Below, piece by piece: positions 1 to 64,000 of a stretch of 64,000 nt of DNA. The position numbers were made by a program, and so were the translations under genes. The DNA is from Candidatus Culexarchaeum yellowstonense (GTDB lineage Archaea > Thermoproteota > Methanomethylicia > Culexarchaeales > Culexarchaeaceae), in the NCBI GenBank assembly GCA_024707015.1, contig JANGFR010000003.1, positions 1 through 64,000 of the forward strand. The letters are read 5' to 3'. Every line of letters starts with the position of its first letter. The stretch's first letter is position 1. The notes under the pieces were generated by a model. The model did no database searches. It was not told the DNA's origin and was given only the letters and a program-made list of their open reading frames with translations.

Positions 1-264
1 GGGTTTAGTAGAGATCACTTCCATGGTCCAAGTCCATACTCCATATGCCGACACCCACCAATAGTGGGTAGCCCACTCACAGCTCTACTATCCTCCACAA
101 CCCTCTCATCACAAATATTCAAGGTTGGCATTGGAGGGGTGGAGGTTTACACTGCCATAGGATATCCATGTCAATCGGAATTTATACATACAGTTTTTGG
201 GGAGAGTATTCCAATTGAAGCTGCTGATGGGAGGTTGTGGTTTAAGCAGTATGGTGGTGTTTGA
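1..264 (+). CDS. C-terminal part of an unidentified protein
   Basis: The reading frame is open from the left edge of the window to a TGA at 262-264, so only the last 87 residues are present. The fragment has an HFHGPSPYS motif, a hydrophobic stretch around VGSPLTALLSSTT and a C-terminal GGV. I do not recognise the family. The stop overlaps the next start (tgATG), so it is translationally coupled to the AroM-family gene and probably works with it. AroM genes often sit beside DUF1177, DUF917 or transporter genes, but the visible piece does not let me choose. The frame and the coupling are seen; the function is unknown. Confidence 0.6.
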   Translation, partial: GFSRDHFHGPSPYSICRHPPIVGSPLTALLSSTTLSSQIFKVGIGGVEVYTAIGYPCQSEFIHTVFGESIPIEAADGRLWFKQYGGV

Positions 265-926
265 TGGTTAGGGTTGGCCTTGTAACTATTGGGCAGTCTC
301 CAAGGGTTGATGTTACTGGCGACTTGTTGAAGTTGCTTCCCAGTGGAGTGGAGGTTTTGGAGGCTGGAGCTCTAGATGAACTTAAGCCTGAGGAGATTGA
401 GAAGCTTAAACCCATGTCTGGGGAAACAGTTTATGTAACTAGACTTAGGAGTGGTGTTGAAGTTAAGATTTCCAGGGAGAGGGTTATACCATTGGTGGGG
501 GAATGCATATCAAAGATTGAGGGGGATGTGGATGTTATTGGGATATTGTGTTCAGGTGAATTCCTAGACTACCCATCATCTAAACCAATAATTTATCCTG
601 AGAGGGTTTTGAAGGGGATGGCTTCAAGCATAGTTTATGGTGGGAGGGTTGGAATATTGATTCCAGCCGTTGAGCAGGTGGATTATGCTGGGGTTAAGTG
701 GGGTGGATTGTTTAGGGATTTGCATGTATATCCCATATCGCCGTATACTTCAAGTCTAAGTGATTTTAGGGGGTTGGGTGGGAGGCTTAGGGGTGATGGT
801 GTGAAGCTTGCAATTATGGATTGTATTGGATATACTCTTGGGCAGAGGGATGTTTTGAGGGGGTTTGGAATTATGGTTTTAACTGCGAGGACTGCTTTGG
901 CTAGGGCTATATGTGAGCTTCTATGA
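264..926 (+). CDS. AroM family protein
   Basis: This 220-residue protein has the AroM family layout. It opens with VRVGLVTIGQSPRVDV, typical of the family N-terminus, and has a LCSGEFLDYPS segment in the middle and an MDCIGYTLGQRD motif near the C-terminus. The family is cytosolic and resembles the Asp/Glu racemase fold; its reaction is not established, and the name comes from a position near aroL in enterobacteria. The ATG at 264 overlaps the TGA of the upstream gene, which fixes the start better than the TTG three bases earlier. The 3' end overlaps the convergent phosphatase gene by six bases. Family assignment is fairly sure; function is open. Confidence 0.75.
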   Translation: MVRVGLVTIGQSPRVDVTGDLLKLLPSGVEVLEAGALDELKPEEIEKLKPMSGETVYVTRLRSGVEVKISRERVIPLVGECISKIEGDVDVIGILCSGEFLDYPSSKPIIYPERVLKGMASSIVYGGRVGILIPAVEQVDYAGVKWGGLFRDLHVYPISPYTSSLSDFRGLGGRLRGDGVKLAIMDCIGYTLGQRDVLRGFGIMVLTARTALARAICELL

Positions 927-1724
927 GCCTCCCCTAACCTTCCCCACAATTTCATTTGCAAGTTTAATGTTGCATGAAGCAATATATTTCGCCCTTATAT
1001 TATCTTGGAATTCTGGGTTGAATTCCCCTCCCCACTCATTCAATACCACTCCACCAGCTTCTTTAACCATGAAGCATGCTGCTGCGAAATCCGTTAATCT
1101 CAGTGCACCCCTCAAATCTATGAAGGCATCACATATACCTGCAGCTACGAAGCATGTTTCTAGGGCATCTGTCCCAATGAACCTCACATGCTTAGCTTCA
1201 GCTATGATTGGCTTAACTTTGTTGAAGTGCTCCATATACTTTCCCCTAATATTTAAATCCACAGCTATTAGTGCTTCGCTAACCTTTTCCACATTGCTTG
1301 GTTTAACCCTCCTCCCATTCAATTCCACACCAAACCCCCTAAAACCCATGAATGTGTCTCCAGTCACAATGTTTACCACGGCTCCACATATTATGCTGTT
1401 TAAATTGCCTTCTTCAGCTATGGCTATGGATGTGGAGTATATTGGGTACCCCCTATATGCATTTGTACTCCCATCCAATGGGTCAACTATTATTATTGGT
1501 TTCCCAGAACCATAAACATTCTTCCCAGTTTCCTCGCCTATGAATGTGAAGTTTTGTAGGTTTCTCTTAACCTCCAATAATAACTCCTCCTCTAATGCTA
1601 AATCTATCTTTCCACCCTCCTCTTCACTCAAGACCATATTTGTGGATTTAGCTTCCATAAGCATTTTTGAAGCTTTAACCCTAGACTTCTCAATAAGCCT
1701 TTTTAATAGTGTGTTCATGTTCAT
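921..1724 (-). CDS. Inositol-monophosphatase/FBPase-type phosphatase
   Basis: A 267-residue Mg-dependent, Li-sensitive-type sugar phosphatase. The metal-site motifs are in order: GEE at about residues 63-65, DPLDGSTN at 81-88, and LTDFAAACFMVKEAGG from about 210. Archaeal members of this family hydrolyse inositol 1-phosphate, fructose 1,6-bisphosphate or both, supplying phospholipid head groups or gluconeogenesis; the sequence does not decide between them. The ATG at 1724 lies two bases past the stop of the S16 protease gene, whose last codons (GGTGG) supply a ribosome site, so an upstream in-frame start is not needed. The two genes form an operon. Length is normal for the family. Confidence 0.88.
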   Translation of the reverse strand: MNMNTLLKRLIEKSRVKASKMLMEAKSTNMVLSEEEGGKIDLALEEELLLEVKRNLQNFTFIGEETGKNVYGSGKPIIIVDPLDGSTNAYRGYPIYSTSIAIAEEGNLNSIICGAVVNIVTGDTFMGFRGFGVELNGRRVKPSNVEKVSEALIAVDLNIRGKYMEHFNKVKPIIAEAKHVRFIGTDALETCFVAAGICDAFIDLRGALRLTDFAAACFMVKEAGGVVLNEWGGEFNPEFQDNIRAKYIASCNIKLANEIVGKVRGGS

Positions 1725-1725
1725 A

Positions 1726-2634
1726 TTATCCACCAAGCATATACCTTGCAACTTCACTTATACTTCCAACCTCTAAAACCTTTACATTAAACCCATTACT
1801 CTTGAGGTAGCTTTCCAAGTTTACTATTGTGTATTTGTAGGTGATTATCTTCACATTCCCAACAATCTTCTCTATGGGTTGAAGTATGGGGATGTTGGAT
1901 TGCCCTCTTGGAACTAGGAATAATTTGCATCCATCCCTCGCCGCTGCCACAGCCTTCTCCAATACCCCTCCAACACTCCCCACACTTCCATCTGGATTTA
2001 TTGTTCCAGTAACGTATACTGTGCTATTCACCTTCAACCCCTTCACCGCTGATATTATGGCTATTGTTATTGCTGCCCCTGCACTAGGCCCATCCACCAC
2101 TTGTATTGATTTGTCTGCTATGACTGAAACTATTATGTCAGCCCCCCTTAGGCTTATTCCAGTATACTTTTCAGCCACTGTTGCAGCTGTCCTTATGCTG
2201 GATTGGAGGTCTATTCCAATGTTTGGTTGTGTGTTTACCAGTATCCTCCCATTTCCAGGGGTTATTTCAACTTTAGCTTTCATGACAACCCCCTCATAGT
2301 AAGTTGTGAATATGTCTTCCTGCACTTCCCTTACCGCCACAATTTTAACTTCAGATGATCCTGATACAGCTCCACCAGCGCTGCCACTATAAGCGATTGT
2401 GGTGTAATATTCCAGTTGCCTCTTATAATACTCCAATTGTTGTGTTGTGTAGTTTAGTTGTGTTGAGAGTTGTGCAATCATGGTGTTGGCTTGGGATAGC
2501 TGTGTATATGCTTCTTCAAGCATCTTTGATAATGTTTGATTCCTCTGATTTAATGCTATTATGATTGATGTTGAAGCTGCATTCACCATTAAGCTTAATA
2601 TTAGGATTACCGTTAGGAGTTTATTGCTGTTCAA
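1726..2634 (-). CDS. Membrane-anchored S16 (Lon-like) protease without ATPase domain
   Basis: 302 residues. An N-terminal hydrophobic anchor (about 5-28) is followed by a Gln/Tyr-rich coiled-coil stretch (about 30-78), a Gly/Ser linker, and an S16 peptidase domain to about 250. The catalytic pair is visible: Ser184 in DGPSAG and Lys227 in GGVLEKAVAA. There is no AAA+ module, so this is the stand-alone archaeal type that is predicted to act outside the membrane or at the cell surface, not the archaeal LonB. The start is TTG at 2634, preceded by GGGGATGA; an ATG in the leader runs into a stop at once. A TATA-like ATATATCC sits near 2673-2680 on this strand. It heads a two-gene operon with the phosphatase. 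Confidence 0.85.
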   Translation of the reverse strand: MNSNKLLTVILILSLMVNAASTSIIIALNQRNQTLSKMLEEAYTQLSQANTMIAQLSTQLNYTTQQLEYYKRQLEYYTTIAYSGSAGGAVSGSSEVKIVAVREVQEDIFTTYYEGVVMKAKVEITPGNGRILVNTQPNIGIDLQSSIRTAATVAEKYTGISLRGADIIVSVIADKSIQVVDGPSAGAAITIAIISAVKGLKVNSTVYVTGTINPDGSVGSVGGVLEKAVAAARDGCKLFLVPRGQSNIPILQPIEKIVGNVKIITYKYTIVNLESYLKSNGFNVKVLEVGSISEVARYMLGG

Positions 2635-2685
2635 GGCTTCATCCCCTCAGGAGATAGTTATCATTTTGCTTGGATATATTGTTTT

Positions 2686-2746
2686 GTGGTGAAATGTTTT
2701 CACCACCCCCCTGAAAATCGTTTTCCACGATCCTCCAGACTGGAGG
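2686..2746. promoter_or_regulatory. Cluster of three palindromes between divergent genes
   Basis: The 183-base gap between the S16 protease (minus) and the thiolase (plus) holds three inverted repeats in a row: 2686-2706 (GTGGTGAAA-TGT-TTTCACCAC, perfect 9-bp arms), 2713-2725 (GAAAA-TCG-TTTTC) and 2732-2746 (CCTCCAG-A-CTGGAGG, perfect 7-bp arms). The first lies just upstream of a minus-strand TATA-like site and the last about 40 bases ahead of the plus-strand TATA. That arrangement fits regulator binding sites controlling both directions. No regulator gene is adjacent, so the partner is unknown. Confidence 0.55.
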
Positions 2747-2787
2747 CTAATGTTTATTCGTCTATTGTCGTATCCATCATCACATAA

Positions 2788-2795
2788 CTTAAATA
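2788..2795 (+). promoter_or_regulatory. TATA box of the thiolase gene
   Basis: CTTAAATA lies about 26 bases ahead of the TTG at 2818. That is the usual archaeal distance from TATA to transcription start, so the thiolase message is probably leaderless or nearly so. Confidence 0.5.
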
Positions 2796-2817
2796 CCCAT
2801 ATTCAGCATACTCTTTC

Positions 2818-3999
2818 TTGGGGGTTTTGAATAAGCCTCTTGCCTCAATAATTTCTGTTGGGATTTCCAAGTTTGGTAAGCGTGTTGGTTTGAGTGCTAG
2901 GGAGCTTTTCCAGGATGCTTTTAGGGAGTGTATGGATTCAGCTCCAAAAGTTTCTCCAGATATGATTAGGGCTTTGTTTGTTGGTCAGATGAGTGGGATG
3001 TTTGAGCATCAGGAGCATAATGCACCAATATATTTGGAGTGGTGTGGTTTAAGTGGTGTGGTTGATGGTGTTAGGGTTGAGGCTGCCTGTGCTTCTTCTG
3101 GTGTGGCTTTGAGGCTTGGCGTCACTGCGATAGCTTCAGGCTTATATGATTTCGTCTTGGTGGGTGGTGTTGAGAAGATGACTCACCTCGACACAACCAC
3201 AGTAACTGATATTTTGGCTACAGCTTCAGACAGTTTCCTCGAACAGATTAATGGTTTAACATTCCCATCCCTTTACGCTTTGATGGCTACTGCCCACATG
3301 AATAGGTATGGGACGACTGAGGAGCAGATGGCTTTGGTGGCTGTTAAGAATCATTCCAACGCCAACTTAAATCCTAAGGCTCACATGTATGGTGTTGAGG
3401 TGGATTTGAAGAAGGCTTTGAGTAGTAGGGTTATTGCTTGGCCCCTGAAACTCTATGATTGCTCATTGATATCTGATGGTGCAGCATGCTTAATACTCAC
3501 TAAACCTGAATTGGCATATAAGTATTCTGATGATGTGGTTCACATTATAGGGTTTGGTCAGGGGCATGATTCCATAGGCCTTTATGCTAGGGATAGTTTG
3601 ACCAGTTTAAATGCCACAAAGATTGCTGCTAGGAAGGCTTATGATATGGCTGAGGTTAAACCCAGCGATATAGATGTAGCTGAAGTTCACGATTGCTTCA
3701 CCATAGCCGAAATAATTGCATATGAGGATCTTGGATTCTGCAATCCTGGTGAGGGGGGTAAGCTTGTGGAGCGTGGTGAAACCTTTAGGGATGGGAGTAT
3801 ACCTGTCAATACCAGTGGGGGTTTGAAGGCTAAGGGGCATCCTGTGGGTGCTACTGGGGTGGCTCAAGCATGTGAAATATATTTGCAGTTGACTGGTAAG
3901 GCTGGTGCAAGGCAAGTTCAAGATGCGAATGTTGGGTTAACGCATAATGTTGGTGGTTCAGGGGCTACTGCAGTAGTCCACATATATGTGAGGGGGTGA
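2818..3999 (+). CDS. Thiolase (acetyl-CoA C-acyltransferase family, archaeal type)
   Basis: 393 residues with the thiolase-superfamily fold. The nucleophile is Cys91 in EAACASSG, and the C-terminal catalytic region holds EVHDCFTIAE and GGLKAKGHPVGATG. It belongs to the archaeal SCP-x-like thiolases that work with a DUF35 partner; these condense two acetyl-CoA to acetoacetyl-CoA for the mevalonate pathway or act in acyl-CoA breakdown. No ATG is available near the N-terminus; TTG 2818 is chosen because a TATA box sits 26 bases upstream, and TTG 2827 is the alternative. The stop overlaps the start of the DUF35 gene. The HMG-CoA synthase gene that often lies beside this pair is not in the window. 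Confidence 0.88.
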   Translation: MGVLNKPLASIISVGISKFGKRVGLSARELFQDAFRECMDSAPKVSPDMIRALFVGQMSGMFEHQEHNAPIYLEWCGLSGVVDGVRVEAACASSGVALRLGVTAIASGLYDFVLVGGVEKMTHLDTTTVTDILATASDSFLEQINGLTFPSLYALMATAHMNRYGTTEEQMALVAVKNHSNANLNPKAHMYGVEVDLKKALSSRVIAWPLKLYDCSLISDGAACLILTKPELAYKYSDDVVHIIGFGQGHDSIGLYARDSLTSLNATKIAARKAYDMAEVKPSDIDVAEVHDCFTIAEIIAYEDLGFCNPGEGGKLVERGETFRDGSIPVNTSGGLKAKGHPVGATGVAQACEIYLQLTGKAGARQVQDANVGLTHNVGGSGATAVVHIYVRG

Positions 4000-4004
4000 A
4001 TCCA

Positions 4005-4397
4005 TTGAGTAGTGAATTCACTTATGAGAAGTTTAAAAGTTTTATTGCTCAGGGAAAGTTTATGACTGCCAAGTGTGGGAAATGCAACCGAATACTTTTA
4101 CCGCCGAAGCCTGTCTGCCCATATTGCGGTTCCAGGGAAATCTCGTGGATTGAGATTCCAAGGGTTGGGAGGATTGTGAGTTACACTGAGATTCATGTTC
4201 CACCAAGAGGGTTTGAGAAGCTTGCCCCATACATTGTGGCTTTAGTGGAGTTTGAGGGTGGGGTTAAGCTTCCAGGGGTAGTTAAGGATGCTAAGATTAG
4301 TGATTTAAAAATTGGGTTAAATGTTCTTCTGGATTTCTCAAGTGATTCCCCATCGGGATATTTTTTCACAATTACTCCTGCTCTTGGGGCGGCTTAG
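4005..4397 (+). CDS. DUF35 OB-fold protein with zinc ribbon, thiolase partner
   Basis: About 130 residues. The N-terminal rubredoxin-like zinc ribbon is CGKC...CPYC, followed by an OB-fold that starts near VGRIVSYTEIHVPP. In archaea these proteins bridge acetoacetyl-CoA thiolase and HMG-CoA synthase and help channel the CoA ester, and this one directly follows the thiolase. A GTG at 3996 overlaps the thiolase stop, but TTG 4005 has GGGGGTGA five bases upstream and is preferred; the difference is three residues. The last 26 bases overlap the convergent ferredoxin gene. Assignment is firm; whether the substrate is acetoacetyl-CoA or a longer acyl-CoA is inferred from context. Confidence 0.85.
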   Translation: MSSEFTYEKFKSFIAQGKFMTAKCGKCNRILLPPKPVCPYCGSREISWIEIPRVGRIVSYTEIHVPPRGFEKLAPYIVALVEFEGGVKLPGVVKDAKISDLKIGLNVLLDFSSDSPSGYFFTITPALGAA

Positions 4398-4677
4398 GAA
4401 TCTTCTGGGCAACTTTAATTAGTATTTTAGGTTGATCTGATGGTTTAACGTATATTGCGAAGTCTGGGCAGTATATTTCGCAGAATCTGCATCCAATGCA
4501 GTCTCCAATTCTCGCTGGGTAGGCGTAATAGTATCCCCTCTCATTTACCTCCTTTGAGAATTCGAGAACCTTCTTTGGACACATGGATATGCATATGCCG
4601 CACCCCTTACATCTATCCCTTAGCACAACGATTTTGAAGTTTCTCCCACTCACAGCTTCTCCCCCACAAAATGCCAC
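4372..4677 (-). CDS. 2[4Fe-4S] ferredoxin, delta-subunit type
   Basis: 101 residues with two full CxxCxxCxxxCP cluster motifs: CKGCGICISMCP near residue 23 and CIGCRFCEIYCP near residue 59. The spacing and the KVLEFS and YVKPS stretches after each motif resemble the ferredoxin-like delta subunits of 2-oxoacid:ferredoxin oxidoreductases. The catalytic subunits are not adjacent; the nearest 2-oxoacid oxidoreductase is at 56-59 kb and lacks its own delta gene, so this could serve it or act as a free electron carrier. The short N-terminal region (about 15 residues) is not well supported and the start may be internal. It overlaps the DUF35 gene tail to tail by 26 bases. Confidence 0.8.
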   Translation of the reverse strand: MAFCGGEAVSGRNFKIVVLRDRCKGCGICISMCPKKVLEFSKEVNERGYYYAYPARIGDCIGCRFCEIYCPDFAIYVKPSDQPKILIKVAQKIPKPPQEQE

Positions 4678-4718
4678 ATAATAGTGTCGATATTCTATGT
4701 AAAAGCGTTTTGCCTCTC

Positions 4719-5531
4719 CTAATTATGTGTTGGTCTTGGTTTTATTTTGAATTGGCAGTATGGGTCTCCTCTGGATATGCATTTCTCCTCATATGCAACC
4801 ACATCCATCCCGATTAACTCTGAAAACCATCCTTCAATCATCCCCTTTATGAAATATGAGCCTGAGGGTCTTTTCAACTCCTCCAGTATTTCGCATTCTA
4901 TGCAATAATATATCTTCACTGTGAACTCACATGTCTCCATGTCTATGCTTTCTACCTTCATTATTCCGAAGCCACTCATCATGAATCTCGCCTCAAACAA
5001 TTTTATCAGTTTTTCAAGGTTTTTCCCCACTATTCTCTCATGGTCTTTGAAGGCTGCTTTCCCAATCTCGTTTCCAATAATGTTTAGTATCATTTCAGCT
5101 CCAATTCTACTTAGCCCGCTTATGAGTCCCCTTAAGCTATGGTACATGAGGATTATTGCTCTTGACCCCATGGCTGTTGTTGGGAAGGAGTATGGATCTA
5201 TGGCAACCCCCTCCACTGGGCTCGTATACATTTTTACTTTACCTTCCAGCTCTGTGAGCGCCTCCCCTATTTTGCTGACTAGTTCATTCAATTTTGATTC
5301 TTCAAGGTTTGTGGAATCTATGAATATTGTTATGCAAACATATCCTTCCGTGGGGCTTGCTGATGTAAACATCCCTAGAATAATTACGTTTCTGGAGGAT
5401 ATTTGCTCTAAGATTTTTGATAGTACTCCAGGTTTTTCTATGGCTTTTGGGTTTAGCGTTATGTGTACTGTTGTTATCCTCTTAAATCTGTATAATGGTA
5501 TAGTCATTAGTTCTCTTGGAACTGTCTCCAT
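4719..5531 (-). CDS. ACT domain - V4R domain regulatory protein
   Basis: 270 residues in two parts. Residues about 15-100 form an ACT-like small-molecule sensor (TTVHITLNPKAIEKPGVL, then a second half with VIILGMFTSAS). Residues about 120-268 form a V4R (4-vinyl reductase) domain ending in the Cys-containing CISRGDPYCQFKIK signature. ACT binds amino acids and V4R domains bind hydrophobic ligands or metal, so a sensor or adaptor role is likely; no DNA-binding domain is present. The ATG at 5531 has GTGGT upstream, with a TATA-like site near 5562-5570 on the minus strand. A second V4R protein lies beside the archaellum operon at 30.3 kb. The exact function is not known. Confidence 0.75.
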   Translation of the reverse strand: METVPRELMTIPLYRFKRITTVHITLNPKAIEKPGVLSKILEQISSRNVIILGMFTSASPTEGYVCITIFIDSTNLEESKLNELVSKIGEALTELEGKVKMYTSPVEGVAIDPYSFPTTAMGSRAIILMYHSLRGLISGLSRIGAEMILNIIGNEIGKAAFKDHERIVGKNLEKLIKLFEARFMMSGFGIMKVESIDMETCEFTVKIYYCIECEILEELKRPSGSYFIKGMIEGWFSELIGMDVVAYEEKCISRGDPYCQFKIKPRPTHN

Positions 5532-5587
5532 AATTACCACAATAACCTATTCCTAAATTGGGAATATACATATAATAATTTTATGTT

Positions 5588-6757
5588 TTAGTGTTTCTCG
5601 AGTTTTTTGTGTAGTCTTTCTATTCTGTTTATGGCTTCATTGATTTTCTCTATTGGTGCTACTAGGGCTATTCTTATGTGTCCTTCCCCCATTTCTCCGA
5701 AGGTGGATCCTGCCACTACTCTAACCCTTTCTTCTTCGAATAGTTTTTGTGTGTATTCTGTGGATTTCATTCCTGTTTCTGTTATGTCTGGGAATAGGTA
5801 GAAGGTTGCTTCTGGGTGTACGCATTTAATGTTTGGGATTTCATTTAGTCTTTTCACGGAGTATTCTATTCTCTTCTCGTATTCCCTTCTCATTTCTTTG
5901 TGGAAGCTCCATCCCTCCCTCAGCATTTTTGCTGCTGCTATTTGTAGTGGGACTGGTGTTGGCGATATTCCTATGGGTACTCTCCATATTAGTTCTGCCA
6001 GTTCCTTTGGGGCTATTATGTATCCTACTCTGAGTCCTGTCCATGCGAAGGTTTTTGATAAGCTCATGGCTATTATGGTCCTCTCCTCAGCTTCCTTTAT
6101 GGTTGCTATGGCTGTATGCTTCTTCCCCCTCCACGTGTATTCATTGTATATTTCGTCTGATAGTATTAGGAAGTCTTTTTCCGTTGCTATTCTGGCTATT
6201 TCTTTGAGTTCTTCCATGGTGTATATGCAGCCTGTGGGGTTGTCTGGGTTGCATATTATCATTAGCTTCGTTTTCTCTGTTGCCGCCTTCTCTATGTTTT
6301 CTATGTCTGGTCTGAAGTATCCATCTTCGGTTTTCCTCATTTTTGCCCTCACAATTTTTCCGCCGAAGTATTTTATTGGGTTTATGTATCCTTGGTATGC
6401 TGGGTCTGGTATTATTACTTCGTCTCCAGGGTTTATTGTGGCTGCCAGTGTTAGGAATAGTGCTGTTCCACCTCCTGATGTGGGTATTACTTGTGTTTCT
6501 GGATCTATTTTTACCCCATATTTTGAATAGTATTCTGCCACTGCCCTTTTGAATTCTGGGTGTCCTTGGAATTCGTAGTGTGTTGCTCCAGCTTCTATGG
6601 CTTCCTTTATCCATTCTGCTACTATTGGTGGTTGGTTGAAGTCTGGGTCTCCTGCACCTAGATTTATTATGTCTCCTGTTCTAGGTATTGGTGTTCTTGT
6701 GGCTGGTCTTTCAGCCAATTGTAGTAGTTCCTTCTTTGCATATTTTGATATGTCCAT
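5588..6757 (-). CDS. Class I/II PLP aminotransferase (aspartate-aminotransferase-like)
   Basis: 389 residues, a full-length fold type I aminotransferase. The Schiff-base lysine lies in SLSKTFAWTGLRVGY (about residue 235), preceded by ICNPDNPTG and LSDEIYNEYTW; the C-terminal arginine for the substrate carboxylate is in GEGHIRIAL. Known archaeal relatives act on aspartate, aromatic amino acids or LL-diaminopimelate. A dapF gene occurs at 35 kb, so a role in diaminopimelate or lysine synthesis is possible but not shown. ATG 6757 is preferred over GTG 6760 because GGTGA lies at the better distance. It is a single gene. Confidence 0.88.
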   Translation of the reverse strand: MDISKYAKKELLQLAERPATRTPIPRTGDIINLGAGDPDFNQPPIVAEWIKEAIEAGATHYEFQGHPEFKRAVAEYYSKYGVKIDPETQVIPTSGGGTALFLTLAATINPGDEVIIPDPAYQGYINPIKYFGGKIVRAKMRKTEDGYFRPDIENIEKAATEKTKLMIICNPDNPTGCIYTMEELKEIARIATEKDFLILSDEIYNEYTWRGKKHTAIATIKEAEERTIIAMSLSKTFAWTGLRVGYIIAPKELAELIWRVPIGISPTPVPLQIAAAKMLREGWSFHKEMRREYEKRIEYSVKRLNEIPNIKCVHPEATFYLFPDITETGMKSTEYTQKLFEEERVRVVAGSTFGEMGEGHIRIALVAPIEKINEAINRIERLHKKLEKH

Positions 6758-6847
6758 CACGTTTCACCATTTGTTTGGCTAATTGGTTTTCTAATTGTGG
6801 AAACATTTAATGGTTTCGATTGCAATTATTGTTTTGGGTGTTTTTGT

Positions 6848-7612
6848 TTGAGGGTTAGGGTTTTGGATTATCCTGGGGCTACTAAGGTTTATGATGGTGA
6901 TTTGGCTAAGCTTTCAAGCACAGTTATCCCCAATATTGCCAATAGCTTTGAGTTGGAGACTGGTTTGCCTTGGATTGCTGATGTGGAGATTCATAAGGCT
7001 TTGGCTGTGGGTAGGAGTGTGGATGGGTTTAAGTTGATATACTCGTCTGGTTTCCATTATGGTTTTGATGGTGAGTTGGGTGTTTATGTTCCCACCATAG
7101 ACTTGTATGCCCCTAAAATTTTAACTTATGATTTCAGGTGGCTTAAGGGTGTACTATACCATGAGTATCTAGTTTATCTTCATCAATGTTTTCATGGTTT
7201 GGATTGGAAGCCTAAGATCCTTTGGAATCCTGGGAAGAGGGGGGCTAAAATATATTATGATGTGTATTTGGATTTGGAGAGGGCTTTGGAGATGGCTTTA
7301 AGGTGTTTTAGGGGGGATGAAGCTTTAATGGGTTTTCTGGATGTGGAGGTGGATATATTCCTCTCAGTTCTTTCTGGAAGTGTTAAGCCTAGGGTTGTGG
7401 AGGGGTTTCCAGAGTTGGATGTTGGGGTGGGGGAGGATGTTTTAGATCCCTCTAAGCCTCCGGTGGCTTTGACCATTAGGCCTAGAATTCTACTTGATAG
7501 GATTTATACTGGTGAGGATTTGCCTGACTTGAAGGAGAAGCTTTCCAGTCGTGGGGTTTTATTGGAGAAGTATCTTATTTTGAGTGGAATGTTTAGGGAG
7601 AAGGCTTTCTAG
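6848..7612 (+). CDS. Uncharacterised protein
   Basis: About 254 residues from TTG 6848 (or 271 from GTG 6797). I do not recognise the family. Visible points are an N-terminal RVRVLDYPGA start, a central Tyr/Trp/His-rich stretch (WLKGVLYHEYLVYLHQCFHG), and a C-terminal half rich in Asp, Pro and Leu. The HEYLVYLH segment looks like a metalloprotease helix but lacks the HExxH spacing, so I do not claim a peptidase. Composition is strongly Gly/Val/Leu, as for every plus-strand gene in this half of the window. It lies between the aminotransferase (divergent) and the M20 peptidase (same strand, TATA box between), so it is probably a separate transcript. Confidence 0.6.
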   Translation: MRVRVLDYPGATKVYDGDLAKLSSTVIPNIANSFELETGLPWIADVEIHKALAVGRSVDGFKLIYSSGFHYGFDGELGVYVPTIDLYAPKILTYDFRWLKGVLYHEYLVYLHQCFHGLDWKPKILWNPGKRGAKIYYDVYLDLERALEMALRCFRGDEALMGFLDVEVDIFLSVLSGSVKPRVVEGFPELDVGVGEDVLDPSKPPVALTIRPRILLDRIYTGEDLPDLKEKLSSRGVLLEKYLILSGMFREKAF

Positions 7613-7628
7613 ATTGAGTTTAGAAGCC

Positions 7629-7636
7629 TATAAATA
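7629..7636 (+). promoter_or_regulatory. TATA box of the M20 peptidase gene
   Basis: A perfect TATAAATA starts 17 bases after the stop of the upstream gene and ends 37 bases before ATG 7674. Transcription would start near 7658-7662, giving a short leader. Confidence 0.6.
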
Positions 7637-7673
7637 TTGTTTACCCACATATTTTTTGTGGGGCGTATCCCTT

Positions 7674-9002
7674 ATGGTTTTGGATCCTCTCGATGTTCTC
7701 CGTAGGCTTGTGGCTGTTAATACTGTTAATAGTCCTGAGCAGGGGTTGAAGTGTGGTGGGGAGGCTGCTGACCTTATCCTTGAAATGTTTTCCAGTGTTG
7801 GTGTTAAGGGTGAGGTTTTGGAGTGTAATGGTTTTTATAGTGTTTTTGGTGTTTTGGGTGGGGGTAGGCCTGTCACCATGTTTCTCGCCCACTTCGATAC
7901 TGTTCCAGTTAATCCTTCTGAGTGGAAGTTTAACCCCTTTGAGTTGACTGTTGTGGGTAATAGGGGGTATGGTAGGGGTTCTGTGGATGATAAGGGGAAT
8001 GTGGCTGCAATTATGTGTGCTGTGGAGCGTCTTGTGAAGCGTGGTTTTAAGGGGACTTTGATTTATGCTTTTACTGGTGATGAGGAGATTGGTGGTGTTA
8101 ATGGTGCTAGGGCTGTTAGGGATAGGCTTTTGGAGTTGGGTTTGAAGCCTGATTACCTTGTTAATGGTGATGGTCATGGGATGCAGGTTATTGTGCGTAG
8201 GAGGTGTGGTTTTAGTGTTAGGGTTAGTGTTCCCGCTGTTAGGAGGGTTGTTAGGGGTGTTAGGTTTACTAGGAGGTTTAATGTTGAAACTCCTGTTTAT
8301 GAGACTAGGCATGCAGCCTATTTTATGCCTGGCGTTGATTTGCATCCATTGATTGCCGCATCATATTATCTTAGGTTGAATCCAGATCTACATGTGGCTG
8401 GTTTGAGGGGGGATTTCTCTAAGAGTAATGTTTTGCCTGGTTTTGTGGAGCTTGATCTTGTTAGTTTGGATGAGCATGGTGAGCTTTTGGAGGTGGATGA
8501 TTCCCTATCCAATCTTTTGAGGTCCATTGTCCCCTTGGTTAGGGCTCCACTTAAACCTGAACTTTACAGTGATTTCGGCGTTTCCATAACCCCGAATTAT
8601 TATAGGTTTTCTGATGGTGTTCACAGTTTGGTTTTTGATGTTAGGGCTATGTCTGGGGATGCTGGTTTCCTTGAGCCTCTTAGGGGTGTTTTGGCTAGGA
8701 ATCTCCCTGGTGGTGGTGTGGAGTTTAGGGGTGGTGCAGGCTACTTGTATACTGATGAGGGTGAGGATATTGTGAGGTTTGCATTGGAGGTTTTGGGTGG
8801 TCTTGGGGTTGGGGGTTTGGCTGTGGAGGCTTGTGGTGCTTCTGATTCAAGGTTTTATGCTCCCATTGGGGTTAAGTGTATTGATTTTGGTCCTCGTGGT
8901 GGTGGGATTCATGGGCCAAACGAGTATGTGGAGATTGACTCCCTATATAAGACTGTGGATTTCTATGGGAATCTCTACCTGAAACTTTCACGTTCTATTT
9001 GA
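7674..9002 (+). CDS. M20-family metallopeptidase/deacylase
   Basis: 442 residues of the M20 (ArgE/DapE/carboxypeptidase) family. Metal-site motifs are FLAHFDTVP, GRGSVDDKGN and FTGDEEIGGV, with the last ligand near GGIHGPNEYV. These enzymes remove acyl or amino-acid groups from amide substrates with two zinc ions. The middle (about residues 185-330) is not the usual short lid: it begins with an Arg/Val-rich strand pair and runs through a divergent region before the RAMSGDAGFLEPL strand, so substrate cannot be named. ATG 7674 is used because the in-frame codons before it lie upstream of the predicted transcription start. It overlaps the convergent SpoIIM-family gene by eight bases. Confidence 0.85.
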   Translation: MVLDPLDVLRRLVAVNTVNSPEQGLKCGGEAADLILEMFSSVGVKGEVLECNGFYSVFGVLGGGRPVTMFLAHFDTVPVNPSEWKFNPFELTVVGNRGYGRGSVDDKGNVAAIMCAVERLVKRGFKGTLIYAFTGDEEIGGVNGARAVRDRLLELGLKPDYLVNGDGHGMQVIVRRRCGFSVRVSVPAVRRVVRGVRFTRRFNVETPVYETRHAAYFMPGVDLHPLIAASYYLRLNPDLHVAGLRGDFSKSNVLPGFVELDLVSLDEHGELLEVDDSLSNLLRSIVPLVRAPLKPELYSDFGVSITPNYYRFSDGVHSLVFDVRAMSGDAGFLEPLRGVLARNLPGGGVEFRGGAGYLYTDEGEDIVRFALEVLGGLGVGGLAVEACGASDSRFYAPIGVKCIDFGPRGGGIHGPNEYVEIDSLYKTVDFYGNLYLKLSRSI

Positions 9003-9546
9003 ATATGGCTATTAGTGTGGGGGTTACATATACCTCTATTATTGCTGCTGGTATTAGGAGGGTTATGCTGATTATCATGGGTTTAATGGTTTCTTTAAAT
9101 GCCTTGGTTATGGAGGCGTTTCCATGGGTGATTATGGAGGCAATTTTCCTGGCTGCTTCCACCCCTATTCTTAGTCCGCATGCCCCTGCAATGGTTACTG
9201 CTGGTAGCTCTATTACTCCGTGTGGGAGTATGGCTATCAGGGCCTTAACTGGGTTTCCAGTTAAAGCCATCACTATGCCTATTATGTAGCCGTTTAATGC
9301 TAGGCTTGCAATTGTGGGTATTGTGAGTAGTGTTCCTGATAGCCACATCACCATTACTGCCACTAGGTTTTTGGTGAATATTAGGGTTACTGTTTGTATG
9401 GTGTATGGCATGTATTGTTTGGCTAGCTCCCTTAGTGGCTCTATTAGTTGTTGTGCTTCCTGTGTGGGTGTTGTGGTTTCCAGTCCAGCTATTATTCCTA
9501 GGATTAGTGTGGTTGCTGAGGCTGCAATGTATGTTTTCAGTTTCAC
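8995..9546 (-). CDS. SpoIIM family (DUF95) membrane protein
   Basis: 183 residues with about five membrane helices: an N-terminal helix, one near TLIFTKNLVAVMVMWLSG, a glycine-rich pair around LALNGYIIGIVMALTG and ALIAILPHGVIELPAVTIAGA, and a C-terminal helix. The pattern (N-terminal anchor, NLxxx, GYxxG, LPHGxxELP) is the SpoIIM/DUF95 signature. Archaea do not sporulate; the family role there is unknown, with membrane organisation or transport proposed. The start codon overlaps the stop of the DUF1893 gene (ATGA), and that gene in turn overlaps the M42 peptidase, so the three are translationally coupled. The context links it to peptide breakdown only by association. Confidence 0.82.
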   Translation of the reverse strand: MKLKTYIAASATTLILGIIAGLETTTPTQEAQQLIEPLRELAKQYMPYTIQTVTLIFTKNLVAVMVMWLSGTLLTIPTIASLALNGYIIGIVMALTGNPVKALIAILPHGVIELPAVTIAGACGLRIGVEAARKIASIITHGNASITKAFKETIKPMIISITLLIPAAIIEVYVTPTLIAIFK

Positions 9547-9974
9547 ATTTTCATTATACTGCTACTCATGGATTTTAGTTTTTCGTATGCCTCTTTTGGG
9601 TTTTCAATGTTTTTGGTGGCTTCCTCCATTGGGCATGGTTTTAATCCACTTTTATCCATTATTGTTGGTGTCAAAGTTTCGTATTCCACTTTTACCCTCC
9701 ACTTTTCCAGTGTTTTAAGTCCATTTAGGCTTATGGTTTCAGCGTAAACTTCATTTATCCCTGCATGTATTGCTAGTAGTGCTGCTGCTTTCCCAACTAT
9801 TTTGTCTGCCATGGATGCTCCTCTAAGTTCTTCTTGGATTTCCTCTATGGCCTTCAGTAATCCTTTTACTCCGCTTTCCGTGGACATGTATATTATTTTC
9901 CCATTTTTCGCTATTGCCAGTTTCTGGTTTAGTTTTTCCAGTGTTTCCCTTGCTATTTGTAGGTTGCTTTTCAT
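9543..9974 (-). CDS. DUF1893 family protein
   Basis: 143 residues from ATG 9974, which overlaps the TGA of the M42 peptidase. The N-terminal LQIARETLEKLNQKLAIAKNGKIIY and the central MADKIVGKAAALLAIHAGINEVYAETIS are the DUF1893 core, a small deaminase-fold-like domain; the alternating K-G-K-A-A-A helix is the best conserved part. No reaction is established. A C-terminal tail (about 115-143) is helical and Met/Lys-rich. The frame stays open far upstream, but that region is an antisense shadow of the M42 gene, so the internal ATG is correct. It is coupled on both sides (M42 upstream, SpoIIM-like downstream). Confidence 0.8.
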   Translation of the reverse strand: MKSNLQIARETLEKLNQKLAIAKNGKIIYMSTESGVKGLLKAIEEIQEELRGASMADKIVGKAAALLAIHAGINEVYAETISLNGLKTLEKWRVKVEYETLTPTIMDKSGLKPCPMEEATKNIENPKEAYEKLKSMSSSIMKM

Positions 9975-11017
9975 CCTTGTATCCCACTTAGCTTCAATAT
10001 TACCTTTACTATTAGGTTTGTTGTGGCTTCTATGTCGCTTATGTGGGTTATGGCTGCTGGGCCGTGTATGTATCTGCATGGTACTGCTATGGCTCCGCTG
10101 GGTATTCCGCTTCTTGTTAGGTGTATGGCTGCTGCGTCTGTGCTTCCGCTTGGGATCCTCTTGAATTGGTATGGTATTTTTGCTTCTTCTGCTGTTTTCA
10201 CTATGGTTTTTAGGATTTTTGGGTGTGTTATCATTCCTGCGTCTGCTATGGTTATTACTGGTCCCCCCTTGAGTTTTGCTGGGATTTGTGTGGGTTTTAC
10301 TTCTGGTGTGTCTGCTGCGAAGGTTCCTTCTATGGCTATGGCGTAGTCTGGGTTTACAGTCCATGCTGCTGTTCTAGCCCCCCTTAACCCCACTTCTTCT
10401 TGTACTGTGGCTACTGCTGTTATGTTGGCTTCTGTTTCCATTAGCTTCTTCATGACTTCCACTAGTATTAGGCATCCTACCCTGTCGTCGAAGGCTTTCC
10501 CCATTATGTATCCTAGTCCGAGTTCCCTGTATTGTGTGTGGAATACTGCTGTGGCTCCCACATCTATCCCTCTTGCTTTTACTTCTTCTTGGCTTGTGGC
10601 TCCAATGTCTATGTACATTTCCTCTAGGGGTGGTATTTTGTCCCGCTTTTCTGGTGGTGTTATGTGTGGTGGTGTGCTTCCCACTATTCCTATGGCTTCT
10701 CCACCTTCCCCTCTAATTCTCATGGTTTGTCCGGGGATTATTGTGGGTACTACTCCCCCCATTGGGTGGAAGTTTAGGAACCCCTTTTCACTTATGTTGG
10801 TTATTATGAATCCCACTTCATCCATGTGTGCTGTTATCATTATTTTTGGTTTCCCAATTGCCCCCTGTTTTTCCGCTATTAGGTTTCCCATTACGTCTAC
10901 TTGCACTTTCCCTACAATCCCCTTTAACTCTTCCTCCATTATCATTCTGACTTCTTCTTCGTGTCCGGGTGGGCCGTAGGCGTTGGATAGTTTTTCCAGT
11001 AGTTTTAGGTTTATCAT
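9971..11017 (-). CDS. M42 family aminopeptidase (TET/FrvX-like)
   Basis: 348 residues. The two-metal site is complete: ITAHMDEVG (first His/Asp), KAFDDRVGC (bridging Asp), VQEEVGLRG (catalytic Glu pair), IEGTFAAD and the final CRYIHGPAAITH His. M42 enzymes form dodecameric tetrahedra in the cytosol and trim peptides left by the proteasome; some members are deacylases or glucanases. The insert GSTPPHITPPEKRDK is the usual M42 dimerisation-domain segment. It is the first gene of a coupled trio with DUF1893 and SpoIIM-like genes, and lies 67 bases after the His-rich PadR regulator on the same strand, so co-transcription with that regulator is possible. Confidence 0.9.
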   Translation of the reverse strand: MINLKLLEKLSNAYGPPGHEEEVRMIMEEELKGIVGKVQVDVMGNLIAEKQGAIGKPKIMITAHMDEVGFIITNISEKGFLNFHPMGGVVPTIIPGQTMRIRGEGGEAIGIVGSTPPHITPPEKRDKIPPLEEMYIDIGATSQEEVKARGIDVGATAVFHTQYRELGLGYIMGKAFDDRVGCLILVEVMKKLMETEANITAVATVQEEVGLRGARTAAWTVNPDYAIAIEGTFAADTPEVKPTQIPAKLKGGPVITIADAGMITHPKILKTIVKTAEEAKIPYQFKRIPSGSTDAAAIHLTRSGIPSGAIAVPCRYIHGPAAITHISDIEATTNLIVKVILKLSGIQG

Positions 11018-11084
11018 GTTTTATGGTTATACTTTTATGGTTAGATAAGTTTTTCGGGGTTCACGTAAAAATAAAATGTTTGGT

Positions 11085-11471
11085 TTATTTGAGTATCTTT
11101 TCCGCTAGCTCCTTTAGCCTTCTTATTCTTTCCATTTCCCTTTCCAGTATGTCTAGGCCTTCTTCTGTTATTGTGTATATTCTTTTTGCTGGTCCAGTTT
11201 CCCCTGTTTCCCATTTGGATGTTACTAGTCCCATTCTCTCCATTCTTCTTAGGATCATGTATATCATGGGTTTGGGTATTTCCACTTCGTATTCTTTTGT
11301 GATTTTCTCGTGTATTTCGCTTCCGCTGGCATTCTTCTCTTTTAGTGTTTTGAGTATTAGTATGTGGGCTAATCCTCCTATTCTTCGATGGCGCCAGTAT
11401 TCATGTCCCTCTTCTTCATGTTCGTGGTGGCAGCCTTCATGCCCCTCTTCTTCTTCATGTCTGTGGCACAT
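11085..11471 (-). CDS. PadR-type winged-helix regulator with His/Glu/Cys-rich N-terminus
   Basis: 128 residues. Residues about 31-110 are a PadR winged helix (GLAHILILKTLKEKNASGSE, then PKPMIYMILRRMERMGLV and a wing near AKRIYTITEEG), followed by a dimerisation helix to the end. The first 30 residues are unusual: eight His, two Cys and ten Glu, as in metal-binding extensions of nickel, zinc or cobalt sensors. Ordinary PadR proteins lack this. An AT-rich minus-strand promoter (CTATATATATTT, 11504-11514) lies about 33 bases upstream. The following genes encode an M42 metallopeptidase and a membrane protein, so a metal-responsive operon is a reasonable inference but not shown. Confidence 0.8.
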   Translation of the reverse strand: MCHRHEEEEGHEGCHHEHEEEGHEYWRHRRIGGLAHILILKTLKEKNASGSEIHEKITKEYEVEIPKPMIYMILRRMERMGLVTSKWETGETGPAKRIYTITEEGLDILEREMERIRRLKELAEKILK

Positions 11472-11503
11472 TTTATTTCACCGTATATATGTATAGTTGT
11501 AAC

Positions 11504-11514
11504 CTATATATATT
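11504..11514 (-). promoter_or_regulatory. TATA box of the padR-like gene
   Basis: On the minus strand this reads AAATATATATAG and lies about 33-43 bases ahead of ATG 11471. The spacer holds further alternating TATA/GTATAT steps that could be an autoregulatory site, but no clear palindrome stands out. Confidence 0.45.
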
Positions 11515-11534
11515 TTTTTATCTATGTACATTTT

Positions 11535-12647
11535 TTAGAAGTGTCTGAATATTCTTTCCCCTGTGAATATCATGGTTATCCCGTTTCTGTTGCATTCCCT
11601 TATTATTTCTTGGTCGTGTATGCTTCCCCCTGGCTGTATTATGGCTGTTATTCCTGCTTCTGCTAGTGGTGGTATGTTGTCTGGGAGCATGAATCCATCT
11701 GAGGCTAGTACGCTTCCCCTTGTTTCATGATGGTTTCTTTTGGCTTTTTGTATGGCTATTTCTATGGCGCTTATTCTGTCTTGTTGTCCGCAGGCTACTG
11801 CTATTGTCTTGTTTCCTCTCCATAGTACTACTCCGTTGCTGCTTTTCTCTGCGCATATCCACCATGCATGTAGCATCCATTCTTCCTCCCATTCTTCTGG
11901 TTTCCTCTCTGTGACTACCCCTGTGTTTTCCCCTTCATTTAGCCTTCTAAGGGCCTGGAGGCTTGTTATTTTTGTGTGGAAGTGTTCTTCTAGTATTATT
12001 GTGTCTCCCAGTATTCTTATGTTTATTGGTGTGTGGTATTCTGTTTTTGGGTTTTGTGGGTTTGGTTTTGGTGCTTCTATTATTCTCAGCGTCCTTTTTT
12101 GTGATAGTATTTTTATGGCTTCCTCACTGTATTTTGGTGCGAATATGCATTCAATGTATTTTTCTCCGCTCACTATTTCTTTTGCTGCTTCCACGTCTAT
12201 TTCGTGGTTTGTGGCCATGGTGCATCCGTATGCTGCTCTCTGGTCTATGGTCCATGCTTCCCTTATGGTTTGGGCTGTGGTTTCCCCTATGGCTGCCCCC
12301 ACTGGGTTTAGGTGTTTTATTATTGATGTTGCCTTAATGTTTTGGAAGTATGCTGTTATTCTCATGGCGTTGTATCCGTCGCATAGGTTGTTGGCTGATA
12401 TTCCCCCCTTGGCATTCTTTATTACCCTCATTTTGCTTAGTCCCCATCCCCCCTCTGTTGGTGTGTAGAGGGCTGCTGGTTGGTGTGGGTTTAATCCATA
12501 CCTCAATTTCAATTCTGGATTCTCTAGGTCTATTCTCTTGTATGTGTATTCCCTTCCATCTATGATTATCTTTAGTTCTCTTGGTAGTGTTTGGGTTTCT
12601 GTGGGTGTTTGATACATCATTCTTAGGGGTTTCAGGTTTTTGCCCAT
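11535..12647 (-). CDS. purH: AICAR transformylase (PurH C-terminal domain as separate protein)
   Basis: 370 residues, only the formyltransferase half of PurH. Diagnostic stretches are LRYGLNPHQPAALY, NAKGGISANNLCDGYNA, SIIKHLNPVGAAIG and the C-terminal ASDGFMLPDNIPPLAEAG with IIQPGGSIHD. It transfers a formyl group to AICAR in the penultimate step of IMP synthesis; archaea often use PurP instead, so the bacterial-type domain is of note. The IMP cyclohydrolase domain is encoded by the gene just upstream and overlaps this one by 16 bases, so the bifunctional enzyme is split into two coupled genes. Confidence 0.92.
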   Translation of the reverse strand: MGKNLKPLRMMYQTPTETQTLPRELKIIIDGREYTYKRIDLENPELKLRYGLNPHQPAALYTPTEGGWGLSKMRVIKNAKGGISANNLCDGYNAMRITAYFQNIKATSIIKHLNPVGAAIGETTAQTIREAWTIDQRAAYGCTMATNHEIDVEAAKEIVSGEKYIECIFAPKYSEEAIKILSQKRTLRIIEAPKPNPQNPKTEYHTPINIRILGDTIILEEHFHTKITSLQALRRLNEGENTGVVTERKPEEWEEEWMLHAWWICAEKSSNGVVLWRGNKTIAVACGQQDRISAIEIAIQKAKRNHHETRGSVLASDGFMLPDNIPPLAEAGITAIIQPGGSIHDQEIIRECNRNGITMIFTGERIFRHF

Positions 12648-13213
12648 TTCATCTTCTCCTCCAATCTTTCTAGTGTTTCATTTTCGTATTGGCTTGTTTT
12701 TTGGAATGCTTGTATGGCTAGTTTTATTGCTGTTTCCCTGGTTATCCATCCATGCTCCATGATCTCTTTTGCCGCTTCACTATACTGTTTTGGGTTTGTT
12801 AATACTATTGTTTTCCCGTTTCTTAGTGCTGCTTTTGCTGCTGCTCTTGCCAGTGTTACTCCCCCTATGTCTATGTCTTCAATGTTTCCTGTGGGTGGGT
12901 AGAAGTTTACTATCACTATTACTATTGGTTTTGCCTTTATCTTCTCCATGTATTCCCTGTGTAGGGGGTTTTCTGGTTGTAGGAGTATTCCAGCATATAT
13001 TTTTGGGTGTAGTGTTTTTATTAGTCCTTCTGGGGCTTCCGGTGTTTCCAGGTATTCTGATACTTCTATGGCTTTGTATCCTAGGTTTCTTATGTGTTTT
13101 GCTGTTCCACTTGTGGCTATTATTTCCAGTTTCAGTTTCCCTATGGCTTCCAATATTACTTCTAGGTTTTGTTTGTCGTGTACGGATATTATTGCCGCCT
13201 CTCCTTTATCCAA
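12632..13213 (-). CDS. purH: IMP cyclohydrolase (PurH N-terminal MGS-like domain)
   Basis: 193 residues forming the methylglyoxal-synthase-like domain that closes the ring in the last step of IMP synthesis. Family segments are EIIATSGTAKHIRNLGYKA, LIKTLHPKIYAGIL, IVNFYPPTG, DIGGVTLARAAAKA and the C-terminal FQKTSQYENETLE. In most organisms this domain is fused to AICAR transformylase; here the two are separate genes overlapping by 16 bases in different frames, so they are co-translated and presumably form a complex. The upstream neighbour on the same strand, 15 bases away, is an MFS transporter. Confidence 0.92.
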   Translation of the reverse strand: MDKGEAAIISVHDKQNLEVILEAIGKLKLEIIATSGTAKHIRNLGYKAIEVSEYLETPEAPEGLIKTLHPKIYAGILLQPENPLHREYMEKIKAKPIVIVIVNFYPPTGNIEDIDIGGVTLARAAAKAALRNGKTIVLTNPKQYSEAAKEIMEHGWITRETAIKLAIQAFQKTSQYENETLERLEEKMKWAKT

Positions 13214-13228
13214 TTCTGTATCCTTTAA

Positions 13229-14458
13229 TTATTGTTTGGTTTTGTTTGGTTTTAAGGTTTTCCCTTCTTCATCTCTTTTTAGGGTTTCTTTCCCCATGAT
13301 TTGTACGTATATTGTGGATGCGGCTATTATGGTTGCTGTGAAGTGGAATCCGTATTGTAGCCCCATGTTGTCGGCTATTATTCCTATGGCTATTGGTCCT
13401 ATTATGAATCCTATGTCTCCGAATAGTCTGTATATTCCCATGGCTATTCCATGGGGGTATTCTATGCTGGCGTCTGAGGCCATGGCTATTGGTGCTTGTC
13501 CCCCTGCCCCTGTGGTTAATCCCAGTATTGTGCATGCTAATAGTATTGTGTTGTAGTCTTCTGTTATTGTGAAGTATAGTGTGGAGATTGTGGAGGCTGC
13601 TAGGCTTGCCACTATAACCTTCTTTCTCCCGTAGTGGTCTAGGGCGTATCCTGCTGGTATTGTTATTGCTAGGTTTGCTAGGTTGCTTAGGGTTATGGCG
13701 TATCCCACTTGGTCTGGTTGTAGGCCTAGTTGTTCTGCGTATAGTGGGATTAGTGTGTTTCTTAGTCCTGTTCTCGTTAGGAACATGGTTAGTGTGGCTA
13801 TGCATGCTGCCATGTAGCTTTGGTTTTTTATGAGTTCCAATGCCATTTTCATGTTTAACTTGTCTTTGTTTCCATGTTTTCCTTCTTCCATGGTTTTTCC
13901 CGCTGTTTCCTCTATGAATAGGTATGATAGTGTGAAGCCTATGAGGGCCATGGCTGAGTATGCGTAGAATGGTGCTCTTATATCGTATATTTCTGCGAGT
14001 ATTCCTCCTATGCTTGGACCCATGGTGCTTCCTAGGAGTGTGAAGGCTTGGAAGTATCCCATTATTCTCCCCCTTTCTTCTGGTTTTAGTATGTCTTGTA
14101 GCATGGTTTGCCTCATGGTCATCCACATGGCTGATCCGAATCCTTGTAGGAATCTGTATGCTAGGAGTTCCCATATGCTTCTTGCTGTGGCGCAGAGTAG
14201 TGCTGATACTGTTATTATTATTGTTCCTGCTAGTAGTACTCTCCTTCTTCCCCACATGTCCCCCATGGCTCCCACTGGTATGTCTGCTATTAGTCTTGCC
14301 ACTGCATATATGGATATGGTTAGGGTGGCTAGGGTGTATGTGGTTTGGAATGTTTTTGCATATATGGGTAGTATTGGTGAGATTATGGATATTCCTGTCA
14401 TTATGAAGAATGCTGGGATGTATATGGATAGTACGTCTCTGATTACGCTTCTACTCAT
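13229..14458 (-). CDS. MFS transporter, 12 membrane helices
   Basis: 409 residues with the two six-helix halves of the major facilitator superfamily. Motif A is clear in the first half (GAMGDMWGRRRVLLAG) and weaker in the second (LDHYGRKKVIVAS); the central cytosolic loop is Lys/Glu-rich around residues 195-210. Helix-4 residues (YRFLQGFGSAMW) suggest a drug/proton antiporter-like subfamily. The gene is followed after 15 bases by the split purH pair, so it may move a purine-related compound or simply share the transcript. ATG 14458 has GGGGATGAGGG ahead of it. The substrate cannot be read from sequence. Confidence 0.85.
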   Translation of the reverse strand: MSRSVIRDVLSIYIPAFFIMTGISIISPILPIYAKTFQTTYTLATLTISIYAVARLIADIPVGAMGDMWGRRRVLLAGTIIITVSALLCATARSIWELLAYRFLQGFGSAMWMTMRQTMLQDILKPEERGRIMGYFQAFTLLGSTMGPSIGGILAEIYDIRAPFYAYSAMALIGFTLSYLFIEETAGKTMEEGKHGNKDKLNMKMALELIKNQSYMAACIATLTMFLTRTGLRNTLIPLYAEQLGLQPDQVGYAITLSNLANLAITIPAGYALDHYGRKKVIVASLAASTISTLYFTITEDYNTILLACTILGLTTGAGGQAPIAMASDASIEYPHGIAMGIYRLFGDIGFIIGPIAIGIIADNMGLQYGFHFTATIIAASTIYVQIMGKETLKRDEEGKTLKPNKTKQ

Positions 14459-14510
14459 CCCTCATCCCCTATGCTTTACCCCCGCTCCCTCCTTGATGTC
14501 TATTTTGGTT

Positions 14511-14520
14511 TTATATTTAA
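14511..14520 (-). promoter_or_regulatory. TATA box of the MFS-purH operon
   Basis: On the minus strand this reads TTAAATATAA, about 53-62 bases ahead of ATG 14458. The 195-base gap also carries the promoter of the divergent Lrp-type regulator, which may control both directions. Confidence 0.5.
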
Positions 14521-14653
14521 GTGCTTCCCTCAAAGGTTTCCCCACGTTTTATTCTCCATTTTGGATTCTTTTCCATCCCTTAATGGTTTTTTATGGTAAA
14601 ATTTTTATGTTGATTATTCTCCATTATTGTTTTGTTGTGGGGGTTGGTTTCCG

Positions 14654-15118
14654 GTGTTGGATGAGGTTGATCTTGAAATTTTGAGGATTCTTCAGGGGGA
14701 TTGTAGGGTTACTGTTAAGGAGGTGGCTAGGAGGCTTGGTAAGCCTGTGACCACTGTTTATTCTAGGTTGAAGAGGCTTGAGGGGGATGGTTATGTTAGG
14801 GGTTATAGGGCTATTTTGGATGCTGGTAGGCTTGGCTATTCCACCACTGCCTTTGTCTTCGTTTCATTCTCCTATGAGGCTGCTGGTAGGAGGCTTGATC
14901 AGAGGGAGGTGGCTAGGGTTATTGCAAGTTTCCCTGAGGTTCAGGAGGTTCATATTGTGACTGGGGATTGGGATATGCTTTTGAAGGTTAGGGTTAGGGG
15001 GGTTGAGGAGCTTGGTAGGTTTATTGTGGATAAGCTTAGGAGGGTTGAGGGTGTGGTGAAGACTTTGACTTCTGTTTCCCTTGATTGTGTTAAGGAGGAT
15101 ACCTCCATTCCAATTTAG
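14654..15118 (+). CDS. Lrp/AsnC family transcription regulator
   Basis: About 154 residues. Residues 3-60 form the Lrp winged helix (LDEVDLEILRILQGDCRVTV, then VTTVYSRLKRLEGDGYVRGY), and residues 70-150 the RAM/ACT-like effector domain with VQEVHIVTGDWDMLLKVRV. Such proteins form dimers or octamers and respond to amino acids or other small effectors. GTG 14654 with TTG 14657 next to it starts the domain; GGGGGT lies about ten bases upstream, and an earlier TTG at 14627 would add a poorly supported Cys/Gly segment. It is divergent from the MFS-purH operon and overlaps the DUF401 permease tail to tail by four bases. Confidence 0.85.
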   Translation: MLDEVDLEILRILQGDCRVTVKEVARRLGKPVTTVYSRLKRLEGDGYVRGYRAILDAGRLGYSTTAFVFVSFSYEAAGRRLDQREVARVIASFPEVQEVHIVTGDWDMLLKVRVRGVEELGRFIVDKLRRVEGVVKTLTSVSLDCVKEDTSIPI

Positions 15119-16332
15119 GTTAACGTGTATAGTATTATTGTGAAGGTTATTGTGGCTATTACGCTTGGCACTAGTAGCTTGTAGGCTTTTGATAGTTTGC
15201 AGTTGAAGTATCTTGCTGTGTAGACGTAGCATAGGTGTATTGGTGAGGCTATGTATGCAGTGTAGCTTGAGATGTATATTGCGCTTATGGTTTTCGTGTC
15301 CAGCTTCTTTATGCCTCCAATTATTGGTAGTGAGAGGACTATTCCTGTTAGTGGGCTTCCCGTTAGTAGTCCTAGTAGTGCGGGGGCTATGTATTGTAGG
15401 GCTTCTGCTGGTATTCCTGTGGAGTTTATTGCCCGTGTTATTGATTGTGTGGCTCCTGTTATGTTGAAGGCTTGTTGTAGTAGCATGCTGCTGAAGCTTG
15501 CCAGTGTTATGCCTATGGTTCTCCTGCTCTTCACTGCCTCCATCATTTTCTTTGGTTTTACTTTTGCTGTTAATGTTATGGCTGCTACTCCCATGGCTAC
15601 TCCAATTATCATTCCAGTGTCGCTGACCATGGTTTTTAGTGGTATGGCTATTGTTAGGGATAGGATTAGTGGTGTTGCTGCTTTCAGTGTTTCCCATGTT
15701 TTTATGTTTTCCTCCTTTGCTTCGCTGGTTTCCCTGTCTACTTTTTTCCCGTGTAGTGCTGTTATGTATCCTATGATTATCATGAATATTGTGGTTGGGA
15801 TTTGCTGTATGGCTATTTCGGTTATGGATGCTCCTGTTAGGGCTGCTATGGCTATCATTACGTTGCTTATTGGGTATGTTAGGAATATTGTGTGTCTGAA
15901 CCAGACGTTTGTGTAGACTGCTGTTTCAGTGTCTAGGTTTAGTGTGGGGGTTAGTGATTCTATTATTGGGGCTGACATTAGTGCTCCTCCAGCTATGGGG
16001 AGTAATCCTATTATTGCTGGTGTTATCATTGCGGCTAGTTTTGGGTTTTTTAGGGTTTTTGCCACTCCGATTCCAAGCTTCTTTATTTCTCCAGTGTTTC
16101 TGTATAGTTCTGCTAGGATGGCTATGAGCATGCTTGTTATGGTTAGTGTCCATGTGGCTTGGCTTCTTATGGTTTCCACTATTATTTCTGGGGTTTTCTG
16201 TGGGTTTGTGGCTGCTATTATTGCTGTGGCTGTTATTAGTGCTATTCCCACTTCTATTCCTCTCCATGCCATGATCATTATTGTTGCTAGTGCTGTTGCC
16301 ACTGCTATTGTGGCTGTGTCCAAGGGTTTCAC
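15115..16332 (-). CDS. DUF401 family permease
   Basis: 405 residues with roughly ten membrane helices. The family signature GLLPIAGGALMSAPIIE (about residue 110) and the paired late motif LLGLLTGSPLTGIVLSLPII match DUF401, a set of GntP/CitMHS-like transporters common in thermophiles. A hydrophilic Glu/Lys loop near the middle (HGKKVDRETSEAKEEN) divides the two halves. Substrate is not known; organic acids are suggested by the superfamily. It converges on the Lrp gene, and lies 70 bases after the ABC permease gene on the same strand, so it may be the last gene of that transcript. Confidence 0.78.
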   Translation of the reverse strand: MKPLDTATIAVATALATIMIMAWRGIEVGIALITATAIIAATNPQKTPEIIVETIRSQATWTLTITSMLIAILAELYRNTGEIKKLGIGVAKTLKNPKLAAMITPAIIGLLPIAGGALMSAPIIESLTPTLNLDTETAVYTNVWFRHTIFLTYPISNVMIAIAALTGASITEIAIQQIPTTIFMIIIGYITALHGKKVDRETSEAKEENIKTWETLKAATPLILSLTIAIPLKTMVSDTGMIIGVAMGVAAITLTAKVKPKKMMEAVKSRRTIGITLASFSSMLLQQAFNITGATQSITRAINSTGIPAEALQYIAPALLGLLTGSPLTGIVLSLPIIGGIKKLDTKTISAIYISSYTAYIASPIHLCYVYTARYFNCKLSKAYKLLVPSVIATITFTIILYTLT

Positions 16333-16402
16333 TCTCCATTGCCTGATTGCGTTTGGTTTCCCTTATGGTTTACTTGTTTCTCCTTTTAAGTGTTTCCATT
16401 GG

Positions 16403-17626
16403 TTATTCGTATCTTAGTGCTGTGGCTGGTGGGATTTTTGCTGCCATGTATGCTGGTAGTGCTCCTCCAATTATTCCTGTGGCTATTGTGAGTGTGGTTG
16501 TGGTGGTTATTAGTTGTGGGGTTATGGCTGGTTTTGCCTGTATGGTTATTGTGGTTGTTCCGCTGGTTATTTTTAGGCCTTGTCCTGCGAATAGGTGTGC
16601 TCCTATTACGCCTAGGGTTTCCCCTATTATTCCTCCTATTATGCTCATGGTTAGTGCCTCCATTAGTATTAGTGTGATTATTTGTGTGTTTGTGAATCCC
16701 ACTGCCTTCATTACGCCTATTTCCCTTGTTCTCTCCATTACTGATGTTATCATGGTTGCAGCTATGCCCATGACTGCCACTGCCAGTGAGGCTGTGGATG
16801 TGGTGTAGTTTATGAGGTTTATGGCTTCTGTTATGCTTGTGGCTATGTTGGCTATGGCTGCGAAGCTGATTACTGATATTTTCCCTTGGTAGGTTTCCCT
16901 CATTTTTGTTGTGAATGGGGCTACGCTTTTTGAGTCTTTCATTAGCACTATTATTCCATTCCACTCGTTTTGGTTTAGTAGTTTTCTTCCTGCTTCTGTG
17001 TTTAGGAATATTGTTTGGTCTGGGCTGAATAGTAGTGCTCCCCCATACTCCTTTAGTATTCCTGTTATCTTCACGTTTATTCTTCTTGTTTGGGTTATTC
17101 TCCCCCCTTGTATTGCGCTTACTGTTATGGTTAATGTGTCGCCTATGTCATATTGTTTCTCCCCGTTTTCCGTGTATGCTATCTTGTATCCTATGAGGGC
17201 TTCTATTGTGCTTGTTGGGTTTGGTGTTTCTCCACTCATTATTTCTAGGCTTCCAATTGCCCTTAGTATTAGGTCTATTTTTGTTGCGTATATGTATATT
17301 CTTGTTTCGCTTCCCCCTATCTTCATGGTTCCCTGCATGGTGTAGAATGGTTCTGCTTCTGCTACTCCCTCCATGCTTCTTATTTGGTTTAGGTCGTCTT
17401 GTGTTAGTTTGTAGTTTGATTCTGGGTATATTATTATGGTGTTTTGGCCCATGCTTGAAATTTGGTTTACTATGTAGTCTGAGTATCCCTTCACTACGCT
17501 TCCCATCATTATCATTATCATTGGCCCAATTATTATTCCAATTATTGTTAGTGTTGATCTAATCTTCCTTTCGTTTATGGCTTTCACTGCCATTTTCATT
17601 GCGTCCACTATTATTGTCCATTTCAC
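16403..17626 (-). CDS. MacB/FtsX-type ABC transporter permease
   Basis: 407 residues: one N-terminal helix after a basic segment (INERKIRSTLTIIGIIIGPM), a large extracytoplasmic MacB-PCD domain (about 50-270), then three C-terminal helices holding the family motif VMERTREIGVMKAVGFTNTQ. Such permeases do not move substrate through a channel; they drive long-range movements of external partners. GTG 17626 overlaps the stop of the surface-protein gene (GTGA) with GGAAG upstream, so the two are co-translated. The ATPase lies upstream of the surface protein. The likely role is export or surface remodelling with that protein as the external component. Confidence 0.88.
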   Translation of the reverse strand: MKWTIIVDAMKMAVKAINERKIRSTLTIIGIIIGPMIMIMMGSVVKGYSDYIVNQISSMGQNTIIIYPESNYKLTQDDLNQIRSMEGVAEAEPFYTMQGTMKIGGSETRIYIYATKIDLILRAIGSLEIMSGETPNPTSTIEALIGYKIAYTENGEKQYDIGDTLTITVSAIQGGRITQTRRINVKITGILKEYGGALLFSPDQTIFLNTEAGRKLLNQNEWNGIIVLMKDSKSVAPFTTKMRETYQGKISVISFAAIANIATSITEAINLINYTTSTASLAVAVMGIAATMITSVMERTREIGVMKAVGFTNTQIITLILMEALTMSIIGGIIGETLGVIGAHLFAGQGLKITSGTTTITIQAKPAITPQLITTTTTLTIATGIIGGALPAYMAAKIPPATALRYE

Positions 17627-20430
17627 TCCTTCCACTCCTCCTTTATTTTCCTCGTGTATGCCTTGTACATCTTGTATATCATGGTTGCAGCTATTGTTAG
17701 GAATATGGTTGTGGCTGCAGTTATTGTTATTGTTGTCCATGGTGTTTGTGTGGGTTGCTGTTGTTGTGGTGGTGTTGCTTCTTGTATTCTGGTTATTGTG
17801 GCGTTGACTTTTATTGTCTCCTTCTCGTTGAATGCGTTTTGGTATGTTATTTCTATTGTTGCTTTATTGCTGCCTGTGGATGATGCTTCTATTTTGAATG
17901 CTGCCTCCCCTCCTGGCTCTATGTCTCCAATATATGTTTCGCTTTGCATGTATTGTGCTTTCACCCTGTATGCTGTGGCTGAGCCATAGTTTATTATTGT
18001 CCCAGTTATCCTCACAATCCCCCCGGATTCTTCGGCCTTTAAATCCTTTATTGTTAGGTCTATGTATGGTTGTATGGCTATGGCTGTTAGGTGTTGGTAT
18101 GTGTGCTCGTTTCCTGTGGGGTCTTTGTAGGTTATCTTCATGGTCATTGTGGTTACGCCGTAGTTTATTGTGGTTGTGGCTCCTAGGGCTGTTTGTGTGG
18201 CTTGTGGGTTGTATGTGAATTTCACTGGAATCTTTATTTGCTTGTTTGGTTCGAGTTTTTCAATGTATATTTTTGATGGTGAGGCTATTAGTATTGGGTT
18301 GGTTTGTGTGGGTGTCATGTCTATGTATACGTTGTATGCTGGTGCTGTTCCATTGCATGTTACTGTTAGGTTTAGTGTTGTCTGTCTCCCCTGTATTAGT
18401 CTCCCCTCAACTTCCACGTTTATGTTTCTTGTGCCTCCGAGGACTGGTATTTCTATGGTTTTGTTTATGCTTCTCCTTGTCCCCCAGCTGTCTATGTATG
18501 TTATTGTCGTGTTGGCCTTGTAGGTTCCAGTTTTATTTACTTGCACGTTTATTTTTGCTTGGAATGTTATTGTGTCTCCTCTGGTGTAGGTTTGTTGTGG
18601 TGTTGCTTGTTGTGTTTGCTGCATTATTTTCGCTATTTCTTGTGGTGTGAGTGTTTCTAATGCTATTCTTTGTTGTGGTTGTGTGGGTGTGGCTATTACT
18701 GTTCTGCTTTTGTTGTCTTTTGAGTCTGTGAATCCCTTTGGCAATTGTATTATCATTGTTGGCCCCTTCAGTTGGTCTATGGTGTTTACCCGTATGGTGA
18801 TTTTTAGTGTTGCCCCATAGGTTCCTGGTTGGCATGATCCTTCAGGCCATTCTACGCTTATTACTTCTATGGCTTCCCTGTCGCTCATGACTTGTAATTC
18901 TATTTCATGTGTCTCAATTACCCTTGTTCCCGGCCCACCTGTGTCCATTATGTAGTCTGCTTCCAGCTTCGCTTTGTATTTTCCTGGTTGTATGTTTGCT
19001 ATGCTTGTTCTAAGGTTTGCTGTGGTTGATGTGTAGGGTTGTATTGGCCCATTTATGTATGTTTCTGCTTCTCTAATTCCGTTGGGTGGTTTGAGTTTTA
19101 GGTGTATTCCCCTTATGTTGTATGGGTTGTTGTTGGTTATTGTGATTTGTAGTGTGGCGTTTTCGGTGTTTGGGTATACGTTTATGTTGTTTTGCCATTG
19201 CACCGTTATTACGCTTATTCCTCCGCCTCTAGGTTTTTCCTCGATGTTTATTGTTATCTGGTTTGTGGATGTGGTTTTCGTCATGGTTCCTCCACTCATG
19301 TCTAGCCAGTATGTGGCTTTCACGTTTACAGTTATGGTTTGGGGTGCTTCTGGTTTTATGTTGTAGTATAGTGTGGCTGTGAATGTTCCTCCTGTGGTTA
19401 TTCTCCCCTGGTATGTGTCTATTGGTTTTATTGGGTTTAGCCATGGTGAGTCTGCTTCCACAATTATTCCCTGTGCATCTCTTTCCCAAACATTCATCAT
19501 TGTGATTTGTAGTGCGCTGTACATTGATTGTTGGTATGTGGGTGTGGGTTGGGTTGTGCCCCATTGTAGTGTTATGGGTTTTATTGCTTGCTTCATCTCC
19601 AATGTTGCCTCCTCCACTTTTAGGGTTAATGTTGTTGTGGCGTTTTCATTGTATGTTACTCCATCCCTGGTTTGCATGGTGGCGTTTATGGTGAGTTGGG
19701 CTTGGTATGTTCCTGGCTGTGTTTGGCTTGATATGTCTATTCCATTGAATGTTATTGTGGATGTTTCCCCTATGGGTGTGTTGGGCATGTTTGTTGAGGC
19801 TTCTTTTGGGGTTATTTGTGGTGTTGGGAGCTGTATTTTTGCTGTGCCCCCCGTTATGGTTGCCTCCCCATTATTCCTCAATGTCACCTGTATGTTGGTG
19901 TTTAGTGTGTCTGGGTGGTTTGATGGTGTCAATTTCGCCTCTAAAACTGCTATTACGAGTTTTGGGTATGGGTTTACTGTTAATGTTACATTGTATTCCT
20001 CCTCTTTTGGCTGTCCATTCTCCCTGTAGTTTACGGTTATCTTTGCCGTGTAGTTTCCAGGGTTCACATTTCTATCCACGTCTAGTCTCCATTCGAAGTA
20101 TATGGTTTCTCCTGGCTGTGTGATGGTGGCTGTGGTTCCGTTGGCTGTTTTTGCTGGTGTTGTGTATCCGTATCCGTAGCTTGGGTTTACTCCGTTTGGT
20201 GGTGTTATCTTTGCTGTGCATGATTGTATTGCTGTGTTTCCAACATGTTTTGCTTCCACTCTTAGCGCCGTGTTTTGGCTTCCTGGGTATACTGGTGTTC
20301 CCGCTGTGCTTCTCCAGTTTACTGCTGTTATGTTTAGTGTGTTGGTTTGTGCTTCCACATGGGTGTTTATCATCATGATGATTATTAGTGTTATGATTAT
20401 TGGTGTGGTGAGCTTCACTGTTTTCTTCAT
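17623..20430 (-). CDS. Large secreted/membrane-anchored repeat protein (COG1361-like), partner of ABC system
   Basis: 935 residues. A signal peptide (KLTTPIIITLIIIMM) ends near residue 25; the mature part is Thr/Asn/Gln-rich beta domains, and a C-terminal helix (about 895-915) plus a basic tail anchors it in the membrane. Similar blocks recur with the pattern xVxW....VYPG...A.L.I: ITAVNWRSTAGTPVYPG, ITLQWGTTQPTPTY, ITVQWQNNINVYPN and ISVEWPEGSCQPGTYG, then CARDB-like units. It sits between an ABC ATPase and a MacB-type permease and is coupled to both, so it probably works as the extracytoplasmic partner that archaea use in place of an adaptor/outer-membrane pair. ATG 20430 is chosen by the signal peptide. 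Confidence 0.8.
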   Translation of the reverse strand: MKKTVKLTTPIIITLIIIMMINTHVEAQTNTLNITAVNWRSTAGTPVYPGSQNTALRVEAKHVGNTAIQSCTAKITPPNGVNPSYGYGYTTPAKTANGTTATITQPGETIYFEWRLDVDRNVNPGNYTAKITVNYRENGQPKEEEYNVTLTVNPYPKLVIAVLEAKLTPSNHPDTLNTNIQVTLRNNGEATITGGTAKIQLPTPQITPKEASTNMPNTPIGETSTITFNGIDISSQTQPGTYQAQLTINATMQTRDGVTYNENATTTLTLKVEEATLEMKQAIKPITLQWGTTQPTPTYQQSMYSALQITMMNVWERDAQGIIVEADSPWLNPIKPIDTYQGRITTGGTFTATLYYNIKPEAPQTITVNVKATYWLDMSGGTMTKTTSTNQITINIEEKPRGGGISVITVQWQNNINVYPNTENATLQITITNNNPYNIRGIHLKLKPPNGIREAETYINGPIQPYTSTTANLRTSIANIQPGKYKAKLEADYIMDTGGPGTRVIETHEIELQVMSDREAIEVISVEWPEGSCQPGTYGATLKITIRVNTIDQLKGPTMIIQLPKGFTDSKDNKSRTVIATPTQPQQRIALETLTPQEIAKIMQQTQQATPQQTYTRGDTITFQAKINVQVNKTGTYKANTTITYIDSWGTRRSINKTIEIPVLGGTRNINVEVEGRLIQGRQTTLNLTVTCNGTAPAYNVYIDMTPTQTNPILIASPSKIYIEKLEPNKQIKIPVKFTYNPQATQTALGATTTINYGVTTMTMKITYKDPTGNEHTYQHLTAIAIQPYIDLTIKDLKAEESGGIVRITGTIINYGSATAYRVKAQYMQSETYIGDIEPGGEAAFKIEASSTGSNKATIEITYQNAFNEKETIKVNATITRIQEATPPQQQQPTQTPWTTITITAATTIFLTIAATMIYKMYKAYTRKIKEEWKE

Positions 20431-20486
20431 TTTGTTTTCGCCTCTCATGGGTTGAGGCTTCCTTATCATCCAAGTATTCGCATGTG

Positions 20487-20493
20487 TATATAT
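20487..20493 (-). promoter_or_regulatory. TATA box ahead of the surface-protein gene
   Basis: TATATAT lies about 57 bases ahead of ATG 20430, inside the end of the ABC ATPase gene. It would start a transcript near 20462, so the surface protein and permease may be made from their own promoter as well as from read-through. Confidence 0.4.
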
Positions 20494-20501
20494 GTGTTTC
20501 T

Positions 20502-21218
20502 TCACATTGCCAGTATGCTTTTCTCTGGTTCTGGTTTTCTTGTTTCCGCTATTTTTCCGTCTCTTATGAGGTATATTTTTTGTGTGGCGTTGGCTACTTC
20601 GATGTTGTGTGTAACCATTATTATTGTTTGCCCCTCCCCCCTGTTCAGTTTAACCAGTGTCTCCACAACTTTTCTTGCTGAGTTTGTGTCTAGGTTTCCT
20701 GTGGGTTCGTCTGCCAGTATTATTTTTGGGTTTGCGGCTAGTGCTCTTGCTATGGCTACTCTTTGTTGTTCTCCTCCTGATAGTTGGTTTGGATGCTTCT
20801 TTAGCCATTCAAGGCTTCCTCCTGCTTTTAGTAGTGCTTCTTTGGCTATTTTTCGTCTTTCTTCTATGGGTGTTCCTCTTGGTATTAGTGGTAGGGTTAT
20901 GTTTTCCTCTACTGTTAACCTGTTTATTAGGTTGAATTGTTGGAATATGAATCCTATTGTCTTGTTCCTCAGTTGTGCGAGTTCCTTTTCTGTGAGTTGG
21001 CTTACCCGTTTCCCTTCGATGTGGATTTCCCCTTTTGTGGGTTTGTCTAGTAGGCCTATCATGTTTAGTAGTGTTGTTTTCCCTGATCCTGAGGGGCCCA
21101 TTATTGCTATGAATTCTCCTCCCCAGACTTCTAGGTTTACTCCTCTTAGCGCCCAGTATTCTCCTGCGGCTGTCCTGTATGCTTTATGTACGTCTACGAG
21201 TTTTATTGTTGGTTGCAA
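20502..21218 (-). CDS. ABC transporter ATPase, MacB/LolD type
   Basis: 238 residues, complete. Walker A is GPSGSGKTT, the Q-loop is IFQQFNLI, the signature LSGGEQQRVAIARAL, Walker B IILADEPTGNLD and the H-loop VTHN. The NLDTN sequence after Walker B and the LNMIGLLDKPT stretch place it in the LolD/MacB/FtsE group, which pairs with MacB-type permeases. The start is TTG 21218 with GGAG seven bases upstream, only one base after the enoyl-CoA hydratase stop, so it is read with that gene. The surface protein and permease follow, giving a full ABC unit. Confidence 0.92.
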   Translation of the reverse strand: MQPTIKLVDVHKAYRTAAGEYWALRGVNLEVWGGEFIAIMGPSGSGKTTLLNMIGLLDKPTKGEIHIEGKRVSQLTEKELAQLRNKTIGFIFQQFNLINRLTVEENITLPLIPRGTPIEERRKIAKEALLKAGGSLEWLKKHPNQLSGGEQQRVAIARALAANPKIILADEPTGNLDTNSARKVVETLVKLNRGEGQTIIMVTHNIEVANATQKIYLIRDGKIAETRKPEPEKSILAM

Positions 21219-21219
21219 T

Positions 21220-22005
21220 TTATTCTCCAGTGTATATTGGCTTTCTCTTTTCTATAAATGCTTTTAGTCCTTCCCTTGCATCCCTCGTTTCCATGAGTTT
21301 TTTGAAGGATTCCCTCTCCATCCCTAATCCTTCTTCCAGGCTTCTCCATGCTGCTTCCCTTATAAGCCTTTTGGCGTTTGCCAGTGCTTTTGGCGGATTT
21401 CCAATTATTGTTTTCGCTATGCCCATGACTGTTTCCTCAAGTTTCTCGGCCTCCACTGCCATGTTTATTAATCCGATTTTTTCGGCTTCCTCTCCGCTTA
21501 GTGTTTTCCCTGTTAATATTAGTTCCAGTGCCCTTTTCCATCCAACGATTTTTGGTAGGGTTTGTGTTCCTGTCCAGCCTGGGTGTATGCCTAGGGTTAT
21601 TTCTGGGAGGGCTAGTCTTGCCTGTTTTTCGGTTATGGTTATGTCGCATGCTAGTGCGAGTTCTAGTCCTCCGCCCAGTGCGTATCCATGTACCTTTGCA
21701 ATGTATATTTTCCCTCCAAATATTATTTTGCTGAGTGTTGTTTGGCCTAGTTTTATGTATTCCCATGCTTCTTCTGGGGAGGTTTTTGCGAGGGTTTTCA
21801 CGTCTGCTCCTGCTGAGAAGGCTTTTCCCTCCCCCTCCACGATTACTGTGATAACCTCCCTATCCCCCTCTATGGCTGTTATTGTGTCCTGTAGGTCTTT
21901 TAGGGTTTCTGGTGTGAGTATGTTTAGTGGTGGATTCGCTATTTTTATCCTCCTTATTTTTGGTTCCCCTTCAATGGCTTCTATTCTAGCCTTACTACTT
22001 GGCAT
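21220..22005 (-). CDS. Enoyl-CoA hydratase/isomerase (crotonase) family
   Basis: About 261 residues. Oxyanion-hole segments are SAGADVKTLA and HGYALGGGLELALACD; the two catalytic acidic positions of hydratases are present in GGLELAL and LPEITLGIHPGW. It should add water to a 2-enoyl-CoA to give the 3-hydroxyacyl-CoA. ATG 22005 lies inside the last codons of the dehydrogenase gene (11-base overlap) and is the natural start. Together with the dehydrogenase upstream and the thiolase at 2.8 kb, the set covers the core of fatty-acid-type beta-oxidation or its reverse. No acyl-CoA dehydrogenase is in the window. Confidence 0.88.
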   Translation of the reverse strand: MPSSKARIEAIEGEPKIRRIKIANPPLNILTPETLKDLQDTITAIEGDREVITVIVEGEGKAFSAGADVKTLAKTSPEEAWEYIKLGQTTLSKIIFGGKIYIAKVHGYALGGGLELALACDITITEKQARLALPEITLGIHPGWTGTQTLPKIVGWKRALELILTGKTLSGEEAEKIGLINMAVEAEKLEETVMGIAKTIIGNPPKALANAKRLIREAAWRSLEEGLGMERESFKKLMETRDAREGLKAFIEKRKPIYTGE

Positions 22006-22855
22006 AGTTGTAGAATCCCCTCCCACTCTTCCTCCCCAATAGTCCTGCTCTCACCATTCTCCTTATCAATGGGCATACCCTATATTTTGGGTCTCCAGTT
22101 TCCTTGTATAGTGTTTCCATGATGGCTTGGACTACGTCCAGTCCTATTAGGTCTGCGAGGGCTAGTGGGCCTATGGGGTGGTTTAAGCCTAGCTTGCATG
22201 CCGTGTCAATGTCTTCTGACTTGGCTACTCCCTCCATGACCATTTGTGCCGCCTCATTTATGAATGGTATTATTAGCCTGTTCACTATGAAGCCTGGTGT
22301 ATCCTTAACTTTTACTGGAACTTTCCCCAAGCTCTCCACAAATTTCAGTGCGGTTTCAAGGGTTTCGGGGCTTGTCCATTCCCCTAAAACTACTTCGACA
22401 AGTTTCATGATTGGTGCTGGGTTGAAGAAGTGTAGTCCAATCACTTTTCCAGGCCTCTTGGTGTATGAGGCTAGTAGGGTTATGCTTATGCTGCTGGTGT
22501 TTGAGGCTAGTATGCATTCAGCTTTACAGTGTTTGTCGAGTTCTTGGAATACTTGCCTCTTAACCTCTGCATCTTCGAACACAGCTTCAACAACTAGGTC
22601 TATGTCTCCATGGGCAAGTTCCTCTAGGCTGCTGCAGGGTTTAACCCGTTTGAGCACTGCTTCAGCTTCCCCCTGGGTTTTCGCCCCCTTCTCCACTGCC
22701 TTCTCCATCATCCTTTTAATGGTGTTCAATGCGTCTGAGACTGCTTGGGGATTAGCATCATATATCAATGTTTCGTAGCCTGCTTCGGCTGTGGTTTGGG
22801 CTATTCCTCTCCCCATGGTTCCAGCGCCCACAATTCCTATGCGTTTTATTTCCAA
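21995..22855 (-). CDS. 3-hydroxyacyl-CoA (3-hydroxybutyryl-CoA) dehydrogenase
   Basis: 286 residues, the stand-alone form. The NAD-binding GIVGAGTMGRGIAQ is at the N-terminus; the catalytic dyad is in GLHFFNPAPIMKLVEVV (His) and VNRLIIPFINEA (Asn/Glu region); the C-terminal domain has LGLNHPIGPLALADLIGLDV and ends RKSGRGFYNYAK, all typical. It oxidises (S)-3-hydroxybutyryl-CoA to acetoacetyl-CoA. The gene lies six bases after the MBL hydrolase stop and overlaps the enoyl-CoA hydratase, forming an operon. Confidence 0.93.
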   Translation of the reverse strand: MEIKRIGIVGAGTMGRGIAQTTAEAGYETLIYDANPQAVSDALNTIKRMMEKAVEKGAKTQGEAEAVLKRVKPCSSLEELAHGDIDLVVEAVFEDAEVKRQVFQELDKHCKAECILASNTSSISITLLASYTKRPGKVIGLHFFNPAPIMKLVEVVLGEWTSPETLETALKFVESLGKVPVKVKDTPGFIVNRLIIPFINEAAQMVMEGVAKSEDIDTACKLGLNHPIGPLALADLIGLDVVQAIMETLYKETGDPKYRVCPLIRRMVRAGLLGRKSGRGFYNYAK

Positions 22856-22861
22856 GCCAAT

Positions 22862-23527
22862 TCACCACTTGAGGGTGTGTTTTTCGCCTTGTTTGGGGGC
22901 TGTGAACTCCGTGTTTGGTAGTCCTTCGGCCAGAAGCCTTTTAAGTTCCTCCACTTCTGCGTTGGAGCCGTGTACGGCTATTACGTGTTTGGGTTTTAAG
23001 TCTAAGGCCATTTTGTAGGCGTCTTTTGGGGAGGCTGTGGGTGATGGTGTTCCGCAGGGGAGTATGGCTAGATCCACTGGGCTTAATTCGGCTAGATTCA
23101 CGTATCCGGAGTCTCCTCCATGGAATATCCTAATCCCAGAGGCTTCAGCCAGGTATAGTGTTATTGGCCCAACATGTCTCCCCTTGACGCCAGTTACCCT
23201 TACACCATCAACCTCCAATGTTTTACCGTGCTCTGCTGGATATAGCCTCTCGGCTTCCACTATGCCTTTAAGCTTGCCGGTCATGGCTGGCTCGATTATG
23301 ATTTTGCAGTCCAGCTTTTTGGCCAGTGTTTTCAAGGTTTCTGCGTTGTAGTGGTCGTGGTGGTCGTGTGTGTATAGGATTATTAGGGGTTTGCATTTTG
23401 TGAGGGGTTCCATGGTTTGGGGGTCAATCATGTTGGCTGGGTCGAATAATAGTCCAACATCTCCAATTTTTATTGTGATTCCGGAGTAGCCTAGGTATTG
23501 TGTGTGGATTTCCTTTGTGTTTTTCAT
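22862..23527 (-). CDS. Metallo-beta-lactamase-fold hydrolase, UlaG-like
   Basis: About 221 residues from ATG 23527. Metal ligands are THDHHDHY (HxxxDH), RHVGPITLY, IFHGGDSGY (bridging Asp) and a late VIAVHGS His. The order and the FDPANMIDP lead-in match the UlaG-like group of MBL enzymes, which include lactonases and phosphodiesterases; the substrate is unknown. Position as the gene before the 3-hydroxyacyl-CoA dehydrogenase suggests it may hydrolyse an acyl compound, but that is context only. Upstream, after 32 bases, is a winged-helix regulator on the same strand. Confidence 0.82.
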   Translation of the reverse strand: MKNTKEIHTQYLGYSGITIKIGDVGLLFDPANMIDPQTMEPLTKCKPLIILYTHDHHDHYNAETLKTLAKKLDCKIIIEPAMTGKLKGIVEAERLYPAEHGKTLEVDGVRVTGVKGRHVGPITLYLAEASGIRIFHGGDSGYVNLAELSPVDLAILPCGTPSPTASPKDAYKMALDLKPKHVIAVHGSNAEVEELKRLLAEGLPNTEFTAPKQGEKHTLKW

Positions 23528-23559
23528 GTTTACTATTTTGTTGTTGGTGGCTTTTAACT

Positions 23560-23868
23560 TTAACGGGTTTTTATGTATTGGTTTATTTTGTTTATGAGGT
23601 TTTGGTATTCTTGTAGGAATGTTTTCCCCTTTTCTGTGAGTTTTAGTCCTGTGTTGTCCCATGTTATTAGGTCTAGGTATGATAGTTCTTGTAGTCTTTC
23701 TTTTAGTCTTTTTGTGTTTAGGTTTGATTTGTAGAGGACGTGTGTTATTTTTGCGCGTTTTGTTGGGCTTGTGCTGCTTAGTTGCTGTATTGCTTCTAGG
23801 ATGTTTAGGTATATTGTTATTCTGTCTCTGCGTTTCAGGAATTTTGTTGTTCTGTCCTCCATCATCAT
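23560..23868 (-). CDS. Winged-helix transcription regulator (HTH_45 type)
   Basis: 102 residues, very basic. The layout is helix (RRDRITIYLNILEAIQQLSS), recognition region (KITHVLYKSNLNTKRLKERL), wing (LITWDNTGLKLTEKGKTFL) and a C-terminal helix for dimerisation, as in the archaeal HTH_45 family. Three tandem ATG codons (23868, 23865, 23862) follow GGGGGA. It lies between the archaellum operon (97 bases downstream of arlJ) and the MBL/beta-oxidation operon, all on the same strand. Regulators of this type control archaella in some archaea (ArnR-like), but the lipid-type operon is just as close. Confidence 0.78.
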   Translation of the reverse strand: MMMEDRTTKFLKRRDRITIYLNILEAIQQLSSTSPTKRAKITHVLYKSNLNTKRLKERLQELSYLDLITWDNTGLKLTEKGKTFLQEYQNLINKINQYIKTR

Positions 23869-23964
23869 TTTGTTTCCCCCAGAGGTGTTTTCGGCTTTGG
23901 GGGTGATTCCATATTGCAGTTTATTGGAGTTTCAACATTAATCTTTTCCATTCTTTTGCAGTTT

Positions 23965-25521
23965 TCATATTATTGGTGTTAGTTTTGTTATTGTGTTTGT
24001 GAATATTTCTGCTGTTGCCCATGATATTCCCCCCACTGTTAGGAGTATGGATGTGTTGAGGGTGATTCTCCATTTGTATCCTCCTCTAACTATGGTCATG
24101 GCTGCAGCGTTTATTGTGGAGATGATGTATGTGAAGATCATGTTTGCTATGGTTATGGTTTGTGTGGGGATTGTGTTTATGGGTATGTATTGTATTGGTA
24201 GGGTGGGTATTATGGATGTGAATTGTGTGAGTGTGTTGGTTACTGCTATTAGTAGGATTATGGTTATTGGGTGCATCATCATTATTATTGTGTCCATGGT
24301 TTTCGCTGTGGTTAATCGTCTCTTCCTCATTTCCAGTATTTTTATTGTTGTGTCTGCTATGGTTTTGCTTGTCTGTATTGGTGGTGCTCCTACTCTTATG
24401 CTGTCCACTAGCATTTGGTTCATTATTCTTATGGTGTGGCTTCCCGTTTCTTCTGCCATGAGTTTGAAGGATTTTTCTATGTCTAATCCAAGGTTTATCC
24501 AGCTTATGGCGTGTTGTATCCCATTTTTTAGTGGTCCTAGGTGTATGTTTTTTGTGTATTCTAGGGCTGCTTTTGGGTTTAGTGTTGTGGCTAGGTTTTC
24601 TCCTAGGGTTTTTATTAGTGTGGGGTAGTATTCGTCTATTGTTTGCACTCTTTTCTCTAGGTTTCTCGTTAGGATTCCCAGTGGTAGGAGGGTTAGGCCG
24701 CTGGAGGTTATGGCTATTGGTGGTATGTGTGTGGCTGTGTATGTGGTTATGGCTATGGTTATGGATGCGGGTATTGTGATGGCTGCCGCGATTTTTATTG
24801 TTTTGTGGGTTGGGTGGTCTTTTTCAAGGTACATCATTATGTCTTTTGGTGCTGTGCTCCATAGGGCTATTGTTAGTGTGGCTGTGGAGGCTGCTGCGGC
24901 TATGTATGCTAGGGTTATGGTGTTTGGGTTTATGGTGAATAGGCTCATGGCTATCACTATGATTATTATGACTGCTGCTATGCTTTGGAATGTTCCGTAT
25001 ACTCCGCTTAGCATTCTTAGGGTTTCTAGGCTTCTCCCCTGTTGTCCCATGTATTCCTCCATTATGGTGGCGTGTTCCAGTTCTAGGTAGTCTTTTGGTT
25101 TTGTTGTGGAGAGGGCTTCAGCCATTCTTGTGAGTATGTCTTTTAGTGGTGGTTTTACTGTTTTTGCCGCTTGGGCTATGGCTTTTGTTAGTCCTAGGCT
25201 CATGTTTATGGCGAGGTTTATTATGTTTTTGAAGGTTTCCCTGTATTCCCTGTATTCCTCTTTTTTGGCTATGCTTTCTATTATTTCTCTTGGTTCTGTT
25301 AGTCCTAGGGATAGTGTGTACATGTGGGTTATGGCTAGGACTAGTTTTATGTTTAGTTGTCCTGGCCCCGCTGTTTTCCTTGTTAGTAGGATTATGGTTG
25401 TGGAGGCTGTTATGGTGGCTGTGGCTATTGCGGCTGTGTAGTTGGCTTGTAGGGTTAGTAGTATGGTTAGGGTTAGGGTGATTGTTGTGGTGGCTGTGAG
25501 GGTTAGTGTTAGTTTGTCCAT
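23965..25521 (-). CDS. arlJ: Archaellum membrane platform protein ArlJ (FlaJ)
   Basis: 518 residues with two type II secretion F-like domains and about nine membrane helices in the ArlJ order: two N-terminal helices, a cytosolic basic/acidic domain (about 60-170), central helices, a second cytosolic domain (about 300-410) and C-terminal helices. It anchors the ArlI motor in the membrane. The N-terminus is an extreme Thr/Leu run, in line with the A+C-rich sense strand here. The start overlaps the end of arlI by 13 bases. It is the last gene of the archaellum operon. Confidence 0.88.
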   Translation of the reverse strand: MDKLTLTLTATTTITLTLTILLTLQANYTAAIATATITASTTIILLTRKTAGPGQLNIKLVLAITHMYTLSLGLTEPREIIESIAKKEEYREYRETFKNIINLAINMSLGLTKAIAQAAKTVKPPLKDILTRMAEALSTTKPKDYLELEHATIMEEYMGQQGRSLETLRMLSGVYGTFQSIAAVIIIIVIAMSLFTINPNTITLAYIAAAASTATLTIALWSTAPKDIMMYLEKDHPTHKTIKIAAAITIPASITIAITTYTATHIPPIAITSSGLTLLPLGILTRNLEKRVQTIDEYYPTLIKTLGENLATTLNPKAALEYTKNIHLGPLKNGIQHAISWINLGLDIEKSFKLMAEETGSHTIRIMNQMLVDSIRVGAPPIQTSKTIADTTIKILEMRKRRLTTAKTMDTIIMMMHPITIILLIAVTNTLTQFTSIIPTLPIQYIPINTIPTQTITIANMIFTYIISTINAAAMTIVRGGYKWRITLNTSILLTVGGISWATAEIFTNTITKLTPII

Positions 25522-27149
25522 GGTTTTTCTCCTCTCATTATTTTTTGGTGTACTGTTTCTATGCTTGTTCTCGCTGTTTCAATCATTGTTCTCCATAGGT
25601 CTAGGTATCCTGGCGCGTTTTTCATGTGCCATTCTATTATTTCTGCTCTCATCTTCATTTCCCTGTATAGTTGGTCTAGTTTGTCTCTTCCCCATCCCCT
25701 GTAGGGGAGTACTTTTGTTTCTAGTAGCATGCTCATTCCAGTGTAGTCTAGTTTGTCTCTGTCTGGGTCGTATATGAAGGTGGGTAGGTATAGTAGGTTT
25801 CCCGTGTTTGGGTTGTATCCCAGTATCTCGTTTACTGTTGTGACTCTCCTTATGAATTTCCCTCCCCTCTCTATTCTTGATTGGAATATGGTTATGTTTA
25901 GTCCGTCTAGCTGTGTTTTTGGGACGTTTATTGGGTCTGAGGTTAGTCTTTGGAATAGTTGTGTTAGTGTTCCTGCGTGGAAGGTGGCTATTACTGGGTG
26001 TCCCGTGTTTATGGCTTGGAAGGCTATTCTCCCCTCTTCCCCTCTTATTTCGCCTATTATTATGTAGTCTGGTCTTTGTCTTAGGGCTGCTTTTACTAGG
26101 TCGAACATGGTTACTGGGCTTCCCGTGTGTAGTCTTGTGACTTCTCTAACCCAGTTTTTGTGTGGTAGCCTCACTTCTGGGGTTTCCTCTATGCTTACTA
26201 TTTTGCTGTAGTATGGTATGAAGGGGAGGAGGGCTGTTAGTGTTGTGGTTTTCCCTGAGGCTGTTTCTCCGCATATCATTATTGATACCCCTATTTCCAT
26301 GAGCATCCACATGTATGCCGCCATTTCGGGTGTTAGTGTGCCGTATCGGCATAGTTGGGCTATGGAGAGTGGTTCTTTTGCGAATTTTCTTATGGTGAAG
26401 TTGCTTCCCTGTAGGCTTATGTCTTCTCCGAATACTATGTTTAGTCTGCTTCCGTCTGGTAGGTGTATGTCTAGGATTGGGTTTGCGTGGCTTATTATTT
26501 TCCCATGTCTTTCCGCCATGCTTCTTAGTACCCTGTCTATTTCTCTTCTGTCTACGTTTATGTTGGATTCTAGGTATCCGTATGCTCTGTGGTATACGAA
26601 TATGTTTCCTGCTCCTGGTATGCTTATGTCTTCGAGCATTTCGTCTAGTAGGAATGGGTCTAGGAATCCGTATCCCAGTTTCTCTCTTAGCATGTGGTAT
26701 ATGATGTTTTGTTCCTGTTCCCCCTTCACCTTTATTTTCGCTTTTCTTATGGCTTTTGGTGTTAGTCTTCTTATGGTTTCCTCCTTGTTTTCCATGGTTA
26801 CTTCTATGTTTTCTTCCATTACTATTTTTGCGAGGGCTTCCTCCACTTTCTCCATGATTTCCTGTGGGGGTTTCTCTGGCTCTATTATTATGTATCTTCT
26901 CTCTAGTGGTTTTATGTGTATGAATATTTTGTTGGGGAGTGGGTATATTGTTTCTTCTGTGGTTTGTTTTGTTGGTTCTGGTTTGGGTTGGTATGTGGGT
27001 TTCTGTTTTAGGGTTTTTAGGTATATTTGTAGGTGTGGGTTGAGTTTTTCCGCTTCTTCCAGTGTTTGTGGGGGTGTTTCTGTTTCGGGGGGTTTCCCTG
27101 TTTTTGGTGTTTCTGTTTTTCTGGGTTTTAGTTTTCCCAGTATATTCAT
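25509..27149 (-). CDS. arlI: Archaellum motor ATPase ArlI (FlaI)
   Basis: 546 residues. A Pro/Glu/Thr-rich N-terminal region (about 1-75) leads to the N-terminal domain and a type II/IV secretion ATPase core: Walker A GETASGKTTT, Asp box and Walker B near IIIGEIRGEEG, and the His box FQAINTGHPVIATFHAG. It drives both assembly and rotation of the archaellum. ATG 27149 overlaps the TGA of arlH (ATGA), fixing the start; the open frame further upstream is an antisense artefact. A Tad-type pilus ATPase is the alternative, but the arlH and archaellin neighbours decide it. Confidence 0.92.
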   Translation of the reverse strand: MNILGKLKPRKTETPKTGKPPETETPPQTLEEAEKLNPHLQIYLKTLKQKPTYQPKPEPTKQTTEETIYPLPNKIFIHIKPLERRYIIIEPEKPPQEIMEKVEEALAKIVMEENIEVTMENKEETIRRLTPKAIRKAKIKVKGEQEQNIIYHMLREKLGYGFLDPFLLDEMLEDISIPGAGNIFVYHRAYGYLESNINVDRREIDRVLRSMAERHGKIISHANPILDIHLPDGSRLNIVFGEDISLQGSNFTIRKFAKEPLSIAQLCRYGTLTPEMAAYMWMLMEIGVSIMICGETASGKTTTLTALLPFIPYYSKIVSIEETPEVRLPHKNWVREVTRLHTGSPVTMFDLVKAALRQRPDYIIIGEIRGEEGRIAFQAINTGHPVIATFHAGTLTQLFQRLTSDPINVPKTQLDGLNITIFQSRIERGGKFIRRVTTVNEILGYNPNTGNLLYLPTFIYDPDRDKLDYTGMSMLLETKVLPYRGWGRDKLDQLYREMKMRAEIIEWHMKNAPGYLDLWRTMIETARTSIETVHQKIMRGEKPWTN

Positions 27150-27853
27150 ATGGTGACCTCTCCTATGGGGAGTACTCTTAGTCCTAGGGTTGGGTTTATT
27201 TCTAGGTTTATTATGGGTGTTCTTTCTCCGCTGCTCCCCCAGAGTTTCACTATTTTTAGTGTTTTTATTTGTATTCCTCCTATGGTTTTGTTTTCCAGTG
27301 TGAGGTATACTTCGCTGGAGGCTTTTACTACTCTGGCTACTTCTGGGTCTATGAAGTTTGGGTGGAAGGTGAGTATTACTGTTTTCCCCTTTGTGATTAG
27401 GTTTCTTGTTCTTGTGATGAAGGTGAGTATTTGGGTGTTTTCCACGTTTAGGGATAGGCTGCTTAGGTCGTCTATGAGTATGCATTTTATTTTTGAGTTT
27501 TTGTTTTCCACGAATTTTGTTAGGGTTTGGAGGAAGTATGGTGCTAGGTGTTTGCTCCAGGCTCCCTCCTTTATGTGGAGTGAGTATACCTTTAGTTTTC
27601 CTGTGAGGTATTCTCTTGTTACGTCTAGTTTTATTGTCTTCATCATTTTCACGTATTCCTTTGTGGTGGTTTCTGTGGTTATGGCTATGCTGTTTATCCC
27701 CTGTTTTAGTATGCTGTATAGTATGTATTGTGATATTACTGTTTTTCCACTTCCATGATCCCCTTCTATGGAGATTAGGCTTGGGGTTGGTATTCCCCCT
27801 CCGAAGGCTTTGTTTAGTTCTGGTGTGGGGAGGGGGATTATTTGTGTTTCCAT
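27146..27853 (-). CDS. arlH: Archaellum KaiC-like regulator ArlH (FlaH)
   Basis: 235 residues, a single RecA/KaiC-like domain with Walker A GDHGSGKTV (about 30-38) and Walker B-like KCILIDDLSSLS (about 118-129). ArlH binds ATP without strong hydrolysis and controls assembly at the ArlI-ArlJ platform. ATG 27853 follows the preceding gene's stop directly, with GGGGCAGGA as ribosome site, and the 3' end overlaps arlI by four bases. Its N-terminal METQIIPLPTPELNKAFGGG matches the usual ArlH start. Confidence 0.92.
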   Translation of the reverse strand: METQIIPLPTPELNKAFGGGIPTPSLISIEGDHGSGKTVISQYILYSILKQGINSIAITTETTTKEYVKMMKTIKLDVTREYLTGKLKVYSLHIKEGAWSKHLAPYFLQTLTKFVENKNSKIKCILIDDLSSLSLNVENTQILTFITRTRNLITKGKTVILTFHPNFIDPEVARVVKASSEVYLTLENKTIGGIQIKTLKIVKLWGSSGERTPIINLEINPTLGLRVLPIGEVTI

Positions 27854-27855
27854 GT

Positions 27856-28377
27856 TTATCCTGCCCCTGTTGTCTGTGTTTTTGCCCCCTTGTTTGTGGT
27901 GAAGACTATTATTATTTGTGTCCCCTTTTGTATGGGTGGGCTTGTTTCTGGGAGGTTTAGTGTGATTTCTGCTTCTTGTCCTGGTTGTAGTGTGGCTGGG
28001 TTTGTGGGGTTTGTTGTGGTGTTTGTTCCCGTGATTTTTATGGTGTTTATGGTGTAGTTTTCTATGAGGAGTGTGGTCCACTCGTTGTTGATTGTTTTGT
28101 ATGAGGTTATGAAGCTGCACCACTTGTATTTGGGGTTGCCTCCGAATATTATTGGTGTGCCTCCCACGTTTCTTAGCAGTATTTTTATTGTGTGGTTTGC
28201 TATTCCCCCTATTTCCATGGTGGTTTGCGCTGCGTCTTCCAGTTGTGTGGTGGCTGCCTTGTAGATTTCCGTGATTATTGTGGCTGTTTGTGTTATGGTG
28301 GTTGTGGCTGTGGCTGTGAGGGTTAGGGTGATTATTGTGGTGAGGATGAGGGTTGTTATGGGTGTTGATAGGCCCAT
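27856..28377 (-). CDS. Archaellum stator-type protein, ArlF/ArlG family (first paralogue)
   Basis: 173 residues. One N-terminal membrane helix (ITTLILTTIITLTLTATATT) is followed by an extracytoplasmic immunoglobulin-like beta domain with HTIKILLRNVGGTPIIFGG and a late QPGQEAEITLNLPET, the pattern of ArlF/ArlG proteins that sit outside the membrane and hold the motor to the S-layer. It cannot be told apart with certainty from ArlG. ATG 28377 follows GGGAGGGGATGAAGC. It lies between the second F/G-like gene and arlH, as expected in the operon. Confidence 0.78.
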   Translation of the reverse strand: MGLSTPITTLILTTIITLTLTATATTTITQTATIITEIYKAATTQLEDAAQTTMEIGGIANHTIKILLRNVGGTPIIFGGNPKYKWCSFITSYKTINNEWTTLLIENYTINTIKITGTNTTTNPTNPATLQPGQEAEITLNLPETSPPIQKGTQIIIVFTTNKGAKTQTTGAG

Positions 28378-28398
28378 GCTTCATCCCCTCCCACTGGT

Positions 28399-28881
28399 TT
28401 ATGGTGGTGTGAATAGGTATGTGGCTGTGGGGCCTTGTGGCGGTTTCACTCTTACTTCGATTACCCCTTGTGTTGCGGGTTGCGTGTATACTGTTATTTC
28501 AGCTGTCTCCCAAGGTTCCCATGCTCCATCTCCATCTGCATCTGTTATTGTGAAGGCGTTTTGTGTTGGGGTGGAGTTGTATCTGTAGTAGGAGGCTTGC
28601 CCGTATGGTCCAATGTATACGTCTATGTCCCTGTAGCTTGTTATGGTTGTGGATCCCACGTTTTTCACGTATATCTTGTATCCCGTTTGGCTTCCATTCA
28701 TTATTGTGGCGTACACTATTTCTATCCTCGTGTTTAGGGCTCTGTTGGCTTCTTGGGTTAATTGCATTATGCTGCTCTGCATGCTGCTCCCCATGTATAG
28801 TATGTATGTGGATGCGGATGTTGCCAGTATTATTGATGCCATCAGTATTATTAGTTCAGTGTATGTTGTGGAGAAGCCCAT
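28399..28881 (-). CDS. Archaellum stator-type protein, ArlF/ArlG family (second paralogue)
   Basis: About 160 residues from ATG 28881. An archaellin-like hydrophobic N-terminus (GFSTTYTELIILMASIILAT) is followed by a beta domain with TGYKIYVKNVGSTTITS and ITVYTQPATQGVIEVRV, typical of the archaellin-fold ArlF/ArlG proteins. ATG 28881 has GAGGT nine bases upstream and lies just after the D/E-like stop; an earlier ATG at 28914 would add 11 residues of Arg/Gln. In the fold it pairs with the next gene as the F-G filament-like stator complex. Confidence 0.8.
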   Translation of the reverse strand: MGFSTTYTELIILMASIILATSASTYILYMGSSMQSSIMQLTQEANRALNTRIEIVYATIMNGSQTGYKIYVKNVGSTTITSYRDIDVYIGPYGQASYYRYNSTPTQNAFTITDADGDGAWEPWETAEITVYTQPATQGVIEVRVKPPQGPTATYLFTPP

Positions 28882-28888
28882 TCTAGGT

Positions 28889-29461
28889 CTACCTCGTTGA
28901 GTTTGCTTCTCCATCTATCTTCTTCAAGATTTTCCTGAGGAGGTTGAAGGCCATTTCCTCTAGGCTTTCAATTCTAATATCAATTCCAGCAGCTCTTGCG
29001 GCATTGTATATTATGAGCATGAATTCATCGTCGTTTAACCCTCCAAGCTTGGCTTTGTACATGGGGTCTAATATGTATTCCACGAGGGTGCTGGAGTCTT
29101 TTGGCAGATAGTTTACTGATTCACAGTATCTTGTTATGGAGATTATGTCCTCCTTACTCATCCCTGCATCCATGAGGACCCAAGCCCACTTTATAAGGTT
29201 GAATCCGAAGCCCACCGACTTAGCCTTAATGGGCTTCACAGGTTCCCCCGAAGGCTTTTCTTCAGGCCTATTTTCAGGGGGCTTCTCCCCCTCAGATGGG
29301 GATGAGGGTTTACCTAGATTTAGAGCGTCAATGGATTTGAGGAGGTTGAATGGGTTTTCCAGTTCACTTAAAGTTGCCCTAATATCCATTACCGCTTCCC
29401 TCAACTCCTCTATAGTCTTCCTCAAATCCTCACCTTGCTGATCAGGGTTTTGGGAAGACAT
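28889..29461 (-). CDS. Archaellum accessory protein, ArlD/ArlE-like
   Basis: 190 residues. An N-terminal coiled coil (about 8-45), a Pro/Glu/Ser linker (about 52-78) and a C-terminal helical domain with FGFNLIKWAWVLMDAGMS and ITRYCESVNYLPKDS, which follows the LLKWLEFL...YY..GW pattern of the FlaD/E domain. In euryarchaea D/E proteins form a cytosolic collar with ArlC and link the motor to chemotaxis signals. Thermoproteota usually carry ArlX here instead, so the presence of a soluble D/E-type protein is of note. The linker is unusually acidic/proline-rich. Confidence 0.7.
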   Translation of the reverse strand: MSSQNPDQQGEDLRKTIEELREAVMDIRATLSELENPFNLLKSIDALNLGKPSSPSEGEKPPENRPEEKPSGEPVKPIKAKSVGFGFNLIKWAWVLMDAGMSKEDIISITRYCESVNYLPKDSSTLVEYILDPMYKAKLGGLNDDEFMLIIYNAARAAGIDIRIESLEEMAFNLLRKILKKIDGEANSTR

Positions 29462-29537
29462 TTACATCCCCCCTCTCAATCTCTAAACCATTAAAAAAAG
29501 GGTTGAGGGTATATTTTTTACGCCTCCCAGCTGGGCT

Positions 29538-30206
29538 TTAGCCGATCACTATGTAATGCGTTCCCGTGGGTAGGTTTGCTGGTACAATGAAGCTTAATGT
29601 CAGCGGGGCACCCCTCTCAGGCCTAACCTCAATATCCACAATGCACCTCGAAGTCACACCGAGACTACTGTCAAGCTTTATTATTAGGTAGCCCTTCTCA
29701 AAGAAGTCGAAGGCATCATCCTTATTGTTCTCCTCGAGGAACAGCCATGCATCCGCACTCCTGCCAGAAGGAGTCGGAATAGCCCATGTACTATTAGATA
29801 GAATGTTGTCAAAGGACACTTTCGCAGGATCCTTAGTCTTGTTTACTCCACTATAAATGTTTGGGTAAGCCTGTGACTCGACATTCCCGTAACCTGTGAT
29901 CTTCAGTGAAACCACGGTTCTATTGACGCCCATGGGCACATAGTTTACCCCTGAAACCTTCAATGGAATTATTATTGCCACAACCTTCTGGTCTACGCTT
30001 TTTATCATTATTGAGCCGTCAACCTGTAGTGGGCTGAGAACTTCCTGTAGACTTGTGGATATGGCCTCCTTGCCCCGCTGCGTTGAGGTTAAACCCATGT
30101 TTATCACCATGAAGCTGAACGCCGATGCCACTATGACGAAGGCTATCAGTATAATCGCTGCCTCAATGCCAATCATCCCCTTCCTCCTACCCTTATTATC
30201 CCTCAA
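29538..30206 (-). CDS. arlB: Archaellin (major archaellum filament protein)
   Basis: About 222 residues. The class III signal is plain: a short basic leader ending in GRRKG, then the hydrophobic MIGIEAAIILIAFVIVASAF that forms the filament core after cleavage by the archaellin peptidase. The rest is the surface beta domain, rich in Ser/Asn/Val, with a possible N-glycosylation pattern (NRT, NKT, NST). TTG 30206 preceded by GGGGTGA gives a 10-residue leader, the usual length; a longer frame would add an unlikely N-terminal extension. It heads the operon. Only one archaellin gene is present. Confidence 0.9.
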   Translation of the reverse strand: MRDNKGRRKGMIGIEAAIILIAFVIVASAFSFMVINMGLTSTQRGKEAISTSLQEVLSPLQVDGSIMIKSVDQKVVAIIIPLKVSGVNYVPMGVNRTVVSLKITGYGNVESQAYPNIYSGVNKTKDPAKVSFDNILSNSTWAIPTPSGRSADAWLFLEENNKDDAFDFFEKGYLIIKLDSSLGVTSRCIVDIEVRPERGAPLTLSFIVPANLPTGTHYIVIG

Positions 30207-30242
30207 AAGTTCACCCCAAACAACACTTACCCCACCGCTAAA

Positions 30243-30250
30243 GGTATATC
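30243..30250 (-). promoter_or_regulatory. TATA box of the archaellum operon
   Basis: On the minus strand GGATATAC lies about 37-44 bases ahead of TTG 30206, which would put transcription start near 30218-30222 just before the GGGGTGA ribosome site. The tandem repeats lie directly upstream of it. Confidence 0.5.
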
Positions 30251-30264
30251 CCTTGCGAATCAAC

Positions 30265-30290
30265 GTTACATAACAATGTTACATAACAAT
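30265..30290. repeat. Two perfect 13-bp tandem repeats upstream of the archaellum promoter
   Basis: GTTACATAACAAT is repeated twice with no gap (30265-30277 and 30278-30290); a weaker third copy, GGTTCATAAG, follows at 30291-30300. Each copy contains the palindrome GTTA-CA-TAAC. The block sits 15 bases upstream of the TATA-like site of the archaellum operon and about 12 bases before the TATA of the divergent V4R gene, the position of an activator or shared operator. Confidence 0.7.
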
Positions 30291-30302
30291 GGTTCATAAG
30301 CC

Positions 30303-30311
30303 CTTAATAAA
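30303..30311 (+). promoter_or_regulatory. TATA box of the V4R gene
   Basis: CTTAATAAA, preceded by AAGCC, lies about 36-44 bases ahead of ATG 30347. It is directly beside the tandem repeats, so one regulator could control both directions. Confidence 0.5.
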
Positions 30312-30346
30312 AGGCCAAGCAAAATTAAGCCAGTGAGTGTCAACCC

Positions 30347-30865
30347 ATGAAGTTAAAGGAGCAATTAAACCCCAAAGAAATGAATATGGCCATGCTTGAA
30401 TCCATGATGAGGGGGCTAATGGAATGCAGCCCCTTCGGCTATAGAAGCATACTCTACTCCATGGGCTTCAGAGACGGCCAAACCCTCCACACCCTCACCT
30501 CACGGGAGGCCTATGCCACCCTCACAAGCCACCTCGAGAAGGCTGCATCCCAACTTAAAGCCATGGGCATAGGCCAACTGGAAATCGAGAAAATCAGCCT
30601 CCAAGAGGGACGCATAGAGCTAAGCCTAACCGGAAACATGGAATGCATGGTGGGACGCAGCCTACAAGGATATGCCGGAGCATCCCTCACCATAGGATTA
30701 ATCGAGGGACTCCTCAGCGAAACCCTCAAAACCCCAGTCCACGCCACAGAAACATCCTGCATAGCCAAAGGCTCAGACAAATGCAGATTCACCATCCAAA
30801 TCATCAATAAAACCCCCACCCACAATGGAGCCCCAGGATTCCCAGAAAACCAGCCCAACCCATAA
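30347..30865 (+). CDS. V4R-domain protein divergent from the archaellum operon
   Basis: 172 residues, a single V4R-type domain: two opening helices (MAMLESMMRGLMECSPFG, then TLHTLTSREAYATLTSHL), central strands (IEKISLQEGRIELSLTGNME), and the closing ETSCIAKGSDKCRFTIQI with the two Cys typical of V4R. A Pro/Asn tail (about 155-172) ends it. No DNA-binding domain is visible, so it would act as a ligand sensor or adaptor. It starts 140 bases from arlB in the opposite direction across tandem repeats, which suggests a part in motility control; this is inferred from position only. Confidence 0.75.
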   Translation: MKLKEQLNPKEMNMAMLESMMRGLMECSPFGYRSILYSMGFRDGQTLHTLTSREAYATLTSHLEKAASQLKAMGIGQLEIEKISLQEGRIELSLTGNMECMVGRSLQGYAGASLTIGLIEGLLSETLKTPVHATETSCIAKGSDKCRFTIQIINKTPTHNGAPGFPENQPNP

Positions 30866-30870
30866 ACCAG

Positions 30871-30960
30871 GAGGGGCGCAAGCCGCCCAGCACAAGCTGG
30901 GCGGATAAGCCCGCACAAGACAAAATTTGGTGCGTGGCGGCTTGCGACGTGGGCGAAAGT
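30871..30960. ncRNA. GC-rich structured intergenic element, possible ncRNA
   Basis: The 133-base gap after the V4R gene holds a GC-rich block, unlike the AT-rich gaps elsewhere. CCGCCCAGC (30883-30891) pairs perfectly with GCTGGGCGG (30896-30904) round an ACAA loop. The segment CGCAAGCCGCC (30877-30887) also pairs perfectly over 11 bp with GGCGGCTTGCG (30936-30946), which would enclose smaller hairpins such as GGGC-GGATAA-GCCC. The two folds compete for the same bases. In AT-rich thermophiles such GC islands often mark structured RNA. Strand and identity are unknown; it is not a tRNA. Confidence 0.5.
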
Positions 30961-30998
30961 TAGATTTGTTGGTTTTGTGTATTTGTTTTTGGGTTGTT

Positions 30999-31709
30999 AT
31001 GGTTTGTTTTGATGACGTGAGGGGTAGGTTTTTTGTTGTGGCGCATAGGGGTGCTAGTGCGTATAGGCCTGAGAATACTTTGAGTGCTTTTAAGCTTGCA
31101 TTGGATTTTGGTGTTGATGCTGTGGAGATGGATGTTAGGGTTACAGCTGATGGTAAAGCGATTATAATGCATGATGAGACTGTGGATAGGACAACTAATG
31201 GTAAGGGGAGGGTTGTGGATTTAACTTGGGATTACATTAGGGGGCTTAAGGTTGATGTGGATGAGAGGGTGCCATCATTGAGTGAAGCTTTGGATCTTGT
31301 TGGTGGCAAGTGCATTGTATTTTTGGAGTTGAAGGTGGATGAGGCTGTTGAACCAGCCGTTAGGGAGGTTGATGCCAGGGGACTTTGGGATTCTGTGCTA
31401 TTCACATCCTTCGAAGCTAGACATTTAACGAAGGTTTTGGAGTATAATAGGAGAGCTAATGTTGGTTTGATATACATTAAACCTGTGGATGGAATATTGG
31501 GTGCTAAGAAGATTGGAGCTAAAATTGCTTTACCATATCATAGATTAGCCACAGCAAAGGCAATAGAATTTGCACATAAACTTAAACTTATGATTGCAGC
31601 TTGGACTGTAGACGACTATGAAACGGCATTGGAACTGAAGGGTAGAGGGATAGATGGAATAGTAAGCAATAAACCAGACGTAATAATGAAGCTTAAAGAG
31701 CAACAATAA
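30999..31709 (+). CDS. Glycerophosphodiester phosphodiesterase
   Basis: About 236 residues from ATG 30999. The GDPD barrel motifs are all present: AHRGASAYRPENTLSAF (His, Arg, Glu), VDAVEMDVRVTADG, IMHDETVDRTTNG (second His), FLELK and the C-terminal IAAWTVDD with GIDGIVSNKPD. It releases glycerol phosphate from glycerophosphodiesters, recycling lipid head groups in the cytosol (no signal peptide is needed from this start). The first half of the gene is very G+T-rich on the sense strand and the last third turns A-rich, so the strand-composition switch of the window falls within it. Confidence 0.9.
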   Translation: MVCFDDVRGRFFVVAHRGASAYRPENTLSAFKLALDFGVDAVEMDVRVTADGKAIIMHDETVDRTTNGKGRVVDLTWDYIRGLKVDVDERVPSLSEALDLVGGKCIVFLELKVDEAVEPAVREVDARGLWDSVLFTSFEARHLTKVLEYNRRANVGLIYIKPVDGILGAKKIGAKIALPYHRLATAKAIEFAHKLKLMIAAWTVDDYETALELKGRGIDGIVSNKPDVIMKLKEQQ

Positions 31710-31758
31710 ATTTTACAAAACCACTATAATTCATGGAGAAACGTGAGAAAAAGAAAAG

Positions 31759-31767
31759 CTATAAATA
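31759..31767 (+). promoter_or_regulatory. TATA box of the DUF6754 cassette
   Basis: CTATAAATA, about 60 bases ahead of ATG 31827, is the best TATA match in this gap. Transcription would start near 31790, leaving a leader of some 35-40 bases that contains the AGGTG ribosome site. Confidence 0.6.
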
Positions 31768-31826
31768 CCCCATATTTTAAAGAAATTGTGGGAGCACTCC
31801 AAAATTCTATGTTTTGAGGTGTGAAT

Positions 31827-32606
31827 ATGAGTCTACAAGTTAGATCCGGATATATGGGTTCTGCCATAATGTTCGTAGCATCGCTGGTGATAATATTCTT
31901 GGCAGTGTACTTGACTAAGAAGGGAACCATTAAACCAAAAATTAGAAGGCTAACAGGGGTAGATGCATTGGATGAAGCTATTGGCAGAGCCACGGAAATG
32001 GGTAGACCAGTACACTTCACAGTTGGACTTGGAACCATAGGAGATGTACAAGTCATAGCTGGACTAAGCATGCTCCAGTATGTGGCTAAGAAATGCGCTG
32101 AATATGGAACAAGATTACTATTCACATTCTCAGAACCCTCAGTGGAACCTGTTGCAAGAGATATAATAAAAACAGCATATACAGAAGCAGGGAAACCGGA
32201 GGAATATAGACCTGAAAACATAATATGGCCAAGCAACAGGCAATTCGCATACGCCACAGGAGTCATGGGACTAATAATGAGGGAGAAAGTTGCTGCAAAC
32301 CTACTACTAGGATACTTCGCAGCAGAATCACTAATACTTGCAGAAGCGGGATTTAGAGTTGGAGCAATACAGATAGCTGGAACAACAAACAGCTACCAAA
32401 TACCATTCTTCATAGCAGCATGCGACTACACACTAATAAGTGAAGAACTAATAACTGCAGGTGCATACGTATCAAAGAATCCAGAACAAATTGGAACAAT
32501 ACTAGGCCAAGACATCATAAGAGTGATAGGGTTAATACTAACTTTCATTGGCGTAATCCTATGGCTATCTGGAGACAAAATATTCTACAACTGGCTTGGA
32601 ACATAA
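31827..32606 (+). CDS. DUF6754 membrane protein (cassette gene 1)
   Basis: 259 residues: a membrane helix at about 12-30 (AIMFVASLVIIFLAVYLT), a soluble DUF6754 domain (about 40-225) and a C-terminal helix pair near 225-250 (VIGLILTFIGVILWLS). The domain core includes GRPVHFTVGLGTIGD, PENIIWPSNRQFAYATGV and GAIQIAGTTNSYQIPFF. DUF6754 proteins occur in bacteria and archaea and no function has been shown. ATG 31827 has AGGTG six bases upstream. The next three genes follow with gaps or overlaps of a few bases, so the four make one transcript and probably one membrane complex. Confidence 0.82.
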   Translation: MSLQVRSGYMGSAIMFVASLVIIFLAVYLTKKGTIKPKIRRLTGVDALDEAIGRATEMGRPVHFTVGLGTIGDVQVIAGLSMLQYVAKKCAEYGTRLLFTFSEPSVEPVARDIIKTAYTEAGKPEEYRPENIIWPSNRQFAYATGVMGLIMREKVAANLLLGYFAAESLILAEAGFRVGAIQIAGTTNSYQIPFFIAACDYTLISEELITAGAYVSKNPEQIGTILGQDIIRVIGLILTFIGVILWLSGDKIFYNWLGT

Positions 32607-32620
32607 GGGGGTGAAGATAA

Positions 32621-33274
32621 ATGTCTGTAGTTATAAGGAGATATATACCATGGCTCATAGTCGTAGTATTAACATTCTACATGGCATTGGACACACTAGT
32701 ATTACAGCCAACAATAAACAGCTACGCCGACACCCTTAGAGCTGCACAAACAATAGTTGGAACATTCGCAGTCCTAATATCAGTAACCCTACTAACAAGA
32801 ATCCATGCAAGGAGGATTATGAGAGACCCGAAGAAAATCGAAAGCTGGGTTCTACTAATATGCCTATGGGCACCACTAATATGGGGCTTAGCCAGGTACG
32901 CATTCTATGGAGTAAAACCAACAGTGGAATACGCCATACAGAATATAGCATACAATGGCATAGTAAGCCCGGGAGACTCAACAATATACGCAATACTGGC
33001 ATTCTTCATAGCCTCAGCAGCCTACAGAGCCTTCAGAGCAAGGAGCGCTGAAGCAGCAATACTGCTAATCGCAGGAATAATATGCATGCTTGGAAACGCA
33101 CCCATAGGAGAACTAATATGGCCCGGATTCGTACCACTAAAAGATTGGATAAACCAAGTATGGGTTAAAGCAGAATCCAGAGTTATCACAATATCTGGAT
33201 TACTGGCAACACTGGCACTATACGTGAGAATAATATTGGGATATGAAAGGGGGTGGATGGGACGTGGAGAGTAA
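32621..33274 (+). CDS. Integral membrane protein (cassette gene 2)
   Basis: 217 residues with about six membrane helices (the first at IPWLIVVVLTFYMALDTLVL, others around IVGTFAVLISVTLL, SWVLLICLWAPLIWGL, STIYAILAFFIASAAY, AAILLIAGIICM and VITISGLLATLALYV). Basic loops such as RIHARRIMRDPKK lie between them. I do not recognise a family. ATG 32621 is 14 bases after the DUF6754 stop with a GGGGGTGA ribosome site, and the 3' end overlaps gene 3. It presumably forms the membrane core of the cassette. Confidence 0.75.
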   Translation: MSVVIRRYIPWLIVVVLTFYMALDTLVLQPTINSYADTLRAAQTIVGTFAVLISVTLLTRIHARRIMRDPKKIESWVLLICLWAPLIWGLARYAFYGVKPTVEYAIQNIAYNGIVSPGDSTIYAILAFFIASAAYRAFRARSAEAAILLIAGIICMLGNAPIGELIWPGFVPLKDWINQVWVKAESRVITISGLLATLALYVRIILGYERGWMGRGE

Positions 33275-34106
33275 ACCAAGAACAATGTGGGAGAAACTGG
33301 AAAACATCGATGTTAGATGGATATACCTAGTGGTATGGGTAGTAATAAGCATACCACTACTAAGACCCATAGGAATCCCCCTAGGAAAATATAGCGCAGA
33401 AACCCTTGGACTATACAATTATATAGATAAACTTCCACCAGGAAGTGTAGTCGTAATCATAGATGACCAAAGCCCAGCAGCAGCCGCAGAATGCCAACCA
33501 ACACTACTAGCTCTCTTCTACCATTGTGTAAGTAAAGGATTAAGGGTAATGTTTATGGACGTAAGAACAGAAGCAGTACCATACACGGAAGCAGCATTCC
33601 AAGCCATATTGGGAGCATCAAAAGACCACCCAGATTACGGTAAAAAGTACGTAAATCTAGGATACGTACCAAACTATGAAATAGGGTTGGCAGCCGTAGC
33701 AGCCAATGTATTCTGGCCAGAGAAGGATGCATATGGAAACAAATTGAGAGACATGCAATTCTTCCAAGACCTACCCACAAAAACAGCAAAGGACTGGGCC
33801 ATAGCAATATACTTTGGAAATAGCAGCGTAGATTGGGTTGTAAGACAACTCACAGACGTTTATGGAACGAAGGTGGGCGGCGGCGTTGGAGCAGTATTAG
33901 CATCCAGAATGTACCCATACTGGCCAGACAAAATAGTTGGATGGGCAACTGGAGCGAAGGGAGCAGCGGAATATGAAATATTGGTGAGGAGACCAGGTGA
34001 AGGGGCAGCGGCAATGGATGCACAATCCCTAGCACACCTAGCAATAGTAATATTCATAGTACTCGGAAACTTAGGATACTTCCTATCCAGGAGGAGGGGG
34101 AAGTAA
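33264..34106 (+). CDS. Membrane-anchored protein with large soluble domain (cassette gene 3)
   Basis: About 280 residues from GTG 33264, which has GGGGGTGG upstream (ATG 33243 and 33285 are alternatives). One helix near 20-40 (WIYLVVWVVISIPLLRPIG), a soluble alpha/beta domain (about 55-240) and a C-terminal helix (LAHLAIVIFIVLGNLGYFLS) give an anchored two-helix layout like gene 1. The soluble part alternates strands and helices (SVVVIIDDQSPAAAA, LRVMFMDVRTEA, WAIAIYFGNSS), suggesting a Rossmann-like fold. No family recognised. It overlaps gene 2 by 11 bases and stops one base before gene 4. Confidence 0.75.
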   Translation: MESKPRTMWEKLENIDVRWIYLVVWVVISIPLLRPIGIPLGKYSAETLGLYNYIDKLPPGSVVVIIDDQSPAAAAECQPTLLALFYHCVSKGLRVMFMDVRTEAVPYTEAAFQAILGASKDHPDYGKKYVNLGYVPNYEIGLAAVAANVFWPEKDAYGNKLRDMQFFQDLPTKTAKDWAIAIYFGNSSVDWVVRQLTDVYGTKVGGGVGAVLASRMYPYWPDKIVGWATGAKGAAEYEILVRRPGEGAAAMDAQSLAHLAIVIFIVLGNLGYFLSRRRGK

Positions 34107-34808
34107 ATGTCGTTAAACATACCTACACTCGCAACAATAATGGCTGCCGGAATAACATTAATGCTCCTCAGCTACCTGTATAGGGAAAACATATTCTTCA
34201 GAATAGCTGAACACGCATACATAGGCGCCGCAGCAGCCTACACCACACTAGTAAACATAGACACAGCATGGGCAAACTATCTATACCCACACGTGGCAAA
34301 AGGAGAATGGTGGTGGTGGATCACAGTACCCATAGGACTACTATACCTATTCTTCTTCACAAGGAAATACTTCTATCTCTACAGGTATCCAACAGCCCTA
34401 TACCTAGGCGTATCAATAGGAACCATAGTGGCAAGATACATAAAAACTCAATTCCTAGAGCAGATAAGATCCACCATAACCGATACAACAGGCACCGCGA
34501 TATTGCTGCCAAAGCCCATTGATGGTATACTGGTAGCCATAGGCGTACTAACAGCACTATTCTACTTCTACTTTACCATAGAATTCAAAGGGCCACTAAA
34601 CACAATAGCAAAGATAGGCAGATACACCCTTGTAGCAGGGTTTGGAGGTAGCTTCGCACTGACAATAATGAGCAGAGTCACACTATTTATTGGAAGACTG
34701 AGATTCCTATACTTCACAGATCCAGCACCATACGTTTGTGTACTGGCAGGAATAGTGCTGATAATAGGGATAGCAATGGACTACATGAAGAAGAGTAAAA
34801 CCGCATAA
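34107..34808 (+). CDS. Integral membrane protein (cassette gene 4)
   Basis: 233 residues with about six or seven membrane helices. The N-terminus is hydrophobic (LATIMAAGITLMLLSYLY) and later segments include EWWWWITVPIGLLYLFFF, VAIGVLTALFYFYFTIEF and YVCVLAGIVLIIGIAM. An aromatic-rich first half with NIDTAWANYLYPHV and a Gly-rich loop (RYTLVAGFGGSFAL) stand out. I do not recognise the family. The ATG at 34107 follows GGAGGGGGAAGTAA, directly after the stop of gene 3. It is the last gene of the cassette; the next gene is convergent. Confidence 0.75.
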   Translation: MSLNIPTLATIMAAGITLMLLSYLYRENIFFRIAEHAYIGAAAAYTTLVNIDTAWANYLYPHVAKGEWWWWITVPIGLLYLFFFTRKYFYLYRYPTALYLGVSIGTIVARYIKTQFLEQIRSTITDTTGTAILLPKPIDGILVAIGVLTALFYFYFTIEFKGPLNTIAKIGRYTLVAGFGGSFALTIMSRVTLFIGRLRFLYFTDPAPYVCVLAGIVLIIGIAMDYMKKSKTA

Positions 34809-34851
34809 ACTCAAATTTAATCCTTTTTATTTTTTAGGTTGATAAATTTAA

Positions 34852-35715
34852 TTAGACTTCAACTCTTATTCTACCAGTGAAAACCTTCTCGGCTGGGCCT
34901 ATCATTTGAAGCCTATCCCCAATGACGATCTTAAGCATTCCACCACGAACATGAACATCAACAATCCCACTCTTAACCAGTCCAAGGCGATGAGCTACAG
35001 CAGCTGAAGCCGTTGAACCAGTTCCACAAGCATAAGTTTCATCCCAAACACCACTCTCATAAGTCCTAACCTTAATGGAATGATCATTTAAAACTTCAAC
35101 TAGATTTACACATATACCTTCGGGGAATATCTTCTTATTCTTGGAGATGGCTTCAGCATACAAGTTTATGTTAGCCTTATCCACATCATCCAAGAATAAC
35201 ACGACATGGGGAACACCGGTATCAACTATGGAAACTTCAACATCTCCGATCAATGGGAAATTAACACGTCTAGATATAAGCTCATCTTCATCATTGAAAT
35301 TAAGCTTAACATATCTCTTCAAATCCCCAAACCTACATTTCAAAACACCCATATCAGCTTTAAACCATCCATCACCCACCTTCTCCACAAACTTCAATCC
35401 AGCCCTAGTCTCAATTAGCAACTTATCTAAACCAAGCCTCTCCGACAAATATGCAGCTACACAACGTAAACCATTACCACACATCTCAGCCTCAGTTCCA
35501 TCAGGCTCCAAAACCCTCATAAACCCATGAGCACCACAAGTGGATGGAACAACGAATAAAACATCATCAGCACCCACGGAAAACCTCCTACGACAAACCT
35601 TCATGGAGAAAGCACCCTTAAAGGCTTCAGGAACAACCTCACCACCCAACTCATCCACAATTATAAAATCATTACCACAACCATGATACTTCACAAACTC
35701 AACATCCAAAATCAT
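34852..35715 (-). CDS. dapF: Diaminopimelate epimerase
   Basis: 287 residues with both catalytic cysteines of the DapF fold: MCGNGLRCVAAYL in the first half and YACGTGSTASAAVAH in the second. Supporting motifs are YHGCGNDFIIVDE at the N-terminus and DTGVPHVVLFLDD in the middle. It interconverts LL- and meso-diaminopimelate on the way to lysine. In archaea this marks a DAP-type lysine route, although a LysW-like protein also occurs at 44 kb. The coding strand is G+T-rich, like every minus-strand gene in this half. It is divergent from the glycosyltransferase across paired TATA boxes. Confidence 0.93.
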   Translation of the reverse strand: MILDVEFVKYHGCGNDFIIVDELGGEVVPEAFKGAFSMKVCRRRFSVGADDVLFVVPSTCGAHGFMRVLEPDGTEAEMCGNGLRCVAAYLSERLGLDKLLIETRAGLKFVEKVGDGWFKADMGVLKCRFGDLKRYVKLNFNDEDELISRRVNFPLIGDVEVSIVDTGVPHVVLFLDDVDKANINLYAEAISKNKKIFPEGICVNLVEVLNDHSIKVRTYESGVWDETYACGTGSTASAAVAHRLGLVKSGIVDVHVRGGMLKIVIGDRLQMIGPAEKVFTGRIRVEV

Positions 35716-35746
35716 AATGATCCAATAGAATAGGGGTTGGAGGAGG

Positions 35747-35783
35747 TATAAATAGGCAACGGAAACGGCAAAGAATATAAATA
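35747..35783. promoter_or_regulatory. Divergent promoter with two TATAAATA boxes
   Basis: TATAAATA occurs at 35747-35754 and again at 35776-35783. The second lies about 64-71 bases before ATG 35847 of the glycosyltransferase. The first, read from the minus strand as TATTTATA, lies about 32-39 bases ahead of dapF ATG 35715. Confidence 0.5.
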
Positions 35784-35846
35784 GACAAACCCATTGATTA
35801 ATGTAACGGGAAAGCTGAAAATCAAATTATTGATCACGGTGGAATA

Positions 35847-37289
35847 ATGACGCAAATAACAATACCAGCAATACAGCCAATACAGACCATAACCCTCATA
35901 ACAATAGTATATGCATTAACATGGATCATCATAATAGCCCACGCAATATACTACTGGACTGGAATAAGAGGTAAATATAGGAAAACAGAAGTTATTAAGA
36001 CAAAACTCAAAGAATACCCAAAAACAACAATAATAATACCAGTAAGAAACGAGGAAACAGAAACAATAATCAAACTACTCGAAACACTATCAAAACAAAC
36101 ATACCCAAAGGATAAAATGGAAATAATCATTGTAAGCGACGACACAGAACAAAAATTCAAAGAAATAATGGAAAAGGTAATGAAATCAGAACATTCGAAA
36201 AACATGGAAATAAAAATCTATAGGAGAGAGGAACCTAGAGGATTCAAAGCTGGAGCACTAAACTATGCACTAAAAAAATCCAGTGGAAAATACATCGTAG
36301 TATTCGATGCGGACACAACACCAAAAGAAACATTCCTAGAAGAAACCGTAACACACATGGAAACTGAAGGGCTAGATGCACTGGCAACAAAATGGTCAAC
36401 AAAGAATATCAGCGCATCACCAATAGCGGAAGCACAAGCAGTATCCATGGAATTCCTAACATCAATAATATTGAAAGGAAAGAAGATACTTGGAAAACCA
36501 ATAATAATACCTGGAAGCGGATGCATATTCAAAAGAGAAACACTAATAGAAGTGGGAGGATGGAATGAAGATTCACTAGCAGAAGACATAGACATGTCAG
36601 TGAGACTAATAATAAATGGAAAAAAGATAGATTACATGGATGAAGTAGAAGTAAAAGTTGAGGTACCGTCAAGCTACGAAGACTTCAAGAAACAACAATC
36701 AAGATGGATCTATGGAACAACACAAGTACTAACAAAAAATATAACAAAGATTATTAAGGCAAACATCCCATTAACATGGAAAATAGATGTAATACTACAC
36801 CTACTACAATACCATGCAATACTGGCAAACTTCGCAATAGCAATACTCGCACTACTATCAATAATCATAAAAACAGATCTAATAGCACAAGCAACATTCC
36901 TAATACCAATAACAATGATATTATCAGCATTGGAAGCAGCAGCATACATGCACACCGCAAAAAGACTTGGACTAAAAACTTGGAGAAGCATAGTCATGAT
37001 GGGAAGATGCACAGCACTAGCCACAGCCCTAGCACCACAAGTGCTAATACAAAATGTAAAAGTGATGGTTGGAAGAAAGGAGAAGTGGGAAGTCACACCA
37101 AAGGGGGTTGTCGCAAAGAAGATTAGCAGTAGAAAGGCTGCAATAATAGAGAACGTGACAACCATAATGGGAGTTACAGCCATGCTCACACTAATAATAC
37201 TAGGATACAAAACCTCAGCACTATGCATACTAACACTAACACTACCATACGCATATGTAGCATGGAAAACGAACAACCATAAATGGTGA
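35847..37289 (+). CDS. Family 2 processive glycosyltransferase, cellulose/hyaluronan-synthase-like
   Basis: 480 residues. One N-terminal helix (about 15-38), a GT-A domain (about 50-285), then C-terminal helices (about 320-385 and 435-470). Catalytic motifs are the opening TTIIIPVRNEE, the DxD-type VFDADTTPK, the AEDIDMSV acidic residue and the QQSRWIYG (QxxRW) motif of processive synthases. It should add sugars from nucleotide sugars to a growing chain at the membrane. The product could be an exopolysaccharide or surface glycan. The C-terminal loop between helices is basic (GRKEKWEVTPKGVVAKK). Confidence 0.88.
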   Translation: MTQITIPAIQPIQTITLITIVYALTWIIIIAHAIYYWTGIRGKYRKTEVIKTKLKEYPKTTIIIPVRNEETETIIKLLETLSKQTYPKDKMEIIIVSDDTEQKFKEIMEKVMKSEHSKNMEIKIYRREEPRGFKAGALNYALKKSSGKYIVVFDADTTPKETFLEETVTHMETEGLDALATKWSTKNISASPIAEAQAVSMEFLTSIILKGKKILGKPIIIPGSGCIFKRETLIEVGGWNEDSLAEDIDMSVRLIINGKKIDYMDEVEVKVEVPSSYEDFKKQQSRWIYGTTQVLTKNITKIIKANIPLTWKIDVILHLLQYHAILANFAIAILALLSIIIKTDLIAQATFLIPITMILSALEAAAYMHTAKRLGLKTWRSIVMMGRCTALATALAPQVLIQNVKVMVGRKEKWEVTPKGVVAKKISSRKAAIIENVTTIMGVTAMLTLIILGYKTSALCILTLTLPYAYVAWKTNNHKW

Positions 37290-37335
37290 AAACCATATAA
37301 AACTAAGAATGCATAATTGGTAACGAAATATTATG

Positions 37336-38355
37336 ATGAGAGAATACTATTCCAGGCAGATAGCATTAAGGGAGCTTGGAGAAGAAGGGCAAGAGAAACT
37401 GATGAAATCAAAAGTGGCAGTGGTGGGAGTTGGAGGACTTGGAAGCATAGCCTCAACATACCTAACACTGGCCGGAGTAGGATACATAAGGATAATAGAT
37501 CACGACATAGTGGAAATACACAACCTACATAGACAAGTACTATACGATCCAAGTGAAGTAGGCTACCCAAAAGTGGAAGTGGCTGCTAGAAAGCTGGAGA
37601 AGATGAACCCACAGGTAAAGGTGGAACCAATACCAGAACACCTCAACACATCCAACGCAGAAAAATTACTAAGCGATGTAAACGTGATCGTCGACGGACT
37701 AGACAACATGAGCACAAGATACATAGTGAACAGGGTAAGCATAAAGCATAAGATACCATACATATTTGCAGGAGCCATAGGAATGGAGGGAAACATAACA
37801 GTAATAAACCCGCCAGAAACACCATGCCTAGAATGCATATTCCCAAAAGTAGACGACAACCTACTACCCACATGTGAAACAAGGGGGGTTATAGGGGCAA
37901 CACCGGGAATAATAGGGGCTATTGAAGCCATGGAAGCAATAAAAATCATAGCTGGAATAAATGGAACATTAAAGGGGAAACTACTGGTATGCGACTTCAA
38001 AACCATGGAATTCCACAAAATAGAAGTAAGGAGAAGGGAGAACTGCCCAGCATGCGCAGGAGGCGGGAGAATGGATATACCACCACCAAAAACCACATGG
38101 ATATGTGGAAGAGGAGTTATAAACGTAAACCCAACAAAACCAATAAAAATAGACTTAAAGAAGTTGAAGGAGGAAATTTCAAAGAAAAATAAAGTGAAGA
38201 TAGTGACTGGAATAATGATAGCAATAGAATACGAGGGGAAAGATGTAAGCATATTCCAAAATGGGAGGATGATAATAAGTGGAGTGAAGAGCGAAGATGA
38301 AGCCATAAACATATACAACAAAATACTAAATGAAATCATTGAAACACAAACCTAA
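37336..38355 (+). CDS. E1-like ThiF/MoeB adenylyltransferase with extra C-terminal domain
   Basis: 339 residues. The ATP site is KVAVVGVGGLGSIASTYLT; YSRQI at the N-terminus, DHDIVEIHNLHRQVL and DGLDNMSTRYIVN are family marks, with the zinc pairs CLECIF and CPAC and the cysteine in TCETRGVIGATPG. It should adenylate the C-terminal glycine of a ubiquitin-like sulfur carrier (MoaD/ThiS/SAMP). After the second zinc pair there are about 80 extra residues (from about 255) with small alpha/beta elements and NGRMIISGVKSEDEAI, not part of standard MoeB. No carrier gene is adjacent. ATG 37336 is preferred to 37333. Confidence 0.85.
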   Translation: MREYYSRQIALRELGEEGQEKLMKSKVAVVGVGGLGSIASTYLTLAGVGYIRIIDHDIVEIHNLHRQVLYDPSEVGYPKVEVAARKLEKMNPQVKVEPIPEHLNTSNAEKLLSDVNVIVDGLDNMSTRYIVNRVSIKHKIPYIFAGAIGMEGNITVINPPETPCLECIFPKVDDNLLPTCETRGVIGATPGIIGAIEAMEAIKIIAGINGTLKGKLLVCDFKTMEFHKIEVRRRENCPACAGGGRMDIPPPKTTWICGRGVINVNPTKPIKIDLKKLKEEISKKNKVKIVTGIMIAIEYEGKDVSIFQNGRMIISGVKSEDEAINIYNKILNEIIETQT

Positions 38356-38391
38356 ATAACCAATTAAAACATAAAGGTATATGCTGAGATC

Positions 38392-40335
38392 ATGAGAAGC
38401 CTAAAAATAGAAGACTACAATAGGTTTACATCAGTATGCGATCCACAAATATCGCCAGACGGCAAAAGAATAGCCTTCGTAACAATAAAACCAGACCCAC
38501 AAGAAAACAATTACAAATCTAGGATATGGGTTATCAACATAGATAATGGAGAAGTGGAGCTAACCACAAATGGACCCACAGACACATGGCCAAGATGGAG
38601 CCAAGACGGCAAAAAACTACTATTCATATCAAGAAGAACCATAAGGGAAGGGGAACCTGGAAACGAACTATGGATACAACAAATAAATGGTGGGGAACCA
38701 AGACTATTAATGAAGAGTAGGAATGGAATAATACAGCCATCATGGAATCCAGACAACAAACACATACTATATAGATCAACAGTGATGAGGGGGGAATTGG
38801 ATCAAGAAGCAAGACTAATAGACAAAATACCCATATGGTTTGATGGAATAGGATTCACACACCATATAAACACACATCTATTCCAAGTAGACATATACTC
38901 AAATGAAGTGGAACAATTAACTTCAGGAGACATAGACGTAGTGGAAGCAAAATACTCCAATGATGGAAAGAGAGTAGCATATGCAGCAACTACAAACTAC
39001 ATGGAACCAAGAAAACAATACCTACACATAATAAACCTCGAAACAAGGGAAACCATAAAATTAAAGCATACGGGGATGGGCATAGGACCACTAACATGGT
39101 GCCCATGTGGTAAAAGGATAATATTCAGAGGAAACGACTATAGGAGAGGGTACCCAACACATGAATGCATATGGCAAATAAACATAGAAACAGAAGAACT
39201 ACAAAACCTAACCGGGAAAACTGGATACCAAACAAATCACAGCATATACTACGATCTAAGAGGACCATACCAAGCACCACAACCACCAATAATAGAAAAT
39301 GGTGAACTATACTTCACACAAACAAGAGGGGGGAGACACAACATATACAAAATGAACATGAAAACAATGGAAGTGGAAGACGTAGTTACAGGAGACTTCA
39401 TAATAGAAAACTTCCAAGTAAAAGATAACAAGATAGTATACACAAAGGTAACTGAAAAGATGCCAGCAGAAATCTATGTATGGGAGAACGGCTTAGAAAG
39501 AAAGCTAACAAGCTTCAACGATGAAATATTGAGGGAAGTGAAAGTGCAGGGACATGAGAGATTCCAATTCAAAGCATCAGACGGAGCCAACATAGAAGGA
39601 TGGATAATGAAACCAACAGAATACAGGGAAGGGGAAAAGTATCCAACAATAATATTCATACATGGAGGACCAAAAAGCACCTTCGGATACGCATTCATGT
39701 TCGAACACCAAATATGCGCAGCCAATGGATACGTGGTGATATATGCAAACATTAGGGGTAGTGGTGGATATAGTGAAGAATTCGCAGATATAAGGGGGAA
39801 GTATGGTGAAAGAGATTATCAAGACATAATGGAAATGATCGAATACGTAACAAGAAAGTATAACTACATAGATGAAGAGAGAATGGGAGTAACGGGGATA
39901 AGCTATGGAGGATACATGACAAACTGGATAATAACACAAACCAACAAATTCAAAGCAGCAGTATCACTAAATGGAATAAGCTGCTGGCTAGCTGAATTCG
40001 GAAACACAGACATAGGATTCCACTTCGTACCAGACCAAATAGGTGGAGACTGGTGGAACAATAAGGAAGAATGGATAAACAAATCACCAATAACACACGC
40101 CAACAAAGTTCAAACACCAATACTAATAATACACAGCATGGAAGATTACAGATGCTACCTAGACCAAGCACTACTATTCTACACAGCACTAAAATACCTC
40201 GGAAAAGAAGCAAAACTACTACTATTCACAAGTGGAAACCACGTATTCAGCAGATCAGGAAAACCAAACCATAGAACTAAAAGGTTAAAACACATGCTAG
40301 AATGGTTCAACCAACACCTAAAACAGAAAACATAA
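38392..40335 (+). CDS. S9 family prolyl oligopeptidase/acylaminoacyl peptidase
   Basis: 647 residues: an N-terminal seven-bladed propeller with TolB-like repeats (for example SPDGKRIAFVT and SQDGKKLLFIS), then an alpha/beta-hydrolase domain from about residue 400. The catalytic Ser is in GISYGGYM, Asp in HSMEDYRCYL and His in GNHVFSRSG. The propeller limits access to peptides, so the enzyme cleaves oligopeptides or removes blocked N-terminal residues in the cytosol. No signal peptide is present. It follows the E1-like gene by 36 bases and precedes the OsmC gene by 33, perhaps one transcript. Confidence 0.92.
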   Translation: MRSLKIEDYNRFTSVCDPQISPDGKRIAFVTIKPDPQENNYKSRIWVINIDNGEVELTTNGPTDTWPRWSQDGKKLLFISRRTIREGEPGNELWIQQINGGEPRLLMKSRNGIIQPSWNPDNKHILYRSTVMRGELDQEARLIDKIPIWFDGIGFTHHINTHLFQVDIYSNEVEQLTSGDIDVVEAKYSNDGKRVAYAATTNYMEPRKQYLHIINLETRETIKLKHTGMGIGPLTWCPCGKRIIFRGNDYRRGYPTHECIWQINIETEELQNLTGKTGYQTNHSIYYDLRGPYQAPQPPIIENGELYFTQTRGGRHNIYKMNMKTMEVEDVVTGDFIIENFQVKDNKIVYTKVTEKMPAEIYVWENGLERKLTSFNDEILREVKVQGHERFQFKASDGANIEGWIMKPTEYREGEKYPTIIFIHGGPKSTFGYAFMFEHQICAANGYVVIYANIRGSGGYSEEFADIRGKYGERDYQDIMEMIEYVTRKYNYIDEERMGVTGISYGGYMTNWIITQTNKFKAAVSLNGISCWLAEFGNTDIGFHFVPDQIGGDWWNNKEEWINKSPITHANKVQTPILIIHSMEDYRCYLDQALLFYTALKYLGKEAKLLLFTSGNHVFSRSGKPNHRTKRLKHMLEWFNQHLKQKT

Positions 40336-40368
40336 ATACAAAAAGTAAAGAAAACAGTTGATGAGAAC

Positions 40369-40773
40369 ATGGTTGAAGTGAAAGTGGAGTTACATAAAGG
40401 GGTAGGCCTAATAGCCACCACAGAAACAGGATTCACAGTGGTAATGGGAGGATCAATGGAAACGGTTGGAGCAGAAAAGAGGTACGGACCCTCAGCAATG
40501 GAACTAGTACTAGTAGCGCTGGGAGGATGCCTATCATCAGTAATGCTAAGAATACTAAATAGCAGAAAGATAAATGTGGAAAGCTTAGAAGTAAAGGTTC
40601 ATGGAGAAACCATGAAAGAAACACCACAAAGATACAAGAACATAGAAGTGGAAGTAAATGCAAAGGGGGCTCCAAAGGAGGAAATACAAAGAGCAGCAGA
40701 ACTAGCAGAAAAATACTGCCCAGTACTATGGACATTAAAAGAGAATGTAGAAGTACATTTGAAAGTTCAGTAA
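40369..40773 (+). CDS. OsmC/Ohr family protein
   Basis: 134 residues with the two redox cysteines of the family: one in LVALGGCLSSVML and one in KYCPVLWTLK. The RYGPSAMELVLVALGGC stretch leading into the central helix is typical. OsmC-type proteins reduce organic hydroperoxides through a Cys pair; archaeal YhfA-like members may serve other thiol chemistry. The gene follows the S9 peptidase and converges on a helix-turn-helix gene with a 25-base gap. Confidence 0.85.
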   Translation: MVEVKVELHKGVGLIATTETGFTVVMGGSMETVGAEKRYGPSAMELVLVALGGCLSSVMLRILNSRKINVESLEVKVHGETMKETPQRYKNIEVEVNAKGAPKEEIQRAAELAEKYCPVLWTLKENVEVHLKVQ

Positions 40774-40798
40774 ACCGAAACTCACACACTATTATTTA

Positions 40799-41191
40799 TC
40801 AACATTTTTGGGAGACAGACTTACAGAGATCACAATCCACAAGATTACATTCGGAATCAACAAGCTTATGGAAACTGCAAAGCAAACCCTTAGCCCTCAC
40901 AACCCTACATATATTGCATATCTCACCAACAAAAAACTTATAATCCACATTACCGGAAGCAAAGGATTTAGCGAGCAAGTCAATCTGCTCCATAATATCA
41001 GGATAATCCTCAACATTGAGAGCTCCACCCCTCAAACGCCTACTATAAAGACTAATGGCGGGCTGACTAACCCCAAGAAGCTTTGCCACCTCAATCTGCT
41101 TAAAACCATAATTTAACATAAGCCTCTTAGCCAAAGCAGCCCTAACACTAGGCAAAACAAACTTAACAACAACCTCACATGGAAGCAACAT
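40799..41191 (-). CDS. Helix-turn-helix regulator with Cys-rich C-terminus
   Basis: About 130 residues from ATG 41191. Residues about 10-55 form an HTH (VRAALAKRLMLNYGFKQIEV, then LLGVSQPAISLYSRRLRG). The C-terminal part has Cys residues in CNICRVVRAKGLLC, DSECNLVDCDLC and a final QKC, enough to hold a zinc ion or an iron-sulfur cluster, so a metal or redox-sensing role is likely. It resembles the uncharacterised COG2522 group of archaeal regulators. It is divergent from tldD and could control it; no operator is evident by eye. An earlier in-frame start at 41263 would add a hydrophobic stretch with no support. Confidence 0.75.
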   Translation of the reverse strand: MLLPCEVVVKFVLPSVRAALAKRLMLNYGFKQIEVAKLLGVSQPAISLYSRRLRGGALNVEDYPDIMEQIDLLAKSFASGNVDYKFFVGEICNICRVVRAKGLLCSFHKLVDSECNLVDCDLCKSVSQKC

Positions 41192-41281
41192 ACAAACCAA
41201 CAATACAAATAAACAATGGTACAAAATATACTTGTTGCTAATGGACAAAAATTGGAAATCCAAAACATTGAAACTAAAAGG

Positions 41282-41288
41282 TTATAAG
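41282..41288 (+). promoter_or_regulatory. TATA box of the tldD-tldE operon
   Basis: TTATAAG lies about 25-31 bases ahead of ATG 41313, so the message is probably leaderless. Confidence 0.45.
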
Positions 41289-41312
41289 CAGTTAAAATTG
41301 AAATATGATTTG

Positions 41313-42707
41313 ATGACGCACATTATGGATTTAATATTATGGGTGATAAGTAAGGGAAACGAACTTGGAGGAGAATATGTGGAAGCAAGATACCAAAAGT
41401 TTCACAGCACAAGCATCGAAATTAGAGATGGGAAGATCGTTTCAGCAGCCCCTGGAATAGAGCAGGGAGTTGCAATAAGAGTGCTACTTAATGGCGCATG
41501 GGGATTCTCCACAACAAACAACATCGATAAAAGATCACTTGAAAACGCCCTAAACATAGCTACAAAAATGGCTAAACAAGCAAGCAAAGACTCTGAAAAA
41601 ATGAATCTAGCACCAAGCAATGTGGTAATCGACGAAGTGAAAACTCCAGTAAAAGAACCACTAGAAGAAGTATCAATAGAAGAGAAGATAAAATTCCTAT
41701 CAAAGGCAGATGAAGCTGCAAGAAAAATATCACCAAACATAAAGACAACATCAAACTATGACGACTACACAGAAACAAAAATCATATGCACAAGCGATGG
41801 AACTCAAATGGAAATAAGAAATTCATGGGTTTACTGGGGAATATGGGCTTACGCCAGAGAAGCAGGATTAATACAATCATATAGGGATAGATACGCAATG
41901 CTAGGTGGATTCGAAGTAACTGAAAGAATGAAGGTGGAGGAAAGAAGCGTGGAAGCTGCAAAAAAGGCTATGGAACTATTGAAAGCGAAACCTGCACCAG
42001 GAGGAAAATTCACAGTAGTAATAGATGGAGCATTATCAGGATTAATGGCGCATGAAGCCATAGGTCACGCCTCAGAAGCCGATGGAGTACTAAGAGGGAC
42101 AAGCATACTAAGAGGGAGACTCGGGGAAAAGATAGGCTCAGAACATGTAACACTAATAGATGACGCCACAATACCAGAAAGATTTGGAACAGACGTATAC
42201 GATGATGAAGGCATCAAAACACAAAGGAAGGTCATAATACAAAGAGGGATTTTAAAGGGATACTTAACCAATAGGGAAGCAGCTGGGAAAATGAATCTAC
42301 CAGTAACTGGAAATGCAAGAGCACAAGACTACAGATTTCCACCAATAGTTAGAATGACAAACACATTCTTCCAGCCAGGAGACATGAGCTTCGAAGAATT
42401 AATTGAAGACATAAAATATGGGATATATGCGAAGGGCGGTAGAGGTGGACAAGTAAGCCCAGCTGAAGGCATATTCCAATTTGGAGCTCAAGAAGCATAC
42501 CTAATAGTCAATGGAGAAATAAAGGAGAAGCTTAGAGATTTCAGCATGAGTGGATTCATACTTGAAACATTAAAGAATGTAACTGGAGTAGCAAAAGACT
42601 TCGATATATACCCAAGCTTCTGTGGAAAGATGGGACAATCCATGAGAACCACATGTGGAGGACCACATATGAGAATAGAGAATATGATGGTTGGGGGGAG
42701 GGGGTAA
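41313..42707 (+). CDS. tldD: TldD metalloprotease subunit
   Basis: About 464 residues from ATG 41313. The zinc site HEAIGH (LMAHEAIGHASEADGVL) is complete, with the later Cys ligand in the C-terminal region (SFCGKMGQSMRTTCGG). TldD forms a heterodimer with TldE that threads unfolded or modified peptides into a closed cavity; bacterial members mature microcin B17 and degrade CcdA. The stop overlaps the tldE start (TAATG). A regulator with a Cys-rich tail lies upstream, divergent, and a poly-Glu protein and Lys-rich micropeptide lie downstream. Confidence 0.93.
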   Translation: MTHIMDLILWVISKGNELGGEYVEARYQKFHSTSIEIRDGKIVSAAPGIEQGVAIRVLLNGAWGFSTTNNIDKRSLENALNIATKMAKQASKDSEKMNLAPSNVVIDEVKTPVKEPLEEVSIEEKIKFLSKADEAARKISPNIKTTSNYDDYTETKIICTSDGTQMEIRNSWVYWGIWAYAREAGLIQSYRDRYAMLGGFEVTERMKVEERSVEAAKKAMELLKAKPAPGGKFTVVIDGALSGLMAHEAIGHASEADGVLRGTSILRGRLGEKIGSEHVTLIDDATIPERFGTDVYDDEGIKTQRKVIIQRGILKGYLTNREAAGKMNLPVTGNARAQDYRFPPIVRMTNTFFQPGDMSFEELIEDIKYGIYAKGGRGGQVSPAEGIFQFGAQEAYLIVNGEIKEKLRDFSMSGFILETLKNVTGVAKDFDIYPSFCGKMGQSMRTTCGGPHMRIENMMVGGRG

Positions 42708-44059
42708 TGGAAATCATTGAAGCAGTAAAAATAGCTGTGGAGAAAGCATTAAAATATGGTGCATCACAAGCAGAAGCCTACGCCACAAGATCCAATAGGA
42801 TAAGCATAATGACAGCCAATGATAGGGTAAGTGGAGTAAAAACTAGAGTTGGATCAGGTGAAGGTGTGGAAGGTATAGGTGTGAGGGTAGTCATTGGGAA
42901 AAGCCTCGCATATTCACACACAACAATACTAGATGAGGCGAGCATAGAAGAAACAGTTAAGACAGCAATAAAGCTCGCTAAAATTAAAGAACCAGACCCA
43001 GACTTCAAAACACTACCACAACCAAGAAAACCCCCAACAGTAGAAGGAATATATGATCCAGCAATAGAGAACCCACCAATAGATGAAATATTCGATGAAG
43101 CTAGAAGAATAGTTGGAGAAGGATTAGAGAAAGATCCAAACTTCAACACTATAAGTGCAAGCTTTAACTTCACATCAACAGAAAGAGCAATATTCAATAG
43201 CCTAGGAGTAGAGGTAAACTGGAAGGAGAGTACTGCAAGTATGGGAGTCACAATATTAGGAGAAAAGAATGGCGTTAGAAGCGTAGGATGGGAGGGGGAA
43301 GCATATAGGCAGCTAAATAAGATAGATGCCAAAATATGCCTAGCAAAAGCTATTGAAAGAGCAAAAATAGGATTCAAAGTGGCAAAAATAGAATCTGGTG
43401 AAAAGACAGTTATATTCGATCCAGATGCACTTGAATCCCTAATGGAATATGCATTTGTAAGGGCAATAGATGCGTATAACGTTCAAGAAGGGAAATCATA
43501 CTTGACAGGGAAAGTAGGTGAAAAAGTGGCCTCAGAAAAACTAACAATAATAGATGATGGCACAATACCAAATGGGCTGAGAACAACACCAACAGATGCC
43601 GAAGGAGTACCATCACAAAGAAACATAATAATCGAAAATGGAGTGTTAAAGGGATACATATACGACAGCTACACAGCACATAGAGAAGGTAGAGAAAGCA
43701 CTGGAAACGCCTTCAGACAATTCAGAACACCAATATCCATTGCACCAAGAAATATGATTATAACCGGAAAAGAAGTGAAACTAGAAGAATTAATAGGTGA
43801 AGTGAAGGAGGGGGTATTGGTAATTGGAGTAATGGGAGCCCATAGCACAAACATAGCCACAGGAGCATTCTCAATAACGGCAAACCCATCCTATGCAATA
43901 ATAAGAGGAGAATTGGCTGGACAATTAAGGGGCTGCATGATAGCAGGAACATTCAAAGAAATGTTAGAGAAATATGCTGCACAAGGAGACGATATAAAAC
44001 AAAGAGGCACACTCATCGCACCATCAGTGAAGTTTGAAGGTATAAGAATAACAACATAA
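42707..44059 (+). CDS. tldE: TldE/PmbA metalloprotease partner
   Basis: 450 residues from ATG 42707. The protein has the TldE fold with SYLTGKVGEKVASEKLTIIDDG and a C-terminal GVMGAHSTNIATGAFSITANP, and as expected lacks HExxxH. It forms the second half of the TldD/E heterodimer. TldD and TldE are nearly always paired, and here they overlap by one base. The next gene downstream is 269 bases away across an A-rich, AT-biased stretch. Confidence 0.92.
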   Translation: MEIIEAVKIAVEKALKYGASQAEAYATRSNRISIMTANDRVSGVKTRVGSGEGVEGIGVRVVIGKSLAYSHTTILDEASIEETVKTAIKLAKIKEPDPDFKTLPQPRKPPTVEGIYDPAIENPPIDEIFDEARRIVGEGLEKDPNFNTISASFNFTSTERAIFNSLGVEVNWKESTASMGVTILGEKNGVRSVGWEGEAYRQLNKIDAKICLAKAIERAKIGFKVAKIESGEKTVIFDPDALESLMEYAFVRAIDAYNVQEGKSYLTGKVGEKVASEKLTIIDDGTIPNGLRTTPTDAEGVPSQRNIIIENGVLKGYIYDSYTAHREGRESTGNAFRQFRTPISIAPRNMIITGKEVKLEELIGEVKEGVLVIGVMGAHSTNIATGAFSITANPSYAIIRGELAGQLRGCMIAGTFKEMLEKYAAQGDDIKQRGTLIAPSVKFEGIRITT

Positions 44060-44328
44060 ACAAAATAATATTTTTTAGATAAATATATTGAAAAAAATAG
44101 AAAAACTCTACAAAAATTGACAGAAAACTTTAGGAAAAATAAGAGCAAAAGCAAAAAGAAAAGACTTTTGAAAATACATAAAAAGCAAAACAAATACCAT
44201 CAAACAAAAATGGGAAAAATGGAAAAAGATAGAAATGAAGAAAAATAAATGAGGAAAATGAAGAAAAATAAAAAATGTGAAAACCCTTATTAGATATACC
44301 AATGCTAAGTTAAAAATAGGTATAGAAA
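44060..44328. other. Adenine-rich intergenic stretch
   Basis: A 269-base gap made mostly of A on the plus strand, with few C and scattered G. It holds two perfect 16-bp copies of AATGAAGAAAAATAAA (44234-44249 and 44257-44272). A TATA-like TTAGATATA lies about 30-40 bases before the LysW-like start at 44329. I see no gene or terminator hairpin in it; open frames here are by-products of base composition. Confidence 0.5.
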
Positions 44329-44607
44329 ATGCCCAAAGCCAGATGTCCAATATGCGATGAAATGATAGACCTAGGAGAAAAGCCACATGTAGGAGACGTA
44401 ATAGAGTGCCCATCCTGCGGAGTATCACTATCCATAGAACAAAAAGGACGTAGATGGAGCTTGAAAATAGTAGAAGAAGAGGAAGAAGAAGAGGAAGAGT
44501 GGGAAGAAGAGGAACTAGAGGAAGAAGAGTGGGAGGAAGAAGAGGAGGAACTAGAGGAAGAGGAAGAAGAGGAAGAGGAGGAGGGGGAGGAAGAAGAGGA
44601 ATGGTGA
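44329..44607 (+). CDS. LysW-like zinc-ribbon protein with poly-glutamate tail
   Basis: 92 residues. Residues 1-48 are a LysW-like zinc ribbon (ARCPICDEM, then IECPSCGVSLSIE) similar to the amino-group carrier of archaeal lysine and arginine synthesis. From residue 49 to the end the chain is almost only Glu, broken by Trp, Leu and one Gly, ending EEEEEW. True LysW proteins end in EDWGE, whose last Glu carries the substrate; this one ends in Trp, so standard carrier function is doubtful. Charge of the tail is extreme. It is followed after 52 bases by a Lys-rich micropeptide, and TldD/TldE lie upstream. Confidence 0.8.
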   Translation: MPKARCPICDEMIDLGEKPHVGDVIECPSCGVSLSIEQKGRRWSLKIVEEEEEEEEEWEEEELEEEEWEEEEEELEEEEEEEEEEGEEEEEW

Positions 44608-44608
44608 A

Positions 44609-44637
44609 ATCCCCGCACGGGGATCCTCTCCCATTTT
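44609..44637 (+). promoter_or_regulatory. Competing hairpins ahead of the micropeptide
   Basis: ATCCCC-GCAC-GGGGAT (44609-44624) forms a 6-bp hairpin right after the stop of the poly-Glu gene. Part of its 3' arm can instead pair as GGGA with TCCC (44629-44632), followed by a short U-run (ATTTTTC). The alternative folds and the T-run look like a small terminator/anti-terminator, just ahead of the micropeptide's ribosome site. Pairing is seen; the regulation is inferred. Confidence 0.4.
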
Positions 44638-44659
44638 TCTGTTATAGGAGGTGAAAAAT

Positions 44660-44704
44660 ATGGCCGAGAAGAAGCCTGAGAAGAAGGGCAAGAAGAAGAA
44701 ATAA
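44660..44704 (+). CDS. 14-residue lysine-rich micropeptide
   Basis: ATG 44660 opens MAEKKPEKKGKKKK and stops at TAA 44702-44704. Nine of the 14 residues are Lys. The ribosome site AGGAGGTGA (44646-44654) is among the best in the window and is eight bases from the ATG, so translation is likely in spite of the small size. It follows the poly-Glu protein, giving adjacent genes for opposite charge extremes. No family is known to me. It could bind the poly-Glu tail or nucleic acid, or be a leader peptide; none of these is shown. Confidence 0.55.
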   Translation: MAEKKPEKKGKKKK

Positions 44705-44766
44705 AATGCATGAAACAACTTAAATAAATTAAAATTTTTCCTTTTTGCCATAAATTCTATTCAACA

Positions 44767-45564
44767 TTGTTAGAAAAGCTTTTATCTAGATTGCATGTAG
44801 CTTTTAATCAGAAATTTGTTATGCCATTCTACATAATATTGAACGATGAAGGGAGAATTAACGATATAGTTGGGAAATCTAAAACGGTTCCATTAAAACT
44901 CAAAAAACACCTATTCATAGCAAATAGAATAGATGAAGATTTTCAGGAGAAGATTAATAGGGAGGATCACATACTAATTCTGAAGACGAGTAGAAGTGTG
45001 GAGAGAGCGGAAATAGATTATGAGAGTAACATGTTCAATCTTGGAAGCCTGATATTATTGGCTTATGAACCGATGGAGGATGCGAATGCCAATAGGGTCA
45101 TATACAGGTTAATTGAAAGATCACCATGTTTTAAAGCTTCGAGCCTAATATACCTCTTCCCATACATAAACTATGACAAGTATATTGAGAGGAGGATAGT
45201 TTCTCCAAGCATGATAATAAGGAAGATAATAACATATGGGGGGAGAGCTATAAGTGCATCAAGACTAAAACTAATATATCCAAGTGATGGAAAACCACTC
45301 ATAGAAGATTTAGAGAGAAACCTTATGAAGAGATTAGAAAAGATTAGTGATGCAATTCAAAAACATAAAATGCAAGAGAAAACTGTTAAAATGAAGACAC
45401 TTCTAGAAATGAGGAGCGAAATAAAAATGATAAGAAATTTGACAAAAGTATATCATGAAGAGCTAAACATAAATTTGAAAACTGTGGAATCAAAAATCAT
45501 AAACATTGCGAAAACAGTAAACCAAATGATAGAAGAAACTAGAGATGGTGAAAATAGCATATAA
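44767..45564 (+). CDS. Uncharacterised basic protein with C-terminal coiled coil
   Basis: 265 residues from TTG 44767. The first part (about 10-75) alternates strands and helices with PFYIILNDEGRINDIVG; the middle is hydrophobic and Tyr-rich (FNLGSLILLAYEPMEDA); the last 85 residues are a Lys/Glu/Met-rich coiled coil. I do not recognise the family. An ATG at 44821 is an alternative start. TATA-like sequence (TTAAATAAATTAAAA) lies near 44718-44732. It may share the transcript of the micropeptide. Its sense strand is A-rich, like its neighbours. Confidence 0.6.
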   Translation: MLEKLLSRLHVAFNQKFVMPFYIILNDEGRINDIVGKSKTVPLKLKKHLFIANRIDEDFQEKINREDHILILKTSRSVERAEIDYESNMFNLGSLILLAYEPMEDANANRVIYRLIERSPCFKASSLIYLFPYINYDKYIERRIVSPSMIIRKIITYGGRAISASRLKLIYPSDGKPLIEDLERNLMKRLEKISDAIQKHKMQEKTVKMKTLLEMRSEIKMIRNLTKVYHEELNINLKTVESKIINIAKTVNQMIEETRDGENSI

Positions 45565-45570
45565 TAGGCA

Positions 45571-46824
45571 TTACATGTTGGAATTTACACTCTTAGATAT
45601 CAATTTAATATCTCTTGAAGCAATATATGGCGTTATAAACATGCTAATAAGAACGCTTACAATAACGACTACAAAGCAGACATTATTATAGAGCTCAGGG
45701 TCGCCAATAAACAGTCCCTTTGGATCGTAAATTAATGGAAGCCTAGAAGCAACTAGAGTTGATAGACCATTAGCTATGGAGAATTTAATTATGTCAGATT
45801 CAACTACACTCAATTTAAACATATAACCATACAATCTAACGACGAGAAGTCTAGAGCATAAAACCATCAATGACACACCTAAACCAATAAACAGATAGTT
45901 GAGGGATATATTGGTAATTAAACCCACATACACAAAGAAGAAGGATTTTAGGAGGAAAGTTATTTCCTCATGAAATTCCCGTAAATGACTTATTTCAATT
46001 TCAAACGTTTTTCTAAATCCAAGCTTACTAAAAATGGAATCACTATTAACTAAGAGCAAACCAAAGAACAATAGTGTGAGAGCCCCAGAAGACTCCACAA
46101 CACCCTCAGAAACAACGTATATTAAGAAAACCATAGCTATGGTTAAAATATAATTGAACTTCTGCCCCCTAATCTTATTTAAAACAAAACTCCAAAAACA
46201 TCCACTTAGAGAACCAAAACCCATGGAGAAGATGAAGGATAAAAATATATTCCTAAAACTATCGACAAGAGGCAACTCTGGAGACATAATCAGCCTAATT
46301 AACGTTATAACGCAAATGAAACTTAAGGACGTGGAAAGCACAGACTCCAATAATAGGGTATTCTCCACATCCTTAAAATCAAAATTTAAACGTTTAAGTG
46401 AATGGAAGAGGCTTGAAAGAGTTACAGGACTGGTATTCAACATTGCACCTAGAAGTAGGCAATTTAGAAAACTTATAGAACCACTAAGAACAGAATATAA
46501 GAGAGCTGCAACAAGAATCATGTTCACAAAATAGTACATGAATGCCAAAAGTAAGCTTCTGGAAAAGACTTTAATGAAAGTATCTAAATCCATGTTTATA
46601 CCAGCATCAAATAGGATTATACATAAAGCTATTATGCTCATAAGTGGGGAAGCCCTTATAAATGGTTCAGGATCATACAATTTAAATACTGGACCAATAA
46701 TAAAACCGAAAAGTAAAAGCCAAATCACATCTGGAACCTTAGTTTTAACATAAAATAGGTTCCCCAAATATCCAAGAAAAACTGTGAAAGCAAATAAAAG
46801 AAATATGCTTATATTAACAGACAA
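45571..46824 (-). CDS. Cation/proton antiporter, CPA1/NhaP-like
   Basis: About 417 residues from TTG 46824, which has GGGTGG six bases upstream. Twelve or so membrane helices, with the family segments LFDAGINMDLDTF (helix 4 region), LGAMLNTSPVTLSSLF in place of the usual TDPV, and a late FVYVGLITNISLN. It likely exchanges Na+ or K+ for H+ across the membrane. The TSPVT in place of the common ND/TDP acidic pair at the ion site is unusual and may alter stoichiometry or ion. It converges on the uncharacterised gene and is divergent from the hydrogenase operon. Confidence 0.8.
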   Translation of the reverse strand: MSVNISIFLLFAFTVFLGYLGNLFYVKTKVPDVIWLLLFGFIIGPVFKLYDPEPFIRASPLMSIIALCIILFDAGINMDLDTFIKVFSRSLLLAFMYYFVNMILVAALLYSVLSGSISFLNCLLLGAMLNTSPVTLSSLFHSLKRLNFDFKDVENTLLLESVLSTSLSFICVITLIRLIMSPELPLVDSFRNIFLSFIFSMGFGSLSGCFWSFVLNKIRGQKFNYILTIAMVFLIYVVSEGVVESSGALTLLFFGLLLVNSDSIFSKLGFRKTFEIEISHLREFHEEITFLLKSFFFVYVGLITNISLNYLFIGLGVSLMVLCSRLLVVRLYGYMFKLSVVESDIIKFSIANGLSTLVASRLPLIYDPKGLFIGDPELYNNVCFVVVIVSVLISMFITPYIASRDIKLISKSVNSNM

Positions 46825-46932
46825 GCAATACCACCCAAAACTGAAAGTCCATAAATAAATATTGTGAAAACTAAAGTTAAACCTTATGAATGGAACTTGC
46901 AATATCAGCGAAATACAATATTAATCATAGAA

Positions 46933-46940
46933 ATTTATAT
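46933..46940 (+). promoter_or_regulatory. TATA box of the hydrogenase operon
   Basis: ATTTATAT is the best TATA match in the gap between the antiporter and the hydrogenase operon. Transcription would start near 46960. A second AATTATAT at about 47051-47058 is another candidate if the start at 47078 is used. Confidence 0.4.
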
Positions 46941-47077
46941 GAGTAGATCTAAGCTTCAAAATATGGGTTACGTCAAGCAACTCAAATAGTGTAAGAGAAG
47001 TGACCAATGGAAAATGTTATATTAATGATGACGTAAAGGTGTTTGAACAAATTATATGGGGAGTAGAGGGGCTATCC

Positions 47078-48157
47078 ATGAAAAGTGTCATCATGATGGG
47101 CTCTGAAAACGACCTAAAAACGCTCTTTAACAAATTTAAAGGAAAAACAACGATAATAGGACCAAAGATCCCAGATGGGGAAATTGCCATAAGATACTGT
47201 GAATTAAATAATTACGATGAAATACCGAGAGGAGTGGAGGATTACCAAGAACCCGGCAAATACAGGTTAATGCAAGGAGACTTTTTCAGACATGGTTTCG
47301 ATTCCCCAAAGGGATATCTACATCCACCAGCATTAAAAATAGTTAGGGTAGAAAAGGGACTTGAAATAAAGCCATACAATTATGACCCGAAAGAAATTGT
47401 GTTTTTTGGCATAAAACCATGCGATGCAGCAGCAATAAGAGTTATGGATAAAACGTTCACATGGAATAAAGATGCATACTATAATGCCCAAAGAGAGAAG
47501 ATAACGATAATAGTGGAAAACTGCACAAAACCTGGGAAAACATGCTTCTGCGCCACGATGGGAACAGGTCCCAGAGCCACTGAAAACTTTGACATAGCAT
47601 ACACAAGGATAAATGGGAAAGTATTATTTGAAGCTGGAAGCGTTAAGGGGGAGGAAATATTGATGGAAATTGAAACTTTAAAACCAGCATCAAATGAAGT
47701 TATAGCTGAATTCATCAAAGTGATGGATGAAGCATATGAAAAAGCAAAAGCACAATTCACAACAACAAACCTACCAGAAAAACTTGAAATAAACATTGCA
47801 AACGAAAACCTATGGAAAGAGTTATCTGAGAAGTGCCTCGCATGTGGAAATTGCACAATGGTATGTCCAACATGTTTCTGCTTCGACATATATGATGAAT
47901 CACACCTAGACGAATACGTTGACAGAGTGAGATACTGGGATAGCTGCTTCACATACAAATATGCAGAAGTTGCTGGAGGACACTTCAGACCTGAAATATG
48001 GGCAATGTATAGGCAATGGATGCTACATAAATTCTCATACTGGAAAAAGCAGTTTGACGTTTTTGGATGCGTTGGATGTGGAAGATGCATAACTTGGTGT
48101 CCAGCTGGAATAGACATAAGGGAAAATGTTAAAAAAGCTTCTGGGGGGTGTAAATGA
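47078..48157 (+). CDS. hydB: [NiFe] sulfhydrogenase beta subunit (iron-sulfur protein)
   Basis: About 359 residues. N-terminal part aligns with HydB/anaerobic sulfite reductase A-type proteins (FFGIKPCDAAAIRVMD, then a Cys group NCTKPGKTCFC), and the C-terminus holds two [4Fe-4S] motifs: CLACGNCTMVCPTCFC and CVGCGRCITWCP. It passes electrons between the flavin subunit and the hydrogenase core. ATG 47078 follows GAGGGG; an in-frame GTG at 47000 would add 26 residues. The stop overlaps the gamma gene (ATGA). The four genes hydB-hydG-hydD-hydA form one operon. Confidence 0.88.
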   Translation: MKSVIMMGSENDLKTLFNKFKGKTTIIGPKIPDGEIAIRYCELNNYDEIPRGVEDYQEPGKYRLMQGDFFRHGFDSPKGYLHPPALKIVRVEKGLEIKPYNYDPKEIVFFGIKPCDAAAIRVMDKTFTWNKDAYYNAQREKITIIVENCTKPGKTCFCATMGTGPRATENFDIAYTRINGKVLFEAGSVKGEEILMEIETLKPASNEVIAEFIKVMDEAYEKAKAQFTTTNLPEKLEINIANENLWKELSEKCLACGNCTMVCPTCFCFDIYDESHLDEYVDRVRYWDSCFTYKYAEVAGGHFRPEIWAMYRQWMLHKFSYWKKQFDVFGCVGCGRCITWCPAGIDIRENVKKASGGCK

Positions 48158-48978
48158 TGGTTTACAAGGAATACATTCTGAAAAAAGCATTAATAAGTAA
48201 GGTGACGCAGGAAACGAAGGACACATACACATACCACATAAAGCCATTAGAAGATGAAATTGAAGGGGCTCCTGGGCAATTCAACATACTATACCCCTAT
48301 GGAGGGGGAGAAGCACCAATATCCATTAGTGGAATGGAAAATGGGGAAATTATGCATACAATAAGGTTTGTTGGGGCAGTAACCAGAATGCTAAGTAAAA
48401 TGAAGGAGGGAGAAATAATTGGTTTAAGGGGACCTTATGGAAACACATGGCCATTAAATGAAAGCAGAAAACAAGATATACTGATAGTTGCGGGCGGAAT
48501 AGGGCTAGCCCCACTAAGACCAGTAATAATGGAAGTCAAGAGGAATAGATCAGAATATGGTAAATTGATGATATTGTATGGCGCAAGAACACCGCAAGAC
48601 CTACTATATAGAAGGGAATTTGAAGAGTATAACAAAATAGAAGATTGCGAATTCCATGTAACAGTGGATAAGGGGGATGAGACATGGACTGGGAATGTGG
48701 GGGTTGTAACAACACTAATACCAAAAGTAGAAGTAGACCCGAAAAACACCATAGCAATGGTATGCGGACCAGAAATCATGATGAAATTCACAGTGAAAGA
48801 TTTAATGGAGAAGAAGGGGCTGGATGCATCAAGAATATACATATCTATGGAGAGACGCATGAGATGCGGTATAGGGCAATGTGGACACTGTCAAGTTGGA
48901 CCATTCTTCATATGTAAAGATGGCCCAGTATTCCAATACACAAAAATAAAGAGGTACTTCGAGGTGAAATACATATGA
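48154..48978 (+). CDS. hydG: [NiFe] sulfhydrogenase gamma subunit (NAD(P)H-binding flavoprotein)
   Basis: 274 residues of the ferredoxin-NADP reductase type: FAD site around RGPYGNTWPL, NAD(P) site VAGGIGLAPLRPVI and GPEIMMKF, and at the C-terminus a [2Fe-2S] motif CGIGQCGHCQVGPFFIC. It exchanges electrons between NAD(P)H and the iron-sulfur chain. The start overlaps the beta subunit stop and the stop overlaps the delta start, so translation is coupled. A standing start at ATG 48157 is the alternative. Confidence 0.92.
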   Translation: MMVYKEYILKKALISKVTQETKDTYTYHIKPLEDEIEGAPGQFNILYPYGGGEAPISISGMENGEIMHTIRFVGAVTRMLSKMKEGEIIGLRGPYGNTWPLNESRKQDILIVAGGIGLAPLRPVIMEVKRNRSEYGKLMILYGARTPQDLLYRREFEEYNKIEDCEFHVTVDKGDETWTGNVGVVTTLIPKVEVDPKNTIAMVCGPEIMMKFTVKDLMEKKGLDASRIYISMERRMRCGIGQCGHCQVGPFFICKDGPVFQYTKIKRYFEVKYI

Positions 48979-49733
48979 AAATTGCAATATTCAAATTTGC
49001 AAGTTGTAGCGGATGCCAACTTGAACTACTAAACCTAGAAGAAGAACTACTGGAGATAGCGGGTAAAGTTGAAATAGCATATTTTGTGGAGGCTTCAAGA
49101 AATCTCATGAAAGGACCATACGACATATCCCTCGTGGAGGGGAGCGTATCAACACCGGAACAGCTTGAGGAATTACATAAGATAAGGGAGGAATCAAAGT
49201 ACTTGATAGCAATAGGATCATGCGCCACTGCAGGTGGAATACAAGCCCTTAGAAACTGGGCTCAACTTGAAGAATACAAGAAGATCGTATATCCAAATCC
49301 AGAATGGATAAAAGCTCTGGAGAAATCCACACCACTATCAGAACATGTGAAAGTTGATTTTGAAATAAGAGGGTGCCCAATAAACAGGAAGCAATTACTA
49401 TGGGTTTTAAGTCAAATAATAATTGGAAGAGAACCATTTCTACCCACACACAGCTTATGCATACAATGCAAAATAAAGGGGTATACATGCGTAATAGTGG
49501 CAAAGGGGGAACCATGCCTAGGACCAGTGGTAATGGCCGGATGCGGAGCACTATGCCCAAGCTTCCAAAGACCATGCTACGCATGCTATGGACCGTCAGA
49601 CTTACCACAAACAACAAAACTAGCACAACAATTCATGGAGAGAGAATTGAGCAAGAAGGATATCTCATTGTTATTCAAGAAATTTGAATGCTGGAGACCC
49701 AAATTCAAGGAGGTGGTGGAGAAATATGAATAA
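48975..49733 (+). CDS. hydD: [NiFe] hydrogenase small (delta) subunit
   Basis: 252 residues. Proximal cluster ligands are in ASCSGCQLELL and IGSCATAGG with RGCPINR; a C-terminal Cys-rich region (SLCIQCKIKGYTC, EPCLGPVVMAGCGALCP, RPCYACYGPSD) holds further [4Fe-4S] clusters, as in group 3 hydrogenases. It wires the active site to the beta subunit. The start overlaps the gamma gene (ATGA) and the end overlaps the alpha gene by eight bases. No signal peptide, so the enzyme is cytosolic. Confidence 0.93.
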   Translation: MKIAIFKFASCSGCQLELLNLEEELLEIAGKVEIAYFVEASRNLMKGPYDISLVEGSVSTPEQLEELHKIREESKYLIAIGSCATAGGIQALRNWAQLEEYKKIVYPNPEWIKALEKSTPLSEHVKVDFEIRGCPINRKQLLWVLSQIIIGREPFLPTHSLCIQCKIKGYTCVIVAKGEPCLGPVVMAGCGALCPSFQRPCYACYGPSDLPQTTKLAQQFMERELSKKDISLLFKKFECWRPKFKEVVEKYE

Positions 49734-51021
49734 AAGGATGGAAATAAACATAAAACCATTAACGAGAGTGGAGGGTGAAGGCGAAGTCGAAATAGTAGTG
49801 GAAAATGGAAATGTGAAGAAGATACAAGTGGAAATAACTGAGGCACCAAGATTCTTCGAAGCATTCATAAGGGGAAGAAGGTATTTGGAAGTACCAGATT
49901 TTGTGGCAAGGATATGTGGAATATGCCCAGTACCATACATGTACAGCAGTAGCAGAGCAATGGAGAAGATACTTGAAATAAATATTCCAAAGGAAATTCA
50001 AAATCTAAGGAAAACATTACTATTTGGGGAGTGGATAAGCAGCCACGCACTACACGTATTCCTATTACATGCACCAGACTTCATGAAACTAAATGACGTA
50101 ATAGAATTGGCAAAAATAAAGCCGGAAATAGTTAGAAAAGCACTAAAGCTGAAAGCCTTCGGAAACTATGTTATGGAAAAAATTGGGGGAAGATCAGTAC
50201 ACCCAGTTTCATGCAGAATTGGAGGATTCTACAGGATAATAAGGAGGGAAGAGCTTGAAGACATCAAGAGGGAATGCAAAGATAAACAAGAAATTGCAAA
50301 AGAATTATTAGAATGGATACTCCAGCTAGAAATTCCTAAAATAAAATGTGACTACGAATACCTATCACTACAAGATCCCGAAGGGGAATACCCAACCATA
50401 GGCGGAAGAATAGTATCCAATAAGGGGATAAACATATCTGAAGAAGAATTTGAAGACAAAATAGAAGAATTCCAAGTACCATACTCCACATCGCTAAGGT
50501 GCAGAATAAAGGGGAGGGGGACATACGTAACTGGCCCAATAGCAAGATTCAACAACAACTACAAAGCTCTAAGAGGAGAGGTGAGAGACGTATTGGAAGC
50601 ATATGGATTTAAAGCACCTCTAGTGAACACATATCAAAGCATAATAGCCAGAACGGCAGAGATATACCATTCAACATTAGAAATAGAGAGACTTATAGAT
50701 GAATATAGAGAACCAGAGAAACCATACGTAGAGGGGAAAGTTAAAGCTGGATGGGGATGCGGAGCCTCAGAAGCACCTAGAGGAATACTATATCATTCAT
50801 ACGGGATAAACAGTGAAGGATACGTGGAGAAGGCAAGGATAATAGCTCCAACCACACAAAACTTGGCACACATCGAGCAAGATATACTAGTACAAATTCC
50901 AGAAATAATTAGCAAGCCAATAGAGGAAGCACAGTTAAATGTGGAGATGATAGTGAGAAATTACGATCCATGCATATCATGCTCAGTACATGCCATAAAA
51001 GTGAAAATAATTAAAAACTAA
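49726..51021 (+). CDS. hydA: [NiFe] hydrogenase large (alpha) subunit
   Basis: 431 residues. The nickel ligands are in the L1 motif RICGICPVPY and the L2 motif DPCISCSVH near the C-terminus. Nine residues (AIKVKIIKN) follow the L2 His and should be cut off by a maturation protease during nickel insertion; that protease and the Hyp proteins are not in the window. The N-terminal NIKPLTRVEGEGEVEI is typical. With beta, gamma and delta subunits this makes a group 3b-type NAD(P)-linked bidirectional hydrogenase (sulfhydrogenase), which may evolve H2 or reduce sulfur. Confidence 0.93.
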   Translation: MNKRMEINIKPLTRVEGEGEVEIVVENGNVKKIQVEITEAPRFFEAFIRGRRYLEVPDFVARICGICPVPYMYSSSRAMEKILEINIPKEIQNLRKTLLFGEWISSHALHVFLLHAPDFMKLNDVIELAKIKPEIVRKALKLKAFGNYVMEKIGGRSVHPVSCRIGGFYRIIRREELEDIKRECKDKQEIAKELLEWILQLEIPKIKCDYEYLSLQDPEGEYPTIGGRIVSNKGINISEEEFEDKIEEFQVPYSTSLRCRIKGRGTYVTGPIARFNNNYKALRGEVRDVLEAYGFKAPLVNTYQSIIARTAEIYHSTLEIERLIDEYREPEKPYVEGKVKAGWGCGASEAPRGILYHSYGINSEGYVEKARIIAPTTQNLAHIEQDILVQIPEIISKPIEEAQLNVEMIVRNYDPCISCSVHAIKVKIIKN

Positions 51022-51037
51022 ATTAAATTTTACACAA

Positions 51038-52417
51038 TTACTTTTTTCCCACTTTACCCTTAATTGGATATATAACTTCTTTAGGAGCCTTCTTGAACAT
51101 TTCAAGATAAGGCCTCAAAACTTTAGGTACAACTACACAGCCATCAGGCTCCTGATAATTCTCCAATATGGCAGTTATAGCTCTAGTGGAAGCAATAGCT
51201 GTGGAGTTAAGCGTATGCACATATCCCCTCTCCAACCCCTTCTCCCCCTTCCTCTGAAACCTAATGTTGAGACGATAGCTCTGCCAATCCAAACAGTTGC
51301 TACATGAAACCATCTCCCTATACTTACCTTGAGCAGGCATCCAAGCTTCCAAATCATACCTCTTAGCAACAACAGCACTCAACTCCCCAGAACAGATATT
51401 CACAACTCTATATGGTATTTCCAAACCACTCCAAAGCTTCTCAGCATTCCCAATTAGCCGCTCAATCCAATCCCATGAATCCTCAGGCATACAGAAGACG
51501 AATTGCTCAATTTTATTGAATTGATGAACTCTAAATATCCCCTTGGTATCTTTACCATGAGCCCCAGCCTCCTTCCTAAAACATGCACTAACACCAGCAT
51601 AAAGAAGTGGAAGACTATCCTCATCCAGCAGATCATTCATATGATAAGCTGCAATGGAATGCTCACTTGTAGCAATCAAGAATAGATCTTCACCCTCAAT
51701 CTTATACAAAGCCTCCTCAAAATCACTTAAGGTGGTAACACCCTCATAAGCAGACCTCCTAAGCATGTATGGTGGCAAAATGACTCTAAATCCTTGCTGA
51801 GACAGGAAATCTATGGCGTATAGGAGTAGTGCAAAATCAAGCCAAACAAGATCATCGAATAGGTAGTAGAATCTAGATGTAGCCACCTCACCAGCCTTAA
51901 CAGTATCACCTAAACCGAGAAAATCAAGCATATCAGCATGACCCTTAGGCTTCCAATCAATAACCTCATAATCAACATTGAACCCCTTAACCTGCTTCAA
52001 GAAATCATCCAAGAAGTCCCTAAAAACTTTGGGTTTACCATAAAATCTTATTGGAACATTATCCTCCTCAGACTTGCCAACTGGGACAGACTCATGAATG
52101 ACATTCGGGATTCCGAGAAGCATTCTGGTGCGCTCCTCCTCTAAATCCCTCAAAACCTTCTCTTCAATCGCAATTTTCTCAGCCAACTTACGAGCCTCCT
52201 CAAGCCTTTTAACTCTCTCCTCACCACTCAGATTGGCAATTTCCCGTGAAATCTTATTATGCTCCCTCCTCAACTCATTAACACTAGTTAAAGTCCTACG
52301 CCACCTTAAATCCAATTCTAAAGCCTTATCAACAACAAACTCATCCAAACCCCTAGCACGTTGAGAAGCTTTAATTCTATCAGGATTATTCCTAAGCAGA
52401 TAAAGCATACTCCACAT
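51038..52417 (-). CDS. serS: Seryl-tRNA synthetase
   Basis: About 459 residues. N-terminal long coiled-coil tRNA-binding arm (about 25-100), then the class II core: motif 2 FRKEAGAHGKDTKGIFRVHQF and motif 3 near CVVVPKVLRPY, with TSEHSIAAYH for ATP/serine. It is the common type, not the rare methanogen form. ATG 52417 (MWSMLYLL) lies about 26-33 bases from a minus-strand AATTTATT, so the message is probably leaderless; ATG 52408 is the other choice. It converges on the hydrogenase operon with 16 bases between stops. Confidence 0.93.
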   Translation of the reverse strand: MWSMLYLLRNNPDRIKASQRARGLDEFVVDKALELDLRWRRTLTSVNELRREHNKISREIANLSGEERVKRLEEARKLAEKIAIEEKVLRDLEEERTRMLLGIPNVIHESVPVGKSEEDNVPIRFYGKPKVFRDFLDDFLKQVKGFNVDYEVIDWKPKGHADMLDFLGLGDTVKAGEVATSRFYYLFDDLVWLDFALLLYAIDFLSQQGFRVILPPYMLRRSAYEGVTTLSDFEEALYKIEGEDLFLIATSEHSIAAYHMNDLLDEDSLPLLYAGVSACFRKEAGAHGKDTKGIFRVHQFNKIEQFVFCMPEDSWDWIERLIGNAEKLWSGLEIPYRVVNICSGELSAVVAKRYDLEAWMPAQGKYREMVSCSNCLDWQSYRLNIRFQRKGEKGLERGYVHTLNSTAIASTRAITAILENYQEPDGCVVVPKVLRPYLEMFKKAPKEVIYPIKGKVGKK

Positions 52418-52570
52418 ACAAACCACTAATCAACCAGCAATAAATTAGGTACAAACGGATAAATTAATATTGCCATTAAATAAGCAATAAAAATATAAAT
52501 GTACAGGAGGAAATTTAAAAATCATTACAAAAATTTAATGTTATATTTAAGGTTAGATGTATTTTGAATA

Positions 52571-53608
52571 TCATTCGGATAAATCATCTACAACTGCTTT
52601 AACGGCTTTCAATGCATAATCAATATCTTCAGAAGTAATGCCATAGTGTGTAACCATACGAATCCTACGTGGACCAATAGCACCACATTTAACACCCCTC
52701 TTAGCTAAAGCCTCCACAAAAACCTTTGCACTAATCTCCTTCAACTCGAAAATCACAATGTTGGTTTGAACTGAATCTAAATCAATGGATATCTCCTTTA
52801 TCTTTGAAAGTCCAAGAGCTAGTTTACGGGCATTCTCATGATCTTCCTTTAAACGATCCACCATATGCTCTAAAACCCATATCCCAGGTGCAGCTATAAC
52901 TCCAGCTTTCCTCATACCAGCACCAAGAGCCTTACGGATTTTCCTAGCACGCTCAATGAAATCTTTAGGTCCAACCATAAGAGAGCCAACTGGCCCAGCT
53001 AAACCCTTGGAAAGACAGAAGCTAAGGGAATCGGCATACTCAACAAGCTTTGAAGGCTTAACTCCAAGAGCCACCGCAGCATTAAATATCCTTGCACCAT
53101 CAACATAAACCTTCAAACCATGCCTCCTAGCAACCTCAGCCATAGCCTCCATCTGCTTAGGCGTTATAACAGCACCTCCAGCCCTATTATGGGTATTCTC
53201 AACACAGAGCAATGTGGTTTCACCACAATGAATATCCTTAGGTCTAATGGCAGCTTCTATGGCAGCTGGATCCATGAAACCCCTAACACCCCTTATAGGT
53301 CTTGGATGAACACCTGCAATCCAAGACATCCCACCAACCTCATAATTGTAGATATGCGAATCATACTCAACAATAACTTCATCTCCACGCTTAGTGTGAG
53401 CCATAACAGATATCAAGTTAGCCTGCGTCCCACTCGTAACAAGCAAAGCAGCCTCCTTCTCAAATATCTCAGCAGCCATAGCCTCAAGCCTATTAACAGT
53501 TGGATCCTCACGGTAAACATCATCACCCAATGGAGCTTCAAGAATGGTGGCTAAAGCTTCCTTAGGCGGAATAGTGACAGTATCACTCCTCAAATCCACA
53601 ATCCTCAA
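52571..53608 (-). CDS. Low-specificity L-threonine aldolase
   Basis: 345 residues, fold type I PLP enzyme. Family marks are DLRSDTVTIPP at the N-terminus, GDDVYREDPTVNRLE, LLVTSGTQANLISVMAH, the PLP-lysine in SFCLSKGLAGPVGS and the VDGARIFNA aspartate. It cleaves threonine or allo-threonine to glycine and acetaldehyde. The start is TTG 53608 with GGTGA upstream. A class V aminotransferase lies about 0.9 kb away in the opposite direction, so both may serve glycine/serine metabolism. Confidence 0.92.
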   Translation of the reverse strand: MRIVDLRSDTVTIPPKEALATILEAPLGDDVYREDPTVNRLEAMAAEIFEKEAALLVTSGTQANLISVMAHTKRGDEVIVEYDSHIYNYEVGGMSWIAGVHPRPIRGVRGFMDPAAIEAAIRPKDIHCGETTLLCVENTHNRAGGAVITPKQMEAMAEVARRHGLKVYVDGARIFNAAVALGVKPSKLVEYADSLSFCLSKGLAGPVGSLMVGPKDFIERARKIRKALGAGMRKAGVIAAPGIWVLEHMVDRLKEDHENARKLALGLSKIKEISIDLDSVQTNIVIFELKEISAKVFVEALAKRGVKCGAIGPRRIRMVTHYGITSEDIDYALKAVKAVVDDLSE

Positions 53609-53678
53609 GCAATCACCAAACTAATAATATGTTACAATAAGCATATAAGCGATGAGGTTAAATGGGTTAGTGATAAAC

Positions 53679-53834
53679 ATGGTTAAAGAGTTTACATACA
53701 ATGGTGAAACGGTATACGTATGTGAAAAGTGTGGCCTGAAGTATAGGGAGAGAATATGGGCTGAGAAATGTGAAGAATTCTGCACAAAATATAATGCATG
53801 CTCAATTGAAATAACAAAGCATGCAATAAAATGA
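53679..53834 (+). CDS. Small zinc-finger protein
   Basis: 51 residues from ATG 53679. The pattern is VCEKCGLKY...AEKCEEFCTKYNAC, a treble-clef or C2C2-type zinc site like that of small archaeal zinc proteins (DUF7128-like). It has no other domain. A TATA-like CATATAAG lies at 53641-53648, about 30 bases upstream. Function is unknown; such proteins often bind nucleic acid or partners in larger complexes. GTG 53667 is a less likely start. Confidence 0.7.
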   Translation: MVKEFTYNGETVYVCEKCGLKYRERIWAEKCEEFCTKYNACSIEITKHAIK

Positions 53835-53868
53835 CGTTAACGTTTGGAGATGGAAAAATTATAATTAA

Positions 53869-54453
53869 TTATTCAAAGTACTTGTATGCAATGTAAATCA
53901 TCCATATACAACCAACCAGTGATGATAAGAACTCTGGAATTGCAACTCCAGTAACCCCCATGGATCTCCACGGCACCAAAAACCATATGGCTAGACAAAT
54001 GAAAGCCATGACAACACTTAAAACGCCAAATAATCTATCCTTTCCATGGGAAATAAGATAAACCCCGAACAAGATTGATGCAATGGGGTATAGGAGGAAG
54101 AAGGCTACTGAAACGTAAAAGTGAATTCTACCAGCAGTTTCAGGGAATATCCCTATACACATCAAAGCAATGGAATCAGCAAATAATATCACTGCAGAAG
54201 CCTTGCCAACAATCCCCCTAAGATTTAGGAATAACCCTATGGAAAACAATGCTTCAAGAAAACCAGCTAAAATCAAACCCGAATTAAAATACAAGTCTGA
54301 GGGGGCTCTGGCACCCAAATCACTCAAAGCATTCCTATACCAAGAAAACCATGGGGCATTCATTATGGCCAAAAAGATCATACCATAAGAAACCAATGAA
54401 GTTATAAACCCGCAAACCCTAGCAATCTTAACAAAGGAACCCTTAAAACCCAT
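53869..54453 (-). CDS. DUF998 family membrane protein
   Basis: 194 residues with six membrane helices and the DUF998 marker WYRNALSDLGAR near residue 40, plus GIFPETAGRIHFYVSVAFF. The family is widespread in archaea and bacteria with no established function; it resembles small transporters or sensors. The gene converges on the small zinc protein and is divergent from the aminotransferase. Confidence 0.82.
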   Translation of the reverse strand: MGFKGSFVKIARVCGFITSLVSYGMIFLAIMNAPWFSWYRNALSDLGARAPSDLYFNSGLILAGFLEALFSIGLFLNLRGIVGKASAVILFADSIALMCIGIFPETAGRIHFYVSVAFFLLYPIASILFGVYLISHGKDRLFGVLSVVMAFICLAIWFLVPWRSMGVTGVAIPEFLSSLVGCIWMIYIAYKYFE

Positions 54454-54544
54454 GAAAAATAATATGGCAACGTCAAGTTATGAATTTTACGTAAAGCCTA
54501 AGCTTAAATACTTAGAGAAACATAAGTTAGCCAGGTGAAAATTA

Positions 54545-55726
54545 TTGAGTGAAAGATCTCTACTCATGATTCCAGGACCAACATTATTTGAACCATCAGT
54601 ACTAAGGGAATTAAGTGTAACAACACTAAGCCACACATCAAAGGAATTCATACAAATATTCAATGAAACACTGAAAAACCTAAGGAAAATAGTGTTTGTG
54701 GATGAAAACTATAAAACAGTAATCCTCGCTGGAAGCGGAACATTAGCCATGGAAACAAGCACAACAAACTTCATAAAAAGCGGAGACAAAATACTTGTGG
54801 TATCCAATGGATACTTTGGAGATCGAATGATAGAACTGCTATCAAGATACCCAGTTAAAGTGGATATCCTTAAAGTAAATGAACCAGGAAGCAGAGTGGA
54901 AACTGAAAAGATATTGGAGAAGCTAGATGAAGAGAAATACAGCCTAATAACAGTAACCCACGTGGATACAAGCACAGGAGTAAAACAAGAATTGAAAAGC
55001 CTTGGAGAAGAAGTGAAAAAACATCATGACGAAACGCTACTAGTAGTGGATGGAGTATGTAGCGTGGCTGGAGAAGAATTGTACATGAAAGATTGGGGAA
55101 TAGACGTACTCTTCACTGGAAGCCAGAAGGCATTGGGAGTACCGCCTGGATTAGCCATGATATGGCTATCGCCAAAAGCATTGGAAAAACTTAAAGAAAC
55201 AAAATCCACCCTTACACCATACTACATGGATTTAAATAGATGGATAAAAGTTATGGAAGCCCATGAAGAACTTAAACCAGCATACTTCGCTACACCAGCA
55301 GTAAACCTAATAATGGCATTAAACAAGAGCTTAAAACTAATATTAGAAGAAGGAATGGATAAGAGGTTTAGGAGGCATAAAACACTCTCAAAAGCCTTCA
55401 GAGCAGGCATTAGAGGCATAGGCTTAAATGTTATGGCGAAAAATGAGGATTACGCTGCATCAACAGTAACGGCCATACACCTACCACAAAACATAGAAGT
55501 ACAACAATTCCTAGCGGAAATGCAGAAGAGGAATATAATAGTAGCTGGAGGATTATACCCAAACATAAAGTACTTCAGAGTTGGACATATGGGGCCAGTC
55601 AACGCCAACGACATACTAGCCACAATAGGGGCAATAGAGAGAAGCCTACATAAACTCGGTACACCAATAGAACTTGGAAAAGGATTAACCGAAGCACAAA
55701 AAATACTGACGAAAGAAGACATGTGA
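54545..55726 (+). CDS. Class V aminotransferase (serine-/alanine-glyoxylate type)
   Basis: 393 residues. MIPGPTLFEPSVLREL at the N-terminus, AGSGTLAMETSTTN, VDGVCSVAGEEL and the PLP-lysine in FTGSQKALGVPPG identify the serine-pyruvate/alanine-glyoxylate group. It probably interconverts glyoxylate with glycine using alanine or serine. The start is TTG 54545 with GGTGA seven bases upstream. With the threonine aldolase nearby it points to glycine/serine metabolism. Full length. Confidence 0.9.
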   Translation: MSERSLLMIPGPTLFEPSVLRELSVTTLSHTSKEFIQIFNETLKNLRKIVFVDENYKTVILAGSGTLAMETSTTNFIKSGDKILVVSNGYFGDRMIELLSRYPVKVDILKVNEPGSRVETEKILEKLDEEKYSLITVTHVDTSTGVKQELKSLGEEVKKHHDETLLVVDGVCSVAGEELYMKDWGIDVLFTGSQKALGVPPGLAMIWLSPKALEKLKETKSTLTPYYMDLNRWIKVMEAHEELKPAYFATPAVNLIMALNKSLKLILEEGMDKRFRRHKTLSKAFRAGIRGIGLNVMAKNEDYAASTVTAIHLPQNIEVQQFLAEMQKRNIIVAGGLYPNIKYFRVGHMGPVNANDILATIGAIERSLHKLGTPIELGKGLTEAQKILTKEDM

Positions 55727-55737
55727 AAATCACAATA

Positions 55738-55748
55738 GTTATATATTT
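55738..55748 (+). promoter_or_regulatory. TATA box of the 2-oxoacid oxidoreductase operon
   Basis: GTTATATATTT lies about 32-42 bases before ATG 55780 of the small Cys-rich gene that heads the operon. Confidence 0.5.
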
Positions 55749-55779
55749 TACTCAACCATATACTCTTTGATGGTAGGTT

Positions 55780-56076
55780 ATGAACGGAACATGTTATAAA
55801 TGTTCAAAATATCTGCCACACCCAATATTCCCATATATTGGGAAATGCGAAGAACTAGACATTATGACTTTGGGAACTGGAGAACCTTGTCAAAAATACG
55901 TTGAGCAAAGGATAGAAGATGTAAAGGAAATATTTGAAGCTGGTGGCATAATGTACTGCCCAATATGCAAAGAGCCCATTTACACTTTTGAGGAATATTT
56001 GAAACATAAAGAGCATAAACCATCAAAAAACTTCCTAATAGATGAAACCATAATAGAAGAGACTTACCCAGGATGA
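55780..56076 (+). CDS. Small Cys-rich protein heading the 2-oxoacid oxidoreductase operon
   Basis: 98 residues. Two metal-binding regions: CYKCSKYLPHPIFPYIGKC with a later EPC, and CPICKEPIYTFEEYLKHKEH, a C2H2-like zinc finger. The spacing allows zinc or iron-sulfur binding at each. I do not recognise the family. It ends six bases before the alpha-subunit gene, so it is probably an accessory factor for the enzyme. The start ATG 55780 has GGTAGG upstream. Confidence 0.7.
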   Translation: MNGTCYKCSKYLPHPIFPYIGKCEELDIMTLGTGEPCQKYVEQRIEDVKEIFEAGGIMYCPICKEPIYTFEEYLKHKEHKPSKNFLIDETIIEETYPG

Positions 56077-56082
56077 TGAAAT

Positions 56083-58882
<2,800 letters not shown>

Positions 58883-58884
58883 AA

Positions 58885-59670
58885 TTATAAATAAAACTCT
58901 ACAAATTCAAGTAGATCCATAAATGCGTACTTGGGTTTAATGGTTAATGGAGTATCTGGTTTGGTTAAACCAGTAAAGACCAGTAAACTATCTAAGCCGG
59001 AATTCAATGCGAATGTTACATCCATATCGCATCTATCACCAACGACCAAAACCTTATCCTTAGGTACACCCATAGATTTCAGCAATAGATCAGCGAGATA
59101 CCTATTTGGTTTTCCAGCTGTAAATATTGGATTTAAACCAGTACTCTTAACTAGAAATGCCACTATGGCGCCAGCACCAGGAATAGTTCCCTCATCCACT
59201 GGTAAAACGTGGTCATCATTACATGCAACGAATAACGCCTTATTCATGGTTATAGCTTTATGGGCTGTTTCAAGCTTCTTATAGGTTAGATTTCTATCTA
59301 AACCAACGACAACGGCTTCAATGCTCAAAACATCATCAATGATCATATGACCCATAAGTGTAAGCTCCTCAATCAACCCATCCTCACCAATAGGGTAAAC
59401 CTTCATAGAGCCATAATTATCCATAATCCACTTAGATGCAAGATAACCACTATTAAAAACATGATTTACTGGAACTTTGAATCCAAGTATATCAGTAAGT
59501 TTAGCTGCATAACCCCTACGGCTAATACTGGAATTATTCGATGCAAATACAAGTTTGACCCCCAAATCATTAAGAATTCTCAAAGCTTCAACATTCCTCT
59601 CAATAATTCTTCCACCTCTCCAGACAACACCATCCAAATCCACAATCAACAATTCATATGGAAAACTCAT
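58885..59670 (-). CDS. HAD family IIA hydrolase (NagD/phosphoglycolate phosphatase-like)
   Basis: About 261 residues from ATG 59670. HAD motif I is LLIVDLDGVVWRGG, motif II FASNNSS, motif III lysine in TAGKPNRY and motif IV VVGDRCDMDV; the large cap of type IIA lies between. These enzymes dephosphorylate small metabolites such as p-nitrophenyl phosphate, phosphoglycolate or nucleotides. The stop is three bases from the oxidoreductase beta stop. The two genes are convergent and likely unrelated in function. Confidence 0.88.
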   Translation of the reverse strand: MSFPYELLIVDLDGVVWRGGRIIERNVEALRILNDLGVKLVFASNNSSISRRGYAAKLTDILGFKVPVNHVFNSGYLASKWIMDNYGSMKVYPIGEDGLIEELTLMGHMIIDDVLSIEAVVVGLDRNLTYKKLETAHKAITMNKALFVACNDDHVLPVDEGTIPGAGAIVAFLVKSTGLNPIFTAGKPNRYLADLLLKSMGVPKDKVLVVGDRCDMDVTFALNSGLDSLLVFTGLTKPDTPLTIKPKYAFMDLLEFVEFYL

Positions 59671-59746
59671 TCCAATCACTATAAATCATAAATTGATGTT
59701 ATAATTAAACATTTGGAGGTCATGCATATCCAATAATTCATCTTCC

Positions 59747-60760
59747 TTAAACTCTAATTAGATTTGAATTTAAATAAGATTCAGAAACTTTTGGGCATAA
59801 TGGGTCTGGCATATTAAGCTTCCCAAACAGCATGTAGGCTCTAGCATAACAGCCACCCATACAATCCTCCCACAATCCACAATCATCACATGGAGGAACA
59901 GGCTTCGGACTTCTAACACTCTGAACAATTGGATTTTCAATATACCTCTTCCAAGCACCCCCAACCCCCCAAACTCTAACATCACTAACCTCAATGTTTA
60001 AAACATCACATAGAACAATTCTACCAGAGGGGGTTAAATCCATCTCCCTCCACCTCCTACAGCAACCATACCTAATCCTATTGGAAGAAGTTATCAACCC
60101 GATGAAGGGAGCACACCAAACTCCAACACTAACCCCAAGCTCCTCAGCCTTAAACTCAACCAGTTTAATGGCTTTATAAAATTCATTGCAATCCACATGC
60201 AAACCACTAATGTTAGCTGTACCTGAAAGCATTGTCGGAATCATTGAGAACCTTTTAAATCCGAGTTTTAAAGCCTCCTCAAGAATTCTATCGGCAAAAC
60301 TATAATTCAACTTATTAACAGAGATATTCACTTGAACTTCAACACCGGAAGCCAAAAGCCTCTTAACTCCTGAAATAAATTTCTCCCAAGTGTTAAACCC
60401 CCTAATCCTCTCATACAACTCCTTACAATGACCATCCATACTAGTTAAAACGTAAACTTCAAGCTTGGAGAGTTTTGATGCTATATCATCATTGATGGTT
60501 GTGGCATTTGTGAATATTGAAGGTGAAATGCCTAAATCAATAGTATACCTCAATATTTCAAAGATATCACTTCTAAGTATAGGCTCCCCACCAGTAAAAT
60601 TTATATGCTCAACGCCAGCTTCACGGGCATCTTCCAAAATCTTTATTATATCACCATAACTTAAATCAGGTTCAAAGCGATATAAACTGGCATAGCAATG
60701 ATGACAATTCAAGTTACATTTTGAAGTTATAAGCCATATTAAATCTTCAGGTCCACCCAT
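59747..60760 (-). CDS. Radical SAM protein with SPASM-type C-terminus
   Basis: 337 residues. The radical SAM cluster motif is CNLNCHHCY at residues 14-22, with NFTGGEP and a TIM-barrel pattern; the C-terminal region carries the SPASM-type cysteines (CDDCGLWEDCMGGCYARAYM and DPLCPK), holding auxiliary iron-sulfur clusters. Such enzymes modify peptides or build cofactors (heme d1, PQQ, mycofactocin, thioether RiPPs). No precursor peptide is seen next to it. A class II amidotransferase gene lies 17 bases upstream on the same strand, so the two are probably co-transcribed. Confidence 0.85.
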   Translation of the reverse strand: MGGPEDLIWLITSKCNLNCHHCYASLYRFEPDLSYGDIIKILEDAREAGVEHINFTGGEPILRSDIFEILRYTIDLGISPSIFTNATTINDDIASKLSKLEVYVLTSMDGHCKELYERIRGFNTWEKFISGVKRLLASGVEVQVNISVNKLNYSFADRILEEALKLGFKRFSMIPTMLSGTANISGLHVDCNEFYKAIKLVEFKAEELGVSVGVWCAPFIGLITSSNRIRYGCCRRWREMDLTPSGRIVLCDVLNIEVSDVRVWGVGGAWKRYIENPIVQSVRSPKPVPPCDDCGLWEDCMGGCYARAYMLFGKLNMPDPLCPKVSESYLNSNLIRV

Positions 60761-60777
60761 CTTCCCATACCCATACC

Positions 60778-61587
60778 TTATGATTTAAATAACTCATCAA
60801 TACTAAACCTATAATACCTCACAAAACTCCCTTCAGATCTAGGTTTAACTATGAAATCCAGATCAAACCCATTCTCCTTCAAGAAGCCTCTGGCAAACTT
60901 ATCAATGATATAACTCCTAGATGCAAATAATACGTGGCCAAGACCATTACGCCATAATGCAAGCCCCCTAGTAACACCTTTATGAATAACATACAATGAT
61001 ATCGCCCCATCAATGAAAACCATCATTGCAACGGTGTTTCCACCCTCAATAGAATCAAAAAGCATTTTAGCAGTTTCAACGCCATCACCATAATCCAATA
61101 TTAACTCCTCAAGCAAATGTGGGAAAACCTCTGAATCGATTAAAGCTATATTCTCAGATTCAAATTTATGCTTATGTTTAAGCCTCCCTTTAAGGTCAAG
61201 GTAGTTTTTGAGAAAACCATTGTGAACGGATACAACCTTGAACTTCCCTAAACACTCAGCAATATATGGTTGCGTACACTCCTTAAATGAAATGGTATGC
61301 GTGAAAACTTGGGAAGCTCTCCTCACATGACCAAGAATAACCCTAGAAAAATTAACCTTCCAACTATCATAAATGATCCTCCTCAAATCATCCGCCGGGG
61401 AAATTCCCATACCACCAACCTTCTCCATTAAAACCTTAAGGCCATCATAAACCATTAATCCAGCGCCATGACCTCCAATAGGACTGGGCTCTATTGGAAG
61501 CTGCTCAACCTCCAAAGCCTTAAGAATATCAAGGCATGAATCTAAACTAAACTGGGTGGAACCCACATAACCAATAATCCCACACAT
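60778..61587 (-). CDS. Class II (Ntn-type) glutamine amidotransferase-like protein
   Basis: 269 residues. Cys2 at the N-terminus (MCGIIGYVG) is the catalytic nucleophile; the conserved LGHVRRASQ arginine and VHNGFLKNYLDL glutamine-site segment follow. It lacks a synthetase domain, so it should supply ammonia to another enzyme. The gene pairs with the SPASM radical SAM enzyme downstream, suggesting amidation or amine transfer within a modification pathway. Length fits stand-alone GATase II proteins. Confidence 0.85.
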   Translation of the reverse strand: MCGIIGYVGSTQFSLDSCLDILKALEVEQLPIEPSPIGGHGAGLMVYDGLKVLMEKVGGMGISPADDLRRIIYDSWKVNFSRVILGHVRRASQVFTHTISFKECTQPYIAECLGKFKVVSVHNGFLKNYLDLKGRLKHKHKFESENIALIDSEVFPHLLEELILDYGDGVETAKMLFDSIEGGNTVAMMVFIDGAISLYVIHKGVTRGLALWRNGLGHVLFASRSYIIDKFARGFLKENGFDLDFIVKPRSEGSFVRYYRFSIDELFKS

Positions 61588-61837
61588 AACACATCAAAAA
61601 TCATGTATATTCATAGGACAATATTAATTTAATTGAAAATTGAACTGTGTCAACCGAAACAGGAAAGAAACTGGAAATAATTGTGAAACATAGATACTAA
61701 AATTCCGAAGAAACACCATTAATATTTCATCATCCTTCAAGATGATGGCTTTATAGAAAAATATGTTATTTTGTGTATGCATAAGAACTCAGGGTTCTAT
61801 AACTTTTGATTCATATATTAAAACGTTAAGCATTTTC
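61588..61837. other. 250-base intergenic region with a small hairpin
   Basis: AT-rich gap between the amidotransferase and the radical SAM/lipoate genes, both on the minus strand. It contains CATCATC-CTTCAA-GATGATG, a 7-bp hairpin around 61730-61750. On the minus strand one box C-like ATGATGA occurs, but no box D (CTGA) is close enough, so I do not call a C/D RNA. No gene is seen. Confidence 0.5.
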
Positions 61838-62719
61838 CTAGAATGAAGATTGCCCTAATACTTTAGAATTTAATTTAGACAGAATGGCATCTTCTAGATC
61901 TCTTGGAAGTGAACAGCAGAAGGGCATCATGCGATCCACCTTAACATAATTTGGTAAAACAATTCTATCTAGGAGGCCAGCACTCCATAAAGATTTCTCA
62001 AGTGATATTGAATATTCACCCCTAACCCTCATGCAACCTAGAGCCAGCTCAGCTCCGGGAAGAACATTCCTAGCATAATTAAAGAGTTTGAGGAATTCAT
62101 CAACACCAACTGGAGGGATATTTTGAAACTCAGTCCCCTTAACTGGGAGGAGGGATAGGAAGATGAGTATATATGGCTTAAAATCCTTAAGGAGCCTTAT
62201 TAAATTCTCCTCCTCAGAAACTTTGCCAAAATATGAACCAACCAGAATGTGTGGTGCAATGTAGCTTGGCCCATAACTATAAACAGACTCCAAGGAACCC
62301 ATTATAGCATTCCAATCAACATTTAATCCAACAACATCCCTCATGGTTTTAGGGTCGTAAAGAGTGAAATCAACAATATCGACCCCACAATCTCTAAGCA
62401 TACTGGCATATGTGGAATCCATTAAACCTCCATGAACACTAACCACCAAATCGAAATCTCTCTTAATCTCACGAAGAGTGGATGTAAAGGGCTTTATTGG
62501 AAGCCTACCACTACGATCAAAACCACCACTAATAAGAACACCAACAATACCATACCTACCCTTAAGAAACCTTATCAACTCATATAATTCATGTGGAGAC
62601 TCAGCTTGAAGCATCTCCCCAAGAACTCTACCATCACAAAACTTACACTTCAATCCACATTTATCTCCAGTTATGGATATTGAGGGGAAGAGGGGGAGGG
62701 GCTTATAACCCTTAACCAA
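61838..62719 (-). CDS. Radical SAM protein, archaeal lipoyl-synthase-like (COG1856 type)
   Basis: 293 residues with the cluster motif CGLKCKFCD (residues about 21-29). The body, with VLISGGFDRSGRLP and HILVGSYFGKV, matches the archaeal biotin-synthase homologues of COG1856. Recent work assigned paired radical SAM proteins (LipS1 and LipS2) as archaeal lipoyl synthases; from memory one of the pair belongs to this group. The gene follows the lipoate ligase by 12 bases on the same strand, which supports a part in lipoate assembly. The partner LipS protein is not in the window. Confidence 0.75.
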   Translation of the reverse strand: MVKGYKPLPLFPSISITGDKCGLKCKFCDGRVLGEMLQAESPHELYELIRFLKGRYGIVGVLISGGFDRSGRLPIKPFTSTLREIKRDFDLVVSVHGGLMDSTYASMLRDCGVDIVDFTLYDPKTMRDVVGLNVDWNAIMGSLESVYSYGPSYIAPHILVGSYFGKVSEEENLIRLLKDFKPYILIFLSLLPVKGTEFQNIPPVGVDEFLKLFNYARNVLPGAELALGCMRVRGEYSISLEKSLWSAGLLDRIVLPNYVKVDRMMPFCCSLPRDLEDAILSKLNSKVLGQSSF

Positions 62720-62731
62720 ACCTAAACACCA

Positions 62732-63493
62732 TTAAACCATGTAATTCCAATCCTTGCTAGAATACTTTTCCCTAGCAAGTTTGGCAGCCAAATTCCATTC
62801 ACCCTCAGTAAGCCCTGAAACTCTGAATTCAGCATTGAAAGCCTTCTCAAACCCCTCCATCAAAGCCTTCAAAACCTCATCTCTAGAAACACTCCTATTA
62901 AGAGCCTTTGAAACAGTTATAACCCTCTCCTCAAGGGTTTGAACACCCTTATCCTTAAGCTTCTCAGGGACAACCCTAAGCGAACTAGCCATCTTAGATA
63001 TATCTGTGGAGTACATGAAGGTTCCATGTTGTAAAATAGCCTCCCTACGCCTAGTTTGAGCTGAACCGGAAATCTTCCTACCATTAACAACAACATCATT
63101 TAATGGTTTAAACTCCCCACTTAAACCGAGAATTTCAAGGGCTTTAATGAGGCCATTGCAAATATACCTGTAAGATTTAACTATGTCTCTAGGCAAATCA
63201 TCAACTCCAGCCACAACGGAATATGTTATCTCGCCATTCTCATCATGATAGACGGTTCCACCACCAGTAATACGTCTAACCACATCAATACCATTCTTGG
63301 AACAGTAATCCAAATCCACCTCCTCATATATTGATTGGAAGTATCCAATGGTTACGGCACTTGGATGAAACTGATATAAGCGAACAGTATTTGGAACCTT
63401 CCCAAGACACCTATAAGTAAGTATAGCCTCATCAATACCCATCTGTAAAGGTCCATTAACCCTAAGGAATGGGATAAGCCTCCAAACACCCAT
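62732..63493 (-). CDS. lplA: Lipoate-protein ligase A family
   Basis: About 253 residues. WRLIPFLRVNGPLQMGIDEA at the N-terminus, VRRITGGGTVYHDENGEITYS (lipoate/ATP site), NDVVVNGRKISGSAQTRRR with the conserved lysine, and ILQHGTFMY are family marks. It attaches lipoate or octanoate to the lysine of carrier domains. ATG 63493 is preferred because a minus-strand TATATTAC lies about 20 bases upstream (a leaderless layout). The C-terminal accessory domain is present (about 180-253), so ligase activity may be complete in one protein. Confidence 0.9.
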   Translation of the reverse strand: MGVWRLIPFLRVNGPLQMGIDEAILTYRCLGKVPNTVRLYQFHPSAVTIGYFQSIYEEVDLDYCSKNGIDVVRRITGGGTVYHDENGEITYSVVAGVDDLPRDIVKSYRYICNGLIKALEILGLSGEFKPLNDVVVNGRKISGSAQTRRREAILQHGTFMYSTDISKMASSLRVVPEKLKDKGVQTLEERVITVSKALNRSVSRDEVLKALMEGFEKAFNAEFRVSGLTEGEWNLAAKLAREKYSSKDWNYMV

Positions 63494-63561
63494 AACCAAA
63501 ACCACAGTAATATAGGCAACAATTGAAATAAATCTTTCCAACAAGCAAACAATGATTAGGA

Positions 63562-63570
63562 TTATATATA
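63562..63570 (+). promoter_or_regulatory. TATA box of the UbiD-family gene
   Basis: TTATATATA lies about 32-40 bases ahead of ATG 63602. The same 108-base gap also holds the leaderless promoter of lplA in the other direction. Confidence 0.55.
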
Positions 63571-63601
63571 GAAATGATAGAATCTAGCTTGGAGAATCCA
63601 T

Positions 63602-64000
63602 ATGAATATTAGGGAATTCATGGGGAAACTTGAAACTGAAGGGAAACTTATAAGGATAAGGAGGGAAGTTTCAGTATACCATGAAGCCGCAGAGGTAATG
63701 GCTACACTGGACGGCAAACCAATATACTTCGAAAATATAAAAGAATCAAAAATACCAGTAGCTGGAAACCTACTATCCTCAAGGCAACTTGTAGCCATGG
63801 CTTTAAACGTGGATGTAAGGGGGATATTGCATAAATTGAATTGGGCTATAAACAACTTAAAGGAGCCGCCAATCGTGGATGAGGGGGCATGCCAAGAAGT
63901 CGTCGAGGGAAATGTGGATTTAACAAAACTCCCAATACTCAAACACATGCCAGGGGATAGGGGGAGATACGTTACAAGCGCAGTATGCATATTAAGAGAT
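63602..64000 (+). CDS. UbiD-family decarboxylase, N-terminal part
   Basis: The frame from ATG 63602 stays open to the right edge (133 residues seen). It starts MNIREFMGKLETEGKLIRI, then has EVSVYHEAAEVMATLDGKPI, YFENIKESKIPVAGNLLSSR and a later CQEVVEGNVDLTKLPIL, the typical N-terminal domain of UbiD enzymes that use prenylated FMN. In archaea one UbiD homologue decarboxylates anhydromevalonate phosphate in the modified mevalonate pathway, and others act on aromatic acids. The prenyl-FMN and active-site residues lie beyond the window. It may be the lipid-pathway enzyme, but this is inferred. Confidence 0.8.
   Translation, partial: MNIREFMGKLETEGKLIRIRREVSVYHEAAEVMATLDGKPIYFENIKESKIPVAGNLLSSRQLVAMALNVDVRGILHKLNWAINNLKEPPIVDEGACQEVVEGNVDLTKLPILKHMPGDRGRYVTSAVCILRD

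Follow-up and report, generated by a model that had tools for sequence, protein, structure and literature searches.

Why should an archaeal genome set a gene for an almost pure polyglutamate tail beside an open reading frame for a lysine-rich peptide of 14 residues? The locus lies in Candidatus Culexarchaeum yellowstonense, a member of a hot-spring lineage of archaea described previously (PMC9723716), and was analysed within a window of 64,000 nucleotides, the whole stretch of DNA considered here (Table 1). Three matters have to be settled: what has become of the LysW-like protein that carries the tail, whether the short frame is a gene, and whether the two products act together.

Table 1. Features of the locus; positions are those of the window.
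Feature	Position	Strand	Evidence or remarks
LysW-like protein of 92 aa: zinc ribbon and poly-Glu tail of 44 residues	44329..44607	+	Pfam, NCBIfam, Foldseek, relatives
Globular zinc ribbon with Cys4 (CPIC...CPSC), residues 1-48	44329..44472	+	AlphaFold strands 3-47, pLDDT ~90
Poly-Glu tail with interspersed Trp/Leu, end EEW	44473..44604	+	Composition, relatives, AlphaFold
Hairpin ATCCCC-GCAC-GGGGAT, with CATTTTTCTG downstream; tentatively terminator-like	44609..44624	+	Inverted repeat
Shine-Dalgarno site AGGAGGTGA	44646..44654	+	Nine-base archaeal anti-SD match; identical in G002 and L041
Micro-ORF MAEKKPEKKGKKKK	44660..44704	+	Conserved in G002 and L041, and in G006 in unchanged gene order
Downstream gene MPFYIIL..., 247 aa, no family	44821..45564	+	Kept linkage to LysW-like gene and micropeptide

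The first-pass annotation read the upstream frame as a LysW-like zinc ribbon with a tail of Glu, and this is confirmed. The 92-residue product consists of MPKARCPICDEMIDLGEKPHVGDVIECPSCGVSLSIEQKGRRWSLKIV followed by the tail, in which 38 of the 44 residues are Glu, the remainder being three Trp, two Leu and one Gly. It shares the Cys4 zinc ribbon, the fold and an acidic Glu-Trp end with the LysW and ArgW carriers of Thermus, Sulfolobus and Thermococcus (PDB entries 3wwl, 3vpb and 5k2m), but the chain terminates in EEEEEW and not in EDWGE; the homologous proteins of relatives end in EEW or EEWL. The Pfam model Zn_ribbon_LysW (PF21344) gives 29.3 bits against a cut-off of 27, and the NCBIfam LysW model NF041070 gives 38.6 bits, below its cut-off of 75. 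Foldseek, used with the AlphaFold model, matched LysW (3vpb/3wwl) with a probability of 1.00, and all of the top six matches were to LysW (0.99-1.00). The FYDLN_acid family (PF09538) likewise consists of a zinc ribbon and then an acidic low-complexity region, and its model reaches 26.7 bits (cut-off 23.9) over residues 3-85, the tail included. This match, however, covers the biased Glu tail, and the FYDLN motif is absent after the first knuckle, where the sequence is CPICDEMIDLGEKPHVGDVIECPSCG. For the domain itself, the match to the LysW fold is the better explanation.

In the AlphaFold model the tail forms a single helix (residues 52-91), a conformation that, for poly-Glu, may vary with conditions and with any counter-charge bound. 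The protein is 92-97% identical to those of three relatives, among which the tail varies in length by whole codons. A profile search of 200 genomes (E <= 1e-9) revealed no poly-Glu LysW in other lineages; it added two genomes, both with an ordinary LysW ending in EDWGE/EDWGQ beside a LysX-like frame. The viral contigs searched contained no match, and our literature search on poly-Glu zinc ribbons found nothing. Just upstream of the gene is a TldD and TldE peptidase pair (41232-44059), with TldE adjacent in the four Culexarchaeum-type genomes and not in G006, a genome from another family of the same order. Farther along the window, positions 47000-51021 hold a cluster that resembles a hydrogenase of the sulfhydrogenase type, one subunit being NAD(P)-reductase-like.

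That the protein is a relative of LysW and not a normal carrier had also been proposed, and the proposal stands: the fold is that of LysW, the EDWGE end is missing, no LysX/ArgX rises above its cut-off and ArgC has no match. In carrier LysW the EDWGE end is required and its last Glu accepts the amino acid (PMC10433800); in other members of the class LysW ends in EDWGE or EDWGQ. The genome of the window (G000) is 99.4% complete, and its best score for LysX/ArgX (TIGR02144), 41 bits, falls short of the cut-off of 275.6. None of the genomes of the order (G000, G001, G002, G006, G007) exceeds that cut-off, whereas most class neighbours pass it; neighbours score 329-354 bits. For ArgC/LysY (TIGR01850) there was no match in G000, G002, G006 and G007, the same search returning 441 bits for G023 and 439 bits for G032 as positive controls. 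No lysine or arginine gene cluster surrounds the LysW-like gene. Since LysX/ArgX falls below the cut-off and ArgC was not convincingly found, LysW-dependent lysine and arginine synthesis seems to have been lost in the order and kept by other families of the class. We consider it very likely that the LysW relative has been repurposed and is not a carrier. The tail carries repeated EEW, and that of G002 also has an internal EEWGE; to judge from these repeats, it may have arisen by expansion of the old LysW end.

The second frame, MAEKKPEKKGKKKK, begins after a gap of 52 bases, as the first-pass annotation had it. That annotation counted nine Lys in the peptide; there are eight, with two Glu and neither Arg nor Trp, giving a net charge of +6. 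The predicted N-terminally processed form is AEKKPEKKGKKKK. The ribosome site was placed eight bases before the ATG, which is correct when counted from the AGGAGG core, but the full nine-base match ends five bases before it. This nine-base site belongs to the rarest class in G000. Besides its occurrence at the micro-ORF, the sequence was found at two places in 400 kb of that genome, both strands considered; the nine-base anti-SD complement precedes a possible start in only one of 500 long ORFs, and among short ATG ORFs (6-45 aa) the micro-ORF alone has it. The site is thus among the best ribosome-binding sites seen in G000. Of 100,000 simulated spacers matched in dinucleotides, six contained a short ORF of any kind behind a nine-base site, and 43 contained one rich in K/R behind a site of at least six bases. 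Seven of the eight Lys codons are AAG, compared with 46% in the genome (p of about 0.02, calculated by hand), a bias that weakly suggests high expression. Frame-shifting or read-through from the poly-Glu gene was considered as a source of the peptide and rejected because the frame relation of the two ORFs differs among genomes. Nothing on lysine-rich archaeal small proteins was found in the literature.

We compared four Culexarchaeum-type genomes, G000, G001 (Ca. Culexarchaeum nevadense), G002 and L041, the last being a more distant MAG with a downstream protein 61% identical, and G006; G003 and G004 were too incomplete to be read for presence or absence. The expectation that the peptide and its ribosome site would be conserved beside poly-Glu homologues held in G002, L041 and G006 and failed in G001. 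The peptide is MAEKKPEEKGKKKKK in G002 and MAEKKPEEKKPKKKK in L041, each preceded by the identical ribosome site. Indeed, 35 bases, AGGAGGTGAAAAATATGGCCGAGAAGAAGCCTGAG, running from the Shine-Dalgarno site and the ATG through codon 7, are the same in G000, G002 and L041, while the spacer identity between G000 and L041 is 54% before this block and 50% after it. Length changes within the micro-ORF are of whole codons. In G006 the LysW-like protein, MVRLECPVCEEEIEL...EEEESHEKEEWL, is followed directly by GGAGGGTTGAAAATG and MAEEKKRKKRKRKPQ, the latter with a GGAGG site, and then by the downstream gene seen in the other genomes, here in broken form. The G006 peptide differs in sequence, but it is likewise K/R-rich, starts with MAE and occupies the corresponding place. 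Where Culexarchaeum has a hairpin and T-run, the LysW-like gene of G006 instead touches the ribosome site of the micropeptide with its stop codon.

G001 keeps the full poly-Glu protein, but the ATG of the micropeptide has become ACG and AGGAGGTGA has become AGGAAGTAA (L004 1400-1480, - strand). No other ATG, GTG or TTG start was seen in this frame, which stays open and basic after the ACG; loss, a non-standard start or a sequence error could each account for the change. G007, which is 95% complete, contains no LysW-like gene, no such micropeptide and no downstream gene. With strict and loose patterns applied to 398 genomes, we found no micropeptide elsewhere in the phylum beyond Culexarchaeum and the G006 locus, and the intact pair is present in only four genomes. 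Other matches to the patterns arise by chance or from the N-terminal ends of longer proteins: the only one in G007 falls at the start of an unrelated TRAM-like protein of 80 residues, and G031, G374 and their kin match through a 302-aa protein. Taken as sequence evidence, these observations make it highly probable that the micropeptide gene is real and predict that it is translated.

What, then, might the two products do? The reading we favour, tentatively and at somewhat less than an even chance, is a two-gene unit in which the repurposed LysW relative is co-encoded with a basic micropeptide that would dock on its acidic partner. In support of it we note that an acidic LysW relative has kept a basic micropeptide as its neighbour across families. 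The steps would be as follows. The pathway was lost and LysW kept; its acidic end, once used for recognition by LysX, would have expanded into the poly-Glu tail and become a general acidic binding arm. The micropeptide would be translated in excess over the acidic protein, since a tail of charge -38 needs about six peptides of +6 and the ribosome site upstream of the LysW-like gene is weak; the exceptional site of the peptide set against this weak one would fit an excess of peptide binding the acidic partner. Once docked on the acidic surface or tail, the peptide could act as a removable counter-charge and so hold the tail in a folded, occupied state, or it could be a small cargo. Electrostatic pairing of the peptide with its neighbour, also suggested in the first-pass annotation, appears to be the best single mechanism, if a doubtful one. 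Several points have to be set against this reading. Only four genomes have the pair intact, and in Culexarchaeum the hairpin and T-run ahead of the micro-ORF could cut transcription of the latter. G001 has a full tail without a startable micropeptide. In G006 an equally basic peptide accompanies a LysW-like protein with a short acidic end, so that peptide and length of tail are not closely coupled.

This last point can be turned round. If the basicity of the peptide is independent of tail length, the peptide may be a free one that binds RNA, DNA or the ribosome, the poly-Glu protein being merely its neighbour on the transcript. We regard such a nucleic-acid- or ribosome-binding peptide as nearly as likely as electrostatic pairing, that is, possible and on the unlikely side. 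Its composition, rich in Lys and Arg with no fixed pattern, and the MAE start kept in G006 along with exchange of Lys and Arg would fit nucleic-acid binding; the strong Shine-Dalgarno site suggests high output. Small basic ribosomal proteins such as eL41 are very short and strongly basic, have a strong translation signal and are prone to omission from annotation. The sequence of eL41 is rich in Arg and Trp, however, and the micropeptide, which has neither residue and is tied to a LysW-like gene, resembles it in charge only. A free peptide would also leave unexplained the link to the LysW-like gene retained across families, and by the patterns used it has no copy elsewhere.

A further reading, which we think unlikely, holds that the act of translation matters and not the peptide: a terminal cistron with a perfect Shine-Dalgarno site might hold ribosomes, protect the 3' end or sense lysine. 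Between G000 and L041 none of six third positions varied in the micro-ORF, whereas the zinc-ribbon part differed at 16 of 47, but six codons are a small base for any firm conclusion. Directly ahead of the micro-ORF lie the hairpin and T-run, an arrangement found between the ORFs in Culexarchaeum (44609-44640) and clearest in L041. The inverted repeat is present in G000, G002 and L041, with fold z-scores of -2.34 in L041 and 0 in G000, and the minimum free-energy fold of G001 uses a different pairing. Lysine sensing in particular is unlikely because G006 has changed codons and uses Arg besides Lys. Attenuator leader peptides are very short ORFs rich in one amino acid. They differ in that the micro-ORF stands after its linked gene and not before it, and the gene downstream of it is apparently not one for amino-acid biosynthesis. 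That downstream gene, moreover, has its own conserved AT-rich upstream element, set apart from the micro-ORF by T-rich stretches (both recognized by eye; a sigma-70 promoter scan is unsuited to archaea). The linkage holds in the four Culexarchaeum-type genomes and also in G006, where several stops interrupt the gene (homologues in L003, L004, L041 and L008). Of 40 class genomes, 36 yielded no match to it, Pfam gave no significant one, and its structural model has a mean pLDDT of 55.

It is improbable that the micro-ORF is no gene at all, only a decaying purine-rich stretch that mimics a Shine-Dalgarno site and codons for Lys and Glu. Purine-rich DNA rarely makes stops, and in G001 the ATG and the strength of the site are lost with the purine-rich frame still open. 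The identical 35-base block next to diverged spacers, the same arrangement in the family of G006 and the simulations all argue the other way, and conservation in L041 and G006 largely refutes this explanation. Least probable is either a carrier of LysW type offering many Glu acceptors, as the first-pass annotation suggested, or a poly-Glu store, an explanation for which the LysW fold and the EEWGE of G002, recalling EDWGE, can be cited, and which we reject because the terminal residue is Trp with no EDWGE end, neither LysX/ArgX above its cut-off nor an ArgC-family match exists in G000 and its sequenced order-mates while class neighbours have both, and no second LysW-like carrier was found in G000.

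Returning to the two-gene unit, its strongest form would make the freed LysW an acidic scaffold obligately paired with a poly-Lys micropeptide of 14-15 residues, a two-part electrostatic complex in which one partner is among the shortest known conserved archaeal protein-coding genes; we put this forward as an unlikely outcome. The locus offers an archaeal gene of only 14-15 codons that is conserved and clearly marked for translation; genes so small are commonly passed over by gene finders and seldom have conservation to back them. It also offers an example of a carrier protein retained and reshaped after the loss of its pathway.
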